Origin: Sinorhizobium glycinis
GTDB lineage: Bacteria; Pseudomonadota; Alphaproteobacteria; Rhizobiales; Rhizobiaceae
Reading direction: 5' to 3'
Length of the DNA stretch: 64,000 bases
Assembly: GCF_001651865.1 (NCBI RefSeq)
Contig: NZ_LPUX01000050.1
Coordinates: 62,492 to 126,491 of the forward strand
The position numbers and the translations under genes are program-made. Positions 1 through 64,000 of the stretch are shown in pieces. A model generated the notes under the pieces. The model was not told the origin of the DNA. It did no database searches and was given only the letters and a program-made list of their open reading frames with translations. Positions within the stretch are counted from its first letter, which is position 1. Each line of letters opens with the position of its first letter.

Positions 1-2
1 GC

Positions 3-746
3 GGCCTGCCGTTGCTTGCCCCGATGTCCGAAGTGGCCGGCCGGCTTGCCATCCAGGCTGGCGCCACCTCGCTTCAAAAGGCCAATGGCGGTCGTGGCAT
101 CCTGCTCGGCGGCGTGCCCGGCGTGCTTCCCGCCAAGGTGGCGGTCATCGGCGGCGGCGTTGTCGGCCTGCACGCCGCCAAGATGGCTGTCGGCCTCGGT
201 GCCGAGGTTTCGATCCTCGACCGCTCGATCCCGCGCCTGCGCCAGCTCGACGACATCTTCAACGGACGCGTCCACACCCGCTATTCGACGATCGATGCCC
301 TGGAGGAGGAAGTGTTTTCCGCCGACCTGGTGATCGGCGCCGTGCTGATCCCGGGCGCCGCCGCGCCCAAGCTCGTCACGCGCGAAATGCTGTCGGGCAT
401 GAAGAAGGGCGCGGTGATCGTGGACGTCGCGATCGACCAGGGCGGCTGCTTCGAGACTTCGCATGCGACGACCCATTCCGAGCCGACCTACGTGGTGGAC
501 GGAATCGTGCATTATTGCGTCGCCAACATGCCGGGCGCCGTGCCGATCACCTCGACCCATGCGCTCAACAATGCGACGCTCAATTACGGACTGCAGCTTG
601 CTGACCGCGGCCTCAAGGCGATCGCCGAGGACCGGCACTTGCGGGCTGGACTCAACGTCCACCGGGGCCGGGTGACGAATGCGCCTGTCGCCGAGGCGCT
701 CGGCTATGATACTCACGCGCCGGAGAGCGTGCTCAACGTCGCCTGA
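3..746 (+). CDS. ald: Alanine dehydrogenase, 3' part (5' end outside window)
   Basis: NAD-dependent reversible conversion of L-alanine to pyruvate and ammonium in the cytoplasm. About 247 of the usual ~370 residues are visible; the frame is already open at base 3, so the N-terminal catalytic part is cut by the window edge. A Rossmann NAD-binding motif ([10 protein letters not shown]) lies near residue 50 of the visible part. The C-terminal family signature follows, with DQGGCFETS and then [13 protein letters not shown]. It ends with TGA at 744-746. The family assignment is secure; nothing can be said about the promoter or the usual divergent Lrp-type regulator because upstream DNA is missing. 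Confidence 0.95.
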
Positions 747-793
747 GCGAATTGCATCAAACCGGCCTGCGTCCTCGGACGCCGGGCCGGCTC

Positions 794-1261
794 TCAGGCT
801 GCTTCGATGCGGCACTGATAGCAATTGTTCTTGGCGGAGCGCACATGCACAGAGGAGACGGCCGACCGCGCCAGCAACTCTTCCGCTCGCTGCTCGAGCA
901 TGTCCGCAGGGACCACGCCGCCGGTTCCGTAGACTATGCGCTCGTTGGCATCGTATCCGCGAAGCAGGTAATCCTTGCTGGATGTGAGGATCGGCGGAAG
1001 CAAGGACTCGTCCGGCGCCCGGCATGCTTCGGCATGCATGAAGATCGGCCCGGTTTCCGCGTAAGGCTGGACTGACGAAAAGGGCCTATAGGCAAGAATC
1101 AGGTAAGCTCGGCCTTGCTCGACATTGCGCAGACAGTGCCGGCACGGAACGCCCATGCCGTCAGAGATGTGCTTTTCCGGCAGGTTGCCATAGGCATCCC
1201 GGCCACCCTGCCGCAACCTTTCCGCATCCATGTCAGGCATCGCGATGTAACGCAGCGTCAT
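794..1261 (-). CDS. DUF1203 family protein
   Basis: A 155-residue soluble protein of unknown function. The central part (GVPCRHCLRNVEQGR, then ILAYRPFS and ETGPIFMHAEAC) and the C-terminal YDANERIVYGTGG stretch fit my memory of the DUF1203 family. An upstream in-frame start exists at 1324, but ATG at 1261 has a clear AGGAG Shine-Dalgarno sequence about 8 bases before it and begins at the family-typical N-terminus (MTLRYIAMPDM), so it is preferred. No signal peptide or membrane segment. It stands alone, convergent with ald. Confidence 0.75.
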   Translation of the reverse strand: MTLRYIAMPDMDAERLRQGGRDAYGNLPEKHISDGMGVPCRHCLRNVEQGRAYLILAYRPFSSVQPYAETGPIFMHAEACRAPDESLLPPILTSSKDYLLRGYDANERIVYGTGGVVPADMLEQRAEELLARSAVSSVHVRSAKNNCYQCRIEAA

Positions 1262-1348
1262 TGGGCGTCTCCTCTTCGTTTCGAAGCTTGGAGAAGATTG
1301 GCCCATTGCGTTTGGTAGCGACACCCGAAACTTGCCGGAGGGGATGGT

Positions 1349-1921
1349 TCAGAGATTCTTCGCGAAGGTGAGCAACTCGTCGTCGCTCAAAGGCCGAACG
1401 ATCGCTTCCCGCGTTGCGACTGGGGAAAAGCCGAACTGCTGGTAGAGTTGCAGGGCGCGGGGATGGTCGAGGCTGTTGGTGGTCACCTTTACTTTGCGTG
1501 GGTCCATCGCCCAGGCAGCAAACAGGGTCTGCAGTAGGAACCATTTCCCGAGGCCGAGGCCGAGGGCATGTTCCATCAGCCCGAAATGGGTAAGTTCGAT
1601 AACATCGCCGTCGCGCTGCTGCAGTTCGAAAAATCCGGCGGGAGCACCGTTGACGTAGAGGACCGTCAGGTTCGTCCGCTTGTCGTGGAGCACCGCCGCC
1701 AGATCCTCGTCGCTCATCCGCAGTCGCTCGGCCCAGTGCCAACGCTTGCCGACGCGGAGATAGAGGAAGCGATAATAGGGAAGCGGAATGTCGGACACAC
1801 GCAGGATCGCCGTGTGTATATTGACGGGCACCGGCAGGCTTTGTTTCGGCGGCGACGTCATCTCGAGTTCAGTCACGTGTGCCGTGATCGCAGCAGGCTT
1901 CGATCCTTGCATGTCCTTCAC
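1349..1921 (-). CDS. GNAT-family N-acetyltransferase
   Basis: Predicted acetyl-CoA-dependent acyltransferase; substrate unknown. The acetyl-CoA pyrophosphate-binding loop of GNAT proteins is visible as GLGLGKW (residues 121-127), preceded by a beta strand ending THFGL and followed by the NSLDHPRALQLYQQFGF segment typical of motif B. The GTG start at 1921 overlaps the TGA of the sulfurtransferase gene (4-base overlap), so the two are probably translationally coupled; ATG codons at 1912 and 1861 are alternatives. Coupling to sseA suggests co-expression but does not identify the substrate. Confidence 0.8.
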   Translation of the reverse strand: MKDMQGSKPAAITAHVTELEMTSPPKQSLPVPVNIHTAILRVSDIPLPYYRFLYLRVGKRWHWAERLRMSDEDLAAVLHDKRTNLTVLYVNGAPAGFFELQQRDGDVIELTHFGLMEHALGLGLGKWFLLQTLFAAWAMDPRKVKVTTNSLDHPRALQLYQQFGFSPVATREAIVRPLSDDELLTFAKNL

Positions 1922-2781
1922 TCTCTACCGATTGCGACCGGGGTATCGGACCGGCCGCCCCATTCCGACCAGGAACCATCATAGAGCGTATTGTTCGTAT
2001 GTCCCAATGATTGAAGCGCAAGGGAAATGATTGCGGCCGTCACGCCGGATCCGCAGGTCGAGACGACCGGCTTCGTCAGATCGATGCCGGCGTTCGCGAA
2101 GGTTTGGCGCAAGCCATCGAGATCCTTGAGCTTGCCCGCCTCTGAAAAGACACCGGAGGGAAGGCTTCTCGCGCCGGGCATGTGTCCCGATCGCATTCCG
2201 GCTCGCGGCTCCGCCTCCTCGCCGGCAAAGCGGCCGGCGCTGCGTGCATCCGCGACTTGGGCGAGGCGGTTTTCGACGATGTCCTTCATGCGCTCGAAGG
2301 ACGTGACGGCCTCCGCATCGAAGTTTGCATGGAAGCTGCGCGGAGCGGGGCTCGGGACCTCGGCACTCGTCGGTCTTCCCTCCGCCTTCCAGCCGTCCAT
2401 GCCGCCGTCAAGAACGAAGGCATTCTTCGCGCCCATGATGCGGAACATCCACCAGACCCGGGGTGCCGTGAAGATGCCCGGCCCGTCATATACGACGATC
2501 GTGTCGTGCTCGCTGATACCCATGGCCCCGACGGCATCGGCAAAGGCTTCCGGGGAGGGCAGGGTATGCGGCAACCCGCTTGCCTGGTCGGCGATCGCAT
2601 CCTGATCGAAAAAGACCGCTCCGGGGATATGCGCGGCCTGGTATTCCGCCGTGGGGTCGCGCTTTTGCGCCGGCAGGTACCAGGCGGCATCGACGATCTT
2701 GACCTCGGGATCGTCAAGGTGCTGCTCGAGCCAGTCCGGGGAGACGACGAAGGCGCTTCTCTTGTTGTTCTCGTTGTTCAT
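1918..2781 (-). CDS. sseA: 3-mercaptopyruvate/thiosulfate sulfurtransferase
   Basis: Two-domain rhodanese that moves sulfur from 3-mercaptopyruvate (or thiosulfate) to a thiol or cyanide acceptor in the cytoplasm. The 287-residue length is normal. The inactive N-terminal rhodanese domain covers about residues 10-140 (HIPGAVFFD, then the WWMFRIMG segment); the catalytic C-terminal domain carries the active-site loop CGSGVTA with the persulfide cysteine at C243. The CGSGVTA loop points to 3-mercaptopyruvate rather than thiosulfate preference. First gene of a minus-strand pair with the GNAT gene; the cysteine-related neighbours (cysteine synthase, AlaX-like) fit a sulfur-metabolism group. Confidence 0.92.
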   Translation of the reverse strand: MNNENNKRSAFVVSPDWLEQHLDDPEVKIVDAAWYLPAQKRDPTAEYQAAHIPGAVFFDQDAIADQASGLPHTLPSPEAFADAVGAMGISEHDTIVVYDGPGIFTAPRVWWMFRIMGAKNAFVLDGGMDGWKAEGRPTSAEVPSPAPRSFHANFDAEAVTSFERMKDIVENRLAQVADARSAGRFAGEEAEPRAGMRSGHMPGARSLPSGVFSEAGKLKDLDGLRQTFANAGIDLTKPVVSTCGSGVTAAIISLALQSLGHTNNTLYDGSWSEWGGRSDTPVAIGRE

Positions 2782-2798
2782 GGTCGTTCTCCACGGAC

Positions 2799-3548
2799 TT
2801 AAAGGGCAGCACGGTCTTCGGCGGTTCCGAAACGGATCCGGAAACGCCGGTTCTCCTTACCCTTCTTCTCGATCTTGGCGATGTGAATGGCGCCGACTTC
2901 CTGCGTCTCCGAGACATGGGTGCCGCCGCAGGGCTGGCTGTCGACCGAGGAGTCTTCGCCGATGCAGACGAGGCTCACGCGCCCCATGCCGACGGGCGGG
3001 CGGACATTCTTGGATTTGACAATGCCCGGATTGGCCGCGAGCTCCTCGTCGGTGATCCATTGCACGTAGACCGGATGATTCGCCTCGACGAGTTCCATCA
3101 GTGCCGCCGTCACCTCATCCTTGTCGATCGTGTGGCTCATGTCGAAATCGACACGGCTCTCCTCCTCGCCGACGGCGGCGCCGGTGACGGGGTAGGGGCA
3201 GACGACGGAGAGCAGGTGGCATGCCGTATGCATCCGCATCAGCCGGTAACGGCGCGGCCAGTCGATGTGGAGGACGAGCTTCTCGCCGAATTTCAGCGGT
3301 GCTTGGCCATCGGCGGGGACATGCACGATGACATCCTTCGTCGCGCCATGCCGCGTGTCCACGATGGGAATCCGACTGCCGTCCTCGCGCTCGAAGAAAC
3401 CGGTGTCGCCTGGCTGGCCGCCGGACGTGGCATAAAAACAGGTCTGGTCGAGTTCGATCCCGCCGTCTTCCAGTATGGCCGTGACGCTTGCTTCACAGGT
3501 CGAAAGGTAGAAATCCTCGCGGAAGAGAGCGGTCACGGTCCTGGACAT
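2799..3548 (-). CDS. AlaX-type alanyl-tRNA editing protein
   Basis: Free-standing editing domain related to the C-terminal half of alanyl-tRNA synthetase, expected to hydrolyse mischarged Ser-tRNA(Ala) or Gly-tRNA(Ala) in the cytoplasm. At 249 residues it matches medium-length AlaX proteins. The zinc site is complete: HTACH (H107, H111) and CGGTH (C207, H211). The N-terminal beta-barrel portion is visible (SGGQPGDTG near residue 45). It lies 8 bases downstream of the cysteine synthase gene on the same strand, probably one transcript. Substrate preference (Ala versus another amino acid) cannot be read from the sequence. Confidence 0.85.
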   Translation of the reverse strand: MSRTVTALFREDFYLSTCEASVTAILEDGGIELDQTCFYATSGGQPGDTGFFEREDGSRIPIVDTRHGATKDVIVHVPADGQAPLKFGEKLVLHIDWPRRYRLMRMHTACHLLSVVCPYPVTGAAVGEEESRVDFDMSHTIDKDEVTAALMELVEANHPVYVQWITDEELAANPGIVKSKNVRPPVGMGRVSLVCIGEDSSVDSQPCGGTHVSETQEVGAIHIAKIEKKGKENRRFRIRFGTAEDRAAL

Positions 3549-3556
3549 TGCAGAGA

Positions 3557-4597
3557 TTATCCTACGGGTTCGTATGGAACGGTGATGTTCGAACTTCTGT
3601 TCAGCCAGGCCGGGACCGGCAGGCCTTTCGAGGCAAGGAAGTCCGGATTGAAGAGTTTCGACTGATAGCGATTACCATAGTCGCAAAGGATCGTCACGAT
3701 CGTATGTCCGGGGCCGAGTTCGCGCGCAAGTCGAACCGCACCGGCGATATTGATCCCGGTGGAACCGCCGACGCAGAGGCCCTCCTTTTCGATGAGATCG
3801 AAGACATAGGGTACCGCCTCTGAATCGGGAATCTGGTAGGCGAAATCGGGCGTGAAGCCCTCGAGGTTGGCGGTGACGCGGCCCTGACCGATGCCCTCGG
3901 TGATCGAGCTTCCGCTCGCCTTCAGTTCGCCATGGGCGTAGTAGTTGTATAGTGCTGCGCCTTCCGGATCGGCAATGCCGATCTTGACAGCGGGGTTCCT
4001 GGCGCGCAATCCCTGCGCCACGCCGGCGAGCGTCCCGCCGGAACCGACGGCGCAGATGAAGCCGTCGACCTTGCCGTCGGTGTCTCGCCAGATCTCCGGC
4101 GCCGTCGTCTGGACATGCGCCTCGCGGTTCGCGACGTTGTCGAACTGATTTGCCCAGATGGCGCCGTTCGGATCGGTCTTGGCCAGCTCGGCTGCCAGCC
4201 GCCCGGAGATCTTCACGTAGTTGTTGGGGTTCCTGTATGGCACGGCCGGAACCTCGACCAGCTCGGCGCCGAGGAGCCGCAACGCGTCCTTCTTTTCCTG
4301 GCTCTGCGTTTCCGGGATCACGATGACGGTGCGATATCCGAGCGCGCTGCCGACGACCGCGAGCCCGATGCCGGTATTGCCGGCCGTTCCCTCGACGATC
4401 ACGCCGCCGGGGCGCAACTGGCCGGCCTTCTCGGCCTCGCGGATGATCCAGAGCGCTGCCCGGTCCTTCACCGATTGCCCGGGATTGAGGAATTCCGCCT
4501 TGCCAAGGATGGTGCAGCCGGTGGCTTCGGAAACGGCGTTGAGCCGGATCAACGGCGTATTGCCGATCGCTTCGAGCACGGACGGATAGACACTCAT
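3557..4597 (-). CDS. cysK: Cysteine synthase (O-acetylserine sulfhydrylase family)
   Basis: PLP enzyme making cysteine from O-acetylserine and sulfide. The 346-residue protein shows the fold-type II signatures: the PLP lysine in NPGQSVKDR (K44), the substrate loop TAGNTG (71-76; TSGNTG in classical CysK), and the phosphate-binding GSGGT. ATG at 4597 is preferred over the in-frame GTG at 4612 because GAGG lies about 9 bases before it. The C-terminal extension past residue 310 is longer than in enteric CysK, as in a rhizobial paralogue group, so the gene symbol is by family, not proven orthology. Probably co-transcribed with the AlaX-type gene. Confidence 0.85.
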   Translation of the reverse strand: MSVYPSVLEAIGNTPLIRLNAVSEATGCTILGKAEFLNPGQSVKDRAALWIIREAEKAGQLRPGGVIVEGTAGNTGIGLAVVGSALGYRTVIVIPETQSQEKKDALRLLGAELVEVPAVPYRNPNNYVKISGRLAAELAKTDPNGAIWANQFDNVANREAHVQTTAPEIWRDTDGKVDGFICAVGSGGTLAGVAQGLRARNPAVKIGIADPEGAALYNYYAHGELKASGSSITEGIGQGRVTANLEGFTPDFAYQIPDSEAVPYVFDLIEKEGLCVGGSTGINIAGAVRLARELGPGHTIVTILCDYGNRYQSKLFNPDFLASKGLPVPAWLNRSSNITVPYEPVG

Positions 4598-4909
4598 CTT
4601 AGAAAACCTCACGCTGGACGGAACGAACGCCTGGCGTCAGCCAAGCATTTACCTCGACGAACGGCAAGCGATAAACATTTGGTTTAAGAGCAGGATCGCC
4701 GAAATATTGGCGTGTTTTCGGCTCAGGCTGTTCAACAGGCAAGAAATAGCGTTTCGCCGCTTTCCTGTCCCGGGCAAAAATCGTCTCCGCTGTCAACTGA
4801 CGGGCGGGAAGCGGAGAATGGGCAGGATTTGCCGTCGGAGAGGCAACGGGTTCGGGCGTGCCGAGCCTTGCGGGAAGGGGAACCTTCCTGAACGACGTGC
4901 GAGGACGAG
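4598..4909. other. Intergenic region between divergent cysK and SDR genes
   Basis: About 310 bases between divergently transcribed genes, so it should carry promoters for both. A 107-codon open frame runs on the minus strand (4599-4922), but its third-position GC looks close to 50 percent by eye, well below the clear genes nearby, and it overlaps both neighbours. I do not call it a gene. Confidence 0.5.
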
Positions 4910-5758
4910 ATGATGAATGCATTTACCGCCCGCCCCGAGCATGGATTGGCGTGGGTAACCGGGGCAAGTTCCGGCATAGGGCGCGCTCTTGCGCTGCGAC
5001 TTGTGGAGGAAGGCTACGCGGTCGTCGTCACGGCGCGCAGCCATGAGAAGCTGGTCGCGCTTCACCATGAGGCCGAAGGGCCAGGCAAGATCATCGTGCT
5101 TGACGGAGATGTCACAGATCCGCGTGATATGGAGCGGTTGCTGACGGCGATCGAATACGAGCACGGCCGGGTGGCGCTCGCGATCCTCAATGCGGGCGTC
5201 GCGATCCCTGTGCGCGGCGACGACCTTCATCTTGAAGCATTCGACAGGAGCATCGCGGTCAATCTGCACGGCGTCGTCAATTGTCTCGTTCCGCTGGTCG
5301 AACATATGAGGGCGAACGGAGATGGGCAGATCGCCATCATGTCGTCGGTGGCGGGCTATGGCGGCCTGCCCATGGGCGCGGCCTACGGCGCTACCAAGGC
5401 GGCACTCATCAACATGACCGAAAGCCTGAAATTCGACCTTGACCGGATCGGCATCCGGCTTCAACTGATCTGTCCCGGCTTCGTCGAAACGCGCGGCGCG
5501 GTGAAGGGCAACTTTCCGCGTCCGGCCCTTGTCAGCGCCGACGAAGCGGCGGAGTGGATATGCCGGGGGCTGAAGTCGAGAAGCTTCGAGATCACCTTCC
5601 CGAAACGCTTCACCTACGCCGTCAAGCTATTGCGGCTTCTGCCTTACGGCGCGTATTTCGCGCTTCTCGACTGGCTCGTGTCCGGGCCGGGCCCGCATGG
5701 TGCGGCTCCGAAGCGCAAGCAGTCTCCGTCCGACAAGCGGCCGCGTCAGGCGGTATGA
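4910..5758 (+). CDS. SDR-family oxidoreductase
   Basis: Classical short-chain dehydrogenase/reductase, NAD(P)(H)-dependent, substrate unknown. Motifs in order: cofactor loop TGASSGIG (17-24), NAG (94-96), catalytic serine in IMSS (S145/S146) and Y159-x3-K163. After the core there is a hydrophobic segment around residues 235-260 and a basic tail, resembling SDRs that sit at membranes and act on lipids. ATG codons at 4910 and 4913 are both possible; GAGGACGAG precedes them. It is monocistronic and convergent with the SMR transporter pair. Confidence 0.88.
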   Translation: MMNAFTARPEHGLAWVTGASSGIGRALALRLVEEGYAVVVTARSHEKLVALHHEAEGPGKIIVLDGDVTDPRDMERLLTAIEYEHGRVALAILNAGVAIPVRGDDLHLEAFDRSIAVNLHGVVNCLVPLVEHMRANGDGQIAIMSSVAGYGGLPMGAAYGATKAALINMTESLKFDLDRIGIRLQLICPGFVETRGAVKGNFPRPALVSADEAAEWICRGLKSRSFEITFPKRFTYAVKLLRLLPYGAYFALLDWLVSGPGPHGAAPKRKQSPSDKRPRQAV

Positions 5759-6072
5759 AGCACCAGCACTGCGCTGAAGACGAGCATGAGGCCGATCCAG
5801 CCGATCGGCTTCAGCTTATGTCCGAAGAAGAGCCGGCCGCAGATCGCCGTGCCGAAGATTCCGGTGCCGCCAAGTACGGCATAGGCGATCGCCAGTTCCA
5901 TGCCCTTGATGGCTTCGGCGAGCAAGGCGAAGGCGGCGAGCACCAGTAGAATGGAAAGCACGCCCCAGCCGCGCTTTGCGAAACCGTTCGACTTCGTGGA
6001 AGCAAGATTGGCCGCGACGTCGAGAACGCCGGCCATGACCGCGAAGGCGAAGGAGACACCGGACGCACTCAT
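5746..6072 (-). CDS. SMR-family transporter subunit, MdtI/EmrE-like
   Basis: Small multidrug resistance protein of 108 residues with four predicted membrane helices. The pattern resembles MdtI (GMELAIAYAVLGGTGI, then the KPIGWIGLMLV helix). The membrane-embedded acidic residue of helix 1, glutamate in almost all SMR proteins, appears as aspartate here (VLDVAAN, D18). The start ATG at 6070-6072 overlaps the stop of the upstream SMR gene by 4 bases, so the two are translated together and likely form a heterodimer, as MdtI and MdtJ do for spermidine. Substrate unknown. Confidence 0.85.
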   Translation of the reverse strand: MSASGVSFAFAVMAGVLDVAANLASTKSNGFAKRGWGVLSILLVLAAFALLAEAIKGMELAIAYAVLGGTGIFGTAICGRLFFGHKLKPIGWIGLMLVFSAVLVLHTA

Positions 6073-6425
6073 GCTGTTGCTTGCTCCACGGTCTCCTGGT
6101 CCTGGGCCTTGCCGGCGTTGACGAGCAGTATGCCCACCACGGCCATCGAAAGGCCGAGCATCTCGCGGCCGCTCAGCACATGACCGAATATGACCACGGA
6201 GACGAGGGTGATGAGCGCGACGCCCGAACCCTCCCAGATCGCATAGGCGACGCCGACCGGGATAGTTTTCACGGCCCTTGCAAGGAACATGTAGGAGAGG
6301 GCGATCGAGGCATACATGACGGCGTGGCCGGTATAGACGCTCGATGTCGAGGCCGCCTTCATGACGGTGAGACCGACCACTTCGGTCGCAATCGCGAGCA
6401 CCAGGAAAAGCCATGCCAAGCGCAT
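6069..6425 (-). CDS. SMR-family transporter subunit, MdtJ-like
   Basis: First gene of the paired SMR system, 118 residues, four membrane helices. Helix 1 carries the conserved glutamate (LAIATEVVG, E15), and the YAIWEGSGVALITL segment closely resembles MdtJ. The pair overlaps by ATGA with the MdtI-like gene. Expected to be a proton-coupled exporter in the inner membrane, acting only together with its partner; polyamine or cationic-drug export is a guess from the Mdt resemblance. I see no guanidine-riboswitch-like leader upstream. Confidence 0.85.
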   Translation of the reverse strand: MRLAWLFLVLAIATEVVGLTVMKAASTSSVYTGHAVMYASIALSYMFLARAVKTIPVGVAYAIWEGSGVALITLVSVVIFGHVLSGREMLGLSMAVVGILLVNAGKAQDQETVEQATA

Positions 6426-6509
6426 GAGGAACCTTCATGAAAAATGGGTGAGGCCTTAGAAAATGAAAAGAGCCACTCGGGCACTCGCCGCGAATGGCTC
6501 TTTCGAAAC

Positions 6510-6584
6510 TGGCTCCCCGGGCCGGATTCGAACCGGCGACCTATCGATTAACAGTCGAGTGCTCTACCGCTGAGCTACCAGGGA
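6510..6584 (-). tRNA. tRNA-Asn (GTT)
   Basis: A 75-nt tRNA including an encoded CCA end. The acceptor stem TCCCTGG pairs with CCGGGGA, the D-arm is AGCTCAGCGGTAGAGC, the anticodon loop CTGTTAA gives GTT (Asn), and the T-arm carries the standard GGTTCGAATCC. Discriminator base G. Confidence 0.96.
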
Positions 6585-6722
6585 ACATCTGCGCCGCAGA
6601 AGTGAGGCTGCTAATACAAATGCTTTGTCGATTTGCCAAGCGGTTTTTCAAAAAAAATCACGGGGGCAGGTTGCGGGCCTGTGGAGAAAGCACCAACTGT
6701 TGAGTGGTTGATTGAAAGAGGC

Positions 6723-7016
6723 ATGATGACGAACGGCGGCAGGAAGAGGTATTTCGGCATCGATCCGCAAACGCGTCAAATCGTGCTCGGCAAATGGCGA
6801 ATCCGGCTGCCCGAGTCGCCGGCCTTGCGCATTGCGATCGGCTCGCTTCTTGTTGTTTGTGGCTTGCTCGGTTTTCTGCCGGTCCTCGGCTTCTGGATGG
6901 TCCCTCTGGGCTTGCTCGTCCTCTCGCATGACATTCCTGCCGTGCGCCGCGCCCGCCGCAGGCTCGCCGTCTGGTGGGCCCGCCGACGTGGGACGGAGAA
7001 TTCATCGGGCAAGTAG
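6723..7016 (+). CDS. Small membrane protein, PGPGW-like
   Basis: A 97-residue protein with an N-terminal basic soluble part and one or two hydrophobic segments (about residues 40-75: IAIGSLLVVCGLLGFLPVLG followed by WMVPLGLLVLS), then an Arg-rich tail. The spacing resembles the PGPGW family of small membrane proteins of unknown function. Tandem ATG codons at 6723 and 6726 follow GAAAGAGG; earlier in-frame starts have no ribosome-binding site. Function not known. Confidence 0.7.
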   Translation: MMTNGGRKRYFGIDPQTRQIVLGKWRIRLPESPALRIAIGSLLVVCGLLGFLPVLGFWMVPLGLLVLSHDIPAVRRARRRLAVWWARRRGTENSSGK

Positions 7017-7229
7017 AGCGGGCATTCTCGCCGAGCGTGTCCTGGAGACGCGCATGGACCGAAACCAATCAGGTCGCCGGTGATGATCGCAACACTGCTC
7101 AACGCCGTGGCAAAACTGCAACTGCCGAATACTATGCACGGTAGAAGTAGGGCCATGAAGCACGCTGCTCTTGAACTCTTCCCCGGACACTGTTTCGTAA
7201 TAAAACTGTCACAATCCGGGGAGCAAAGA

Positions 7230-8018
7230 ATGTTCGACGACAAGATCGAACTTTCCGGTTGGCGCCAATGCGCCGCCGGCCATCAGCGCAGCGTCTTCGA
7301 GAATCGGCTCCATCCGAATTTACTCATCAAGGTTCTGAAGCCGGAATCCAGAGGAGCGAGCGGCACGCGCCGGTCGAGGCGAACATTTGCTTTCCTCCAC
7401 CGGTTCAAGCGCTTCGGGGCCTATCGAACGTTTCGACGTGAAGTCGACGAATTCCTCGAGCAGGCGAGAAAGTTCTCCCTCGCGGACGGCATCGAGCTGC
7501 CAATACCGAGGATATTCGGCTTCGCCCATACCGATCACGGCCTGGGCCTGGTGGTGGAAAAGATAACGAGACGCGACGGGGAACTGGCGCCGACCCTTGC
7601 TCAGTTGGCGTTTTCGGGCCAGCTGACCGCTAGGCATCTCATGATGATCGACGAAATCTTTGAAAGGTTTCGCCGCTTGCACATCGTCATGATGGATGTA
7701 AATCCCGGCAATTTCGTCGTGACCGACCGCCGCGGTTGTGATGAACTCATCTGCGTCGATGGAACCGGCGAAAAGAGTTTTTTGCGCATTTTCGCTTTCA
7801 GTCGCCGCGCCAACGACGTGAAGCTCCAACGGATGCGCTCGAAACTGCTTATCAAGCTTGCAGGAATATTGGAACATCCCGCCGCGTTGCGCGGAGACAA
7901 AACTGTCCGCGCCGCGCTAGGACGCCACCCAAGTCAGGCAAGCCGGTATCTGCGCTTGACAAGCGCCTCGCCGAATTCCGCCCTCTTGGCCGTGATCTTG
8001 TCGAGCGTACCGGTTTGA
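7230..8018 (+). CDS. YrbL-like protein (kinase-fold)
   Basis: A 262-residue cytoplasmic protein resembling YrbL, a protein-kinase-like fold of unknown activity. Visible kinase-like elements: the ATP-lysine strand NLLIKVLKP (about residue 35), MMDVNPGNFVV near residue 155 in place of a catalytic loop with the asparagine kept, and ICVDGTGEKSF in the position of the metal-binding DFG. GGGGAG just before ATG 7230 decides the start over the upstream 7080 codon. The last ~35 residues are not family-like and may be read-through after the natural end. It borders the decayed accessory region. Confidence 0.72.
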   Translation: MFDDKIELSGWRQCAAGHQRSVFENRLHPNLLIKVLKPESRGASGTRRSRRTFAFLHRFKRFGAYRTFRREVDEFLEQARKFSLADGIELPIPRIFGFAHTDHGLGLVVEKITRRDGELAPTLAQLAFSGQLTARHLMMIDEIFERFRRLHIVMMDVNPGNFVVTDRRGCDELICVDGTGEKSFLRIFAFSRRANDVKLQRMRSKLLIKLAGILEHPAALRGDKTVRAALGRHPSQASRYLRLTSASPNSALLAVILSSVPV

Positions 8019-8418
8019 CTGCCTTACAAGATGACGGTCCGCGCGAGTCTTCGCTGGCTCCTGCAGGCAGCAGATATCGAGATCTGACCTTGCGTCGCAC
8101 CTGGATAGTCCCTACTGCATGTTTCCCTAAATCGGGAACAGCCGAAGCTTGGACACGTCCCTTGCGGCGGTTCTGAGGGCAGGGGCACGAAGGTCGGAGA
8201 CGCGCAAGCCGGTGAACATCTGGATCGCCAGATAGAGGATCGCCTTTCTGTGAGCGCGCTGACAGGTGCGAGGAACATAGATGCGCTGCTCCGCGTGGAT
8301 CGAACATCCGGCACGAATAATGACACCTACATCGACGACGTGTCGCTGGTGCTTTACAGTCGCTAGCATAGGTGGCAGTCTCGATCGTCCGGTTGCATTG
8401 GGGTTGAGGGGGGCGTCG
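8019..8418. other. Gene-free stretch with a RIME half-palindrome and an integrase remnant
   Basis: Four hundred bases between the YrbL-like gene and the acyltransferase. It holds one arm of a rhizobial palindrome near 8112-8136 (TGCATGTTT followed by CCTAAATCG, matching the left arm at 51951-51970) with no matching right arm, and a minus-strand tyrosine-recombinase-like fragment (see separate entry). I see no intact gene. Confidence 0.5.
8127..8330 (-). pseudogene. Tyrosine recombinase (integrase) fragment
   Basis: On the minus strand a short stretch reads AILYLAIQMFTGLRVSDL, close to the box I region of tyrosine recombinases (LLLAVQTGLRVSEL), preceded by basic residues that could match the flanking helix. 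There is no complete catalytic domain: the frame stops soon after and no box II is present nearby. Seen as a decay product of an integrase or an integrase-type insertion sequence. The match is short, so this is tentative. Confidence 0.35.
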
Positions 8419-9432
8419 ATGCAGTATAATCCCGCACTTGATGGACTCCGCGCTGTCGCCGTCATAGCCGTGGTGGCATTCCATTGTCGCTTGCCGTTGA
8501 CGGGGGGCGGCTCCATCGGCGTCGATCTCTTCTTCGTATTGAGCGGCTATCTGATCACTTCGATCCTGCGCTCCGAGATAACGGAAACCGGAACCGTATC
8601 GCTCGCTCGCTTCTACTGGCGTCGCGCGCTCCGGCTCTGGCCGCCATTGTTGCTGATGCTCGCGGCTTATGTCGCCGTCGCTCCCACGCTGTTCCCGGCT
8701 CGCGACGCAATAATCGATACGGCAATCGCTGCCACTTACCTGACCGATTACGCCATGGCCTTCTGGCACGAGCCGTTGATGATCGGACACACCTGGTCCC
8801 TTTCCGTGGAAGAGCATTTCTATCTGCTGTGGCCACTCGTCATCCTGGCGACGCGCGCACTTTCGCAGCTGGCGCTCGCCCGATTTTTGATCGTGGCATT
8901 CGTGGCGGCAACGGCATGGCGCATTGCCGATTCGCTGATCTGGCAAGACTGGTATCGGACATACTACCGTTTCGACACGAGAATGAGCGGGCTGATGCTT
9001 GGCGGGCTGATCGCGGTTATGCCGTGGCGACCGAAACCGGAAACGGCGGCGATGATAGGCAGGCTTGCCGCGTATGTCCTCATCATCGGTCTTCTGATGG
9101 CCCCCTTCAGGTCTCCTGCATTCATCGGCTGGGGCGGTATGGTCGTCGATCTCGCGGCAGGCGGGCTGATCCTGTCGGTGTTTTCCGCCGAAGCAACAAA
9201 GTTGCACCGTTTTTTGACGCTGCGTCCGCTCGTCTATCTCGGCGTAATCTCGTACAGCGTCTATCTCTGGCATTACCCTATGGCGCGGCTCCTCAGATAC
9301 GATCTTCCTTCCGGCGTCGCTTTCCTTCTCGTCGCCGGCTGCTCGATCGCCGTTGCGGCATTGTCCTATGAGCTTGTCGAAAAACCGCTGAAGTCCATGC
9401 GCCGCCGCATCGCGCCGGAGGGCGCGATCTAA
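8419..9432 (+). CDS. Acyltransferase 3 family membrane protein (OafA/ExoZ-like)
   Basis: Integral membrane acyltransferase of 337 residues with about ten hydrophobic segments, expected to add acetyl or another acyl group to a surface polysaccharide, lipid or Nod-factor-like sugar. Family hallmarks: LDGLRAVAVIAVVAFHC at the N-terminus with the conserved histidine, GVDLFFVLSGYLI, the RFYWRRALRLWPP segment and WSLSVEEHFYLLWP. The start ATG 8419 follows GAGGGGGG and begins right at the family N-terminus. It lies alone inside a decayed region bounded by integrase remnants and tRNA-Cys, so it was probably acquired by transfer. Confidence 0.88.
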   Translation: MQYNPALDGLRAVAVIAVVAFHCRLPLTGGGSIGVDLFFVLSGYLITSILRSEITETGTVSLARFYWRRALRLWPPLLLMLAAYVAVAPTLFPARDAIIDTAIAATYLTDYAMAFWHEPLMIGHTWSLSVEEHFYLLWPLVILATRALSQLALARFLIVAFVAATAWRIADSLIWQDWYRTYYRFDTRMSGLMLGGLIAVMPWRPKPETAAMIGRLAAYVLIIGLLMAPFRSPAFIGWGGMVVDLAAGGLILSVFSAEATKLHRFLTLRPLVYLGVISYSVYLWHYPMARLLRYDLPSGVAFLLVAGCSIAVAALSYELVEKPLKSMRRRIAPEGAI

Positions 9433-10220
9433 ACCTCACCGAGGACTTCCCATGCAAATCGCTGAACTGAAGCGCCGCGCGCCGGCCGCGAAGCATACGA
9501 TCCGGTCCGGACTGATGCAGACCTGACCGGTAGCGGAGGCCGCGGGCATCGTGACGCCGCTCCGGATCTGCCATTTCCTCTCGCAGTGCTTTGTCGCGAG
9601 GAAGGGTTTAGGAGGATCTCTCCTATCCGGCGAGGCGGCTCTACCAAGTTTGGCCGAAGCGCTTTCCGACAATCGAGAGCGCAGTTCCTATGAGCGCAAT
9701 CCGGAGGCGTTTGCAAACAATGTCTGGCGGCCGGAAGGCAACACCGAGCCGGGCGACGGCTGCAAGTTCAGCGGGCTAGAGTCGGAAGCAGATCACCGGC
9801 AAGGACAATCACCGCGAATCTGGTAGGGCGCTTGGCAGCGGCGCGATTCTATCCGACGGTCAGGGCGTGCGCGGCGATCTGGTATGGCAGATGGCCGGCG
9901 GCAACAGCTTCGAACCGATGCCGGCGAGCGACGGCCCGAGGATCGCCGCCCTGCCGGTATTGCTCGAGGCTTGCCGCCGATCTCGGCCACCTCGCCTTCG
10001 CCCCAGATCGCCCTAGTGAGACGGCGGATCGTTCTGGTCGGTGAAGCGTACGAAGCGGCGTCAAGAGCGGCCGCGCGATCTCAGAGGCTTCAGCGTTTCG
10101 ATCACGCGTCCCGGGCTGGGCGCATTCCCATCGTTGATCGCGTGCCGCTCATCCGCGAATTCATTGCCGGCCGCGTCAAGCGCGAGTCTGCGAAAGCCGC
10201 GCAGCAATAATCCCCTCCGA
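9433..10220. other. Long stretch without a supportable gene
   Basis: Nearly 800 bases between the acyltransferase and the integrase remnant. All open frames are short, lack ribosome-binding sites and have unconvincing composition (Arg/Ser/Pro-rich translations). It reads as decayed DNA of a former mobile island, given integrase fragments on both sides. Confidence 0.5.
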
Positions 10221-10307
10221 TCAAAAGCCGAAAAGCATGTCGCGCAGCGCGACGGCAGTGACGGCGGCGATCAACGGGACTGCAATGATGATGACGGCTT
10301 CGAGCAT
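10221..10307 (-). CDS. Possible 28-residue single-helix membrane peptide
   Basis: A tiny open frame on the minus strand, start codon complement at 10305-10307, stop at 10221-10223. It has a strong Shine-Dalgarno (GGAGGAG about 8 bases upstream) and encodes an almost entirely hydrophobic peptide (EAVIIIAVPLIAAVTAVAL core, then a short tail ending in GF). It could be a small membrane regulator, a type I toxin-like peptide, or chance; no homology was recognised. Confidence 0.35.
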   Translation of the reverse strand: MLEAVIIIAVPLIAAVTAVALRDMLFGF

Positions 10308-10449
10308 TTCCGCTTCTCCTCCGGTCTCGGGATGGCCAGTCTTTTCGGTGGATGCCCGGCCACGTTCGTTGCAACGATGGCGAGCATCTTGGCAGATATT
10401 CCCTGCTCGTACGTTAATGGCGGGAGGCGAAGGCTGGGCGAGACTAGGT

Positions 10450-10880
10450 GATCACTTTGCCGCCGTCAGCTGCGCCAGTCGAACATGATGGCCTCGAGGA
10501 ACTTCTGCCGACGCCTCATCCGGGACCATCGCCATAGCCTGGTCGGCGCCGAATTCGTGCCCCATCAGGTCTGCCTGCATGCGGTCGGCGCGACCCGCGT
10601 TCACAATGCGGTCATTGGAAGCTGTGCTGCAACGAGTAGTTCGTATGCTCATCGGAGGGCATCAGGCCGTTGTTGCGCATGACCTTGTTAATCAGCGCCG
10701 AGGCTGAATCCGACTTGTCCTGGTATTTCTCGAAGCCCCTCGGCCGCTGGCATATCGCCCAGCGCGAGACTCCGACCAGCGGCACGCGACGAATCGAATA
10801 GGATGAACCGGGAACGTTCTGCCACACCTGGCCAAAAGCTGTGGCAATAGGGGGAAATTCCACGCCTGAATTCGCTAAGT
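10450..10880 (-). pseudogene. Frameshifted C-terminal remnant of a tyrosine integrase
   Basis: Reading right to left, one frame gives ALINKVMRNNGLMPSDEH and NYSLQHSF, then hits TGA after FQ. Dropping one base (about 10614) restores DRIVNAGRADRMQADLMGHEFG in the next frame, and further shifts give YGDG and RRRQKFLEAIMF, the normal end of this integrase type. This is the box II region (H-x-x-R is altered: SLQHSF has Gln where SLRHSF is usual, and LMGH is kept), so the protein is dead. It begins just downstream of the 3' end of tRNA-Cys, the usual place for an island integrase, and marks the edge of a former genomic island. Confidence 0.7.
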
Positions 10881-10887
10881 GTGGCAA

Positions 10888-10961
10888 TGGAGGCCTCGCC
10901 CGGAATTGAACCGGGGTACAAGGATTTGCAGTCCTCTGCGTCACCACTCCGCCACGAGGCC
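10888..10961 (-). tRNA. tRNA-Cys (GCA)
   Basis: 74-nt tRNA including encoded CCA. The acceptor stem GGCCTCG pairs with CGAGGCC, the anticodon loop reads ACTGCAAAT giving GCA, and the T-arm is GGTTCAATTCC. Discriminator base T. Its 3' end abuts the integrase remnant, so it is the probable attachment site of the decayed island. Confidence 0.96.
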
Positions 10962-11225
10962 TCTCATGCTCGGAAAATCGAGCGATGGCGGGCGTTTAAA
11001 ACGAATCCATGTGGAGCGCAAGAGGGAGAGGTCTAAAAAGGACGTCCGCGAATAGCTTTGAACAGCCTACGATACCGTTTGGTGTCGGTGCCTTGGTCCG
11101 AAGGCCCGCTTGGCCGCTGAAAGACCGCGCCACTCCTAGGACGCGAGCGTTCCTACGGCTAACAAGGAATATAGTTCGACGGCGACCTTCTCTTCGGCAG
11201 TCGGAAGAGATAATGCGAGCCGCGT

Positions 11226-11939
11226 CTAATGATAACGCCGGATCAGGCCGACGAGCTTGCCCTGAATCTTCACCCGGTCGGGTCCGAATATCCGCGTTTC
11301 GTAAGCCGGATTCGCGGCCTCCAGCGCGATCGATGCACCCTTGCGACGGAAGCGTTTCAACGTAGCCTCCTCATCGTCGATTAGGGCCACGACTATGTCT
11401 CCCGGACTGGCGGTGCTCGCATTTCGGATGATCACCGTATCGCCATCGAGAATGCCCGCCTCGATCATCGAATCGCCCTTGATTTCGAGCGCATAGTGCT
11501 CGCCGCTGCCGATCATCTCCACCGGCACGGAGATTTCGTGCGTATTGTTCTGGATGGCCGAGATCGGCACGCCCGCGGCGATCCGCCCCATGACCGGCAC
11601 CGTCATGGATGTGTTCTCGACCGGTGGCGTCGCCGCTGGCTTCGGCGCAGCCGGGGGCTTGCCCAGGCTGCCCTCGATGACACTCGGCGAGAAGCCGCGT
11701 CGCGGCTGGGAAACGCCCGAATAGGCTTCCGGCAGCTTGATGACTTCAAGCGCACGGGCCCGATTGGGAAGCCGGCGAATGAAGCCACGCTCCTCGAGCG
11801 CCGTGATCAACCGGTGGATGCCGGACTTCGACGCGAGATCGAGCGCATCTTTCATCTCGTCGAAGGACGGCGGGACCCCGGATTCCTTCATCCGTTCATG
11901 GATGAACAGAAGCAATTCCTGTTGCTTGCGGGTCAGCAT
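11226..11939 (-). CDS. lexA: SOS repressor LexA
   Basis: Transcriptional repressor of DNA-damage genes that self-cleaves when RecA is activated. The 237-residue length is usual for rhizobial LexA. The winged-helix DNA-binding domain is residues 1-65 ([15 protein letters not shown] recognition region). A longer Pro-rich linker is followed by the cleavage site A122-G123 and the catalytic dyad S157 (GDSM) and K195. The ORF is open well upstream, but ATG 11939 begins with the conserved [17 protein letters not shown]. An SOS box 48 bases before the start shows autoregulation. Confidence 0.96.
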
Positions 11940-11986
11940 GCGCGTCACTCCAGAATCGCGAAACAAATCAAGAACAGAAACTATCC

Positions 11987-12001
11987 GTTCCATATGTGTT
12001 C
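11987..12001. promoter_or_regulatory. SOS box (LexA operator) of lexA
   Basis: GTTC-N7-GTTC, the alphaproteobacterial LexA-binding direct repeat, read on the plus strand as GTTCCATATGTGTTC. It lies 48 bases upstream of the lexA start, where it can block the lexA promoter. A second copy of the motif lies between ssb and uvrA in this window. Confidence 0.88.
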
Positions 12002-12184
12002 CGCAAGCATTTAATATTCGGTGAATTCCGGTCGCGCGCCGAAGTCCGCCTCGGCTGCAGTGGGACGCAACTGAATAGATTCGCCGTAAAGGGAGCGTGC
12101 GCTGTGCCGTCCGCGCAGCGTCGCACATCCGGCGAACGTCCTGCTCGCCCCGGCGGAGTTTGCTTGCTGGCCTGACGAGCGCTC

Positions 12185-12352
12185 CTAGTAGGCGAGGCGC
12201 AGCCCGCCGGGACTAAGAACGTCGAAGTCGGGTTCAGGATAGGGGCCGTACCACTGGGTGTAGGTTGTGTTGCCCGTCGCGCCCGTCGTGGCACATCCTG
12301 AAAGCGTGAGAAGCGAAATTAAAGTGGCGGCGATCAGAGATTTCAGAGGCAT
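12185..12352 (-). CDS. Small lipoprotein, 55 residues
   Basis: Short gene. The ATG (complement of 12350-12352) is preceded by GTGGGGAAC as ribosome-binding site; the stop is TAG at 12185. The product has a basic start (MPLKS), a hydrophobic signal segment and a lipobox LSGC (C20), then a mature part rich in Thr, Tyr and Pro ([17 protein letters not shown]). It should be a lipid-anchored envelope protein. No known family is recognised. Not linked in an operon with lexA because about 245 bases separate them. Confidence 0.72.
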
Positions 12353-12678
12353 GATGTTCCCCACTTGCGGGAGTTGCCGGTAGCAATGATGCCAGGAGCT
12401 AAGTCTCTCTCAAATCACGCACTTTGGCAAGCGAGAGCCCAGCTGAGAAGCTGCCTTCGCTTCGTGTGAAACACCGAGCCCTCAGCGCTCCGGCTTCGGC
12501 CGACGTCCCTGCTTTTTCCGAATGAGAGATCACGGCAGGTCAGCCGCGAATGCAGTTTCTGGTCGTATTCCGAACGAAGGGCGCAGCAAGGCCCCCAAGT
12601 GCGTCTCTTTGCACAAGATTGGCACCCATGTCTCCGGAACGATCTGTCACCTATGTCTCCGGGTCGGACAAAGTTCAG
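12353..12678. other. Intergenic region with insertion-sequence-end-like repeats
   Basis: Some 325 bases between the small lipoprotein and tRNA-Ser. The only structure seen is a direct repeat, CACCCATGTCTCCGG at 12623-12637 and CACCTATGTCTCCGG at 12648-12662, similar to repeated ends of some rhizobial insertion sequences. There is no transposase gene, so this would be a solo end next to a tRNA. Confidence 0.4.
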
Positions 12679-12768
12679 TGGCGGAGGAGGTGGGATTCGA
12701 ACCCACGGTGCGCTTTCACGCACGCCGGTTTTCAAGACCGGTGCCTTAAACCGCTCGGCCACTCCTCC
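12679..12768 (-). tRNA. tRNA-Ser (TGA)
   Basis: 90-nt class II tRNA including CCA. The acceptor stem GGAGGAG pairs with CTCCTCC, the anticodon loop CTTGAAA gives TGA, and a long variable arm (GCGTGCG ... CGCAC) and T-arm GGTTCGAATCC are present. Discriminator base G, as usual for Ser. Confidence 0.96.
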
Positions 12769-13065
12769 GGGCAGCGCGTTATTGCCCGAAGCATGGGGCC
12801 TTTGCAAGATTTAGCATGCGCGGCGCCATGATTTTGTTGGAGTGAGCGGGCGAGGGCATTCCCGCGCCCCGGCTTTGTCGCTTCCGAAATTTACCATTCA
12901 TAAACCATGACGCGAGATTTCCGTCGCTCCTTCGCCATCTGGTTCGCAATTTCGCCTTGTTGTTGTCATGATCTCTCGATTGTTCCGTTTCGGAACGGCG
13001 AAATGTCCGCGGGGGCTAGAGCGGATAGTTTCGAGTGCGGCATTGCGAATGATCTAGTGGGACAG

Positions 13066-14100
13066 ATGACATCCGATAGAAAAGCGGCATTCCTTGCGAG
13101 CGGAATTAGGCTCGCTGCAGTTCCGTTGCTGTGCGCGGCGCTTGCCGCCTGCGGATCGACGACAGCCAGTGTCAAGAAGAGCAAGTCGCGAAGCAAGGAA
13201 TACTTCGCCGAATCCGTCTATGGCGTCAAAGCCAGCCCGCGGGTCGCCACCGGACGCAATATTCCAAAGGGCGGCGGCCGCTATCAGGTGGGCAAGGCCT
13301 ATCAGGTCAAGGGCAAATGGTATCAGCCGAAAGAGGATTTCGGTTACAACAAGACCGGAGTGGCGTCGTGGTATGGGTCGGCCTTTCACGGTCGCCTCAC
13401 GGCAAACGGCGAAGTCTACGACAAGTATCACCTGTCGGCCGCGCACCCGACCTTTCCGCTCCCGAGCTATGCACGCGTCACAAATATCGAGAACGGCACC
13501 TCGGTCATCGTCCGCGTCAACGATCGCGGTCCCTATGAATATGGCCGGATCATCGATGTGTCCTCGAAGACGGCGGACATGCTGGACATCAAGCGCAAGG
13601 GGAGTGCCAAGGTTCGGGTCCAATATGTCGGCCGGGCTCCGCTCGAGGGCAACGACATGCCCTATCTCATGGCGTCCTACATCACCAAAGGCGATCGCAG
13701 CCCGGGCGTGATGCCGGAGGGGCAGATTGCGACGGGCGTCATGGTCGCGTCGAACGAGCCGCTGCGCAATCAGGTGCAGGACCTTGGGACCGTAACGGTG
13801 CCAGCCAAATCGATGCTCGACACGGGCGTCCCGGTAAATGCCCTTGCTGCGCCGGCGCAAGCCTTCCCGACGCCGCGCGCCATGACCGAATTCGTGCTGC
13901 TGCCGGAGATCGGGCCCATTCCGACCGAGCGGCCTGAACTGATTCCGCTGCCGGACGGCAACATGGCCTATGCCGCTGCCTACGTGGAAGTGCGGGTCAG
14001 CGACAGGGCCTCGCCCTTCGAAGCGATCATGGTTGATTCCAATCCGCTCACGCCGGAATCGATCCTTGCCTATGCAAAGCGGCAGCAGGGCGCCATTTGA
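13066..14100 (+). CDS. rlpA: Septal ring lytic transglycosylase RlpA-like lipoprotein
   Basis: Outer-membrane lipoprotein that cleaves stem-peptide-free glycan strands, acting at the septum. ATG 13066 is chosen because it starts a proper lipoprotein signal ending LAAC (C29); longer in-frame starts do not. The double-psi beta-barrel domain covers about residues 98-190 (GVASWYGSAFHGRLTANGEVYD, then RVNDRGPY with the catalytic Asp). The C-terminal third is low-complexity and shows no SPOR domain, so septal targeting by SPOR seems absent. The protein has 344 residues. It heads the plus-strand run rlpA-dac-tmk-holB. Confidence 0.85.
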   Translation: MTSDRKAAFLASGIRLAAVPLLCAALAACGSTTASVKKSKSRSKEYFAESVYGVKASPRVATGRNIPKGGGRYQVGKAYQVKGKWYQPKEDFGYNKTGVASWYGSAFHGRLTANGEVYDKYHLSAAHPTFPLPSYARVTNIENGTSVIVRVNDRGPYEYGRIIDVSSKTADMLDIKRKGSAKVRVQYVGRAPLEGNDMPYLMASYITKGDRSPGVMPEGQIATGVMVASNEPLRNQVQDLGTVTVPAKSMLDTGVPVNALAAPAQAFPTPRAMTEFVLLPEIGPIPTERPELIPLPDGNMAYAAAYVEVRVSDRASPFEAIMVDSNPLTPESILAYAKRQQGAI

Positions 14101-14166
14101 TCCTATCGACGCCGGTTGAACGGGGGTTTCTGCACTGCTATGCCCGTGTAGACACCGGAGTTTCAC

Positions 14167-15321
14167 ATGCGCATGAAGTGGTTCGCGATCGTGGGCATCC
14201 TGGCGGCGATCGCTCAGGGGCAGGCGGCGGCGCAAACGCCGGCCTTCGATACGAAGGCGAAGCAAATCTATCTCATCGATGCCGAAACCGGGACCGTTCT
14301 CTTTGCGCGCGGCGAAAATGAGCCCGTACCGCCCGCCTCGCTTGCCAAGCTGATGGCGATGGAAGTGGTCTTCGAGGCGCTGGAGAAAGGCGAACTGACC
14401 CCGGAGACCACCTTCGCGGTTTCTGAACATGCCTGGCGAACGGGCGGTGCGCCCTCCGGCACGGCCACGATGTTCGCGGCGATCAAATCCCAGATCCGCG
14501 TTGCAGACCTCATTCAAGGTGCGATCGTCCAGTTGGCGAACGACGCCTGCATCGTTCTCGCCGAAGGCCTGGCTGGCAGCGAGGCGGCCTTCGCCGATCG
14601 CATGACGGCACGGGCCCGCGAGCTTGGCTTGCCCGTTGCAACTTTCAAAAACGCAACGGGCCTTCCGGATCCGGGAAACAGGGTCACGATGCGCGAGCTT
14701 GTCGCGCTATCGCGTCATCTGCGTGAGGCGCATCCAGAATTCTATCGCCTCTACGCGCAGCCGGAGTTCGAGTGGAACAAGATCCTGCAGCGCAACAAGA
14801 ACCCGCTGATTGCCGCCAATGTCGGTGTTGACGGGTTGGCAACCGGGTTTGCGGAGGGCTTCGGCTTCTCGCTTGCCGCCTCCATGCAGCGCGGCGATCG
14901 TCGGGTCTATCTGGCGATGGGAGGCCTCGAAACCGACAAGGAGCGGACCGAGGAAAGCCGTCGCGTGCTCGACTGGGCGATGACGAACTTCGAGAAAAGG
15001 CGCATCTTCGCCGATGGCGAAACGATCGGCGAAGCGAGCGTCTACGGCGGCGCCGCCTCTCGTGTGTCGCTGGTCGCAGGCAGCCCGGTCGACGTGCTGC
15101 TTCCGGTCAACAATCCGGAACGGCTGACGGCGAGGATCGTCTACAAATGGCCGCTGACGGCGCCGGTGGCGGCCGGTCAGCAAGTGGGCGTCGTCAAGCT
15201 CTGGAACGGCGACAAGCTTTTGAGGGAAGTGCCGGTCAAGACGGCCGGGGCGGTCGGCTCCGGTACGCTTACCAGCCGGGCGCTCGATGCCCTGCAGGAA
15301 CTTCTGTTCTTCTGGCTGTGA
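14167..15321 (+). CDS. DacA/PBP5-family protein with altered SxN and KTG motifs
   Basis: Periplasmic penicillin-binding-protein-5 homologue (384 residues, Sec signal with likely cleavage after AAAQ, residue 23). Active family members trim the terminal D-Ala of peptidoglycan. The SxxK motif is present (SLAK, 58-61), but the SxN motif reads LAN (123-125; TTG codon where TCG would give Ser) and KTG reads ATG, i.e. Ala-Thr-Gly (225-227). Both Ser and Lys are normally essential, so carboxypeptidase activity is doubtful. The rest, including the C-terminal beta domain (about 290-384), is intact and the frame is uninterrupted, so it looks like a maintained non-classical or structural protein rather than a pseudogene. 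Confidence 0.88.
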
Positions 15322-15377
15322 CAAATGCGGCGCTTGGCGGTTCCTTCCGCCAGACCAATCGGCTAAACAGAACCGAT

Positions 15378-16079
15378 ATGCACGCCGATCTGGAAGAACT
15401 TGTGTCGCTGGCAAAGGGTTTGTTCGTAACATTCGAGGGTGGAGAAGGGGCGGGAAAGTCGACCCAGATGCGCCTTCTTGCCGATTCGCTCAGCGCCCGA
15501 GGCTATGACGTGCTGACCACCCGTGAGCCGGGAGGTTCCATAGGCGCGGAGGCGGTTCGGCATGTCTTGCTGTCAGGCGCGGCGGAACCCTTCGGCGTCC
15601 GCATGGAGGCGATTCTGTTCGCGGCGGCGCGCAGCGACCATGTCGAGGAAGTGATCCGTCCCGCCTTGCAGCAAGGGCGGATCGTTCTCTGCGATCGCTT
15701 CCTGGATTCCTCCCGCGTCTACCAGGGCGTCACCGGTAATCTTGAGCCGGGATTCGTCGAAACGCTCGAGCGCGTCTCCGTCAACGGCGTCATTCCCGAT
15801 CGAACGATCATCTTCGACCTGCCTGCAGAGGTCGGGCTCGAACGCGCCCGCCGCCGCTCTGCCAATGAGGGACCCGATCGCTTCGAGAAGGAGCAACTGG
15901 AGACGCACGAGAAACGCCGCGAGGCCTTCCTCGATATTGCCGAGGCCGATCCCGAGCGTTGCCGTGTCGTCGACGCCACCCGCCCGCCGGAGGTGATTGC
16001 GGCAGAAGTGCTGAGGCTTGTGGAAGCGCTGCTGCCGGGCGGCGAGCCTCAATCGTCCCGGGTGGAAGCGGCGTCATGA
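15378..16079 (+). CDS. tmk: Thymidylate kinase
   Basis: Phosphorylates dTMP to dTDP for DNA synthesis. It shows the P-loop GGEGAGKST (21-29), the TREPGG motif, the CDRFLDSS dNMP-binding segment and the LID region [17 protein letters not shown] 15378 gives 233 residues; an in-frame GTG at 15402 with GGAAGA before it would begin closer to the family N-terminus and is a real alternative. The stop overlaps the holB start by 4 bases (ATGA), as in many Rhizobiales. Confidence 0.95.
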
Positions 16080-17107
16080 CGATGGAACGTCCAGGCGTGC
16101 TGGAGGGAGCCGTCGCTCCCGTGGAAAACAACAAGCTCTTCGGCCATCGTGAAGCAGAGGCCTTTCTGGCCCAGAGCTACAGGTCGGGCAAAGGCCATCA
16201 TGCGATTCTCATCGAAGGTCCGGAGGGCATCGGCAAGGCGACGCTCGCCTTCCGATTCGCCAATCATGTGCTCAGCCATCCGGAGCCCGCGCAGGCGCCG
16301 GAGCACCTCGTCGATCCCGATCCGACTTCGATTGTGACCCGCCAGCTTGCCTCCGGCGCATCGCACAACCTGTTGCATCTCACCCGCCCCGTGGACGAGA
16401 AGACGGGCAGGGCGAAGGGCGCAATCACGGTGGATGAGGTCCGGCGCGCCGGGAAATTCTTCGGGCAGACGTCGGGAACGGGGAACTGGCGCATCGTCAT
16501 CATCGATCCTGCCGACGACCTCAACCGCAATGCGGCCAACGCCATCCTGAAGATTCTGGAGGAGCCGCCGCGCCGCTCGCTGTTCCTCGTGCTGACGCAC
16601 GCGCCGGGAAAACTGCTGCCGACGATCCGCTCGCGCTGCCTGCCGCTGCGGCTGAAGCCGCTGGAGCCGGAGCCCATGCGCCTGGCGCTCGCCCATCTGG
16701 GATTCGACCTGACCGGCCCAAATGCCGAGGGGATCGTTGCGGCGGCAAGCGGCAGCGTTTCGGAGGCGCTGAAGCTGATCAACTACGGCGGCCTCGATAT
16801 CGCCGCCGCCTTCGAGGACGTCCTTGCGGGGCAGGGGCCGGCCATCCGCAAGCAGATACACAAACTCGCCGATATCCTCTCGACGAAGGATAGCGAGACG
16901 ATCTACGACTTCTTCTCGTCGCTGCTTGCGGGGCGTGTGATGCGGCTGGCGCGCGAGGCCGCCATTGCCGGCGATATCGTCCGAGCCGAGCGCTTCGCAA
17001 GGCTCTCCAGCAGCTTCGCCGAGCGCCTGACCTTGAGCGAGGCGTACAATCTCGATCGCAAGCAGACGATCCTGTCGCTGCTCGACGATCTGAAGGATGC
17101 CTTATAA
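16076..17107 (+). CDS. holB: DNA polymerase III delta' subunit
   Basis: Clamp-loader subunit that helps place the sliding clamp on DNA. 343 residues with the AAA+ layout: degenerate P-loop [10 protein letters not shown] near residue 45, [14 protein letters not shown] in the Walker B/sensor region, and the SRC motif (IRSRCLPL). The zinc-binding cysteines of many delta' proteins are not evident in the N-terminal part. Translationally coupled to tmk by a 4-base overlap. The start is fixed by that overlap. Confidence 0.93.
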
Positions 17108-17211
17108 GCCTGGCCTGAATTTCCACTTCCGCTCGATCGCCGCGGCAAGGTCGATCTTGCTGTTGTGGGCGAACAGCAGGACATGACCTACAGCCTCAGT
17201 CGGGCTTTTTC
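17102..17211 (-). pseudogene. Possible MazG-like pyrophosphohydrolase tail remnant
   Basis: On the minus strand, converging on the holB stop, an open stretch reads EAVGHVLLFAHNSKIDLAAA followed by IERKWKF and a stop. This resembles the C-terminal helix of MazG-type nucleotide pyrophosphohydrolases (DVLLYLxxLAxxxGIDLxxAxxxK). An in-frame stop lies just upstream and no start or N-terminal part exists. Short and tentative. Confidence 0.3.
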
Positions 17212-17291
17212 TGAGGGTGGCGGTTCCCTACCTAAAGGCGATGCGCTAATAGCTGCCGTAGTTTCCGATCCGAGGTAAATCGAAGCCCGCC

Positions 17292-18842
17292 ATGAGAGAC
17301 ACGTCCCCGTTCTATATCACCACCGCGATTTCCTACCCCAACGGCAAGCCGCATATCGGCCATGCCTATGAGTTGATCGCGACGGATGCGATGGCGCGCT
17401 ATCAGAGGCTGGACGGGCGTGAGGTCTTCTTCCTGACCGGTACGGACGAACACGGCCAGAAGATGCAGCAGACGGCGAGGAAGGAAGGCATCTCGCCGCA
17501 GGAGCTTGCCGACCGCAACTCGGCCGAGTTCGAAAAGATGGCCGAGGTGCTTAACGCGTCGAACGACGATTTCATTCGCACGACCGAGAAGCGCCACCAC
17601 GAGGCGTCGCAGGCGATCTGGATCCGCATGGGCGAGGCGGGCGATCTGTACAAGGACTCCTATGCCGGCTGGTATTCCGTTCGCGACGAGGCCTACTACC
17701 AGGAAAACGAAACGGAACTGCGCGACGACAGCGTGCGCTACGGGCCGCAGGGAACGCCGGTAGAGTGGGTGGAGGAGGAAAGCTACTTCTTCCGACTGTC
17801 GGCCTATCAGGACAAGCTCCTGAAGCACTACGAGGACAACCCGGACTTCATCGGGCCGGCCGAGCGGCGAAATGAGGTGATCTCCTTCGTGAAGTCCGGC
17901 CTGAAGGATCTGTCGGTGTCGCGCACGACGTTCGACTGGGGCATCCGAGTTCCAAACGATCCTGCCCACGTCATGTATGTCTGGGTGGACGCCCTGACGA
18001 ACTATCTCACCGCAACGGGCTATCTGACGGATCCCTCAGGCCCGCGGGCAAAGTTCTGGCCGGCGAATATCCACATCATCGGCAAGGACATCATCCGCTT
18101 CCATGCCGTCTATTGGCCCGCCTTCCTGATGTCGGCCGGCCTGCCGCTGCCGAAGCGCGTCTTCGCTCACGGCTTCCTGCTCAACAAGGGCGAGAAGATG
18201 TCGAAGTCGCTCGGCAACGTGGTTGACCCGTTTAACCTCGTCGAGCATTTCGGCCTGGATCAAATCCGCTATTTCTTCCTGCGTGAAGTCTCCTTCGGCC
18301 AGGACGGCAGTTATAGCGAGGAGGGGATCGCGACCCGGATCAATTCCGACCTCGCGAACGGGATCGGCAATCTCGCCAGCCGCTCGCTGTCGATGATCGT
18401 CAAGAACTGCGACGGCCAGATTCCGGCATGCGGACCGCTGACGGAAGAGGACAGGGCGATGCTCGCCGCCGCCGACGCGCTCCTCGAGACGACGCGCGAG
18501 GAAATGGGCAAGCAGCTCATCCACCGCGCTCTCGCTGCCATCATCGCCGTCGTTTCAGAGACGGACCGCTATTTCGCCGGCCAGGAGCCGTGGGCGTTGA
18601 AGAAGACCGATCCGGAACGCATGGCGACCGTGCTTTATGTGACGGCGGAGGTCGTGCGCCAGATCGCGATCCTGCTGCAGCCCTTCATGCCAGAATCGGC
18701 CGGCAAGCTGTTGGATCTGGTGGCGGTCCCCGCAGAAGAACGCAATTTCGCCGATCTCGGCGAGGCAGGCCGCCTTGTGCCCGGGACGCCGCTCGAGGCG
18801 CCGAAACCGGTCTTCCCGCGTTACGTTGCGCCGGAAGCGTAA
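17292..18842 (+). CDS. metG: Methionyl-tRNA synthetase
   Basis: Charges tRNA(Met). Class I synthetase with HIGH at residues 21-24 and KMSKS at 302-306; 516 residues, without the C-terminal tRNA-binding domain of longer forms. The connective peptide lacks the zinc-knuckle cysteines ([15 protein letters not shown] where others have CxxC), placing it with the zinc-free MetRS type. The anticodon-binding helical domain follows KMSKS. It precedes tatD by 14 bases, in the same transcription unit as the genes downstream. Confidence 0.96.
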
Positions 18843-18856
18843 GCGAGAGCAAACTG

Positions 18857-19636
18857 ATGCTGATCGACACGCACTGCCATCTGGATTTTCCGGACTTCGA
18901 CGCCGAGCGCGATGCGATCATCGAGCGCGCCCGGCAGGCCGGCGTGACCCAGATGGTGACAATCTCGACCCGCGTGAAGCGCTTCGAGACCATTTTGGCG
19001 ATTGCCGAGAAATATGAAAACGTCTTCTGCTCGGTCGGCACCCATCCCCACAACGCCGACGAAGAGCTGGACATCACGACGGAGGATCTCGTCCGCCTTT
19101 CGACGCATCCCAAGGTGGTCGCGATCGGCGAGGCGGGGCTCGACTATTTCTACGACAACGCGCCGCGCGAGGCCCAGGCGGAAGGCTTGCGCCGCCACAT
19201 AGCGGCGGCGCGCGAAACCGGCTTGCCGCTCGTCATCCACAGCCGCTCGGCGGACGAGGACATGGCCGCGATCCTGACGGAAGAAGCCGGGAAGGGCGCC
19301 TTCCCGTTCCTCCTCCATTGCTTTTCATCGGGAGCCGAACTGGCGCGGATCGGTGTCGAGCTCGGGGGCTATGTCTCCTTTTCCGGAATTCTCACCTTTC
19401 CGAAGTCGCAGGAACTGAGGGATATCGCCAAGACGGTTCGCCACGATCGCTTGATTGTAGAGACGGACGCGCCCTATCTGGCACCAAAGCCCTTCCGCGG
19501 CAAGCGCAACGAGCCGGCCTATGTTGCGCACACCGCCGACGTGCTCGCCGAGACAATCGGTGTGTCGAAGGAGGAAATTGCGGAGATCACGACGGAAAAC
19601 GCCTGGCGCGTCTTCTCCAAGATGCCGAGGCTTTGA
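18857..19636 (+). CDS. tatD: TatD-family metal-dependent hydrolase
   Basis: TIM-barrel metallohydrolase; TatD enzymes act as 3'-5' DNA/RNA exonucleases. 259 residues. Metal ligands visible: DTHCH (H6, H8), IGEAGLDY (Glu), a His in LVIHSR, LHCFSS (His) and ETDAPYL (Asp). Start ATG 18857 lies 14 bases after metG. The metG-tatD-metallo-beta-lactamase order is common in alphaproteobacteria, and the genes are almost certainly one transcript. Confidence 0.93.
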   Translation: MLIDTHCHLDFPDFDAERDAIIERARQAGVTQMVTISTRVKRFETILAIAEKYENVFCSVGTHPHNADEELDITTEDLVRLSTHPKVVAIGEAGLDYFYDNAPREAQAEGLRRHIAAARETGLPLVIHSRSADEDMAAILTEEAGKGAFPFLLHCFSSGAELARIGVELGGYVSFSGILTFPKSQELRDIAKTVRHDRLIVETDAPYLAPKPFRGKRNEPAYVAHTADVLAETIGVSKEEIAEITTENAWRVFSKMPRL

Positions 19637-19637
19637 C

Positions 19638-20474
19638 ATGGCGTTCCGGCGGGTCTTCACCATCCTGGGCTGCGGCTCTTCGCCCGGGGTGCCGCGCATC
19701 ACCGGCGACTGGGGTGCCTGCGATCCGTCAAATCCGCGCAATCGGCGATTGAGGGCCGCACTGCTCGTGGAGCAAATTGCGCCGGGCGGCGGCAAGACGA
19801 CCGTGGTCATCGACACGGGGCCCGATTTTCGCATTCAGATGGTGGCAGCCAGTGTTCGTCACATCGACGCCGTGTTTTACAGCCACGCCCATGCGGACCA
19901 TCTGCACGGAATCGACGATCTGCGCGGCTTCGTCATCGAAAATCGAAAGCGCGTGCCAATCTGGGCTGACGCCTTCACCATGGGGCGAATTCGCGAGGGG
20001 TTCCGGTACTGCATGGAATCGCCGCCCGGAAGCGGATACCCGCCGATCGTCGATCCGCACGTCATCCCGGAGGATCTTCCGCCGGTCGTCATCCAAGGCG
20101 CCGGCGGGCCGGTCGCATTCCAGCCGTTGATGCAGTTCCACGGCAATATCCATTCGCTGGGCTTCCGCATCGGCAACGTTGCTTATTGCAGCGACGTCAG
20201 TGACTTTCCGGCCGATACCGTCGGCAAACTCAAGGGCCTCGATCTGCTTGTTCTTGACACGTTGCAATACAGGTTTCACCCGAGCCATCTGTCACTGGTG
20301 CAGTCGCTCGGCTGGATCGAACGGCTGCAGCCGAAACGCGCCGTATTGACGCATATGCATGTGCCGCTCGATTACAATGTCGTGCGCGACGAGACGCCGG
20401 ATCATGTCGAACCGGCTTACGACATGATGCGGCTGGAGTTCGAGATCGATATGCCGGCGGCGGAAGAGGCGTAA
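19638..20474 (+). CDS. Metallo-beta-lactamase-fold phosphodiesterase, PhnP-like
   Basis: 278-residue hydrolase with the metal-binding motif HAHADH (83-88) and further ligands in NVAYCSDVSD and VLTHMHV. The CGSSPGVPR N-terminus and overall layout fit the PhnP group (5-phospho-ribosyl 1,2-cyclic phosphate phosphodiesterase), but no phn genes are nearby, so the true substrate is open. It begins one base after the tatD stop and ends the operon. Confidence 0.85.
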   Translation: MAFRRVFTILGCGSSPGVPRITGDWGACDPSNPRNRRLRAALLVEQIAPGGGKTTVVIDTGPDFRIQMVAASVRHIDAVFYSHAHADHLHGIDDLRGFVIENRKRVPIWADAFTMGRIREGFRYCMESPPGSGYPPIVDPHVIPEDLPPVVIQGAGGPVAFQPLMQFHGNIHSLGFRIGNVAYCSDVSDFPADTVGKLKGLDLLVLDTLQYRFHPSHLSLVQSLGWIERLQPKRAVLTHMHVPLDYNVVRDETPDHVEPAYDMMRLEFEIDMPAAEEA

Positions 20475-20777
20475 AGTCGGCTGCTAGAATATGCCTGCAA
20501 GCCATTGATTCAAGCTATTATCTTGTTCTTTGCATGCACATAAGTTCCATAATCTATCTTATGCGATTTTTATATGTAGCGGCAGTTTAGAGATGCGACA
20601 TATGAGCCAGCTAGAGATGTGACAGTCGTCGCCTCTTGGTGAGAATCGCTCTGCCCCGCATTGAGCGCGCGGGGTCCCCGGTGCATCTTGCAGATCGGAC
20701 GACCCTGGTCAGGGGCGCCCGTGATCGGCGGCAAGTCGGCAGATTGTATTGCGGACCCGCAGAGATGCCTGCGTGAT
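20475..20777. other. Intergenic region with possible insertion-sequence end
   Basis: About 300 bases between convergent genes. The first 110 bases are AT-rich, unlike the surroundings. TAGAGATGCGACA (20588-20600) is repeated as TAGAGATGTGACA (20612-20624), 24 bases apart, the style of repeated termini in some insertion sequences. No transposase remains. Confidence 0.4.
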
Positions 20778-22010
20778 TTAAGCGGCCGCGAAGGCTGGTT
20801 TATCCTTGGGGAAAGGCTTGAAGGCCAAGGCGATCAGGAAAGCCCCGATGCCGATGCCCCAGGCGCCGATGTAGAGCCAGCTGTAGCTCGCGAAGGTGTC
20901 GTAGATCATTCCTCCGGCGACCGGACCGATCGCCATGCCGAGGCTGCCGGCCATTGCCGTTCCGCCGATGACCGTACCCATCATCCGCAGCGGGAAATTC
21001 TCGCGCGCGATGACGGCATAGAGCGGCATGATACCGGCATAGACAAACCCGACCAGTGCCGCCACCGCGTAGAACGCGTTCAGTTGACTGACGAAGGCAT
21101 AGCACAGCACGGCGCAGGCCTGCAGAAACAGGCCGGCGACGAGAATGCGTTTGGCTCCATAGCGATCGCCGAGGAGTCCGAAGGCGACACGACCGCCCAT
21201 GCCCGCCAGGCCCTCCACGCTGTAAATGGAAACGGCTGCGATCATCGGGATGCCGCAGCTTATTGCGTAGCTCACGGTATGGAAGATAGGTCCTGAATGC
21301 GTGGCGCAGCAGAAGAAGTTCGTCAAAAGCAGGACGATGAATTGTGGTGATCTGATCGCCTCCCCTACGGACATGGCGGAATCCGCCTCCGCGGCCGGAG
21401 ACATTGTGGCATTTTCGTTCTCGAGCGCCGGTGGGCGGCGTACGAGCAGCGAGACGGGGATCATCGCGCCCGCAGTAAAGACGGCGATGATCAGGAGGGA
21501 TGTTCTCCAATCGTAGACTGTCACGAGCCAGGCCGCGAATGGCGACATGGTCATTGGCGCCATCCCCATGCCAGCAGATACGAGCGACACTGCGAGACTG
21601 CGATGCGTATCGAACCACCCGGTCACGCAAGCCATCATCGGCGCGAAAATCGCGGCGGTCGCTCCTCCCACGGCCACCCCAAAGATCAATTGAAACTCGA
21701 CGAGCGATGTCGCTCGACTGGCTAGAGCCAGGGCAGCTGCAAGAACAGTTGAGCCCGTCAACACGACCAATCGGGGACCGAAGCGGTCTGACAGAGGACC
21801 CCAGATCATGCTTGCGATTGCCAGCGCGACAAAACCGATCGTCATGGCGCTGGATACGCCTGTAACTGACCAGCCGGTGTCTTTGGAGATGGGCAAGAGA
21901 AAAACAGGCAGGGAAAACATGGCGCCTATTGCGACGCAGCCGAGAATTCCGCCTGCCGCAACGATTACCCAACGGTAGATGCTCTGCGTCTCAATCTGCC
22001 GGTCCAACAT
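20778..22010 (-). CDS. MFS transporter (monocarboxylate/oxalate-type)
   Basis: 410-residue major facilitator with twelve predicted helices. The loop 2-3 signature GPLSDRFGPRLVV (residues about 70-83) and its repeat GLLGDRYGAKRILV in the second half are clear, and the general pattern resembles OFA/monocarboxylate porters. Substrate unknown. The promoter region contains two TTGCA...TGCAA palindromes (22133-22182), so it is probably repressed or activated by a dedicated regulator, not obviously encoded here. Confidence 0.82.
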   Translation of the reverse strand: MLDRQIETQSIYRWVIVAAGGILGCVAIGAMFSLPVFLLPISKDTGWSVTGVSSAMTIGFVALAIASMIWGPLSDRFGPRLVVLTGSTVLAAALALASRATSLVEFQLIFGVAVGGATAAIFAPMMACVTGWFDTHRSLAVSLVSAGMGMAPMTMSPFAAWLVTVYDWRTSLLIIAVFTAGAMIPVSLLVRRPPALENENATMSPAAEADSAMSVGEAIRSPQFIVLLLTNFFCCATHSGPIFHTVSYAISCGIPMIAAVSIYSVEGLAGMGGRVAFGLLGDRYGAKRILVAGLFLQACAVLCYAFVSQLNAFYAVAALVGFVYAGIMPLYAVIARENFPLRMMGTVIGGTAMAGSLGMAIGPVAGGMIYDTFASYSWLYIGAWGIGIGAFLIALAFKPFPKDKPAFAAA

Positions 22011-22132
22011 GAAGATACCCCGTGTTTTGGTTTGCCATCCCTCTAGGACGAACTGACGGCTTCAAAATCGACACGCTGCCGAAAAAAACCGGCGGCTGCA
22101 TCATGAACAACTGTCCAATGATCTGTTTTCCG

Positions 22133-22182
22133 CTTGCATTATGCAAGCAGTATCAGGAAACGGATCTGGTTGCAATATGCAA
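22133..22182. promoter_or_regulatory. Two-site palindromic operator upstream of the MFS gene
   Basis: CTTGCAT-T-ATGCAAG (22133-22147) is a perfect 7+7 palindrome. A second site, TTGCA-ATA-TGCAA (22170-22182), shares the half-sites and is centred 36 bases away. They lie 120-170 bases upstream of the MFS start. This looks like the binding pattern of a dimeric repressor; the protein is not identified. Confidence 0.55.
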
Positions 22183-22229
22183 GTCGTTACAGGGTGCGCC
22201 TCATGGTCGCTTGACATAGGACCGCCGGG

Positions 22230-23750
22230 TCACTCCGGAAGACCGGCCTTGCGGTAGCCATCAACGAAGTGCTCAAGCGTCGCGGCGTCGCGGAATGGCT
22301 CCGTCTTGGCCCAGTGGCGGGTTGTGAAATGCGGGTTGCCGACGAGGAACAGTTCGACCTCTGCGCGCGCCTCGTCGAGCCGGCCCAGTTGCGCCAGGCT
22401 CGCCGCCAGGAAACGGCGGGAGCTTGTACGATAAGTCTCGTCCCTGCGCAGTGTCTCGACGGCTGCTTCGTATTCGCCGGACGCATATTGCGCCTGACCG
22501 AGCGTCAGATAGTACCAGCTTGGCGGAAACGGATTCAGCCGAAACGCTTTGCGAATGTGCTCAAGGCCCTCCTCGATCCGCCCGGCCAAGACCGCGATGT
22601 CGGATAATGCCGCCCAGGCGTCGGCCTCGTTCGGGTCGAGCTCGATCGCCTTGGCGAATTCCGCATCCGCCTCGGCGAAGCTGCGCTCATAGGCAAGCAG
22701 GTAAGCCAGGACCCAGCGGCAGCCGGCATCGTTGGCGTCGATCGCTACGGCTTTGCGCGCCAGTTCCAAAGCAAGGCTACGCGAAGATTGAGTTGGCCCG
22801 CCGGAATGCACCCATCCCATCCAGTGGTTTATGGCAAGCCAGCGATAGGCCTCGGCGTATTGCGGATCGAGCGAAACCGCGCGCGTGAGCATCAGATGGG
22901 CTTCGCGCGCCGTCTGCGGTGAGTCATCCATCAGCTTGCGCGCCCGCACGCAGAGATCATAAGCCTCGAGACTCTTGGGCCGATTTCGCGGCGGCGGTGC
23001 GCCGAGCCGGCCGAGTAACGCCTCCACGATCTTTCCGGTGACCTCGTCCTGAACCGCAAAGATATCTTCCAGGCTGCGGTCGAAGCGCTCCGCCCATAGC
23101 TGTTCGCCGCTCACCGCATCGACCAGCTGGGCGTTGATGCGCACGCGCCCAGCGGCGCGCCGTGCGCTACCCTCCAGCAGGTAGCGCACGCCAAGCTCCT
23201 CAGCGATCAGGCGCACGTCCATCGCCTTTCCTTTGTAGGCAAATGCGGAGTTGCGTGCGATGACGAACAGGCCGGCGGTCCTCGACAGGTCGGTGATCAG
23301 GTCTTCCGTCAAGCCGTCCGCGAAAGATTCCTGCTCGGGGCCGCTGCTGTAATTAACGAAGGGCAGCACGGCTATCGATGCTTTGTCGGGCAGGGGCAAG
23401 GGTTTTCGCTTCATGCCCCCGAGCTGCTCGATGGCCCCCGTGAAGCGGTAACCGACGCGTGGAACCGTGGCGATCCATTCACCGCCGTCGGCGGCCGGAC
23501 CAAGCAGCTTCCTGAGCTGCGCTATCTGGACGGTGAGGTTGCCTTCCTCGACCGCCCTGCCCGGCCACGCTGCGTCCATCAACTCGGCCTTCCCCAGGAC
23601 CTCGCCGGGCTGTCCGACGAGCGCCGCAAGCAGCTTTAGACCGCGGTAGCCAACGGCAACAGGGACACCGTTCCGAAGCAGCGTTCCCGCACCCGGATCA
23701 AGCACGAACGGACCGAAGGCAAAGCGCGGACCCTGCATAGGGCGCATCAA
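22230..23750 (-). CDS. OmpR-type HTH regulator with TPR repeats
   Basis: 506-residue protein. Residues about 10-105 form a winged-helix DNA-binding domain (GYRGLKLLAALVGQPGEVL, then TVPRVGYRF wing). A segment beginning IAVLPFVNYSSG and FADGLTEDLITDLSR matches the TolB-like domain often found in cyclase-like regulators, and from about 270 onward there are TPR repeats (e.g. DPNEADAWAALSDIAVLAGR). No membrane helix, receiver or cyclase domain. Such proteins act as transcription regulators sensing partners through the TPRs. Divergent from the small ORF/MFS pair at 23875, which it may control. Confidence 0.85.
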   Translation of the reverse strand: MMRPMQGPRFAFGPFVLDPGAGTLLRNGVPVAVGYRGLKLLAALVGQPGEVLGKAELMDAAWPGRAVEEGNLTVQIAQLRKLLGPAADGGEWIATVPRVGYRFTGAIEQLGGMKRKPLPLPDKASIAVLPFVNYSSGPEQESFADGLTEDLITDLSRTAGLFVIARNSAFAYKGKAMDVRLIAEELGVRYLLEGSARRAAGRVRINAQLVDAVSGEQLWAERFDRSLEDIFAVQDEVTGKIVEALLGRLGAPPPRNRPKSLEAYDLCVRARKLMDDSPQTAREAHLMLTRAVSLDPQYAEAYRWLAINHWMGWVHSGGPTQSSRSLALELARKAVAIDANDAGCRWVLAYLLAYERSFAEADAEFAKAIELDPNEADAWAALSDIAVLAGRIEEGLEHIRKAFRLNPFPPSWYYLTLGQAQYASGEYEAAVETLRRDETYRTSSRRFLAASLAQLGRLDEARAEVELFLVGNPHFTTRHWAKTEPFRDAATLEHFVDGYRKAGLPE

Positions 23751-23874
23751 TAGTCCGTTTGGAAGTTTTTGAGAACTCTTTGGAAGGGCTTAATTACGAC
23801 GCTGTTCGTCTCCTGCAGAATTCAACCTCTTTCGGGTCGAGGGCCTCGGCCCGTCAAGCCGCATGGAGGTTGCA

Positions 23875-24075
23875 ATGAACGATACTCCCATCCTCGCATC
23901 GACCCCGCATCAGGCAGTGGCGCCGGGAACGCTCGCGGCGCTGGGTCGGCAAGACAGCCCGGCGAGCCTGCGAAGCACTATCGCGGAAGGCCAATTCCCA
24001 TTTGATCGTCGATATCGGTCTGACGAGACGGCGGGCCGAGCCCTTCCGGCAAGCATACGGCGAATGCTGCAATGA
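23875..24075 (+). CDS. Small ORF translationally linked to an MFS transporter gene
   Basis: 66-codon frame beginning ATG 23875 with an excellent GGAGG site 6 bases before it. Its stop overlaps the start of the next gene as ATGA, a coupling typical of real genes. The product is soluble, with no recognised family (Arg/Ser-rich C-terminal half). It may be a small protein or a leader controlling translation of the transporter. Third-position composition is not decisive. Confidence 0.5.
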   Translation: MNDTPILASTPHQAVAPGTLAALGRQDSPASLRSTIAEGQFPFDRRYRSDETAGRALPASIRRMLQ

Positions 24076-25280
24076 CACGGGATCGCCAGCTCCCGCGTGC
24101 CGCAGTGATAAGCCGGCACTTGCACAGCACGACATCACCGCGAGAGGAGCGGATCCCTTGGGCCGCGATAGCGGGCATCATCGCGACCGTCACGGTGTTC
24201 GCCCTGGCACAGGGGCTGACCTATCCGCTCCTCAGCTTCATCCTGGATCGGCAGGGGACGACGGCCGGCCTCATCGGCTTCTCGGCGGCGATGACGCCGC
24301 TGGGTTTCATTGTTTCCGCGCCCTTCATTCCGGCGCTGGCGCGGCGCGTGGGCGCGGCGCGGCTTGCAGTCCTGTGTTCGATAATGGCCGCCCTCACCCT
24401 GACCGCGATTGCCTGGGCACAAGACATCTGGGCCTGGATGGCGCTGCGCTTCCTGCTCGGCTTCTTCGCCAATCCGCTTTCCGTGGTCAGCGAAACCTGG
24501 CTGATCACGATCACGCCCGCGCCGCGCCGGGGCCGCATCATGGGCCTCTATTCATCGATCGTTTCGGGTGGCTTCGCCATCGGCCCGCTGTCGCTCGGTC
24601 TGGTCGGCACGCAGGGTTGGCCGCCCTTCATGATCGGCATCGTGGCCTTCCTTCTCTGCGGTCTGATCCTGTTTGTGGTCGTGCCGCGCCTGCCGAAGAT
24701 GCCGCTTGAAGGTGAGGCCACATCGGTCGGCGGCTTCGTCGCCATGGCGCCGCTTCTATTGTTCGCGGTTTTCGCCGCAGCCGCATTCGAGCAGACCCTG
24801 CTTTCCTTGTTCGCAGTCTATGGCGCCGCGCTCGGCAGCGCCGAGGAGCGCATCGCTTCGCTCATTACCTGTTTCGTCGCAGGCAATGCCGTGCTGCAGA
24901 TTTTGCTCGGGCGCGTGGCCGAACGGTTCGGCTCGACGCGGACCATGTCATTCTGCGCCCTGGCTTCGCTGGCCGGCTGCCTCGTGCTGTCGTCGATCTT
25001 CAACTCGTGGCTCATCTGGCCGCTCGTTTTCGTCTGGGGCGGGGTCTCGTTCGGGCTCTACACCATGGCACTGATCCAGCTCGGCGAGCGGTTCACCGGC
25101 CAAGCCTTGATCGCCGGCAACGCGGCCTTCGCTTTCGTATGGGGCGTCGGAGGCGTCATGGGCTCGCCCGCGACAGGACTGGCGATGCAACTGATCGGGA
25201 ATCACGGGCTGCCATCGTCCCTTGGCCTGCTGTGCTGTTTACTGGCGGTGTTTCTGACGGCCGAGAGACGGCGGGTCTGA
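24072..25280 (+). CDS. MFS transporter
   Basis: 402-residue major facilitator with twelve predicted helices (first about residues 31-50). PLLSFILDRQGTTAGLIGF in the first helices and the RGRIMGLYSSIVSGGFAIGP segment recall the YcaD/YfcJ type of drug or metabolite exporters. The start overlaps the small ORF by 4 bases. Substrate not identifiable. Divergently arranged with the HTH-TPR regulator, a common layout for regulated exporters. Confidence 0.82.
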   Translation: MTRDRQLPRAAVISRHLHSTTSPREERIPWAAIAGIIATVTVFALAQGLTYPLLSFILDRQGTTAGLIGFSAAMTPLGFIVSAPFIPALARRVGAARLAVLCSIMAALTLTAIAWAQDIWAWMALRFLLGFFANPLSVVSETWLITITPAPRRGRIMGLYSSIVSGGFAIGPLSLGLVGTQGWPPFMIGIVAFLLCGLILFVVVPRLPKMPLEGEATSVGGFVAMAPLLLFAVFAAAAFEQTLLSLFAVYGAALGSAEERIASLITCFVAGNAVLQILLGRVAERFGSTRTMSFCALASLAGCLVLSSIFNSWLIWPLVFVWGGVSFGLYTMALIQLGERFTGQALIAGNAAFAFVWGVGGVMGSPATGLAMQLIGNHGLPSSLGLLCCLLAVFLTAERRRV

Positions 25281-25441
25281 TCGGGGCACTTATCTCATGC
25301 CGCGTCCGCCGCATGCTGGGTCATTTTTGGCGGCGCGGCTAGCAACGTGTGAGTTTCGAATTTCTCGCTCACCGATATCCCCGGAAGATGCCAGCGCCCG
25401 GATCTGGCGTCACGGGATCCAAACTGAGACGCTGCCCGCCT

Positions 25442-26197
25442 TCAGTGGGCCGTGTAGGCGCCGTCCACGAGATGGTAGCTGCCGGTGATGAAGCTGGCCC
25501 GGTCGGATAAGAGAAAACATACAAGAGCCGCCACCTCTTCCGGCGTGCCGCGTCGGCCCATCGGCTGAAGGGCCTCCAGCCGCCGGGTTTTCGCCAGCTC
25601 GGCATGTTCCGACAGAAGCGGCGTTTCGATCCAGCCGGGCCCGACAGCGTTGATACGTATGCCCATTCGCGCATATTCGATCGCTGCGGCCTTGGTCAGC
25701 CCGATAACCCCATGCTTGGCCGCGGTGTACGCCGGTGCGGTAGGCAAGGCGACGGAAGCAAGAATCGATGTGACGTTGACGATCGCGCCTCCTCCCCTTC
25801 CGAGCATGGCCGCGATCTCGTGTTTCATGCAATGGAAGGTGCCGTTCAGGTTGACGTTGATGACGCGCTCCCAGTTTTCGAGCGGATAGTCCGCGGTCGG
25901 CTTGCGGACGCCTTCGATGCCGGCGTTGTTGACCGCGAGATTCAGGCCCCCGCATTCCTGGATTGCGAAGTCGACCAATTGCCCTACAGCGCGAGCGTCG
26001 GCGATATCGACCGTGAAATGGCGGGCTAGGCCTCCATTGGCGCGGATCTCGTCGGCGATCTGCTGGGCGGCCTCGGTATTGAGATCGGCAACGACAACTT
26101 CGGCCCCCTCGCCGCTCAATTGGCGGCAGATGGCGGCTCCGATTCCGGAACCGCCACCGGTGACGATCGCGACCTTCCCTTCGAAGCCAAGCTTCAT
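25442..26197 (-). CDS. SDR-family dehydrogenase (FabG-like)
   Basis: 251-residue classical SDR. TGGGSGIG cofactor loop (about 12-19), NNAGI, the NVTS serine and YTAAK (Y-x3-K) are all present, with a long canonical C-terminus (LLSDRASFITGSYHLVDGAY). Acidic residue after strand 2 (VVADLN) favours NAD over NADP. AAGGAGG nine bases before ATG 26197 sets the start; upstream in-frame ATGs have wrong spacing. Substrate unknown; no linked pathway genes. Confidence 0.9.
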   Translation of the reverse strand: MKLGFEGKVAIVTGGGSGIGAAICRQLSGEGAEVVVADLNTEAAQQIADEIRANGGLARHFTVDIADARAVGQLVDFAIQECGGLNLAVNNAGIEGVRKPTADYPLENWERVINVNLNGTFHCMKHEIAAMLGRGGGAIVNVTSILASVALPTAPAYTAAKHGVIGLTKAAAIEYARMGIRINAVGPGWIETPLLSEHAELAKTRRLEALQPMGRRGTPEEVAALVCFLLSDRASFITGSYHLVDGAYTAH

Positions 26198-26508
26198 GCT
26201 GTCCATCCTCCTTGTCTGCTCCACCCCAGTCGAGCAGACGCAGACGCTTGCCGCAAGCCGCTTAATCTATCCATCGAGCTTGTGGTGCCCGATGGCGAAC
26301 AGGTCGCCATGGGTAACCGGACGCGAACCGGCGCCGCCGATCCGATGCAGGTGACCCTTCGTGGCGTCTCGAATCGGGCCTCAACGCCCCTGATTCGGAA
26401 CGTCGAATTCACCTCGTTGTGCCCGCCTGAGATGCGAGGCTTGGCCAGCGCCCGCAGCGGTGTTAAACACGCAGGGCGGGGACTCACGAATTTTCTCAGC
26501 AGGTGAAG
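26198..26508. other. Intergenic region, divergent promoters
   Basis: About 310 bases between the divergent SDR and L,D-transpeptidase genes. I see no gene, repeat or recognisable operator; it should hold two promoters. Confidence 0.5.
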
Positions 26509-27093
26509 ATGGACAAGAACCACGTTACGCGTCGCATGCTCGTGTTGGGCAGTCTGGCTCTGGTGGCCACCGGATGTAGTTCGACCTGGCGACCAATGGA
26601 ACGCCCAATCGCGTCCAGGACGCGTATCGACCCGCGCTATCGCAGGCAGGAAGTGGCCTATGACGGGGGCGAGGCGCCGGGAACGATCGTCGTCGATACC
26701 GAGCAACGGTATCTCTACTACGTCCAAGGGGGCGGCTCGGCGATTCGCTATGGCATCGGCGTCGGAGAGGAAGGGCGCACCCTCAAGGGCAAGGCGACGA
26801 TCGGCCGAAAGGCGGAGTGGCCGTCATGGACACCCACCGAAAACATGATGCGCCGCAAACCGCACCTGCGTCAGTATGCGGGGGGCGTTACGGGCGGGTT
26901 ACACAATCCGCTTGGTGCATCCGCCCTCTACCTCTATCGTGGCGGGAACGACACGATGTTCCGCCTCCACGGCACGAACGAACCGTGGACGATCGGTCAG
27001 GCAGTATCGAGCGGTTGCATCCGCTTGACGAACGACGACATCGTTGATCTCTACAGCCGGACCCCCGTGGGGACCACGGTATTGATCATCTGA
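26509..27093 (+). CDS. L,D-transpeptidase (YkuD) lipoprotein
   Basis: Cell-wall enzyme forming 3-3 cross-links or attaching lipoproteins to peptidoglycan, in the periplasm. The N-terminus has tandem arginines and a lipobox VATGC (C23), so the enzyme is lipid-anchored. The catalytic YkuD motif is complete: the HGTN histidine, then SSGCIRL with catalytic C170. 194 residues from ATG 26509 (AGGTGA upstream; GTG 26503 is an alternative). Rhizobiales carry many such paralogues, so the specific role is unclear. Confidence 0.9.
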   Translation: MDKNHVTRRMLVLGSLALVATGCSSTWRPMERPIASRTRIDPRYRRQEVAYDGGEAPGTIVVDTEQRYLYYVQGGGSAIRYGIGVGEEGRTLKGKATIGRKAEWPSWTPTENMMRRKPHLRQYAGGVTGGLHNPLGASALYLYRGGNDTMFRLHGTNEPWTIGQAVSSGCIRLTNDDIVDLYSRTPVGTTVLII

Positions 27094-27283
27094 TGGTGTT
27101 TGCGCGCGTATTTGGTATAAATAATTAAGCCATGTGTTTTGAAGTACCCGTTGAACAGTTCCGCACCGACAAAGCTGATGCCAACTGTGTCCTTCTTGCA
27201 CTAGGCCTAGGCGCAAATCGCCACTATTACTTGGAGTGTTGCCTTCGATAAACCATTCCGACTATTGAGGAAAGGACTACTTG

Positions 27284-27427
27284 ATGAGCAGAATTCTAAT
27301 CGTGATGATTGCGTTGCTTTCTGTCGCCGGCCTGACCGCTTGTGACACGATCGGCAAGGGCAAAGGAAAGGCTCCGCCGCCGGTCGCAGCAGAGCCGGCA
27401 GCCGAACCTGCTCCTGTTTTCAAATAA
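27284..27427 (+). CDS. Small lipoprotein, 47 residues
   Basis: Gene of 48 codons. ATG 27284 follows GAGGAAAGGA; stop TAA at 27425. The product has a hydrophobic signal and lipobox LTAC (C20), a short Gly-Lys stretch and a Pro/Ala/Glu tail (PPPVAAEPAAEPAPVF). It resembles the tiny entericidin-like or Pro-Ala-tail lipoproteins common in Rhizobiaceae. A hairpin 13 bases after the stop looks like its terminator, which supports a separate transcription unit. Confidence 0.72.
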   Translation: MSRILIVMIALLSVAGLTACDTIGKGKGKAPPPVAAEPAAEPAPVFK

Positions 27428-27439
27428 ACAGGTAAATTT

Positions 27440-27473
27440 GCCCCGTGGGAGGCTCCAAGCTCTCCCGCGGGGC
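27440..27473 (+). terminator. Hairpin after the 47-residue lipoprotein gene
   Basis: Stem GCCCCGTGGGAG / CTCCCGCGGGGC (12 pairs, one G-T), loop of 10 bases. The U-run is missing, so it may act with Rho or as an RNA 3' end stabiliser. Confidence 0.55.
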
Positions 27474-27581
27474 GCCTTCAGACCGAATCAGCCCCAGGCA
27501 GACGGTCAAAAACGCCACTGGTTGACACGAGCCGGCCCAAATTTTGTTAGAATAAGTTCGGCGACATAGCGAAGTGACGTG

Positions 27582-28169
27582 ATGACATTTGCAGTAAGCC
27601 GTATCCTCCCTGTGTTCTTGCTCGCATTCGCTGCAACAGCGTGCCAGACGCAAGACAAGAAGCCTCAGCCGGCATTCGTGTCGAGCAGCCACACGGGTGG
27701 GCCAGCCAAGCTACTATCCCAGACCCGAGAGCAAGGGTACTTCATCGAATTCCGCTCACGCTACGCGCTGAGCTACGGCCACACTTACGCAGTTTTCGGC
27801 CGCACCAATGCGGCGGGCGCGATGATCAACCCCGAGGTCGCCGGTCTTGCTCCGGCTACCAACGATGCCGCGCCCTATGTTCTTGGTCATTTTTTTCCGG
27901 TGCCGGCAGAGACTGGAGCGAGCGATGGCGACCTCGAAGAGGAATACAGGTCGGCAAGCTGGCGCGTCATGCTGACCGAGGCAGAATACAACAAGGTCGT
28001 CGTCTTCATACGCAAGCTGAAGGAAAAGTCGCGCGTCTGGCATGCGTCGGTCTACAACTGCAATGCCTTCGTGGCAGAGATTGCGCGCTCCATGGGGTAT
28101 AAGACCCCGGGCATCTGGCTAAGGCCGCAAGAATTCATTACAAGGCTTCGTGAGATGAATGGCGGTTAA
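27582..28169 (+). CDS. Conserved-looking lipoprotein with possible Cys/His site
   Basis: 195-residue envelope protein with a lipobox ATAC (about C21) after a hydrophobic signal. The mature part has a SYGHTYAVFGR strand with a histidine in its first half and YNCNAFVAEIAR with a cysteine and asparagine in its second half. That spacing recalls papain-like (NlpC/P60-type permuted) folds, but I cannot place it in a known family. ATG 27582 is preferred to the GTG at 27579. Stands alone after the small lipoprotein. Confidence 0.7.
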   Translation: MTFAVSRILPVFLLAFAATACQTQDKKPQPAFVSSSHTGGPAKLLSQTREQGYFIEFRSRYALSYGHTYAVFGRTNAAGAMINPEVAGLAPATNDAAPYVLGHFFPVPAETGASDGDLEEEYRSASWRVMLTEAEYNKVVVFIRKLKEKSRVWHASVYNCNAFVAEIARSMGYKTPGIWLRPQEFITRLREMNGG

Positions 28170-28246
28170 CGCGGTCGGCTAAAGCCCTCTCCGCTCGCCA
28201 TTGGCGCAATCGCAATTCGCAAAAAGCCTTGCAAGCTAGGGTGAGC

Positions 28247-28834
28247 ATGTCGATAGCTTCCGTCGGCCAGACTATTTGGGTGCTCGGCATCGTCGCCTGG
28301 TACTTCATTCGCCGTCCCTATGAGCGCCGTGCGAAGCGCGTCGAGATCGTCAGCAACCGTCGCTCGCGCTCCGAGACGATCGGGCTTTCTGCGGCTCTGC
28401 TTGGCCTCGGAATCATACCCGGGTTCTATGTGGTAACAGGCATCCCCGAGGCGGCAGATTATCCTGCACGGGCGTGGGCCGTGGCCGTCGGCGCCATCGT
28501 CTTCGCCGCTGCAATGTGGGTGTTTCGCAAGACCCATAAGGAACTTGGTCGCAACTGGTCCATCACCCTGGAGATTCGCGACAGACATGAGCTGATCAGC
28601 GGCGGGCCCTACGCGCTCGTGCGCCATCCGATGTACACTTCCTTCATGCTCATGGGCGTTGGACAGGCCTTCCTGCTGGCGAATTGGATCATGGGCCTCG
28701 CCGGGCTGGTGGGCTTCGCAATTCTGTTTTTTCTGAGGGTGGACGAGGAGGAGCGAATGATGCTGGAGACATTCGGCCCGCAATACCGCGCCTACATGGA
28801 AAAGACCAAGCGGATCATCCCCTATCTTTACTAG
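28247..28834 (+). CDS. Isoprenylcysteine methyltransferase-like membrane protein
   Basis: 195-residue inner-membrane protein with four or five helices. The C-terminal half has the ICMT/PEMT pattern: LISGGPYALVRHPMYTSFML (SAM-binding RHPxY), then EEERMMLETFGPQYRAYM. Such proteins methylate lipids or small molecules with SAM; bacteria lack prenylated CaaX targets, so the substrate is open. AGGGTGA precedes ATG 28247. It starts a close three-gene group with the orphan E2 domain and the SDR-SEC-C fusion, suggesting a shared lipid-related task. Confidence 0.85.
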   Translation: MSIASVGQTIWVLGIVAWYFIRRPYERRAKRVEIVSNRRSRSETIGLSAALLGLGIIPGFYVVTGIPEAADYPARAWAVAVGAIVFAAAMWVFRKTHKELGRNWSITLEIRDRHELISGGPYALVRHPMYTSFMLMGVGQAFLLANWIMGLAGLVGFAILFFLRVDEEERMMLETFGPQYRAYMEKTKRIIPYLY

Positions 28835-28844
28835 AGGTGCCCCG

Positions 28845-29627
28845 ATGCGTGGCCGAGCTCTCAAGCTTTCGGCGCCGCGGCGCCTCGTCGGCGATCTGAT
28901 GCGCTTTTCGATTCGTGTGCCGCGGGTAACCGTGCAGCGGCAAATGAACCTCGGTCCTTTGCTGGAAGCCCGAGCGGCACAGCAAAGCAAGCCTTCCTGG
29001 ACGGTGCTGTTCCTCAAGGGCTATGCGCTTCTGTCTCTCGAAACTCCCGAGTTGCGGCGGGCTTACGTCAAGCTGCCGAGACCACAGCTCTACGAATACC
29101 CGGAAAGCGTCGCGTCGATCGCCCACGAGCGCGACTTCGATGGCGAGCGGGCCGTGCTGCTAAGCCTGATCAAGAACCCGGAGCGTCGTCCGATCGCCGA
29201 AATCGCCGCCTTGATCGAGGCGGCCCGGACACGCCCCGTCATGGAGGTCAAGGAGTTCCGGCGCGCCCTGAAGATCGCCAAGCTGCCGGCGCCGATCCGC
29301 TGGCTGCTCATGTGGTTGGGGCTCAATCTCGGTCGCCCCCGCGGCCGTCATTTCGGAACCTTCCAGCTGTCGGTCTATTCGGGGCTCGGCGCCGAGTCCC
29401 TCAATCCGCTGACACCTCTGACGACGATCTTCAACTATGGCCCGATCGACGATCGGGGCATGGTGACTGTCCGCATCCACTACGATCACCGGGTCATGGA
29501 TGGCGCCAATGTGGCGCGCGCGTTGGAGCGATTCGAAAGAATTCTGAACGACGAAGTTGCCGCCGAGGTAACCGCGCTAGCGAAAACCGCTGCGCTTGCA
29601 GCAGCTGCCGCCCCAGGTGCGGCATGA
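28845..29627 (+). CDS. Orphan E2-type acyltransferase catalytic domain
   Basis: 260 residues matching only the catalytic domain of 2-oxoacid dehydrogenase E2 enzymes. The active-site motif HRVMDG is present (H215, D219, G220), with NYGPIDDRG before it. There is no lipoyl domain and no E1/E3-binding domain, so it cannot be an ordinary complex component; it might transfer acyl groups from CoA to another acceptor. It begins 10 bases after the methyltransferase and overlaps the SDR-SEC-C gene by 4 bases. The C-terminal tail is Ala-rich. Confidence 0.82.
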   Translation: MRGRALKLSAPRRLVGDLMRFSIRVPRVTVQRQMNLGPLLEARAAQQSKPSWTVLFLKGYALLSLETPELRRAYVKLPRPQLYEYPESVASIAHERDFDGERAVLLSLIKNPERRPIAEIAALIEAARTRPVMEVKEFRRALKIAKLPAPIRWLLMWLGLNLGRPRGRHFGTFQLSVYSGLGAESLNPLTPLTTIFNYGPIDDRGMVTVRIHYDHRVMDGANVARALERFERILNDEVAAEVTALAKTAALAAAAAPGAA

Positions 29628-30511
29628 CGGCGCAAACGGAGCTCCGGCCGGCCGTCGTCGTTGTGGGCGGTTCACGCGGCATCGGCAAGGCGATTGCCGA
29701 GGTTGCCGTCAGGGACGGCGCAGCCATTGTTCTGGTAGCCCGTTCGCCCGACGGCCTCGCGGCCGCCGCCGCCGATATGCTGAAGGCCGGTGGCGAGGCC
29801 TTCAGCGTCGCCTTGGATCTCTTGGCGGGCGATGCAGCGCGCCAGCTCGAGTCATTCCTGTCCGCCAACGGGCTGTTCTGCGATGTCCTGGTCAACAGCG
29901 CCGGCTATGGCCTTCGCGGCAGTGCAACGCTGCTGCCCGTCGCTGACCAGCTCGGCATCGTCGATCTGAACATGCGTGCCCTCACCGATCTTACGCTTCG
30001 CTTTCTGCCCGGCATGGTGGCGCGCGGCCGCGGCGGCGTCATCAATCTCGGTTCCGTCGCGAGCTTTACGCCGGGCCCGTATATGGCTCTGTACTATGCC
30101 AGCAAGGGCTTCGTTCGTTCGTTTTCGGAGGCTCTTCACCAGGAACTTCATCGCACCGGCGTGACCGTGACCTGCGTCGCCCCGGGACCGGTATCGACCG
30201 AGTTCCTCGAACGATCGGGCGCAAACAGGGCGGCGCTCTTCAAGGTCCTGCCGAAAGTCGATTCCCACTATGTCGCCGAATGCGCCTGGCGCGGTTTCAA
30301 ATCCGGTCGTCGGCTCGTCATCCCGGGTGTCTCGGCCAAGCTCGCGATCCTTGTCGCTGCCCTGTTGCCTTCGGCGGTCTTGCTGCCATTGATCGGCCGC
30401 CTGCAGCGCCGGAGCAATGATCCCTGTCCTTGTGGATCCGGCAAGACATACAAGACATGCCACGGCGCGCGCCAGCGCAACATGGACCGGGTGGTCTCCA
30501 AGCGCGGCTAG
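29624..30511 (+). CDS. SDR dehydrogenase fused to a C-terminal SEC-C zinc motif
   Basis: 295 residues. The SDR core has GGSRGIG (15-21), an NSAG motif and Y157-x3-K161, so it should be an active NAD(P)-dependent oxidoreductase. After a hydrophobic stretch (about 232-256) the protein ends with NDPCPCGSGKTYKTCHG, a complete SEC-C zinc-binding motif (C268, C270, C279, H280), best known at the end of SecA. I do not recall this fusion as usual. The start overlaps the E2-like gene (ATGA). The hydrophobic segment suggests membrane contact; the zinc tail may bind protein or ribosome. Confidence 0.87.
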   Translation: MTAQTELRPAVVVVGGSRGIGKAIAEVAVRDGAAIVLVARSPDGLAAAAADMLKAGGEAFSVALDLLAGDAARQLESFLSANGLFCDVLVNSAGYGLRGSATLLPVADQLGIVDLNMRALTDLTLRFLPGMVARGRGGVINLGSVASFTPGPYMALYYASKGFVRSFSEALHQELHRTGVTVTCVAPGPVSTEFLERSGANRAALFKVLPKVDSHYVAECAWRGFKSGRRLVIPGVSAKLAILVAALLPSAVLLPLIGRLQRRSNDPCPCGSGKTYKTCHGARQRNMDRVVSKRG

Positions 30512-30730
30512 CTTGCGCTCAATAGGGGCAAGTACCGCGCCGAAGGCGGCCACCCAAAGTCACGAGATTGTGACTGTTTCGCAATAAAGTTGCAAAAGCG
30601 GGCGCAAATTCCTGAATTTATTGAATAGTGCTCTGGGAATCCCTCCAAGCTGCCCCTTGTAAGCCGAAGGTGGTGCTTATCAAAGCCATCAGGCCTATGC
30701 TTTCGTGAAGAAAAGCTCATGGAGGCTCCC

Positions 30731-31147
30731 ATGACACGAGTGGTCTCCGTCGCTCTTTGCCTGGTGCTCGCGCTTGGCGTGGACCGAGCGCTGGCAGACC
30801 CTGTCGATATCGCGAGGTCGGTCATTCGGGCCCAGATCCAGGCTTTTCTGGAAGACGACGCGGAAACTGCCTACTCCTTCGCCTCCCCCGGAATCAGGGA
30901 AAAATTTCCGGACCAAGGGGTGTTTTTCGAGATGGTCAAGAAGAGCTACCAGCACCTGTATCGCCCGGGCAATTTCGCCTTCGGGCGGTCGAAGCTGGTG
31001 GGCGACGAAGTGATCCAGGAGGTGCTGATCTCCGGATCGGACGGCAAGGACTGGACGGCGATCTATGAACTCGTGCCGCAGCCGGATGGCAGCTACAAGA
31101 TCAATGGCGTGGTGATGGTGCAGACCGCGCCTGGTCCCGCCCTCTGA
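30731..31147 (+). CDS. DUF4864 exported protein
   Basis: 138 residues with a Sec signal (cleavage probably after ALA, residue 22) and a DUF4864 domain: repeated VIRAQIQAFLEDDAETAYSFASPGI start and YRPGNFAFG middle. Periplasmic, function unknown; members resemble the cystatin/NTF2-like fold by pattern. Start ATG 30731 follows GGAGG. Convergent with tgt, 20 bases apart. A motif ACTGTTTCGCAATAAA upstream at 30573 is shared with the YrbL-like gene's leader. Confidence 0.78.
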   Translation: MTRVVSVALCLVLALGVDRALADPVDIARSVIRAQIQAFLEDDAETAYSFASPGIREKFPDQGVFFEMVKKSYQHLYRPGNFAFGRSKLVGDEVIQEVLISGSDGKDWTAIYELVPQPDGSYKINGVVMVQTAPGPAL

Positions 31148-31167
31148 CGATGTTCGGCTCGTCCGAC

Positions 31168-32298
31168 TTACACGGGCGGAAGATCGCCGCGCTGCCAGCC
31201 GTCCTGGGTTTCTGCCATGAAGTCGGCGTAGCGCCCCTTCTCGATCGCGTTGCGGATGCCGGCCATCAGTTCCTGGTAATAGGCGAGATTGTTCCAGCTC
31301 AGGAGCATGCCGCCGAGCGATTCGTTGGAACGAATCAGATGGTGCAGGTAGGCGCGCGAGTAATCCCGCGCCGCCGGGCACGAGGACTGTTCATCGAGCG
31401 GCCGCATGTCTTCGGCATGACGCGCATTGCGCAGATTGATCCGGCCATAGCGCGTGAAGGCCAGGCCATGGCGGCCGGAGCGCGTCGGCATGACGCAATC
31501 GAACATGTCGATCCCGTGCGCGACCGACTTCAGGATATCGTCCGGCGTTCCGACCCCCATCAGGTAGCGCGGCTTCTCCGCAGGCAGGACGGGGCAAGTG
31601 ACGTCGAGCATGTCAAGCATCACCTCCTGTGGCTCGCCGACGGCGAGACCGCCGACCGCATAGCCCTTGAGGTCGAGCTCCTTGAGCGCGAGGGCGGAAC
31701 GTTCGCGCAGTTTCGGAATGTCGCCGCCCTGCACGATCCCGAACATCGCCTTGCCTGGCTGATTGCCGAACGCGACCTTGCAGCGCTCCGCCCAGCGTAT
31801 CGACATTTCCATTGCGCGCTCGATTTCGCCCGGCTCGGCCGGCAATGCGACGCATTCGTCGAGCTGCATCTGTATGTCGCTGTCGAGCAGTCCCTGGATC
31901 TCGATCGAGCGTTCCGGCGACATGTGATAAAGCGCGCCGTCGACATGGCTCTTGAAGGTCACGCCCTGTTCGTTGAGCTTGCGCAGGCTCGAGAGCGACA
32001 TGACCTGGAAGCCGCCGCTGTCCGTCAGGATCGGCCGCTCCCAGCGGATGAAATTGTGCAAGCCGCCGAGGCGAGCGACGCGCTCCGGACCGGGACGCAG
32101 CATCAGGTGATAGGTGTTGCCGAGGATGATGTCGGCGCCCAGATCCCGTACCTGGTCGAGATACATTGCCTTGACCGTGCCGACCGTTCCGACAGGCATG
32201 AACGCCGGCGTGCGGATCGTTCCGCGCGGGGTCGAGACCTCGCCGCGGCGCGCCTTGCCGTCAGTCGCAAGCAGCTTGAATTGAAACGTTTCGGTCAT
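31168..32298 (-). CDS. tgt: Queuine/preQ1 tRNA-guanine transglycosylase with eroded zinc site
   Basis: Exchanges guanine-34 for preQ1 in tRNAs with GUN anticodons. 376 residues. Substrate and catalytic segments are intact: [12 protein letters not shown] near residue 90, [23 protein letters not shown] (nucleophile Asp). The zinc ligands, usually CxCxxC plus His, read SSCPAAR before [10 protein letters not shown]: only the middle cysteine remains, though the His is kept. Last gene of the coaD-ppi-ppi-queA-tgt operon; overlaps queA by 4 bases, which fixes its start. Confidence 0.93.
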
Positions 32299-33380
32299 TG
32301 TTCTTTCCGGAAGAGCAGGCTTGCATCGCCATAGGAATAGAAGCGGTAGCCGGCTGCGATCGCATGGGCATAGGCGGCACGCATCGTTTCCAACCCGGCA
32401 AAGGCAGACACCAGCATGAACAAAGTCGATTTCGGCAGGTGGAAATTGGTCATCAGCATGTCCACGGCGCGGAAGCGGTAGCCTGGGGTGATGAAAATCC
32501 CAGTCGGTCCCGACCAGGGACGGACCTTGCCCTCCTCCGTCGCAGCGCTTTCGATCAGCCGCAGCGACGTCGTACCGACGCAGACGATGCGTCCGCCGCG
32601 CGCCCGAACCGCATTGAGCCTTTCGGCGGTCGCGGCGTCCACATGACCGATTTCCTCGTGCATCACATGATCGTTGGTATCGTCGGCCTTGACTGGCAGG
32701 AAGGTTCCCGCCCCGACATGAAGCGTAACGAAGTGGCGCTCGATACCGGCCTCGTCAAGCTTGCCAAACAGGCGATCGGTGAAGTGCAGGCCCGCCGTCG
32801 GCGCCGCGACCGCCCCTTCCTCGCGCGCATAGACCGTTTGATAGTCGGTCCGATCGCGCGCATCCTCAGGGCGCTTGGAAGCGATATAGGGCGGCAGCGG
32901 AATGTGGCCCACTGACATGATCGCCTCGTCGAGCACCGGGCCTGAAAGATCGAAGCGAAGAGTGACCTCGCCTGCCTCGCCCTTGTCTTCAACGGTCGCA
33001 TCGAGAGCGCCGAGCAGGCAGGCATTTTCGCCGTGGCCGAAGCTGATCCTGTCACCTGGCTTCAGCCGCCGAGCCGGCCGGGCGAACGCCTTCCAGCGGT
33101 CGGAGGCGACGCGCATGTGCAGCGTCAGCGAAACCTGTGTCGAAACATCCTCGCCGCGCCGGCGAATGCCCTCGAGCTGGGCCGGAATGACCTTCGTATC
33201 GTTGAAGACGAGCGCGTCTCCAGGTTTCAGGAACGAAGGCAGGTCGAGCACGCCGTAATCGCCGAGGACCCGTTCCGCTTCGGGCTGGACGACGAGCATG
33301 CGGGCACTGTCGCGGGGGCTCGCTGGCCTCAGCGCAATGGAACTCTCCGGCAGGTCGAAATCGAACAGGTCTACGCGCAT
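32295..33380 (-). CDS. queA: S-adenosylmethionine:tRNA ribosyltransferase-isomerase
   Basis: Adds the cyclopentene ring precursor (from SAM) to preQ1-tRNA, the step after Tgt in queuosine synthesis. 361 residues. Hallmarks: [22 protein letters not shown] at the N-terminus, [13 protein letters not shown], and GLHFTDRL and [10 protein letters not shown]. The open frame extends far upstream, but ATG 33380 is where homology starts. Overlaps tgt by 4 bases; 74 bases from ppiB. Confidence 0.95.
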
Positions 33381-33454
33381 CAGGTGTCGGACAAAGGCAA
33401 ACCCGACCCGGTGGCTTACGCGCGACCCGGGGCGGGTCTGTGCATTAGCGCAAA

Positions 33455-33964
33455 TCAGTCGTCGGCGGCAACCCGCATGGAGACGATCGAGTCGGGATCG
33501 CGCACTGGCTCGCCCCGCTTGATCTTGTCGATGTTTTCCATGCCCTCGATGACCTGACCCCAGACGGAATACTGCTTGTTGAGCCAAGGAGCGTCGGTAA
33601 AGCAGATGAAGAACTGCGAATTCGCCGAATTCGGCATCTGGCTGCGGGCCATCGAGCAGGTGCCGCGCACATGGGCGATCTCGGAGAACTCGGCCTTGAG
33701 GTCCGGTTTGGATGACCCGCCCATGCCGGCGCGCGCCGGATTGAAGTGCTCGCCGCCGGTCTTGCCGTACTGGACGTCGCCGGTCTGTGCCATGAAGTCC
33801 TCGATCACGCGATGGAAGACAACGCCGTCATAAGCGCCTTCGCGTGAGAGTTCCTTGATGCGGGCGACATGGCCCGGAGCCGCGTCCGGCAGAAGCTCGA
33901 TCACCACCCTGCCCTTGGTGGTTTCCATGATGATCGTGTTTTCCGGATCCTTGATCTCGGCCAT
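33455..33964 (-). CDS. ppiB: Cytoplasmic cyclophilin peptidyl-prolyl isomerase
   Basis: Cis-trans isomerase of prolyl bonds; 169 residues, no signal peptide, so cytoplasmic. Cyclophilin motifs: [18 protein letters not shown] with the catalytic Arg, [15 protein letters not shown], and [22 protein letters not shown]. Paralogue of the adjacent exported cyclophilin. Part of the conserved rhizobial coaD-ppi-ppi-queA-tgt operon. The symbol reflects location rather than proven orthology to enteric ppiB. Confidence 0.93.
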
Positions 33965-33987
33965 GATTTTTCTCCTTCTGTCTGATC

Positions 33988-34560
33988 CTATTTGCCGACC
34001 TTGACGCTGATCATGCGGTCAGGGTCCGTGACGGCGCCGTTGTTGGCGTCGTCGCCAAGCTTGATCTTGTCGATATTCTCCATGCCTTCGACGACCTTGC
34101 CGACAACCGTATATTGTCCGTTGAGGAAGTCGCCTGGAGCGAACATGATGAAGAACTGCGAGTTGGCGCTGTTCGGGTCCTGCGAGCGTGCCATGCCGAC
34201 GGTGCCGCGCTCGAAGGGAACCTCCGAGAACTCGGCCGGCAGATCAGGCTTCGATGACCCGCCCGTGCCGGCAAGCTCCGGCTGAAAGCCCTGTTTCATG
34301 TCGCCATACTGCACGTCGCCGGTCTGTGCCATGAAGCCCTTGATCACCCGATGGAAGGCAACATTGTCATACTCGCCTGCGGCAGCCAGTTCCTTGATCT
34401 GCTGGACGTGCTTCGGCGCGATGTCCGGACGCAGCTCGACGACGACCGGGCCGTCCTTGAGTTCGATCGTCAAGGTGTTGTCGCTCGACTGCGCCTGGGC
34501 GCCTCCCGTGAAGGTGGCGAGCGCGAGGGACCCTGCAAGGGCCAGTTGGAGGATTTTCAT
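33988..34560 (-). CDS. ppiA: Periplasmic cyclophilin peptidyl-prolyl isomerase
   Basis: 190 residues with a Sec signal peptide (cleavage after AQA, about residue 23) and a full cyclophilin domain: [34 protein letters not shown] and NSQFFIMFAPGDFLNGQYTV. Assists folding of secreted proteins. Together with the cytoplasmic copy 23 bases downstream it is a tandem duplication with split compartments. Second gene after coaD. Confidence 0.94.
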   Translation of the reverse strand: MKILQLALAGSLALATFTGGAQAQSSDNTLTIELKDGPVVVELRPDIAPKHVQQIKELAAAGEYDNVAFHRVIKGFMAQTGDVQYGDMKQGFQPELAGTGGSSKPDLPAEFSEVPFERGTVGMARSQDPNSANSQFFIMFAPGDFLNGQYTVVGKVVEGMENIDKIKLGDDANNGAVTDPDRMISVKVGK

Positions 34561-34584
34561 GCGTTCTCCTTGCGTGGTGAAAGC

Positions 34585-35079
34585 TCAGGCCTTGTGCTTC
34601 GCCTGCAGCGCCTGAAAGACCGCCCTGGGAACAAAGGCGCTGACATCGCCGCCCATGGCTGCGATCTGCCGGACCAATGTGGCCGTAATGGGCCGCGAGG
34701 CGGTTCCCGCCGGCAGAAACAGGGTCTGGATATCCGGCGCCATTTGCCGGTTCATGCCGGCCATCTGCATCTCGTAATCGAGGTCCGTGCCGTCCCGCAA
34801 TCCGCGCACAAGTAGGCTCGCACCATGCCGACGGGCCGCATCCACGACCAGATTGTCGAAAGAGACCACGGCGATATCCCCTGCCCTTTCCGGCAGGAAT
34901 TCACTGAGCGAGCGGCGGATCAGGTCTGCGCGCTCGTCGAATGAAAAGAGCGGCGTCTTTCCCGGATGAATGCCGATCGCGACGATCACCTTCGAGGCTA
35001 TGTTGAGCGCCTGAACGAGAACATCAAGGTGCCCGTTTGTCATCGGATCGAAGGAGCCGGGATAGAAAGCCGTGGTCAT
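34585..35079 (-). CDS. coaD: Phosphopantetheine adenylyltransferase
   Basis: Fourth step of coenzyme A synthesis (4'-phosphopantetheine + ATP to dephospho-CoA). 164 residues. Nucleotidyltransferase motif [12 protein letters not shown] near the N-terminus; [20 protein letters not shown]; the C-terminal ITATLVR replaces the usual SSSLVR, as I believe is common in rhizobia. The frame stays open upstream to 35133, but ATG 35079 matches the family start. First gene of the operon through tgt. Confidence 0.95.
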
Positions 35080-35307
35080 CGCACCTGTTTCCGTTGGGTG
35101 ATGCCTTTTGTCACGGACCGCGGCGGACCGCAAGGGTAAGGCGATCCGCCGGGCCCTGTTCCACCGGAAACAGCAGCGCCGAGAGAATGAATGCTAAATG
35201 AATGCAACGTTCAAACTGGTTTCACACCGGAAGTTGTAGCCTGAAACAACAAGTGAATGGAACTTTTCTAGATAGCGTGCCGTTGTAGCAGCTGAAAGGA
35301 GACGGCC

Positions 35308-35439
35308 ATGGGACTTGCTCTGTTTTCGATGGCAATGTTTTTCGCGATGATTTTTGCGACGATCCATGCGCTTCGCAGCGAGGCTCGTGACCGCGTCACC
35401 GTCCTGTCGGCAGCAACGGATGGGCTGAGGAGAAAATGA
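35308..35439 (+). CDS. Small single-helix membrane protein, 43 residues
   Basis: Short gene starting ATG 35308 with a strong AAAGGAGA site 5 bases before it and ending TGA at 35437. One N-terminal helix rich in Met, Phe and Ala (residues about 3-21: LALFSMAMFFAMIFATIHAL), then a charged tail. No known family. Located between divergent coaD and the convergent MATE gene. Codon use fits the host. Confidence 0.58.
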   Translation: MGLALFSMAMFFAMIFATIHALRSEARDRVTVLSAATDGLRRK

Positions 35440-35634
35440 CGGCGGCTGCAGCAGTGATTGCGTCGCCGTCGCTTTTGAAATGAATGCCTCCAGGAAACTT
35501 CTGCGAGGAAGTTTCACCAGCGGTCTCATTTCTTCCCCTGGTGGGGCCGCTCATTACGAGCCGGACGGCATCCCCTGCCCGTCCGGCTATTCTTTTGGCG
35601 GGCCTGTTCGCGTATTGCATCGATCGCCGCGCAA

Positions 35635-37035
35635 TCAAACTACGGTCGGAGCGCGGATCGAATGAATGAGGCGGAAGAAGCGCCAGTTGAGCAGCACGGC
35701 AGCGGCCGCCAGCCCCAACACGAAGCCGAACCACACGCCGATGCCGCCGAACTTCAGCGGAAAGGCGAAGGCCCAGGCGCAGACGAAGCCGATCGGCCAA
35801 TAGGAAATCATCGCCAGGATCATCGGCACGGTCGTGTCCTTCAGTCCGCGCAGCATGCCGGCGGCGATCGCCTGAAGCCCATCCACGAGCTGGAACGCCC
35901 CTGCAATAACGATCAGCGGGCCGGCAAAGGCAAGCACCTCGGCAGCATCGGGCCGGCTGGTGTCTAGATAGAGCGCCGCAAGCTGATGCGGAAGCAGCGC
36001 GAAGATCGTGCTGCCGATGGCTGCGAACCCGGAGCCGAGGGCGAGCACGGCGATGGCGGCGCGCCGGACACCGATGAGATCGCCGCTGCCATAGGCGAGG
36101 CCGACGCGCACGGTGCCAGCCTGTGCTAGGCCGAGCGGAATCATGAAGGCGATCGACGCGAACTGAAGCGCAATGCCGTGGGCGGCAAGCTCGATCGTGC
36201 CGATCGTTCCCATGAGCAGCGAAGCGACGGTGAAGAGGCTCACCTCCGCAAGGATTGTCAGCGAAATCGGAACACCGAGATAAATGACCTCGCGGAAGGC
36301 CGGCCAGTCCGGGCGCCAGAAGCGCACGAACAACTCGTAGCGATCGAGTTCAGGCTGCCCGCGTATGTAACCGATCGTCAGCGCCGCACCCAGCAGCGCC
36401 ACGCCGAGAGCCGCGACCGCAGCACCAAAAATGCCGAGCGCCGGAAATCCGTAATGGCCATAAATCAGCACATAGCAGAGCACGGCATTCAGGACCAAGG
36501 TCGCGAGCGTCACGTAGAGAATGATCCCAGCGCGCTCCAGGCCGCTCAGAAACGCCCGCAACACCATAAAGATGAGGCTCGGAAAGACCGCCCATTGCGC
36601 GATATGGAGATACTCTGCAGCAAGGGCCGAAACCTCCGGCTTCTGGCCGGCGAGAAGCAGGATCGGCTCGGCCATCCAGAGGATCGGCGCGGTGACGAGG
36701 CCGTAGAGCAATACCACCCACATGCCCATCCGCACGGAGCGGCGAACCGAGATCCGGTCTCCTCGCCCCTGTGCCTGCGCGACCATCGGCACCACGGCAT
36801 TTGCGAAGCCGCTGCCGAAGATGAACACGGTGAAGAAGACCTGGGTGGCAATGATGATCGCCGCAAGCTCAACCGCCCCGAGCCTGCCGACCATCAGCAC
36901 GTCGGTGGTGTTGATCGCAAGCTGTGCGAGCTGCGCACCGATGAAGGGGACGCCGAGAGAGATGCTGGCGCGAAAGTGGGTGCCCCACGAATTCTCGGTT
37001 TGTGCAGGCACAAGCTCTTGTGTCGCGGTCAGCAT
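35635..37035 (-). CDS. MATE-family efflux transporter (NorM-like)
   Basis: 466-residue inner-membrane exporter of drugs/cations coupled to Na+ or H+. Two repeats of six helices; first half begins GVPFIGAQLAQLAINTTDVLMVGRLG (the DxxMVGRLG signature), second half LGVPISLTILAEVSLFTVASLLMG. ATG 37035 follows GAGGA; longer frames begin outside homology. Neighbour to a Tet-type MFS exporter on the same strand, making a small efflux group; no adjacent regulator. Confidence 0.92.
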   Translation of the reverse strand: MLTATQELVPAQTENSWGTHFRASISLGVPFIGAQLAQLAINTTDVLMVGRLGAVELAAIIIATQVFFTVFIFGSGFANAVVPMVAQAQGRGDRISVRRSVRMGMWVVLLYGLVTAPILWMAEPILLLAGQKPEVSALAAEYLHIAQWAVFPSLIFMVLRAFLSGLERAGIILYVTLATLVLNAVLCYVLIYGHYGFPALGIFGAAVAALGVALLGAALTIGYIRGQPELDRYELFVRFWRPDWPAFREVIYLGVPISLTILAEVSLFTVASLLMGTIGTIELAAHGIALQFASIAFMIPLGLAQAGTVRVGLAYGSGDLIGVRRAAIAVLALGSGFAAIGSTIFALLPHQLAALYLDTSRPDAAEVLAFAGPLIVIAGAFQLVDGLQAIAAGMLRGLKDTTVPMILAMISYWPIGFVCAWAFAFPLKFGGIGVWFGFVLGLAAAAVLLNWRFFRLIHSIRAPTVV

Positions 37036-37190
37036 GGAATAATCCTCGCTCTGCGGCGCATCGGGCACAGATCAATTCTAGGAGCAATTCGAATTACAGC
37101 ACCACTGGGACGAGCGCTAGCGACAAGGGCGGAGCTGCTTAATTTTTCATCGGACTATCAAGAAAATTGATCGTTCCGCAGGTGCCTCTC

Positions 37191-38474
37191 CTATCGCGGC
37201 GCAAACTGTTCCCGCGGCGCGTCGACCGGACTCAGTGCTGCGTTCTCGAACGCACCGCTCCGGACCGGCCGCACCCGCAACAGGAAAACAGAGAGGCTTG
37301 CGATTATCAGGCACGCCGCCAGCGCATAAGGCGCACCGGAGAACGAATAGCCCGTTGTCGGGCCGGTGAAGAGCGCAAAGATCTGCGTGAAGAGCAGCGG
37401 CCCGAGAATCGTCGTTATGCTGGATATGCTGGTGAGAGCGCCTTGCAGCTCGCCTTGCGCCGAGGGCGGCACGTGGACCGATGCGATGCTGCGCAAGGGC
37501 GGATCGGCAACGCTTTCGAGCGCCGTCGCGACAATCACGACATAAACCATCCAGCCCTCCCAGGCGGCCGCGTAGCCGGCCATGCCAAGCGCAGTAAAGG
37601 CGAGGCCGAGCGTCGCCGTCCTTCGCTCGCCCAACCTCGCCACCATGCGCGGCAGGACGACGGCCGTCACCACCGCCCCGCCGACGCCGAATATGCCGAG
37701 CGACAGCCCGATCTGCCCCTCGCTCCAGCCGTAGCGGTAGGACGAAACGAAGGACCAGACCGCCGGATAGACGGCATGAGCGAGCCAGTAGAGAAAGAAG
37801 ACGAGGCCCACCCAGCCGATCCCCGGATAGTTGCGCATCTGCTTCAGCGCGCCGAGCGGATTTGCCCGGCGCCATTCGAAGCGGCGCCGATTTGCGGGAT
37901 CGAGCGTCTCGGGAAGAAGGAACAGGCCGATGGCGAAGTTGATGAAGGATAACGCGGCCGCGCCATAGAAAGGAACACGCGGTCCCAGTTCGCCGAGGAA
38001 GCCGCCGATCACCGGACCGAGCGCAAATCCGGTGCCGAAGGCGATGCCGATCAATCCGAAATTCCGTGCGCGATTCGTATCGTCGCTGACGTCCGCGATG
38101 AAGGCGGACGCCGTTCCAAAGCTCGCGCCGCTGATACCGGCGAGAATGCGACCGACAAAGAGCATCCAGTAGCTCGTTGCCAGCGCGCAGATCAGGTTGT
38201 CGATCGCAAAAGTCAACACCGAGGCCAGCAGGATCGGCCGACGCCCAAATCGGTCGCTCAAATTGCCGATCAGCGGCGCAAATAGAAACTGCATCCCCGA
38301 ATAGGCGAGCAGCAGCCAACCGCCCTCGATGGCTGCCTCGCCGACATTCGCTCCAGTCAGTTCCTGGAGATAGCTGGGCAGCACCGGCACGATGATCGCG
38401 ATGCCCATGATATCGAGAAGCAGAATCAAGAAGACGAGGTACAGGCCGCGTCGTACGAATTTCTTGTCGAGCAT
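37191..38474 (-). CDS. Tet-type MFS drug exporter
   Basis: 427-residue proton antiporter of the TetA/DHA1 group, twelve helices. Signature GNLSDRFGRRPILL in loop 2-3 (about residues 69-83), LDIMGIAIIVPVLPSYL in helix 1 and GRILAGISGASFGTASAFIADVSD, all close to class A-C tetracycline exporters and their chromosomal relatives. The true substrate is not predictable. Start ATG 38474 with GGGGAGGAG upstream. No divergent tetR is visible, so it is not a mobile resistance cassette. Confidence 0.9.
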   Translation of the reverse strand: MLDKKFVRRGLYLVFLILLLDIMGIAIIVPVLPSYLQELTGANVGEAAIEGGWLLLAYSGMQFLFAPLIGNLSDRFGRRPILLASVLTFAIDNLICALATSYWMLFVGRILAGISGASFGTASAFIADVSDDTNRARNFGLIGIAFGTGFALGPVIGGFLGELGPRVPFYGAAALSFINFAIGLFLLPETLDPANRRRFEWRRANPLGALKQMRNYPGIGWVGLVFFLYWLAHAVYPAVWSFVSSYRYGWSEGQIGLSLGIFGVGGAVVTAVVLPRMVARLGERRTATLGLAFTALGMAGYAAAWEGWMVYVVIVATALESVADPPLRSIASVHVPPSAQGELQGALTSISSITTILGPLLFTQIFALFTGPTTGYSFSGAPYALAACLIIASLSVFLLRVRPVRSGAFENAALSPVDAPREQFAPR

Positions 38475-38776
38475 GGAAGCTCCTCCCCGCGTCCGCCGAA
38501 ACGGAGACAGAACGTGAACGACGTCACCAAATAAGGTGTATCGCATCGCCTGGACCGAAACAATCCATGAACATTTCAACGGCTCTTATCGAAATGATCA
38601 CAATAGCAAATGATTGTTCGCGCCTCGCGTGTATTCATCGCGACAAAAGCCGCCGGGCAGTCGCCGGGGGTCGGAATATATCGAACGCCGTTTCGAGGCG
38701 CATTGGGCGGATGGGAAGGAGCGGCTCCAGTGGTGTTACGCTTCCGGACGCCGGGCTTCCGGACCGGCGAAAGCCG
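38475..38776. other. Intergenic region without a recognised feature
   Basis: About 300 bases between the metallopeptidase gene and the Tet-type exporter on the same strand. It includes an AT-rich 80 bases near the exporter (likely its promoter). I see no gene or repeat. Confidence 0.5.
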
Positions 38777-39712
38777 TCAGACGGAGCCCGAGAAGGTGTC
38801 GCAGTCCGACATCCTGCCGCTGTCGAAGCCGCGCTTGAACCACTTCATCCTTTGCTCCGAGGTGCCATGGTTGAAGCTCTCCGGCACGACATAGCCCTGC
38901 ATGCGTTTCTGCAGGGTGTCATCGCCGATCTGGGTCGCGGCATTGAGTGCCTCTTCGAGGTCGCCGCGCTGCAGCAGGCCCTTTTGCTCCGTGTATTTGC
39001 CCCAGATCCCGGCAAAGCAATCCGCCTGCAGCTCGACGCGGATCGACATCTGGTTCGCCTCGACCTCGCTCATGCGCTGCCGCATCTGGGCGAACTTCGG
39101 AAGAACGCCGATGAGGTTCTGGACGTGATGCCCAACCTCATGGGCCAGAACATAGGCCTGGGCGAAATCTCCGGATGCATCGAACTTCTGTTCAAGCTCC
39201 TCGAAGAAACTCATGTCGAGGTAGACCTTGCGGTCGCCCGGGCAATAGAAGGGCCCTGATGCGGAGGAGGCGAACCCGCAGGTTGACTGGACGGCGCCGC
39301 TGAAAAGCACGAGCTTCGGCTCCTCATACTGTTCACCGCCGGCCTGGAAGATGCCGTTCCAGGTATCTTCCGTCTCGCCGAGCACCGTCGCCATGAACGC
39401 CTTCATTTCCTCCTCTTCGGCCGAGCCGCGCGGCACCTGAGAACCGTCGCTGTGTTCGAAGCCCGGCATATTCACCGGACCACCTTCGAGAACCTGGAGC
39501 ATGTCGATGCCCATGGCTTTCAGCAGGAAATAGAGAATGACGAGGAAGATGATCGTACCGAAGCTCAAGCCGCCGCCGGCGCGACGCACGCCGCCACCTG
39601 TCGGAATGCGGAACCCGCCGCCGCGGCCGAAGGGGCCGCCTCCAAGGCCGCCTGGGCTTGCGCCCCGCTGATCCTCGACATTGCTGGACTGGCGGCGGCC
39701 CTTCCATTCCAT
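38777..39712 (-). CDS. YpfJ-family neutral zinc metallopeptidase-like membrane protein
   Basis: 311 residues: Gly/Arg-rich cytoplasmic N-terminus (1-48), one membrane helix (about 51-66), then an outside domain with HEVGHH (191-196), the zinc-binding HExxH helix. A downstream SIRVELQADCFAGIWG supplies the third ligand region (ELQAD). Family function is poorly known. The first 48 residues contain repeated GGGxFR-type runs. Start ATG 39712 at the family N-terminus MEWKGRRQSSNVEDQRG. Confidence 0.9.
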   Translation of the reverse strand: MEWKGRRQSSNVEDQRGASPGGLGGGPFGRGGGFRIPTGGGVRRAGGGLSFGTIIFLVILYFLLKAMGIDMLQVLEGGPVNMPGFEHSDGSQVPRGSAEEEEMKAFMATVLGETEDTWNGIFQAGGEQYEEPKLVLFSGAVQSTCGFASSASGPFYCPGDRKVYLDMSFFEELEQKFDASGDFAQAYVLAHEVGHHVQNLIGVLPKFAQMRQRMSEVEANQMSIRVELQADCFAGIWGKYTEQKGLLQRGDLEEALNAATQIGDDTLQKRMQGYVVPESFNHGTSEQRMKWFKRGFDSGRMSDCDTFSGSV

Positions 39713-39917
39713 GATCTATCCTCCGGAGACGTCGCTTCTACCTTGGCGCGTTGAGTCTTTATATGCTTGCGCGACGATCCATGTAAAACGCAATCGCCGC
39801 AGGGCGGTTTCATCCAACCGGTCTTTTTCTCTGTGGTTCGCGGGCTCGCTTCCCGGGCGGATTGACGATCCTTCACTTTCGAGTTCCTATGACGCGGAGG
39901 CGGTCGGAGGAGCATGC

Positions 39918-40946
39918 ATGAAGGCAGTGCGTCTTGAAGCGGTCGGCGACATCTCCGTTCGGCACGTCGAGGTACCCGAACCCGGTCCCGACGACCTGCT
40001 TGTCAAAGTGGAGGCCTGCGGCATTTGCGGGACCGACCGGCATCTCCTTCATGGGGATTTTCCGTCCACGCCTCCGGTCACTCTCGGCCACGAATTCTGC
40101 GGCATAGTCGTGAAGGCCGGGAGCGCGGTTCACGCGATCAAGCCGGGGGCGAGAATTACCGGCGATCCGAATATTTCCTGCGGGCGCTGCCCGCAGTGCC
40201 AGTCGGGCCGCGTGAATCTCTGCCGCAATCTACGCGCCATCGGCATCCACCGTGACGGCGGATTTGCCGAGTACGTGCTGGTTCCTCAGAAGCAGGCCTT
40301 CGAAATCCCACTTGCCCTCGATCCTATCCACGGTGCGTTCTGCGAACCCCTCGCCTGCTGCCTGCACGGCATTGATGGGGCAGGTATCCGAGCCGGCTCC
40401 TCGGTAGCGGTGCTCGGGGGCGGCGTGATTGGTCTGCTGACCGTTCAACTCGCAAGACTGGCGGGTGCCACGACTGTCATTCTTTCGACGCGCCAGGCTT
40501 CGAAGCGCCTTCTGGCGGAGGAAGTCGGGGCGACGGCTACGGTCGATCCGACCGCCGGCGACGTGATCGAGGCGATCTCTGGACCGCACGGGCTCGTCCC
40601 CGGAGGCGTCGACGTAGTGATCGAATGCGCAGGCGTCGCAGAAACAGTGAAGCAGTCGACACGACTTGCCAAAGCGGGCGGGACAGTCGTCATCCTCGGC
40701 GTGCTGCCGCAGGGCGAAAAGGTCGAGATCGAGCCTTTCGATATTCTGTTCCGTGAACTGCGCCTGCAAGGTTCCTTCATCAATCCCTTTGTGCATCGCC
40801 GGGCAGCCGACCTCGTGGCCTCCGGTGCGATCGAAATCGACCGGCTCATTTCGCGCCGCGTGACGCTCGACGAGGCCCCAGCCGTCATTGCCAGTCCAGC
40901 CCCTCCGGGAGAGGTAAAAGTGCTGGTGATTCCTTCTTCCGAATAG
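39918..40946 (+). CDS. Zinc-dependent alcohol/polyol dehydrogenase
   Basis: 342-residue medium-chain dehydrogenase. Catalytic zinc site C37, H58, E59; structural zinc cysteines C88, C91, C94 and C102; Rossmann VLGGGVIG near residue 166. The layout is that of sorbitol/threonine-type NAD enzymes; substrate not identifiable. GGAGGAG just before ATG 39918 sets the start, though the frame is open upstream. Monocistronic, ahead of carB. Confidence 0.9.
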   Translation: MKAVRLEAVGDISVRHVEVPEPGPDDLLVKVEACGICGTDRHLLHGDFPSTPPVTLGHEFCGIVVKAGSAVHAIKPGARITGDPNISCGRCPQCQSGRVNLCRNLRAIGIHRDGGFAEYVLVPQKQAFEIPLALDPIHGAFCEPLACCLHGIDGAGIRAGSSVAVLGGGVIGLLTVQLARLAGATTVILSTRQASKRLLAEEVGATATVDPTAGDVIEAISGPHGLVPGGVDVVIECAGVAETVKQSTRLAKAGGTVVILGVLPQGEKVEIEPFDILFRELRLQGSFINPFVHRRAADLVASGAIEIDRLISRRVTLDEAPAVIASPAPPGEVKVLVIPSSE

Positions 40947-41163
40947 GTCGAGGACTTTGGCGCATTCGGGTTGGTAAAGCGGGCATTGGTCGGGCGCACA
41001 AATATCTGCGCTTTATTGTCGATTCCGGAATTTTCGGGGTTCCGCTGGTAAAAACATTTGCCTATAAGCCGCTTCTAGCCTGAAAACACCATTCATTGCG
41101 CGCCCGGCCGGTGATCTCCCACCTCGGCCGGTTTTTCGCGCAACCAGAAAACGGATGAGACCC

Positions 41164-44100
41164 ATGCCGAAGCGCCAAGATATCAAATCGATCCTCATCA
41201 TCGGCGCGGGGCCGATCGTGATCGGCCAGGCATGCGAATTCGATTACTCCGGCACCCAGGCCTGCAAGGCTCTGAAAGAGGAAGGCTATCGCGTCGTCCT
41301 CGTCAACTCCAACCCGGCCACGATCATGACCGATCCGGGACTTGCGGACGCGACCTATGTCGAACCGATCACACCCGAGGTCGTCGCCAAGATCATTGCC
41401 AAGGAACGTCCCGACGCACTGCTGCCCACCATGGGCGGCCAGACGGCGCTGAACACGGCGCTTTCCCTGCGGCGGATGGGCGTCCTCGACCGCTACAATG
41501 TCGAGATGATCGGCGCCAAGCCAGAGGCAATCGACAAGGCCGAAGACCGGGCCCTTTTCCGCGAGGCGATGGCCAAGATCGGGCTCGAGACGCCGAAGTC
41601 GCGGCTGGCCAACGCCACCGATATCAAGGACCAGGACCGCAAGGCGCATGAGGCAGAACGCGCTGCCCTCAAGGCGAAATTTTCGGCTGCCGAACTCGAC
41701 AGCGCGCTCGACGAACTCGAGAACAGATGGAACCTCGGCGAAGGCGACCGAAAGCAGCGCTACGTCAACCATGCAATGGCGATCGCCGCGCAGGCGCTCG
41801 ACGATGTCGGGCTTCCGGCAATCATCCGGCCTTCCTTCACTCTCGGCGGTACGGGCGGTGGCATCGCCTACAACCGCTCGGAATTTTTCGAAATCGTCGG
41901 CAGCGGTCTCGATGCGTCACCGACGACGGAAGTCCTGATCGAGGAGTCGGTCCTCGGCTGGAAGGAATATGAAATGGAAGTCGTCCGCGACAAGGCGGAC
42001 AATTGCATCATTATCTGCTCGATCGAGAACATCGATCCGATGGGCGTCCACACGGGCGATTCCATCACCGTCGCGCCGGCGCTGACCCTGACCGACAAGG
42101 AATATCAGATCATGCGCAACGCCTCGATCGCGGTGCTGCGCGAGATCGGCGTCGAGACCGGCGGGTCGAATGTCCAATTCGCGGTCAATCCGGAAACCGG
42201 CCGCCTTGTGGTCATCGAGATGAATCCGCGCGTATCGCGCTCTTCGGCACTGGCCTCCAAGGCGACGGGCTTCCCGATTGCCAAGATCGCCGCCAAGCTT
42301 GCCATCGGCTATACGCTCGACGAGTTGGAGAACGACATCACCGGAGGAGCAACGCCGGCCTCCTTCGAACCGTCGATCGACTATGTCGTTACCAAGATCC
42401 CGCGCTTTGCCTTCGAGAAGTTCCCCGGCGCCGAACCGACGCTGACCACCGCGATGAAGTCGGTCGGCGAAGTCATGGCGATCGGCCGCACCTTCGCGGA
42501 ATCGCTGCAGAAGGCGCTTCGCGGCCTTGAAACCGGGCTGACCGGTCTCGACGAGATCGACATTCCGGATTTCGACGAGAACGGCGATGGCCGCAATGCC
42601 ATCCGCGCGGCGATCGGCACGCCGACCCCCGACCGCCTGCGCATGGTCGCCCAGGCGCTGCGCCTTGGAATGACCGAGACGGAAGTTCACGAGGCCTGCA
42701 AGATCGATCCCTGGTTCATTGCCCAGTTCAAGGCGATCGTCGACATGGAGGTCCGCATCCGCGAACACGGCCTGCCGCAGGATGCCGAAAACCTCCGGAT
42801 GCTGAAGGCGATGGGCTTCTCCGACGCGCGGCTCGCGACACTCACCGGCAAGCGCCCGAAGGAAGTGGCGGAACTGCGCAACGCGCTGAACGTCCGCCCG
42901 GTCTACAAGCGCATCGATACCTGCGCGGCCGAGTTCGCCTCGCCGACCGCCTACATGTATTCGACCTACGAAACGCCCTTCGTCGGGGCAGCCCGGTCGG
43001 AGGCGCAGGTCTCCGATCGCAAGAAAGTGGTCATTCTTGGCGGTGGTCCCAACCGGATCGGCCAGGGCATCGAGTTCGACTATTGCTGCTGCCATGCCGC
43101 CTTTGCGCTCAAGGACGCCGGCTATGAAGCGATCATGGTCAACTGCAATCCGGAAACCGTCTCCACCGACTATGACACTTCCGACCGGCTCTATTTCGAG
43201 CCGCTGACGGCGGAAGACGTGATCGAGATCATGCGGGCCGAACAGGAAAACGGCACGCTGCACGGCGTGATCGTGCAGTTCGGCGGCCAGACGCCGCTGA
43301 AGCTTGCCGAGGCGCTCGAAAAGAACGGCATCCCGATCCTCGGTACCGCACCCGATGCGATCGACCTCGCCGAGGACCGCGACCGCTTCCAGAAGCTCTT
43401 GATGAAGCTCGACCTGAACCAACCGCGCAACGGCATCGCCTACTCCGTCGAGCAGGCGCGCCTCCTCGCCGCCGAAATCGGCTTCCCGCTGGTCGTGCGC
43501 CCGTCCTACGTTCTCGGCGGCCGCGCCATGCAGATCATCCATTCGGAAAGCATGCTACAGACCTACCTTCTCGACACGGTCCCGGGGCTCGTGCCGGAAG
43601 ACATCAAGCAGCGCTATCCGAACGACAAGACCGGCCAGATCAACACGCTGCTCGGCAAGAACCCGCTGCTCTTCGACAGCTATCTGACCAATGCGATCGA
43701 AGTGGACGTCGATTGCCTGTGCGACGGCAAGGATGTCTTCGTTTCCGGTATCATGGAGCATATCGAGGAAGCAGGCATTCACTCCGGCGACTCCGCCTGC
43801 TCGCTGCCGGTACACTCCCTCGACAAGGACCTCGTCGACGAACTCGAGCGTCAGACGGCGGCGCTTGCCAAGGCGCTGAACGTCGGCGGTCTGATGAACG
43901 TGCAGTTCGCCATCAAGGACGACACGATCTACGTGCTCGAAGTCAATCCGCGCGCGTCCCGCACGGTTCCCTTCGTTGCCAAGACAATCGGCACGCCGAT
44001 TGCGAAGATCGCAGCGCGGGTGATGGCCGGGGAAAACCTGGACGATGCGATCGCCGCCTACGGCAAGAAGCCGGATCCGCGCAATCTGCAGCACATTGCC

Positions 44101-44655
44101 GTCAAGGAAGCCGTGTTCCCATTCGCCCGTTTCCCGGGCGTCGACACGCTGCTCGGTCCGGAAATGCGCTCGACCGGCGAAGTGATCGGTCTCGACACCG
44201 ACTATGCGCTGGCTTTCGCCAAGTCCCAGCTCGGCGCCGGCGTCGATCTGCCGCGCGACGGAACTGTCTTCGTTTCGGTTCGCGACGAGGACAAGGCACG
44301 GGTGCTGCCGGCCATCCGCGTTCTTGCAGATATCGGCTTCAAGGTCATGGCGACCAGCGGCACGGCGCGCTTCCTCGGCGAACACGGCATCGCGGCAACC
44401 AAGATCAACAAGGTGCTCGAAGGGCGCCCTCACGTCGAAGATGCCATCCGCAACCGGCAGATCCAGCTCGTCATCAACACCACGGACGGCAACAAAGCGA
44501 TCTCCGACTCGAAGTCGCTCCGTCGCGCGACCCTGATGCAGAAGGTGCCCTATTACACGACCATGGCCGGAGCCGAGGCCGCGGCACATGCCATCAAGGC
44601 GCTGAAGGCAGGCAACCTCGAAGTGCGTCCGCTGCAGAGCTATTTCGAGGCCTGA
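41164..44655 (+). CDS. carB: Carbamoyl phosphate synthase large subunit
   Basis: Makes carbamoyl phosphate for arginine and pyrimidines with CarA (glutaminase, not in this window). 1163 residues, slightly longer than enteric CarB. Two ATP-grasp halves: [22 protein letters not shown] at the start and [21 protein letters not shown] near residue 620. A linker with oligomerisation domain lies between, and a C-terminal MGS-like regulatory domain from about residue 1030 ([14 protein letters not shown]). ATG 41164 is preferred over the one at 41155. A 12-bp hairpin follows the stop. Confidence 0.97.
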
Positions 44656-44663
44656 CAGATGTC

Positions 44664-44696
44664 CAATGGCGCACCCCGGTTTCAGGTGCGCCATTG
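44664..44696. terminator. Hairpin after carB
   Basis: Perfect 12-bp stem CAATGGCGCACC / GGTGCGCCATTG with a 9-base loop, 8 bases after the carB stop. It lacks a following U-run, so termination would be Rho-assisted or the hairpin protects the 3' end. Confidence 0.6.
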
Positions 44697-44717
44697 CGTG
44701 TCGATCCTCACTGGACG

Positions 44718-44758
44718 CCTGAATGCAACCTGAACGTCTGGTTCAGGCTTCATTCGGG
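44718..44758. repeat. Two-tier inverted repeat before the DUF6894 gene
   Basis: Outer arms CCTGAATG / CATTCGGG and inner arms CCTGAAC / GTTCAGG with loop GTCTG. It sits 70-110 bases before the DUF6894 start. The CCTGAAC/GTTCAGG core with flanking CATTC is, in my memory, a recurring rhizobial intergenic motif; it may be a transcription-factor site or an RNA hairpin. Confidence 0.5.
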
Positions 44759-44826
44759 CGCCACGTGGTTCTTTGATCCCAAGCGAAGCCTCATTCAACG
44801 GCGACGCGCAGGCCGGGGGCAACGAC

Positions 44827-45138
44827 GTGCGGCACTATTTCTTCGACCTTCACTGGGGTGATGAACATTTCCTCGATGAGGAGGGGATCGCCCATTTCGA
44901 CGACGGTTCGGCCCTTTATTACGCCCAGCGCATTGCCGACAGGATCGGCCGTGACGCGGATTACGGTTCGCTGAAGGTGCAGGTGCGTTCGGGCGAGGGC
45001 AAGCCGTTGGCGACCGTTGCGCCATCCGAGGGCCGCGGCCGCGAGCAGTTTGCCTTGATTGGCAGACGTTCTCCGGGGGTGTATCGCCACCACCCTGAAA
45101 GTGCTGTTTCCTCGTCGGGGACTGGAGCGATCACTTGA
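44827..45138 (+). CDS. DUF6894 family small protein
   Basis: About 103 residues from GTG 44827 (VRHYFFDLHWGDEHFLDEEGIAHFD), matching the short rhizobial DUF6894 type (RYFFxxxxGxxxxDxEG start). The frame is open further upstream with TTG at 44773, so the start is uncertain; GTG has a G-rich site before it and begins at the family N-terminus. Soluble, function unknown. The final 30 residues look less conserved. Confidence 0.6.
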   Translation: MRHYFFDLHWGDEHFLDEEGIAHFDDGSALYYAQRIADRIGRDADYGSLKVQVRSGEGKPLATVAPSEGRGREQFALIGRRSPGVYRHHPESAVSSSGTGAIT

Positions 45139-45318
45139 GCGCCGCGGAAGCACTGATACGACCTCCAAGTGCAGTTGAGGTAAAGAGGCTTTGCGTAGGT
45201 GACGGTCTATTCTGGAGATTTTCGCGTGGGACGCGGCCTTGGTCCCCGCCTTGGAGCGTCGCGAAAAATCTGGCTTTCGCGCTTCCGTTTCTGTTATAAG
45301 AACGGTTCGGATGTTTCG

Positions 45319-45358
45319 AACGGTTCCGGTGCTTTGGCTCCGGGGACCGTTTTCTTTT
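45319..45358 (+). terminator. Terminator-like hairpin in the greA leader
   Basis: AACGGT-T-CCGG paired with CCGG-GG-ACCGTT, loop of 10 bases, followed directly by TTCTTTT, about 50 bases before the greA start. A second copy of AACGGTTC at 45301 could pair with ACCGTT instead, giving a competing fold. In E. coli the greA leader ends in a terminator that yields the GraL RNA; this could be an analogous arrangement. Confidence 0.5.
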
Positions 45359-45408
45359 GCGTGGCGCCGCCGAGAGGTGGCGCCGCGCGCTTGATAAAGG
45401 ACGATGAA

Positions 45409-45885
45409 ATGGTCGACAAAGTTCCGATGACCCAGGGTGGATTCACCAATCTGCAGGAGGAGCTGCGCTGGCGCCAGCAGGAAGAACGCCCTCGAATCAT
45501 CGAGGCGATCGCCGAAGCGCGCGCCCATGGGGATCTGTCGGAAAATGCCGAGTACCATGCCGCCAAGGAGGCGCAGAGCCACAATGAGGGCCGGATTTCG
45601 GAGCTCGAGGATCTGATCGCCCGGGCGGAGGTCATCGACCTTTCGAAAATGTCCGGCTCGAAGATCAAGTTCGGCGCCAGGGTGAAACTCGTCGACGAGG
45701 ACACCGAGGAAGAAAAGACCTATCAGATCGTTGGCGACCAGGAAGCCGACGTCAAGGCCGGCCGGATCTCGATCTCCTCGCCGATCGCCCGTGCGCTGAT
45801 CGGTAAGGAAGTCGGAGATTCGATCGAAGTGAATGCGCCGGGCGGCTCCAAGGCCTACGAAATCCTCGCCGTTCAGTGGGGCTGA
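45409..45885 (+). CDS. greA: Transcription elongation factor GreA
   Basis: Rescues backtracked RNA polymerase by stimulating transcript cleavage through its secondary channel. 158 residues: coiled-coil (about 10-78) with the tip acidic pair in [15 protein letters not shown], then a globular C-terminal FKBP-like domain. ATG 45409 chosen by homology; the frame is open 70 codons upstream into the leader. The leader has a terminator-like hairpin, suggesting attenuation. In S. meliloti greA precedes lpsB, as here. Confidence 0.95.
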
Positions 45886-46019
45886 TCGCCCGAGTCCGAC
45901 AGCCGAAACACGGAAACGCGGCGGGGTAATCGGTCCTCGCCCATTCCCTCCAGGGCGCGGCATTCGTTCCGCCCTCTTCCCCAAAAGACTGAAGCTAGAG
46001 GCGCAAGGAGCGCGCTCAC

Positions 46020-47075
46020 GTGGCCGATATCCGGGACATCGAGGTTATTGCGCCCAATTTCAAGCGACGTCTCTCCGGCGTCACCTCGACGATCATCCAG
46101 CTTGTTCCTGTCCAGCGCAACCTTGGGCAGAAGATCGCGGTGCTCGGGCCCGGGCTTCCCAAGAGTTTGCCGTCCGTCCGGTTTCGCGATCTGATCCACC
46201 TGTGGCGGAGCCCGGCAGGCCGCCGCTGCCGCATCTGGCATGCGCGCCGCAACGTCGAGATGCTGCCGGCAATCCTGCTGCGCGACCTGCTGCGGATGAA
46301 TATCCGGATTGTCTTCACCTCCGCCTCGCAGCGGCGGCATACCGGGTGGAGCAAGTTCCTCATACGCCGGATGGATGCGGTGATCGCCACAAGCGCGAAA
46401 ACTGCCGCGTATCTGGAGGTTCCAAGCACGGTGATCCTGCACGGCATCGACACGAAGCGCTTTCACCCGCCGGTCGACAAGGCGGCGGCGAAACGCGCAC
46501 TCAATCTCGACCCGTCCAGGAAATATGTGGGCTGCTTCGGCCGTGTCCGCCATCAAAAGGGGACCGACCTTTTTGTCGACAGCATGATCGCGCTTTTGCC
46601 CGGCCGACCGGGATGGGCGGCGATCGTGGCCGGGCGCGCCACGGGCCCTCACCTCGCCTTCGAGGCTGAATTGAAAGACCGCGTTGCCAAAGCCGGGCTC
46701 ACCGACCGCATATTGTTCGTCGGCGAACACACGAATATTCCCGACTGGTACCGCGCCCTCGATCTGTTTATCGCCCCGCAACGCTGGGAAGGCTTCGGCC
46801 TGACGCCGCTGGAGGCGATGGCGAGCGGCGTGCCGGTCGTGGCAAACGACGTCGGCGCCTTTTCCGAATTAATTGCGGATGGGCCAGACGAAACCGGGCT
46901 GATCATTCCGGCCGGGAGTATCGAGGCGATGGTCGATGGCGCCGCGGCCTTTATGGACGACCTGCCCCGGCTTGCGGCTGCCGGCGCAAACGGTCTGGCG
47001 CGCACTACCAAGGAGTTCGCGATTGAGGGCGAAGCTCGGGCAATCGGCGCGATCTACGACAGCCTGATGCGCTGA
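46020..47075 (+). CDS. lpsB: LPS core mannosyltransferase LpsB
   Basis: GT4 glycosyltransferase that adds mannose to the LPS inner core; in S. meliloti lpsB is needed for normal symbiosis and peptide resistance. 351 residues. Donor-site motifs: GCFGRVRHQKGTDLFVDSM, then FIAPQRWEGFGLTPLEAMASGVPVVA (the E-x7-E motif). GTG start at 46020 with AAGGAG upstream. Divided from greA by 134 bases and convergent with lpsE. The symbol is by gene order plus family. Confidence 0.9.
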   Translation: MADIRDIEVIAPNFKRRLSGVTSTIIQLVPVQRNLGQKIAVLGPGLPKSLPSVRFRDLIHLWRSPAGRRCRIWHARRNVEMLPAILLRDLLRMNIRIVFTSASQRRHTGWSKFLIRRMDAVIATSAKTAAYLEVPSTVILHGIDTKRFHPPVDKAAAKRALNLDPSRKYVGCFGRVRHQKGTDLFVDSMIALLPGRPGWAAIVAGRATGPHLAFEAELKDRVAKAGLTDRILFVGEHTNIPDWYRALDLFIAPQRWEGFGLTPLEAMASGVPVVANDVGAFSELIADGPDETGLIIPAGSIEAMVDGAAAFMDDLPRLAAAGANGLARTTKEFAIEGEARAIGAIYDSLMR

Positions 47076-47084
47076 CGCCGGGCT

Positions 47085-48107
47085 TCACCGCCTGGAGGCG
47101 AACAGCCTCAGATACGCGTCGGTGATCGCCTCCTTGGAGAACTGGCTGACCAGCGTCTCGTGACCTCGTTCGGCGAGTGCGGCGCCCAAGCTGCGGTCAT
47201 TGGCGATTCGCTCGATCGCGCGCCCAAAACTATCGGCATCGCCGATGTCGACCAGCAGACCGTTTTCATTGTCACGCATGAACCACTGCGGCCCCTCCGA
47301 TCGGCTCGAAACGACCGGCGTTCCCTGCGCCCAGGCTTCCAGAATGACGTTGCCGAGCGGCTCGTGGCTCGAAGCCATGACGAAGATGTCGGCTGCCGCG
47401 AGGAAGGGTCTCGTGTCCTTCTGCCAACCGGCGAAGCGGACCCTCTGACTGATGCCAAGGTCGGATGCAAGCTTGTGGAGGCTGTCCCCTTCCTCCCCGT
47501 CTCCCAGCAGCCAGAGGTAAACGCCAGGAACCTTGGCCACCGCCTCGATAAGCGTGTGGAAGCCCTTGCGCTCCACGAAACGGCCCATCGACATGACGAC
47601 GGGCGCGTCCTCTGGCGTGTCGAGCGTCGCCCGGCTGATCGGCTTGGCTCGTTCAGTGCTGGTGAAATTCGAGATGATCTCGACGTCCCGCTTCCAGCCG
47701 AGCTGGCGGACATGCTCGGCTATTCCCGGCGTATTGCAGACGAGGCAGTCCGTGTTGCGGAAATAGTCCAGGCGTGGCGGATAGTCGCCGAGCCGGGAAA
47801 TCTTGATGCATCCGTTGTAGGCCGGCATCAGTTGGCTGGCGCGCGGTGCCCAGGCCATCAGCGCGTCCGGCCTGTCACGCCGCGCCATATGCATCACCTT
47901 GCGCGGCAGAAGCAGGCGATCCAGCGACAGGTTGCGGAAATTGCTTTCCGTGATCTTGGTCGCGCCTTCTATTTCGGAGCGCCACTGGCGGTGGGGCCGA
48001 ATGACCGATGTCTGCTCGACGCCACGTTCGGCCAAGGCGTTGACGAGGTGGACGAAAAACCGCTCGGCGCCGCCATCCTTGCCGAAGTGAAAGTGCATGA
48101 CTTTCAT
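47085..48107 (-). CDS. lpsE: LPS core glycosyltransferase LpsE
   Basis: GT4 glycosyltransferase, 340 residues. The N-terminus MKVMHFHFGKDGGAERFFVHL and DIFVMASSHEPLGNVILEAWAQGTPVV (E-x7-E donor motif) are clear. Highly similar along its length to LpsD (the next gene upstream), so the two arose by tandem duplication. Last gene of lpsC-lpsD-lpsE; overlaps lpsD by 4 bases. Sugar and linkage not predictable. Confidence 0.88.
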   Translation of the reverse strand: MKVMHFHFGKDGGAERFFVHLVNALAERGVEQTSVIRPHRQWRSEIEGATKITESNFRNLSLDRLLLPRKVMHMARRDRPDALMAWAPRASQLMPAYNGCIKISRLGDYPPRLDYFRNTDCLVCNTPGIAEHVRQLGWKRDVEIISNFTSTERAKPISRATLDTPEDAPVVMSMGRFVERKGFHTLIEAVAKVPGVYLWLLGDGEEGDSLHKLASDLGISQRVRFAGWQKDTRPFLAAADIFVMASSHEPLGNVILEAWAQGTPVVSSRSEGPQWFMRDNENGLLVDIGDADSFGRAIERIANDRSLGAALAERGHETLVSQFSKEAITDAYLRLFASRR

Positions 48108-49135
48108 CGCTGAGCCGCACCCTTTGCGAAGAGCTCGAGATAGGCGTCGGTGATCGCCCTCTCGGAAAAGCGCGTCTGCAGCGTTTCGCGGCCGCCGGCA
48201 CTCAGCTTTTCGCGAAGCCTCGGATCGTCGCGCAGCCTGCGGATCGCGTCTGCAAGGCCCTCGTCGTCGCCGCAGTCCACCATCAGGGCGTCGCGCTCAT
48301 GGGTCATCACCCAGGAAGGACCTTCGGCCCGCGCCGCAATCGTCGGCTTGCCGGCACCCCAGCCCTCGAAGCACACATTGCCGAGTGGCTCATGCGACGA
48401 ATTGATCGCGAAGACGTCGCCAGCGGCGAGGTATCCATAGGCATTGGTCTGCCACCCCGGAAAGCGGACACGATCGCGTATGCCGAGTGTGTCGGTCAAC
48501 CGCTCCAACTCCTCCCGTTCAGGGCCGTCTCCGAGCAGCCAAAGATAGACACCCTCGACCTTCTGGATGGCACGAAGCAGCCCGTCGAAACCCTTGCGCT
48601 TGACGAAACGTCCCATGCCGACGACGACGAAGGCTTCCGCGGGCGTCTCCATCTCAGAACGCCGAACCGGCTCAACCGGTGTGGCACGCGTGAAATTCGC
48701 GATCACCTCCACGCCGCGGCGCCACCCGAAGTCTTGCACCTTGGCGGCGATGTCCGGCGTGATGCAGACCAATGTCTCGACATTGGTGTAATAGCCAAGA
48801 TGCTCCGGATAATCGCCGAGACGAGAAATGCGGAAGGCGTTCTTGTAGGAAGGCATGAAGCGGCTGGCGCGCAACTGCCAGGCCATGATGACATCAGGCT
48901 GGAACTCCCGGAGGATGCGTGACATCCGCCACTGCAGGAAAAATCGCGACAATGAAATCCGCCGGAAGACGCCTTCGTGGATCTTGGCGCTGCCTTCGAT
49001 TTCGCCGCGCCAGCTGCGGCCGGGGCGGATCAGCACGCGCTGCTCGACGCCCCGGTCATGCAGGGCGTTGACGAGATTCACGAAGAACCGTTCAGCGCCG
49101 CCTTCCTTGCCGAAATGAATGTGCATGACTTTCAT
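48104..49135 (-). CDS. lpsD: LPS core glycosyltransferase LpsD
   Basis: GT4 enzyme, 343 residues, paralogue of LpsE: MKVMHIHFGKEGGAERFFVNLVNAL at the start and VFAINSSHEPLGNVCFEGWGAGKPT for the donor motif. Coupled to lpsE by ATGA overlap and 19 bases after lpsC. No membrane helix, so it acts at the cytoplasmic face on the growing core. Assigned by position within the lps cluster and by family. Confidence 0.88.
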   Translation of the reverse strand: MKVMHIHFGKEGGAERFFVNLVNALHDRGVEQRVLIRPGRSWRGEIEGSAKIHEGVFRRISLSRFFLQWRMSRILREFQPDVIMAWQLRASRFMPSYKNAFRISRLGDYPEHLGYYTNVETLVCITPDIAAKVQDFGWRRGVEVIANFTRATPVEPVRRSEMETPAEAFVVVGMGRFVKRKGFDGLLRAIQKVEGVYLWLLGDGPEREELERLTDTLGIRDRVRFPGWQTNAYGYLAAGDVFAINSSHEPLGNVCFEGWGAGKPTIAARAEGPSWVMTHERDALMVDCGDDEGLADAIRRLRDDPRLREKLSAGGRETLQTRFSERAITDAYLELFAKGAAQR

Positions 49136-49154
49136 AGGTCACCTTTTCCGGGCA

Positions 49155-49967
49155 TTAGCGGGAAAGCGCGTCGTCGACATTTGGCCGGGTTTTCAACGCA
49201 TACCGCTGATAGACCTTGGCCGCGGTCAGAAACGCGTAGACCGCCCCGGTCATTGCTTCGATGAAGCCTGGAAAGCCGCAGCGCCACAGGCCGTTGCGGA
49301 AATAGAGCCGATAGAAATAAAGCGGCGGGCCAAAGAGCATCTTGTACGGCCGCAGCGCCCTGCCCTCCGCGAACTGCTGGTCCGCTTTCAGTGTCGAATA
49401 CTTGTTTTCCTTGAGGATCTGTTCGTCGAGGATCAGCGGCCGATAGTGCAGCAGGCTGCCGGAACGGGCCGCTCCCACCTTGCCGTCCGGGACGATCCCT
49501 TCATGCACCTTCTGCCCGAGGTCGTAGCGGCCGCGGCCGTTGCGGATCAGGCGAAGATTGCGCCGTTCGTGCACCTTTTCGGGCGTGTAGCCGTAGCCGA
49601 TCAGATAAGGCCGACGCGCCACCCGCCAACCGACGACGTCATCGGAGGCGTTCAAGAGCGAAGGCAGCAGAGCCTTCAGCGCCTCGTCGAACCGCTCGTC
49701 CGCGTCGATGTTGAAACACCAGGGCTGACCGCATTGCTCCAGGGCGAATTGCTTCTGCCCGGCATAGCCCCGCCATGGTTCGTACATGAACCGGATGGGC
49801 CAGCCCCTGTCGATATAGGATTGCACCAGCGCCGCCGTTCCGTCGGTCGAGCCGGAATCGACGATCACGATCTCCGCGCATTGATCGAGGGTCTCGATGC
49901 AGTTGCCGAGATAGGCCTCCTCGTTCAAGCAGATGATGAAGGCGGAGAGCGGGAGCTTTGGCGTCAT
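49155..49967 (-). CDS. lpsC: LPS core glycosyltransferase LpsC (GT2, WaaE/KdtX-like)
   Basis: GT2 enzyme, 270 residues. Nucleotide-sugar site: AFIICLNEEAYLGNCIETL, IVIVDSGSTDGT and the metal-binding NIDADERFD (DxD). A hydrophobic C-terminal part (YFRNGLWRCGFPGFIEAM) resembles the WaaE/KdtX type of LPS core glucosyltransferases. First gene of lpsCDE on the minus strand, about 108 bases after lrp. Confidence 0.88.
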   Translation of the reverse strand: MTPKLPLSAFIICLNEEAYLGNCIETLDQCAEIVIVDSGSTDGTAALVQSYIDRGWPIRFMYEPWRGYAGQKQFALEQCGQPWCFNIDADERFDEALKALLPSLLNASDDVVGWRVARRPYLIGYGYTPEKVHERRNLRLIRNGRGRYDLGQKVHEGIVPDGKVGAARSGSLLHYRPLILDEQILKENKYSTLKADQQFAEGRALRPYKMLFGPPLYFYRLYFRNGLWRCGFPGFIEAMTGAVYAFLTAAKVYQRYALKTRPNVDDALSR

Positions 49968-50075
49968 GGAGATCTTCTGACCGGCCGCGTGCGTGGTGCG
50001 ATGGGGGCTCGTCTCGCGCGAGTCAGGTTTCTGCTGCCCAGTTCGCCCCGATTGAATGGCAACGGCGATGCTTCG

Positions 50076-50546
50076 CTAGATCTCCACCTGGCAGGCGTCC
50101 TTCACTTGGCGGATCGTCAGCATCGTCCGTACTGTATCGACATTGTCGGTCGCAGTGAGCTCTTCAATAACGAAATCCTGAAAGGCCGCAAGGTTCTCGG
50201 CGACGCACTGAAGCAGAAAGTCCGATTCACCCGAGACCATCCAGGCCTCGCGAACGAGCGGCCATGAGGCGGTGCGCGCGGCAAAGGCCTTGAGATTGGC
50301 GTCCGATTGGTGCTTCAAGCCGACCATGCAGAAGGCGACGAGGTCGTAGCCCAGCGCGGAGGCATTCAGAAGCGCGCGGTAGCCACGGATGACGCCCGCC
50401 TCCTCGAGCTTGCGGACCCGGCGCAGACATGGCGGCGCCGAGATTCCGACGCGTTCGGCCAATTCCACATTCGTCATGCGGCCATTGCCCTGCAGCTCGC
50501 GCAGGATTTTCATGTCGATTGCATCGAGGTCGACGCGTAAGACCAT
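50076..50546 (-). CDS. lrp: Lrp/AsnC-family regulator
   Basis: 156-residue leucine-responsive-type regulator. N-terminal HTH (DMKILRELQGNGRMTNVELAERVGISAPPCLRRVRKLEEAGVIRGY split across about residues 11-56) and a C-terminal RAM ligand domain (ESDFLLQCVAENLAAFQDFV). In rhizobia this lrp lies next to the lps genes, and it may be read with lpsC. Divergent from trxB. The effector amino acid is not predictable. Confidence 0.92.
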   Translation of the reverse strand: MVLRVDLDAIDMKILRELQGNGRMTNVELAERVGISAPPCLRRVRKLEEAGVIRGYRALLNASALGYDLVAFCMVGLKHQSDANLKAFAARTASWPLVREAWMVSGESDFLLQCVAENLAAFQDFVIEELTATDNVDTVRTMLTIRQVKDACQVEI

Positions 50547-50956
50547 CTGCCAATCCCCGTTTCCATCGGCCCCTCTGATCGAGGCCCTTCTTTCCCGCCG
50601 CCCCCTGACGTGGAGAGAGCGGTCTCGCCGAGGCGATATCCTTCATGCTGTGGGTAGCACGTAACTGCGCCCCTGAACGAGAGTGCTGCGGCTTGCATGC
50701 ACAAAAACCTTCTTGGCCGTTCCCGGCTGCCATGCACCCGTCGGGATGCCGGCGCCTCGAAAATCCCCGCACAAACGATGCAAAAATGCCCGATCTGGTG
50801 TCAAATTCATGGTGCGGACGCAAGCACTTGTGTGTATCAGCAGCAGTGCCCTTGAAAGAGCGCGTTGTGAATACCTAAACTAAGGCGATATTTTTCCAGC
50901 ATCGAACCCAGCCGGACATCGACGAGCAGTCCGTCCGGCAAAGCAAGGACCAAAGC
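50547..50956. other. Intergenic region between divergent lrp and trxB
   Basis: 410 bases expected to carry promoters for lrp and trxB. No open frame over 60 codons has a ribosome-binding site. A short AT-rich patch (50870-50895) lies about 70 bases before trxB and is a plausible promoter area. I cannot identify a regulator-binding site by eye. Confidence 0.5.
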
Positions 50957-51931
50957 ATGACCGCCCGCCACACCAAAGTGCTGATCATCGGCTCCGGCCC
51001 TGCCGGCTACACCGCTGCGATCTATACGGCCCGCGCCATGCTTTCGCCCGTGCTCATTGCCGGCATGGAGCAAGGCGGCCAGCTGATGATCACCACGGAT
51101 GTGGAGAACTATCCGGGCTATGCGGATCCGGTCCAGGGCCCCTGGATGATGGAGCAGATGCTGAAGCAGGCGATGCATGTCGGCGCGGAGATCGTCAACG
51201 ACATCGTCACCGACGTCGACCTTTCCGTGCGGCCGTTCCGCCTCAAGACGGACAGCGGCACGGAATGGACGACCGACGCGCTCATCATCGCGACCGGCGC
51301 GAAGGCCAAGTGGCTTGGGATCGAGACCGAGCCGACTTTCATGGGCTTCGGCGTTTCCGCCTGCGCCACCTGCGACGGCTTCTTCTATCGCAACAAGGAC
51401 GTCATCGTCGTCGGCGGCGGCAATTCTGCCGTCGAGGAGGCGCTTTATCTCTCGAACCTCGCCAAGACGGTCACGGTCGTCCATCGGCGCGACGCCTTTC
51501 GGGCGGAAAAGATTCTGCAGGAACGCCTGTTCGCCAAGCCGAACGTCAAGATCGTCTGGGACCATGAAGTCGTCGAATACCTCGGCGCACCGGCAAAGCC
51601 GCCGATGCCCGCCTCGGTCAACGGCGTGAAGCTCCGCAATACCAAGACCGGGGCCATTTCGGATATGGCAACGGACGGTGTCTTTGTAGCCATTGGCCAT
51701 GCGCCGGCCGTGGAACTCTTCAAGGGCAAGCTGCGCCAGAAGCCCAACGGCTATCTCTGGACGGCGCCGGACTCGACCGCGACCGATGTCGCCGGAGTCT
51801 TTGCTGCCGGGGACGTGACCGACGACATCTATCGTCAGGCTGTCACCGCCGCCGGCATGGGCTGCATGGCGGCGCTCGAGGCGGAGAAATATCTGGCGGG
51901 TCATATGCCCGTCGCAATTGCAGCCGAATAG
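50957..51931 (+). CDS. trxB: Thioredoxin reductase
   Basis: FAD/NADPH enzyme that reduces thioredoxin. 324 residues. FAD-binding GSGPAGYTAA (13-22), NADPH-binding GGGNSAVEEAL, redox pair C136-A-T-C139, and the C-terminal FAAGDVTDDIYRQAVTAAGMGC. Followed by a RIME-like element and lsrB, which is reported to act in redox control. Monocistronic. Confidence 0.97.
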   Translation: MTARHTKVLIIGSGPAGYTAAIYTARAMLSPVLIAGMEQGGQLMITTDVENYPGYADPVQGPWMMEQMLKQAMHVGAEIVNDIVTDVDLSVRPFRLKTDSGTEWTTDALIIATGAKAKWLGIETEPTFMGFGVSACATCDGFFYRNKDVIVVGGGNSAVEEALYLSNLAKTVTVVHRRDAFRAEKILQERLFAKPNVKIVWDHEVVEYLGAPAKPPMPASVNGVKLRNTKTGAISDMATDGVFVAIGHAPAVELFKGKLRQKPNGYLWTAPDSTATDVAGVFAAGDVTDDIYRQAVTAAGMGCMAALEAEKYLAGHMPVAIAAE

Positions 51932-51948
51932 AAGCTGCAAAACGGGGC

Positions 51949-52054
51949 TGCTGCATGTCTCCTTAAATCGAACTCGATTTAAGGACAAAGACATGCAGCA
52001 ATTCAAAGTGCTACAGCGACCTTTGCGCGTCTGATGAGACGCGCGGCGCTGTAG
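51949..52054. repeat. RIME-like rhizobial intergenic mosaic element
   Basis: About 106 bases holding two palindromes. First: TGCTGCATGTCT + CCTTAAATCG with mirrored arms CGATTTAAGG and AGACATGCAGCA (51949-52000). Second: CTACAGCG with CGCTGTAG around an inner GCGCGTCT-GATG-AGACGCGC (52011-52054). Size, two-palindrome layout and position between genes match RIME elements described in Rhizobium meliloti. May also serve as a trxB 3' hairpin. Confidence 0.68.
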
Positions 52055-52136
52055 TGTCGGGAGGCCGGCCCCGTGTGGGAACAGACGCATCGGTGACGCG
52101 CGGAGGACTCTGCCCTGTTCCTCCGAACGGTCCTTT

Positions 52137-53045
52137 ATGGGGGATTTCATGTCGCTAGACTGGGACAAACTGCGCATATTTCATGCGGCGGCAGAGGCCG
52201 GCTCGTTCACGCATGCGGCAGACAAGCTCCACCTCTCGCAATCCGCCATCAGCCGGCAGGTCAGCGCGCTCGAACAGGATGTCGGCATCAAGCTCTTTCA
52301 TCGCCACGCGCGCGGTCTGATTCTGACCGAACAGGGCGAGATGCTCTATCGGACGGCGCACGAAGTGCTGATGAAGCTCGAGAGCGTCAAGGCGCAGCTC
52401 AGCGAGACGACCGACAAGCCGAGCGGCAAGCTGCGCATCACCACGACCGTCGGACTGGGCCAGGGTTGGCTGACCGACAAGGTCCAGGAATTCATGGCAC
52501 TCTACCCGGACGTCCAGGTGCAGCTCATTCTGGACAATGAAGAACTCGACGTGAACATGCGGCACGCCGACTGCGCCATCCGCTTGCGCCAGCCGCAGCA
52601 ATCGGACCTCATCCAGCGCAAGCTTTTCACCGTGCATATGCACATCTATGCCGCGCCCTCTTACATCAACAAGCACGGCGAGCCGCAGTCGATCGGGGAT
52701 CTCGACAATCACCGCATCATCACTTTCGGCGAACCGGCGCCCAATTATCTGCTTGACGTCAACTGGCTTGAGATCGCCGGACGGGATCCGGACAATCCGC
52801 GCGTCTCGCACCTGCAGATCAACAGCCAGACCTCCATCAAGCGTGCGTGCCTGCTCGGCATCGGCATCGCCATGCTCCCGGATTACATCGTCGGTCGGGA
52901 TCCCGGGTTGATCCAGCTGCCGATCAGCGCGGATATCCCCTCATTCGATACCTATTTCTGCTATCCCGACGAAATGAAGAACGCCGCGAAGCTTAAGGTC
53001 TTCCGTGACTATATTGTCGCCAAGGCCCGGAACTGGAATTTTTGA
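52137..53045 (+). CDS. lsrB: LysR-type regulator LsrB
   Basis: LysR transcription regulator, 302 residues; in S. meliloti LsrB acts in oxidative-stress response, LPS synthesis and nodulation. HTH at about residues 22-45 (SFTHAADKLHLSQSAISRQVSA). Cysteines C146, C238 and C275 (counting from ATG 52137), which I recall as the redox-sensing ones of LsrB. ATG 52149 with GGGGGA before it is an alternative start, but the cysteine numbering favours 52137. Follows trxB and precedes the AbcR pair, as in S. meliloti. Confidence 0.9.
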   Translation: MGDFMSLDWDKLRIFHAAAEAGSFTHAADKLHLSQSAISRQVSALEQDVGIKLFHRHARGLILTEQGEMLYRTAHEVLMKLESVKAQLSETTDKPSGKLRITTTVGLGQGWLTDKVQEFMALYPDVQVQLILDNEELDVNMRHADCAIRLRQPQQSDLIQRKLFTVHMHIYAAPSYINKHGEPQSIGDLDNHRIITFGEPAPNYLLDVNWLEIAGRDPDNPRVSHLQINSQTSIKRACLLGIGIAMLPDYIVGRDPGLIQLPISADIPSFDTYFCYPDEMKNAAKLKVFRDYIVAKARNWNF

Positions 53046-53253
53046 CGCCCGGCGCGATTGCTCGATTTATGAGCAGTTTCCAATGCTGATACTAATCTTT
53101 TGTTTTCTTTACGAAATTCTCATATCGGTAGAATTCGCGCCCCGCCACGCAACCGCATTGTGCGATGCAATAATATGCAGGAATGCGCAGACGGCATGGC
53201 AGTCATGCATATTAAATGATTGCTCCTCGCCCAAAAAAACAGCATACCAAACC

Positions 53254-53374
53254 CAGCTGATGCATCTTTGGTGGCTTCTCCTCCCAGTGCCACCGCAGCA
53301 GCTGTTCCCCTCTGGAGGTTCTAATTACCTTCACAACTACAAGGGCCCAAGTTTTCTTGTGGCCCTCTTTTTTT
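53254..53374 (+). ncRNA. abcR: AbcR-type sRNA, first copy (alpha-r15 family)
   Basis: About 121 nt. Stem 1: CAGCTG with CAGCTG and GGTGGC with GCCACC around the loop TTCTCCTCCCAGT, which exposes the anti-Shine-Dalgarno motif CTCCCA. Then a linker with TTCCCC and CTGGAGG. Terminator AGGGCC-AAG-TTTT-CTT-GGCCCT followed by seven T. A TTGCTC / CATACC promoter (17-base spacer) lies at 53220-53248. These features and the site after lsrB match S. meliloti AbcR1/AbcR2, which down-regulate ABC-transporter mRNAs. Confidence 0.82.
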
Positions 53375-53456
53375 GCCCGTTGGCGCGCACATCCTTCAGT
53401 TGCGAAAATCTCCGCGGAGCCATTGAATGCGGCCGCGACGCTCCCCATATACCTTT

Positions 53457-53576
53457 CAGTTGGTGCATTTGGCGGCTTTCTCCTCCCCGGCTGCCGCATC
53501 AACTGTTCCCCTCTGGAGGTTTTTGAAACCTTCACAACTGACAGGGCCCAAGTTCGCTTGCGGCCCTCTTTTTTTG
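53457..53576 (+). ncRNA. abcR: AbcR-type sRNA, second copy (alpha-r15 family)
   Basis: About 120 nt, a diverged repeat of the previous sRNA about 200 bases on. Stem pairs are conserved by compensating changes (CAGTTG/CAACTG, GGCGGC/GCCGC), the loop shows CTCCTCCCC, TTCCCC is kept, and the terminator AGGGCC-AAG-TTCG-CTT-GGCCCT has a UUCG tetraloop and seven T. It has its own strong promoter TTGAAT-N17-CATATA (53423-53451). Two separate promoters and terminators mean independent control. Confidence 0.85.
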
Positions 53577-53760
53577 CCAGGCGTCACCGAATGAGGTCCT
53601 TGACGCAAAGGACATGCTGCCGGGGGAAATGAACGCCTCGCCCATTCTCCGTCAGGAGCACCCGCCAAGCCGGACGCTCCTGCGAGTTTCCTACATCCCC
53701 AGTTTCTCGTCGGCAGCGAAGATGCTATTCATGATCACTCGTTCACCGCCGAGGAGCCGT

Positions 53761-54735
53761 ATGGTCAAACCGAGCAGAGCGGGCCGATGCCACGTCTGGG
53801 GCAACCGAATGGGACATGTGGCGCGGGCTGCCGGGGCCGGACTGCTCGTCGCAATAGCCTTTGCCGGTGTCGCCGAGGCCCGGACCGACGCTGCGGTCGC
53901 GGCGCGGAAATGTCTTTACTCCGGTGTCTCCGCGTCAAGCCCGTCGCTCCCGCTCTGCATCAGCCGAGAGAATTTCGCTCGGGATGTGTGCGGCATTATC
54001 GAGCATTATGCCGGGGCAAACGGACTGCCGGCACCTTTCTTCGCACGGCTGATCTGGCGCGAAAGTCTGTTCCAACCGGACGCCGTCAGCCCCAAGGGCG
54101 CCGAAGGGATTGCCCAGTTCATGCCTGGGACGGCAAAGCTGCGCGGCCTGTCCAACAGCTTCGACGCCGTGGCCGCCCTTGGCAAGTCAGCCGAATATTT
54201 GAGCGAACTCAAGCTCCGCTACGGCAATCTCGGTTTCGCAGCGGCCGCCTACAATGCCGGAGAGGCCGGGCTCGAACGGTTTCTCGAGATTGATTGGCTG
54301 CCCTATGAGACGCGCGAATACGTCCTGGCGATCACAGCCCACCCGGTGGAGGACTGGCGCGATAACCCGCCGAAGTCACTTGACCTTGCACTCGACAAGA
54401 ACAAGAGCTTCCTGGATGGCTGTGTCGCGCTCGCCAACACCCGCCGCCTGCGGGAGATCGTCGTCGTAGACGAAGCGCCCTGGGCACCCTGGGGCGTTCA
54501 ACTGGCGGCCCACTCCCGGAAAACCATCGCGCATCGCCTGTTCCTGAATGCCGTAAAACGACTGCCGGCACCTATCAATGCCGAAAGGGCGCTCGTGGTA
54601 CGCGAGCGCAATGGCAGCTTCGGAGGCAGAACGCGTTATGCCGCCCGCATCGGCCGCCAGACGCGAACCGAGGCGGACAAACTCTGCGCCACCATCCGCC
54701 GAAGCGGCGGCGCCTGCATTGTCTTCAAGAATTGA
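53761..54735 (+). CDS. Soluble lytic murein transglycosylase-like protein
   Basis: 324-residue secreted enzyme cutting peptidoglycan glycan strands. Signal peptide (about residues 18-40, AEA cleavage), then the SLT domain with catalytic E101 (WRESLFQPDAVS) followed by KGAEGIAQFMPGTA and AAYNAGEAGLERF. The last 50 residues (RTEADKLCATIRRSGGACIVFKN) resemble half a SPOR repeat. ATG 53761 has GAGGAG just before it. Convergent with gyrA; in S. meliloti this is the gene after the AbcR region. Confidence 0.88.
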   Translation: MVKPSRAGRCHVWGNRMGHVARAAGAGLLVAIAFAGVAEARTDAAVAARKCLYSGVSASSPSLPLCISRENFARDVCGIIEHYAGANGLPAPFFARLIWRESLFQPDAVSPKGAEGIAQFMPGTAKLRGLSNSFDAVAALGKSAEYLSELKLRYGNLGFAAAAYNAGEAGLERFLEIDWLPYETREYVLAITAHPVEDWRDNPPKSLDLALDKNKSFLDGCVALANTRRLREIVVVDEAPWAPWGVQLAAHSRKTIAHRLFLNAVKRLPAPINAERALVVRERNGSFGGRTRYAARIGRQTRTEADKLCATIRRSGGACIVFKN

Positions 54736-54770
54736 CTGGCACGCGCCGCATCCCGACCATGATCACCGAC

Positions 54771-54794
54771 AAAAAAGCCCGCCGTTAGGCGGGC
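54771..54794 (-). terminator. Rho-independent terminator of gyrA
   Basis: Stem GCCCGCC / GGCGGGC with loop of four; on the minus strand it is followed by six T (AAAAAA on the plus strand at 54771-54776). It is about 20 bases past the gyrA stop. Confidence 0.85.
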
Positions 54795-54815
54795 TCTCTT
54801 GTTCAGCGAAATGGC

Positions 54816-57599
<2,784 letters not shown>

Positions 57600-57899
57600 T
57601 GTCGATCACGATCTTTGTTCAGAATCAGTCAGTTCTTATAGCCGAATGCCGCTTCAAGCGCCAATTTTGGCCGATGGTTTTGAACAGTCTTTTGCCGCCG
57701 GAACGGGCTTTTCTAGGGCAGGCCCGGGTGAATCCGCAGGGGCTTCGGAAACGCCGGCTCCTCCTGTCGTGCCCCGCGCCCAAACCCGGTTTAGGACATT
57801 GCGCGGCGCTTGGCTAGCGCCCCTTTCCAAGCCCGCATGGCTTGCCTAACAATGCGGCTCTGCCAATGGAAATGCCGGGGCCATTCCGAGGGGGAACGG
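57600..57899. other. Intergenic region between divergent gyrA and MarC genes
   Basis: About 300 bases with short overlapping open frames on the plus strand but no Shine-Dalgarno of note. The 60 bases beside the gyrA start are AT-richer and probably hold its promoter. Nothing else recognised. Confidence 0.5.
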
Positions 57900-58535
57900 A
57901 TGTTCGATTTGGATTTCTTGATCAACGCGCTGACGACGCTGCTCGTCACGCTAGACCCGCCAGGTCTTGCGCCGATTTTCCTGAGCCTCACGGTCGGCCT
58001 CAATCGGCAGGAGCGCTTTCAGGTCGCGACCCGCGGCTCCCTCATCGCCTTTTTCATCCTCGCCGCCTTTGCCCTTTTCGGTGACGGCATTCTCGGCCTG
58101 CTCGGCATCTCGATCGGTGCATTCCGCATCGCCGGCGGCCTGCTGCTCTTCTGGATTTCCTTCGAGATGATCTTCGAGCGACGCCAGGAGAGAAAGGAAA
58201 AGACTGGAGAAACGGCGGTGACCAAGGACCACATCCACAATATCGCGGTCTTCCCACTCGCCTTGCCGCTTATCGCCGGGCCCGGAGCGATCTCGGCGAC
58301 CATCCTGCTCGGCAGTTCCTTCCCCTCGGCCATCGAACGCGTGCAACTCCTCGTCGTGATCGCCGCATCGATGGCGCTGCTCTTTCTGGCGCTTGTGATC
58401 GCTGATCGGATCGACCGCTTTCTCGGCGTCACCGGTCGGGCGATCCTGACCCGCCTTCTCGGCGTGATCCTCGCAGCGCTGGCCGTGCAATTTGTCGTCG
58501 ACGGGGTACGCTCGGCATTTCAAATCCAGGTCTAG
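57900..58535 (+). CDS. MarC-family integral membrane protein
   Basis: 211-residue inner-membrane protein with six predicted helices. Family hallmarks: TLLVTLDPPGLAPIFLSLT near the N-terminus and NIAVFPLALPLIAGPGAISATILL in the middle (the DPPG and P-L-x-AGPGA motifs). No proven function; earlier proposed drug-resistance role is not supported. ATG 57900 with GAGGGGG before it. Convergent with ssb. Confidence 0.9.
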   Translation: MFDLDFLINALTTLLVTLDPPGLAPIFLSLTVGLNRQERFQVATRGSLIAFFILAAFALFGDGILGLLGISIGAFRIAGGLLLFWISFEMIFERRQERKEKTGETAVTKDHIHNIAVFPLALPLIAGPGAISATILLGSSFPSAIERVQLLVVIAASMALLFLALVIADRIDRFLGVTGRAILTRLLGVILAALAVQFVVDGVRSAFQIQV

Positions 58536-58594
58536 AACGCAACGGGCCGCTCAAACGCGGGCCGAATGCTTTTGGAGGCTGCAAATCCTGTCGG

Positions 58595-59110
58595 TCAGAA
58601 CGGGATATCGTCATCCAGGTCGCGCGAGAAATTGCCGCCCTGGTTCGACTGACCGCCGGAACGTCCGCCACCGGAGGATTGCCGCGGCTGGTCGTAGTCC
58701 TCGTAACCGCCGCCACCACCGTAATCACTGCCGCCGCGACCTGCTCCGCCGCCTTCGCCGCGGCCGTCGAGCATCGTCAGGGTAGAATTGAAGCCCTGCA
58801 GCACGACCTCGGTCGTATAGCGATCATTGCCGTTCTGGTCCTGCCACTTGCGGGTCTGCAATTGGCCCTCGACATAGAGCTTGGCGCCCTTCTTCACATA
58901 TTGCTCGACGACCTTGCAGAGACCTTCGTTGAAGACCACGACATTGTGCCATTCCGTCTTCTCGCGCCGCTCGCCGCTGTTGCGGTCGCGCCAGGTCTCC
59001 GAAGTGGCAATCCTGAGGTTGGCGATCGGCCTGCCGTCCTGCGTGCGCCGGATTTCCGGGTCGGCCCCGACATTCCCGATCAAGATCACCTTGTTGACGC
59101 TACCAGCCAT
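58595..59110 (-). CDS. ssb: Single-stranded DNA-binding protein
   Basis: 171 residues. OB-fold domain (about 1-110) starting [19 protein letters not shown], a Gly/Gln/Ser-rich flexible linker ([19 protein letters not shown]) and the acidic tip DLDDDIPF that binds partner proteins. The ATG at 59110 is where homology begins. Divergent from uvrA, with an SOS box in between, so ssb may be damage-inducible. Confidence 0.96.
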
Positions 59111-59255
59111 ATCGCTTTTCCCGTGTTTCCGCCGAACCGCCGGTTCGGCATTCGAATGCCTCAAGTGCCGCGCATCTTAACGATCCGCCGCCGACGTTAC
59201 GCCCTACGTCGCGCATAATCCACAGCTCATTTGAAGGAGGATACAGGCGACATTT

Positions 59256-59270
59256 GTTCTTTTTTTGTTC
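59256..59270. promoter_or_regulatory. SOS box between ssb and uvrA
   Basis: GTTC-TTTTTTT-GTTC, the alphaproteobacterial LexA site with exact N7 spacing. It lies 146 bases from the ssb start and 125 bases from the uvrA start, so one operator may control both divergent genes. Confidence 0.85.
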
Positions 59271-59394
59271 TAGTATTTGTCTATTATCCTGTCAACCGAA
59301 TCGCAATTGAGCCGCCTCTTTGCCGATTGCGCCTCGACATGGGCGTCGTCGTGATTACATAGGAGGCTTTCAACGGCATAAGAACTGGCTTCCG

Positions 59395-62316
59395 ATGAGC
59401 GAACTCAAGACCCTCTCCATTCGCGGTGCGCGCGAGCATAACCTCAAGGGCATCGACCTTGACCTGCCGCGCAACAAGCTGATCGTGATGACCGGCCTTT
59501 CGGGCTCCGGTAAGTCCTCGCTCGCCTTCGACACGATCTATGCCGAAGGCCAGCGCCGCTATGTCGAGAGCCTGTCGGCCTATGCCCGGCAGTTCCTGGA
59601 AATGATGCAGAAGCCGGATGTCGACCAGATCGACGGGCTGTCTCCGGCGATCTCGATCGAACAGAAGACGACGTCGCGCAATCCGCGTTCGACGGTCGGC
59701 ACGGTCACCGAGATCTACGACTATCTGCGCCTGCTTTTCGCGCGCGTCGGCGTGCCCTACTCGCCGGCGACGGGGTTGCCGATCGAGAGCCAGACCGTCA
59801 GCCAGATGGTCGATCGTATTCTGGAATTCGGCGAAGGTACGCGGCTCTATATCCTGGCGCCGCTCGTGCGCGGCCGCAAGGGCGAGTACAAGAAGGAACT
59901 CGCCGAGCTGATGAAGAAAGGCTTCCAGCGCGTCAAGGTCGACGGCCAGTTCTATGAGATTTCCGACGTGCCGGCGCTCGACAAGAAATACAAGCACGAT
60001 ATCGATGTCGTTGTCGACCGCGTCGTCGTGCGAGCTGACATCGCTACTCGCCTGGCTGACAGCCTCGAGACATGCCTGACGCTCGCCGAAGGGCTGGCGA
60101 TAGCCGAATTCGCCGACCGGCCGCTGCCGGCGGAAGAGACAGCCGCCGGCGGCTCGGCCAACAAGTCGCTCAACGAGACGCATGAGCGCGTGCTGTTCTC
60201 GGAGAAATTCGCCTGCCCGGTCTCCGGCTTCACCATTCCGGAAATCGAACCGCGGCTCTTTTCCTTCAACAATCCCTTCGGCGCCTGCACGACCTGCGAC
60301 GGTCTCGGCAGCCAGCAGAAGATCGACGAGGCGCTGATCGTCCCCGAGCCGAACCGGACCCTGCGGGACGGCGCCATTTCACCCTGGGCGAAATCCACCT
60401 CGCCCTATTACAACCAGACGCTCGAGGCGCTCGGCAAGGTCTTCGGATTCAAGCTCGGCAGTCGCTGGAGCGAGCTGTCCGAGGTGGCGCAGAAGGCGAT
60501 CCTGCATGGCACTGACGAGAAGATCACCTTCCATTATCAGGACGGTGCCCGCTCCTACAACACGACGAAGACTTTCGAAGGCATCGTGCCCAATCTCGAG
60601 CGGCGATGGAAGGAGACCGACAGCGCCTGGGCGCGCGAGGAGATCGAGCGCTTCATGTCGGCCGCACCCTGCCCCGCCTGCGCCGGCTATCGGCTGAAAC
60701 CGGAGGCGCTCGCCGTCAAGATCGACAAGATGCATATCGGCGAACTCACCGATATGTCGATCCGCGCCGCCCGGGACTGGTTCGAAACGCTTCCCGAGCG
60801 GCTCAGCACCAAACAGAACGAGATCGCCGTACGCATCCTCAAGGAGATTCGCGAACGGCTGCGATTCCTGAACGACGTCGGCCTCGAATATCTGAGCCTT
60901 TCGCGCAATTCCGGCACGCTTTCCGGCGGCGAGAGCCAGCGGATCCGGCTTGCCTCGCAGATCGGCTCCGGATTGACCGGCGTGCTATACGTCCTCGACG
61001 AGCCGTCGATCGGCCTGCACCAGCGCGACAATGCCCGCTTGCTCGACACGCTTCGGCATCTGCGCGACATCGGCAACACGGTCATCGTCGTCGAGCACGA
61101 CGAGGATGCGATCCTGACGGCGGATCATGTGGTCGACATCGGCCCGGCCGCCGGCATTCACGGCGGCGAGATCGTCGCCGAGGGCACGCCATCCGACATC
61201 ATGGCCAATCCCAAGTCGCTGACCGGAAAATATCTCTCCGGCGAACTGTCCGTCGCCGTTCCAGGCGAACGGCGGAAACCGAAAAAGAAGAAGGAAATCA
61301 CCGTCGTAGGGGCGCGGGCTAACAATCTGAAGAATGTCACGGCGTCGATCCCGCTGGGCGTGTTTACCGCCGTCACCGGCGTTTCGGGCGGCGGCAAGTC
61401 CACCTTCCTCGTCGAGACGCTCTACAAGGCGGCGGCACGTCGCGTCATGGGTGCGCGCGAAAACCCCGCCGATCACGACCGCATCGATGGCTTCGAGCAT
61501 ATCGACAAGGTGATCGACATCGACCAGTCGCCGATCGGCCGGACGCCGCGCTCGAACCCGGCGACCTATACCGGCGCCTTCACGCCGATCCGCGACTGGT
61601 TCGCGGGACTGCCGGAAGCGAAGGCACGCGGCTACCAGCCGGGCCGCTTTTCCTTCAACGTCAAGGGCGGACGCTGCGAGGCCTGCCAGGGCGATGGCGT
61701 CATCAAGATCGAGATGCACTTCCTGCCGGATGTCTACGTCACCTGTGACGTCTGCCACGGCAAGCGCTACAATCGCGAGACGCTCGACGTGCATTTCAAG
61801 GGCAAGTCGATCGCCGACGTTCTCGACATGACCGTGGAGGAAGGCGTCGAATTCTTCTCGGCCGTCCCGGCCGTCCGCGACAAGCTGGTGACGCTGAACC
61901 AGGTCGGGCTCGGCTATATCAAGATCGGCCAGCAGGCGAATACGCTGTCGGGCGGCGAAGCGCAGCGCGTCAAGCTCGCCAAGGAACTATCGAAGCGCTC
62001 GACCGGGCGCACGCTCTATATCCTCGACGAGCCGACAACCGGCTTGCATTTCCATGATGTAGCCAAACTTCTTGAAGTTCTGCATGAGCTCGTCAACCAG
62101 GGTAATTCCGTGGTTGTGATCGAGCACAATCTCGAGGTCATCAAGACGGCCGACTGGGTCATCGACTTCGGGCCGGAAGGCGGCGACGGGGGGGGCGAAG
62201 TCATTGCGAAAGGAACGCCGGAAGACGTCGTGAAGGAACCGCGCTCCTATACCGGGCAATTCCTGAAAGAGCTTCTGGGACGGCGATCGGTAACGAAGGT
62301 GGTGGCGGCCGAGTGA
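59395..62316 (+). CDS. uvrA: Excinuclease ABC subunit A
   Basis: Damage-recognition ATPase of nucleotide excision repair, working with UvrB (not here). 973 residues. Two ABC halves: Walker [14 protein letters not shown] (about residue 32) and [13 protein letters not shown] (about 660); ABC signatures [12 protein letters not shown] and [12 protein letters not shown]; zinc modules with CPAC and CEAC/CDVC cysteines. An SOS box lies 125 bases upstream. ATG 59395 is chosen by homology ([17 protein letters not shown]). Confidence 0.97.
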
Positions 62317-62422
62317 TCGGCAGCGCGCATTAAGGCGGGGCACCGACGCTTCCCGCAAGGCTTGCGTGTCGTATCGGTTCGTCTTGCGGATGAGAGGCAC
62401 GGGCGGCCTTGAGGAGGAAGTG

Positions 62423-63226
62423 ATGGCAGAAACCGGAAAGATTCGCGTCGGCATCGGCGGCTGGAATTTCGAGCCTTGGGAAGGCAGCTTTTATCCCTCC
62501 GACCTTCCTAGAAAGCGGCAGCTCGAATTCGCCGGCAAGGAGCTACGCGCGATCGAGGTCAACGGCACCTACTACAGTTCGCAGAAGCCGGAGACTTTCG
62601 CCAAATGGGCCGCGGAGGTGCCGGATGGCTTCATCTTCTCTTTGAAAGCCAGCCGCTACGTGACGAATCGCAAGGTGCTGGCGGAAGCCGGCGAATCCAT
62701 GGTGCGATTCCTGACGCAAGGTTTGACGGAGCTCGGCGACCGGCTTGGCCCCATACTCTGGCAGTTCGCGCCAACCAAGAAATTCGAGCCGGAAGACTTC
62801 GAGGGCTTCTTGAAGCTGCTGCCTGAAAAGCAGGACGGTCTGAGGCTCCGCCACGTCGTCGAAGTCCGCCATCCTTCCTTCCAGGTGTCGGAGTTCGTCG
62901 AGCTCCTTGATAAATACAAGGCGGCTGTGGTGCTCGCGGAGCACGAGGACTACCCGATGATCGCCGACGTGACCGCGGACTTCGTCTATGCGCGGCTGCA
63001 GAAGGGCAGCGACGAAGTCAAGACCTGCTATCCCCCGGCGGGCCTCGACCTCTGGGCCGAAAGGCTCAAGACCTTTGCCGCCGGCGGCGAGCCGGAGGGG
63101 CTGGAAAAGAGCGCGCCTGATCGGAAAGCGGAGAAGGCGCCGCGCGACGTCTTTGCCTTTTTCATCAGCTCGGGCAAGGTCAATGCGCCGAACGGCGCGC
63201 GGGAATTGCAGAAGCGGGTGGGCTAA
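62423..63226 (+). CDS. DUF72 (YecE-like) protein
   Basis: 267-residue soluble TIM-barrel-like protein of unknown function. It starts RVGIGGWNFEPWEGSFYP and contains EVNGTYYSSQKPETFAKWA, FIFSLKASRYVTN and ILWQFAPTKKF, the conserved DUF72 segments. GAGGAGG before ATG 62423. About 105 bases after uvrA on the same strand, so it may share its transcript and be SOS-influenced, which is inference only. Confidence 0.88.
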   Translation: MAETGKIRVGIGGWNFEPWEGSFYPSDLPRKRQLEFAGKELRAIEVNGTYYSSQKPETFAKWAAEVPDGFIFSLKASRYVTNRKVLAEAGESMVRFLTQGLTELGDRLGPILWQFAPTKKFEPEDFEGFLKLLPEKQDGLRLRHVVEVRHPSFQVSEFVELLDKYKAAVVLAEHEDYPMIADVTADFVYARLQKGSDEVKTCYPPAGLDLWAERLKTFAAGGEPEGLEKSAPDRKAEKAPRDVFAFFISSGKVNAPNGARELQKRVG

Positions 63227-63490
63227 CGCGCCCGCAGAGAGCCGATCGGGTCCCGGATTGCGGGGGGGCCGCGCTGGCACCAAATGTAGTCCGCCGAATC
63301 GCGAACAGAGCGCTTCACACTCCGGCGTTCTCCGCAATCGCGGGCAGCGCTGCGGAATGTCCCTTACCTGTTTTTTTACCCATGAAAACTCTGATTTTCC
63401 CCGCGTGGTCTCCGCCTGTTGCAAGACCGCCACCGGAAGTCCCTGATTTTCAACGGCTTGGTTGATGTCCCCGTTTTCCACAATCCATCC

Positions 63491-63506
63491 ACACAAGATA
63501 TAGCGC
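63491..63506. promoter_or_regulatory. Additional NrdR-like site upstream of nrdJ
   Basis: ACACAAGATATAGCGC matches 13 of 16 positions of the NrdR consensus acaCwAtATaTwGtgt. It is 245 bases upstream of the main pair and has no partner at the usual spacing, so its role is uncertain. Confidence 0.4.
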
Positions 63507-63735
63507 TCAAAATTCCGTCACAAACCACCCCTTGACGCCCAAAGCCGATTCACAGTTAATGGATTGCACGTTGCGACGGCGGCGAACCGGGAAGTTGAGA
63601 GGCCGGTTCATCCCCCAAATCGTCGGTTCTGGCATGTGGCTGAAGCGGATGCTCCCGCGTCGCCGCAGCGGCGGAATTTTTGCGCGATTTAGAGGACGCC
63701 GAAGCGACAATCAGGCTGGCATAAAGAATCTGTTA

Positions 63736-63782
63736 ATACTATATTTAGTGTTTGCAGGCAGCTTCACCACAAGATACTGGAT
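63736..63782. promoter_or_regulatory. Tandem NrdR boxes of nrdJ
   Basis: Box 1 ATACTATATTTAGTGT (63736-63751) matches 14 of 16 consensus positions; box 2 CCACAAGATACTGGAT (63767-63782) matches 11 of 16. Start-to-start distance is 31 bases, the three-turn spacing typical of NrdR operators. They lie 109-155 bases before nrdJ. Confidence 0.65.
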
Positions 63783-63890
63783 GCCCGGGTTTGGGTTTCC
63801 TCACGGAACGGACGCTGAAGCTGGCTGCGACTACCTCGCGGCCGGGCGAGATTAACTGCGCCTTGGCGCATGGCAACAAAGGACGGGACA

Positions 63891-64000
63891 ATGAAGATCG
63901 AACGTCGTTTCACGAAGGCAGGGCAATCGGCCTATGCCGAGATAGAGTTCCGCAAGGCGACGAGCGAGATCAAGAATCCGGACGGGTCGATCGTCTTCCG
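63891..64000 (+). CDS. nrdJ: Class II (B12-dependent) ribonucleotide reductase, 5' end only
   Basis: Only the first 36 residues (starting MKIERRFTKAGQSAYAEIEF) are inside the window. They match the N-terminus of rhizobial NrdJ, the adenosylcobalamin-dependent reductase that makes deoxynucleotides; in S. meliloti it is the main, essential enzyme. AAAGGACGGG precedes ATG 63891. Tandem NrdR boxes upstream agree with this identity. The gene is truncated only by the window end. Confidence 0.88.
   Translation, partial: MKIERRFTKAGQSAYAEIEFRKATSEIKNPDGSIVF

Follow-up and report, generated by a model that had tools for sequence, protein, structure and literature searches.

A PBP5-type DacA homologue with a degenerate active site between rlpA and tmk of Sinorhizobium glycinis, a probable pseudo-carboxypeptidase

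The gene dac of Sinorhizobium glycinis lies between rlpA and tmk and encodes a homologue of the PBP5-type D,D-carboxypeptidase DacA in which two of the three catalytic motifs are altered. Its product (Dac) could be an enzyme of altered chemistry, a gene product in decay, the artefact of a sequencing error, or a protein maintained for something other than catalysis. These possibilities were weighed using the 64,000-nucleotide stretch of DNA that carries the gene (the window), its orthologues, a structural model and the published genetics of related bacteria.

The dac product and its active site

The reading frame of dac has zero internal stop codons and matches its own genome at 100%, and the product belongs to the PBP5-type DacA family on the basis of domains and fold. 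Both Pfam domains score far above their cut-offs (181.7 versus 27.6 bits for Peptidase_S11, 80.6 versus 21.2 bits for PBP5_C). An AlphaFold model built from 65 rows (pLDDT of 92.7) has the PBP5 fold, with both domains matching PBP5/PBP6 structures (4k91 chain B, Z-score of 40.4, 341 aligned residues and r.m.s.d. of 4.0; 5tr7 chain B, Z-score of 39.3, 247 aligned residues and r.m.s.d. of 1.5). Dac is homologous, but not equivalent, to the enterobacterial proteins DacA, DacC and DacD, as it falls below all the curated cut-offs of these NCBIfam equivalogs (best score 223 bits versus 610 for DacD; 194 versus 765 and 161 versus 694 for the others). The nearest named orthologue is that of Sinorhizobium shofinae (95% identity). 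An intact frame with a signal peptide and a C-terminal domain had been described in the initial annotation, and all three are present, the signal peptide as a probable one that includes a helix of low pLDDT in the model (residues 5–15). The C-terminal helix of PBP5 is a membrane anchor, and by analogy that of Dac is a probable anchor too.

Table 1 Features of the dac locus in the window
Feature	Residues	Position	Strand	Basis or remark
RlpA-family protein (DPBB_1), upstream neighbour, start codon not settled		12907..14100	+	Counterpart annotated RlpA in S. meliloti record
dac, PBP5-type DacA homologue with degenerate active site	384 aa	14167..15321	+	ORF and Pfam
Signal peptide, probable	about 1–23	14167..14235	+	By eye
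Peptidase_S11	22–249	14230..14913	+	Pfam, E 2e-53
Motif 1 (SxxK), intact, S-L-A-K	58–61	14338..14349	+	Sequence
Motif 2 (SxN), degenerate, L-A-N	123–125	14533..14541	+	Codons TTG GCG AAC
Motif 3 (KTG), degenerate, A-T-G	225–227	14839..14847	+	Codons GCA ACC GGG
Arg260, zero entropy in Lys-lost and canonical sets	260	14944..14946	+	Alignment
PBP5_C	275–363	14989..15255	+	Pfam, E 9.8e-23
C-terminal helix, probable membrane anchor	368–383	15268..15315	+	Model; anchor by analogy
tmk (dTMP kinase), downstream neighbour, start not settled		15378..16079	+	Counterpart annotated tmk in S. meliloti record

The three motifs read as had been claimed from the sequence: the SxxK motif is intact, whereas the SxN serine is replaced by a TTG-encoded leucine and the KTG lysine by alanine. 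The LAN and ATG of Dac align onto the SxN and KTG of solved PBP5 and PBP6 proteins. Arg260, counted along the alignment, is presumably the counterpart of the PBP5 arginine that we take to be Arg248, which binds the substrate carboxylate. In PBP5, substitution of Lys213 abolishes carboxypeptidase activity, and penicillin binding can remain. Having neither the SxN serine nor the KTG lysine, Dac is not expected to complete a D,D-carboxypeptidase cycle. Ser44, Lys47, Ser110 and Lys213 of E. coli PBP5 are listed as the counterparts of the β-lactamase catalytic residues (table in PMC3394801, in the portion available to us), and the equivalents of Ser110 and Lys213 are those absent in Dac; this table was all that a literature search for PBP5 mutants yielded.

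In the window, rlpA, dac and tmk lie on one strand. The gene order in the S. meliloti record is rlpA, dac, tmk, DNA polymerase III delta', metG and tatD, and the dac counterpart is annotated there as D-alanyl-D-alanine carboxypeptidase. Upstream of the three genes, a LexA-like ORF (11226–12128, minus strand), recognised by eye and by position, occupies the place of lexA in the S. meliloti record. The genes lexA, rlpA, dac, tmk and metG are found on a 3.7-Mb replicon labelled S. meliloti plasmid pSymB (CP090106.1), which appears to be a chromosome with the wrong label. A scan of the window locus for promoters and terminators gave nothing useful.

Distribution and recurrence of the degenerate site

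An orthologue was found in 31 of the 32 other genomes searched from the same genus, the 32nd genome being 70% complete; 29 of these were read, giving 30 rows with that of the window. Every row reads SLAK and ATG, and the SxN serine is missing throughout (LAN in 28, QAN in one and FAN in one). The lysine is also lost in 23/23 named loci (L034–L056; 22 from Sinorhizobium/Ensifer and one 'Rhizobiales bacterium'), several of which come from the same genomes as other rows. Sequencing error at the two codons, or a change limited to this strain with other signs of decay, had been named among what could undo the observation; no support was found for a strain-specific change or for an error in sequencing or assembly, and the genus-wide ATG leaves them a vanishingly small probability.

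In the family, 133 of the 141 genomes of the family sample were read (one locus was unread and seven genomes had paralogue-level matches only): 64 have all motifs intact and 69 lack the KTG lysine. In the rest of the order, 11 of 65 rows, drawn from 40 further family codes and representing part of the orthologue matches there, are without it (Lys-lost). Loss occurs in 9/41 family codes, with both states in four of them. Outside the order, 48 of the 84 genomes searched were read (the top 28 by score, plus 20 spread over the remainder of the list); the KTG lysine is present in all 48 and all three motifs in 47, the remaining one having SxG. Within this sample degeneration is confined to one order, the simplest reading being that the ancestral state is canonical, and, set against these counts, the uniform loss in Sinorhizobium is more than a chance change.

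The whole set, including the named loci, comprises 289 rows, of which 273 are distinct. Among the latter, the KTG lysine is missing from 139, the SxN serine from 118 and the nucleophile serine from 10. These losses are nested: 117/118 rows without the SxN serine are also Lys-lost, the sole exception reading KPG, as are 10/10 rows without the nucleophile, which is replaced by Ala or Thr. All motifs are intact in 131 rows; 110 keep SxxK only (including the KPG row, with its lysine), 19 keep SxxK and SxN, three SxN only, two KTG only, and eight none. The lysine is replaced by A, G, V, E, M, S, T, L, F, N or Q. Lys-lost rows mostly retain the SxxK serine (129/139), the SxxK lysine (138/139) and the SxN asparagine (138/139), and SxN itself is still present in 22 of them.

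Some full-length copies follow other patterns. Two rlpA–tmk copies from one family code (L112 and L124, f33) have SMAT for SxxK and SGG for SxN with an intact KTG, a different route of decay, and another DacA (L286, genome G047) has all three motifs broken (SMAL, IAY and MVG). Pro96 accompanies most lysine losses (134/139 Lys-lost versus 40/134 Lys-bearing rows have it), but was set aside as a marker because only four independent pairs lie on supported branches and the sign test is not significant.

Gene position is retained. Each of the 139 Lys-lost rows adjoins rlpA, tmk or both, and rlpA is on the same strand as dac in 242/242 rows with an rlpA match; Lys-lost Dac is the in-place orthologue of the alphaproteobacterial rlpA–tmk DacA and not a paralogue. 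None of these 242 rows has an RlpA–Dac fusion, which would be a sign of a complex.

Loss of the KTG lysine seems to be recurrent within the order. On dac trees inferred with the motif columns excluded, parsimony requires at least seven changes (with 273 and with 131 rows), or 12 changes when regain is barred (131 rows), and a single Lys-lost clade is rejected (AU test, p = 0.0066, 52 rows); some of the backbone branches on which the count of losses depends are weakly supported. When the tree is built from the neighbouring rlpA and tmk instead, at least 16 changes are required (237 rows), compared with 67–80 in 20 shuffles. Seven nucleophile losses are inferred, all within the Lys-lost part of the tree, which makes up 44% of the branch length. 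Judging by the row patterns, the lysine would be lost first, leaving the other residues free to change; as parsimony on the dac tree also infers eight regains of the SxN serine, the order of loss is not settled by the tree.

Constraint, decay and residual chemistry

The dac gene is under strong purifying selection in two genera. The median dN/dS is 0.073 in Ensifer (109 pairs; tmk 0.081, rlpA 0.145) and 0.068 in the Agrobacterium-type genus (196 pairs; tmk 0.041, rlpA 0.146). Between genera, all three genes (dac, rlpA and tmk) give a dN/dS close to 0.5 in either set, which was read as saturation and left unused. With at least one of the two neighbours retained beside every Lys-lost row, these values agree with the initial description of an otherwise maintained operon gene, and together with the genus-wide loss they exclude a change peculiar to one decaying strain.

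A broader form of decay, in which S11 paralogues have taken over the job and dac function is fading, has more to draw on. The genome has three further S11 proteins (L002–L004) that all keep SxxK, SxN and KTG (two have SPOR domains and none has PBP5_C), seven family genomes have paralogue-level matches only, and within the family alone variability is higher among Lys-lost than among canonical rows (1.58 versus 1.18 bits, from 51 versus 23 effective rows). Against this, conservation averaged across sites is equal for both in the whole set (1.65 versus 1.66 bits), dN/dS is about 0.07 in two genera, synteny is kept, no internal stop occurs among the orthologue matches listed, and transposon sequencing in A. 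tumefaciens, in the available text of PMC9790009, points to a loss-of-function phenotype in what is probably a Lys-lost species. Decay is accordingly quite improbable. Several sites that appeared newly constrained in Lys-lost rows were discarded, the contrast vanishing in the family-only comparison.

Compensation by additional S11 copies was likewise dismissed as a general explanation of the loss. Lys-lost genomes have more S11 matches than canonical ones (4.16 versus 3.81 per genome, p = 0.02), but the contrast nearly disappears (3.89 versus 3.81, computed by hand with no significance test) when 12 genomes with two PBP5-type copies are left out. In 12/12 of these the rlpA–tmk copy is Lys-lost and the second copy, which has neither neighbour, is canonical; the second copies form one clade, and the pattern perhaps reflects one event.

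The main rival is a still active enzyme of altered chemistry, for example an esterase, an amidase or a slow acyl-accepting protein, that would use Ser58 and Lys61 (with Asn125) alone on a substrate not needing the KTG lysine. Its appeal lies in the retention of Ser58 and Lys61 in most Lys-lost rows, including 30/30 same-genus and 31/31 Agrobacterium-type rows, and in the zero entropy of Arg260. The sites kept in Lys-lost rows are Lys61, Asn125, Asp126, Gly227 and Arg260. A new chemistry is harder to reconcile with the altered positions themselves, which have no conserved replacement: in Lys-lost rows, sites 123 and 225 have entropies of 2.91 and 2.60 bits and rank 300th and 270th in conservation among 346 sites (site 226 ranks 197th), the motif sites being invariant in the canonical set by construction. 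Nor would it be expected that Ser58 changes to Ala or Thr in the ten rows and seven inferred events noted above, all in Lys-lost lineages. We regard an altered enzyme as unlikely, though less so than decay.

Two readings had been offered at the outset, a non-enzymatic wall protein and a divergent enzyme with unusual chemistry. Conservation of the loss across the genus, its recurrence in the order, the free replacements and the loss of the nucleophile, in this sample only alongside that of the lysine, favour the first; the second is the weaker, but keeps some probability for Sinorhizobium, in which SLAK is intact.

Proposed role and comparison with known systems

Genetic evidence comes from Agrobacterium. 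A telomere resolvase scores above the family cut-off in 2/141 family genomes, both of one genus, and in 38/39 genomes of that genus, which we take to be Agrobacterium, whose linear chromid needs a resolvase. One genome of this type (G331) has nine telomere-resolvase matches, most of them partial and on two contigs (C6 and C7). The rlpA–tmk Dac of this genus has NAN and GLG with the SxxK serine and lysine kept in 31/31 loci read, from 39 genomes. In the accessible part of PMC9790009, A. tumefaciens Atu1499 is called a DD-carboxypeptidase, and insertions in it and in the RlpA gene Atu1500, adjacent to it judging by tag number, are synthetically detrimental in a yej (peptidoglycan recycling) mutant. 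Given the 31/31 NAN/GLG loci, Atu1499 is likely to be the dead-site protein, an identification that runs through adjacent tags and the resolvase-inferred genus.

Other reports may concern the same gene. A 'DD-carboxypeptidase dac' is synthetically essential in the absence of group 3 L,D-transpeptidases (PMC11527210, the available text of which gives no locus tag), and dac is one of four S. meliloti carboxypeptidases with catalytic domains (PMC7327166, as far as its text was available), which we infer to be the rlpA–tmk gene. Brucella ovis is reported to have an essential putative D-Ala-D-Ala carboxypeptidase (PMC10746171), which may be an orthologue of Dac. No description of a degenerate active site in Dac was found in the open-licence PMC literature searched.

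Dac is probably a non-cutting wall-binding protein. We consider it likely, from sequence comparison and modelling, that it is a recurrently evolved pseudo-carboxypeptidase with fold, anchor and ligand-side arginine kept and a predicted loss of catalysis. The rlpA–tmk DacA of Alphaproteobacteria would have been converted in place, retaining the PBP5 fold, the C-terminal domain and the probable membrane-binding helix and losing the D,D-carboxypeptidase cycle. More speculatively, the old cleft may hold uncleaved stem peptides via Arg260, Asn125 and Asp126, and/or Dac may dock RlpA and other wall machinery, with peptide trimming left to the three complete S11 paralogues. A counterpoint to a binding role is that the SxxK serine and lysine and the SxN asparagine are mostly kept, which a plain binder would not require. 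The fullest version, to which we give somewhat less than an even chance, is that the in-operon DacA in the order of polar-growing rhizobia and related bacteria turned into a non-cutting stem-peptide binder on at least seven occasions, the lysine going first and the SxN serine and sometimes the nucleophile following; that it works with RlpA in wall assembly; and that it is the 'DD-carboxypeptidase' of the A. tumefaciens Tn-seq screens.

If the site is dead, genetic hits in dac report a structural role and not peptide trimming, and stem-peptide trimming in these bacteria is to be reassigned to other S11 proteins. The gene is at present labelled a carboxypeptidase, both in the S. meliloti record and, as its likely counterpart Atu1499, in the text available from PMC9790009. 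Its repeated loss of catalytic residues would be a natural experiment on the non-catalytic roles of PBP5 that single-residue changes can test.

Among the open-licence PMC papers searched, no dead-site PBP5-type carboxypeptidase was found. Compared with PBP5/DacA-type D,D-carboxypeptidases (E. coli PBP5 and PBP6, P. aeruginosa PBP5 4k91), Dac shares both Pfam domains, the predicted fold, SxxK, the SxN asparagine, the KTG Thr-Gly (in the window copy), the counterpart arginine and the C-terminal helix; it differs in lacking the SxN serine and KTG lysine, and the carboxypeptidase cycle is not expected of it. The canonical rlpA–dac–tmk DacA, found in other Alphaproteobacteria as well as in many genomes from the order of Sinorhizobium and taken as its direct orthologue, shares the operon position (both neighbours are present at 41/48 outside-order loci read) and about 31–59% identity, but keeps the SxN and KTG that the window Dac does not. 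Pseudoenzymes are homologues of enzymes that have lost catalysis and are retained to bind or scaffold, and Dac resembles them in its retained fold, its degenerate active site and the purifying selection acting on its gene.
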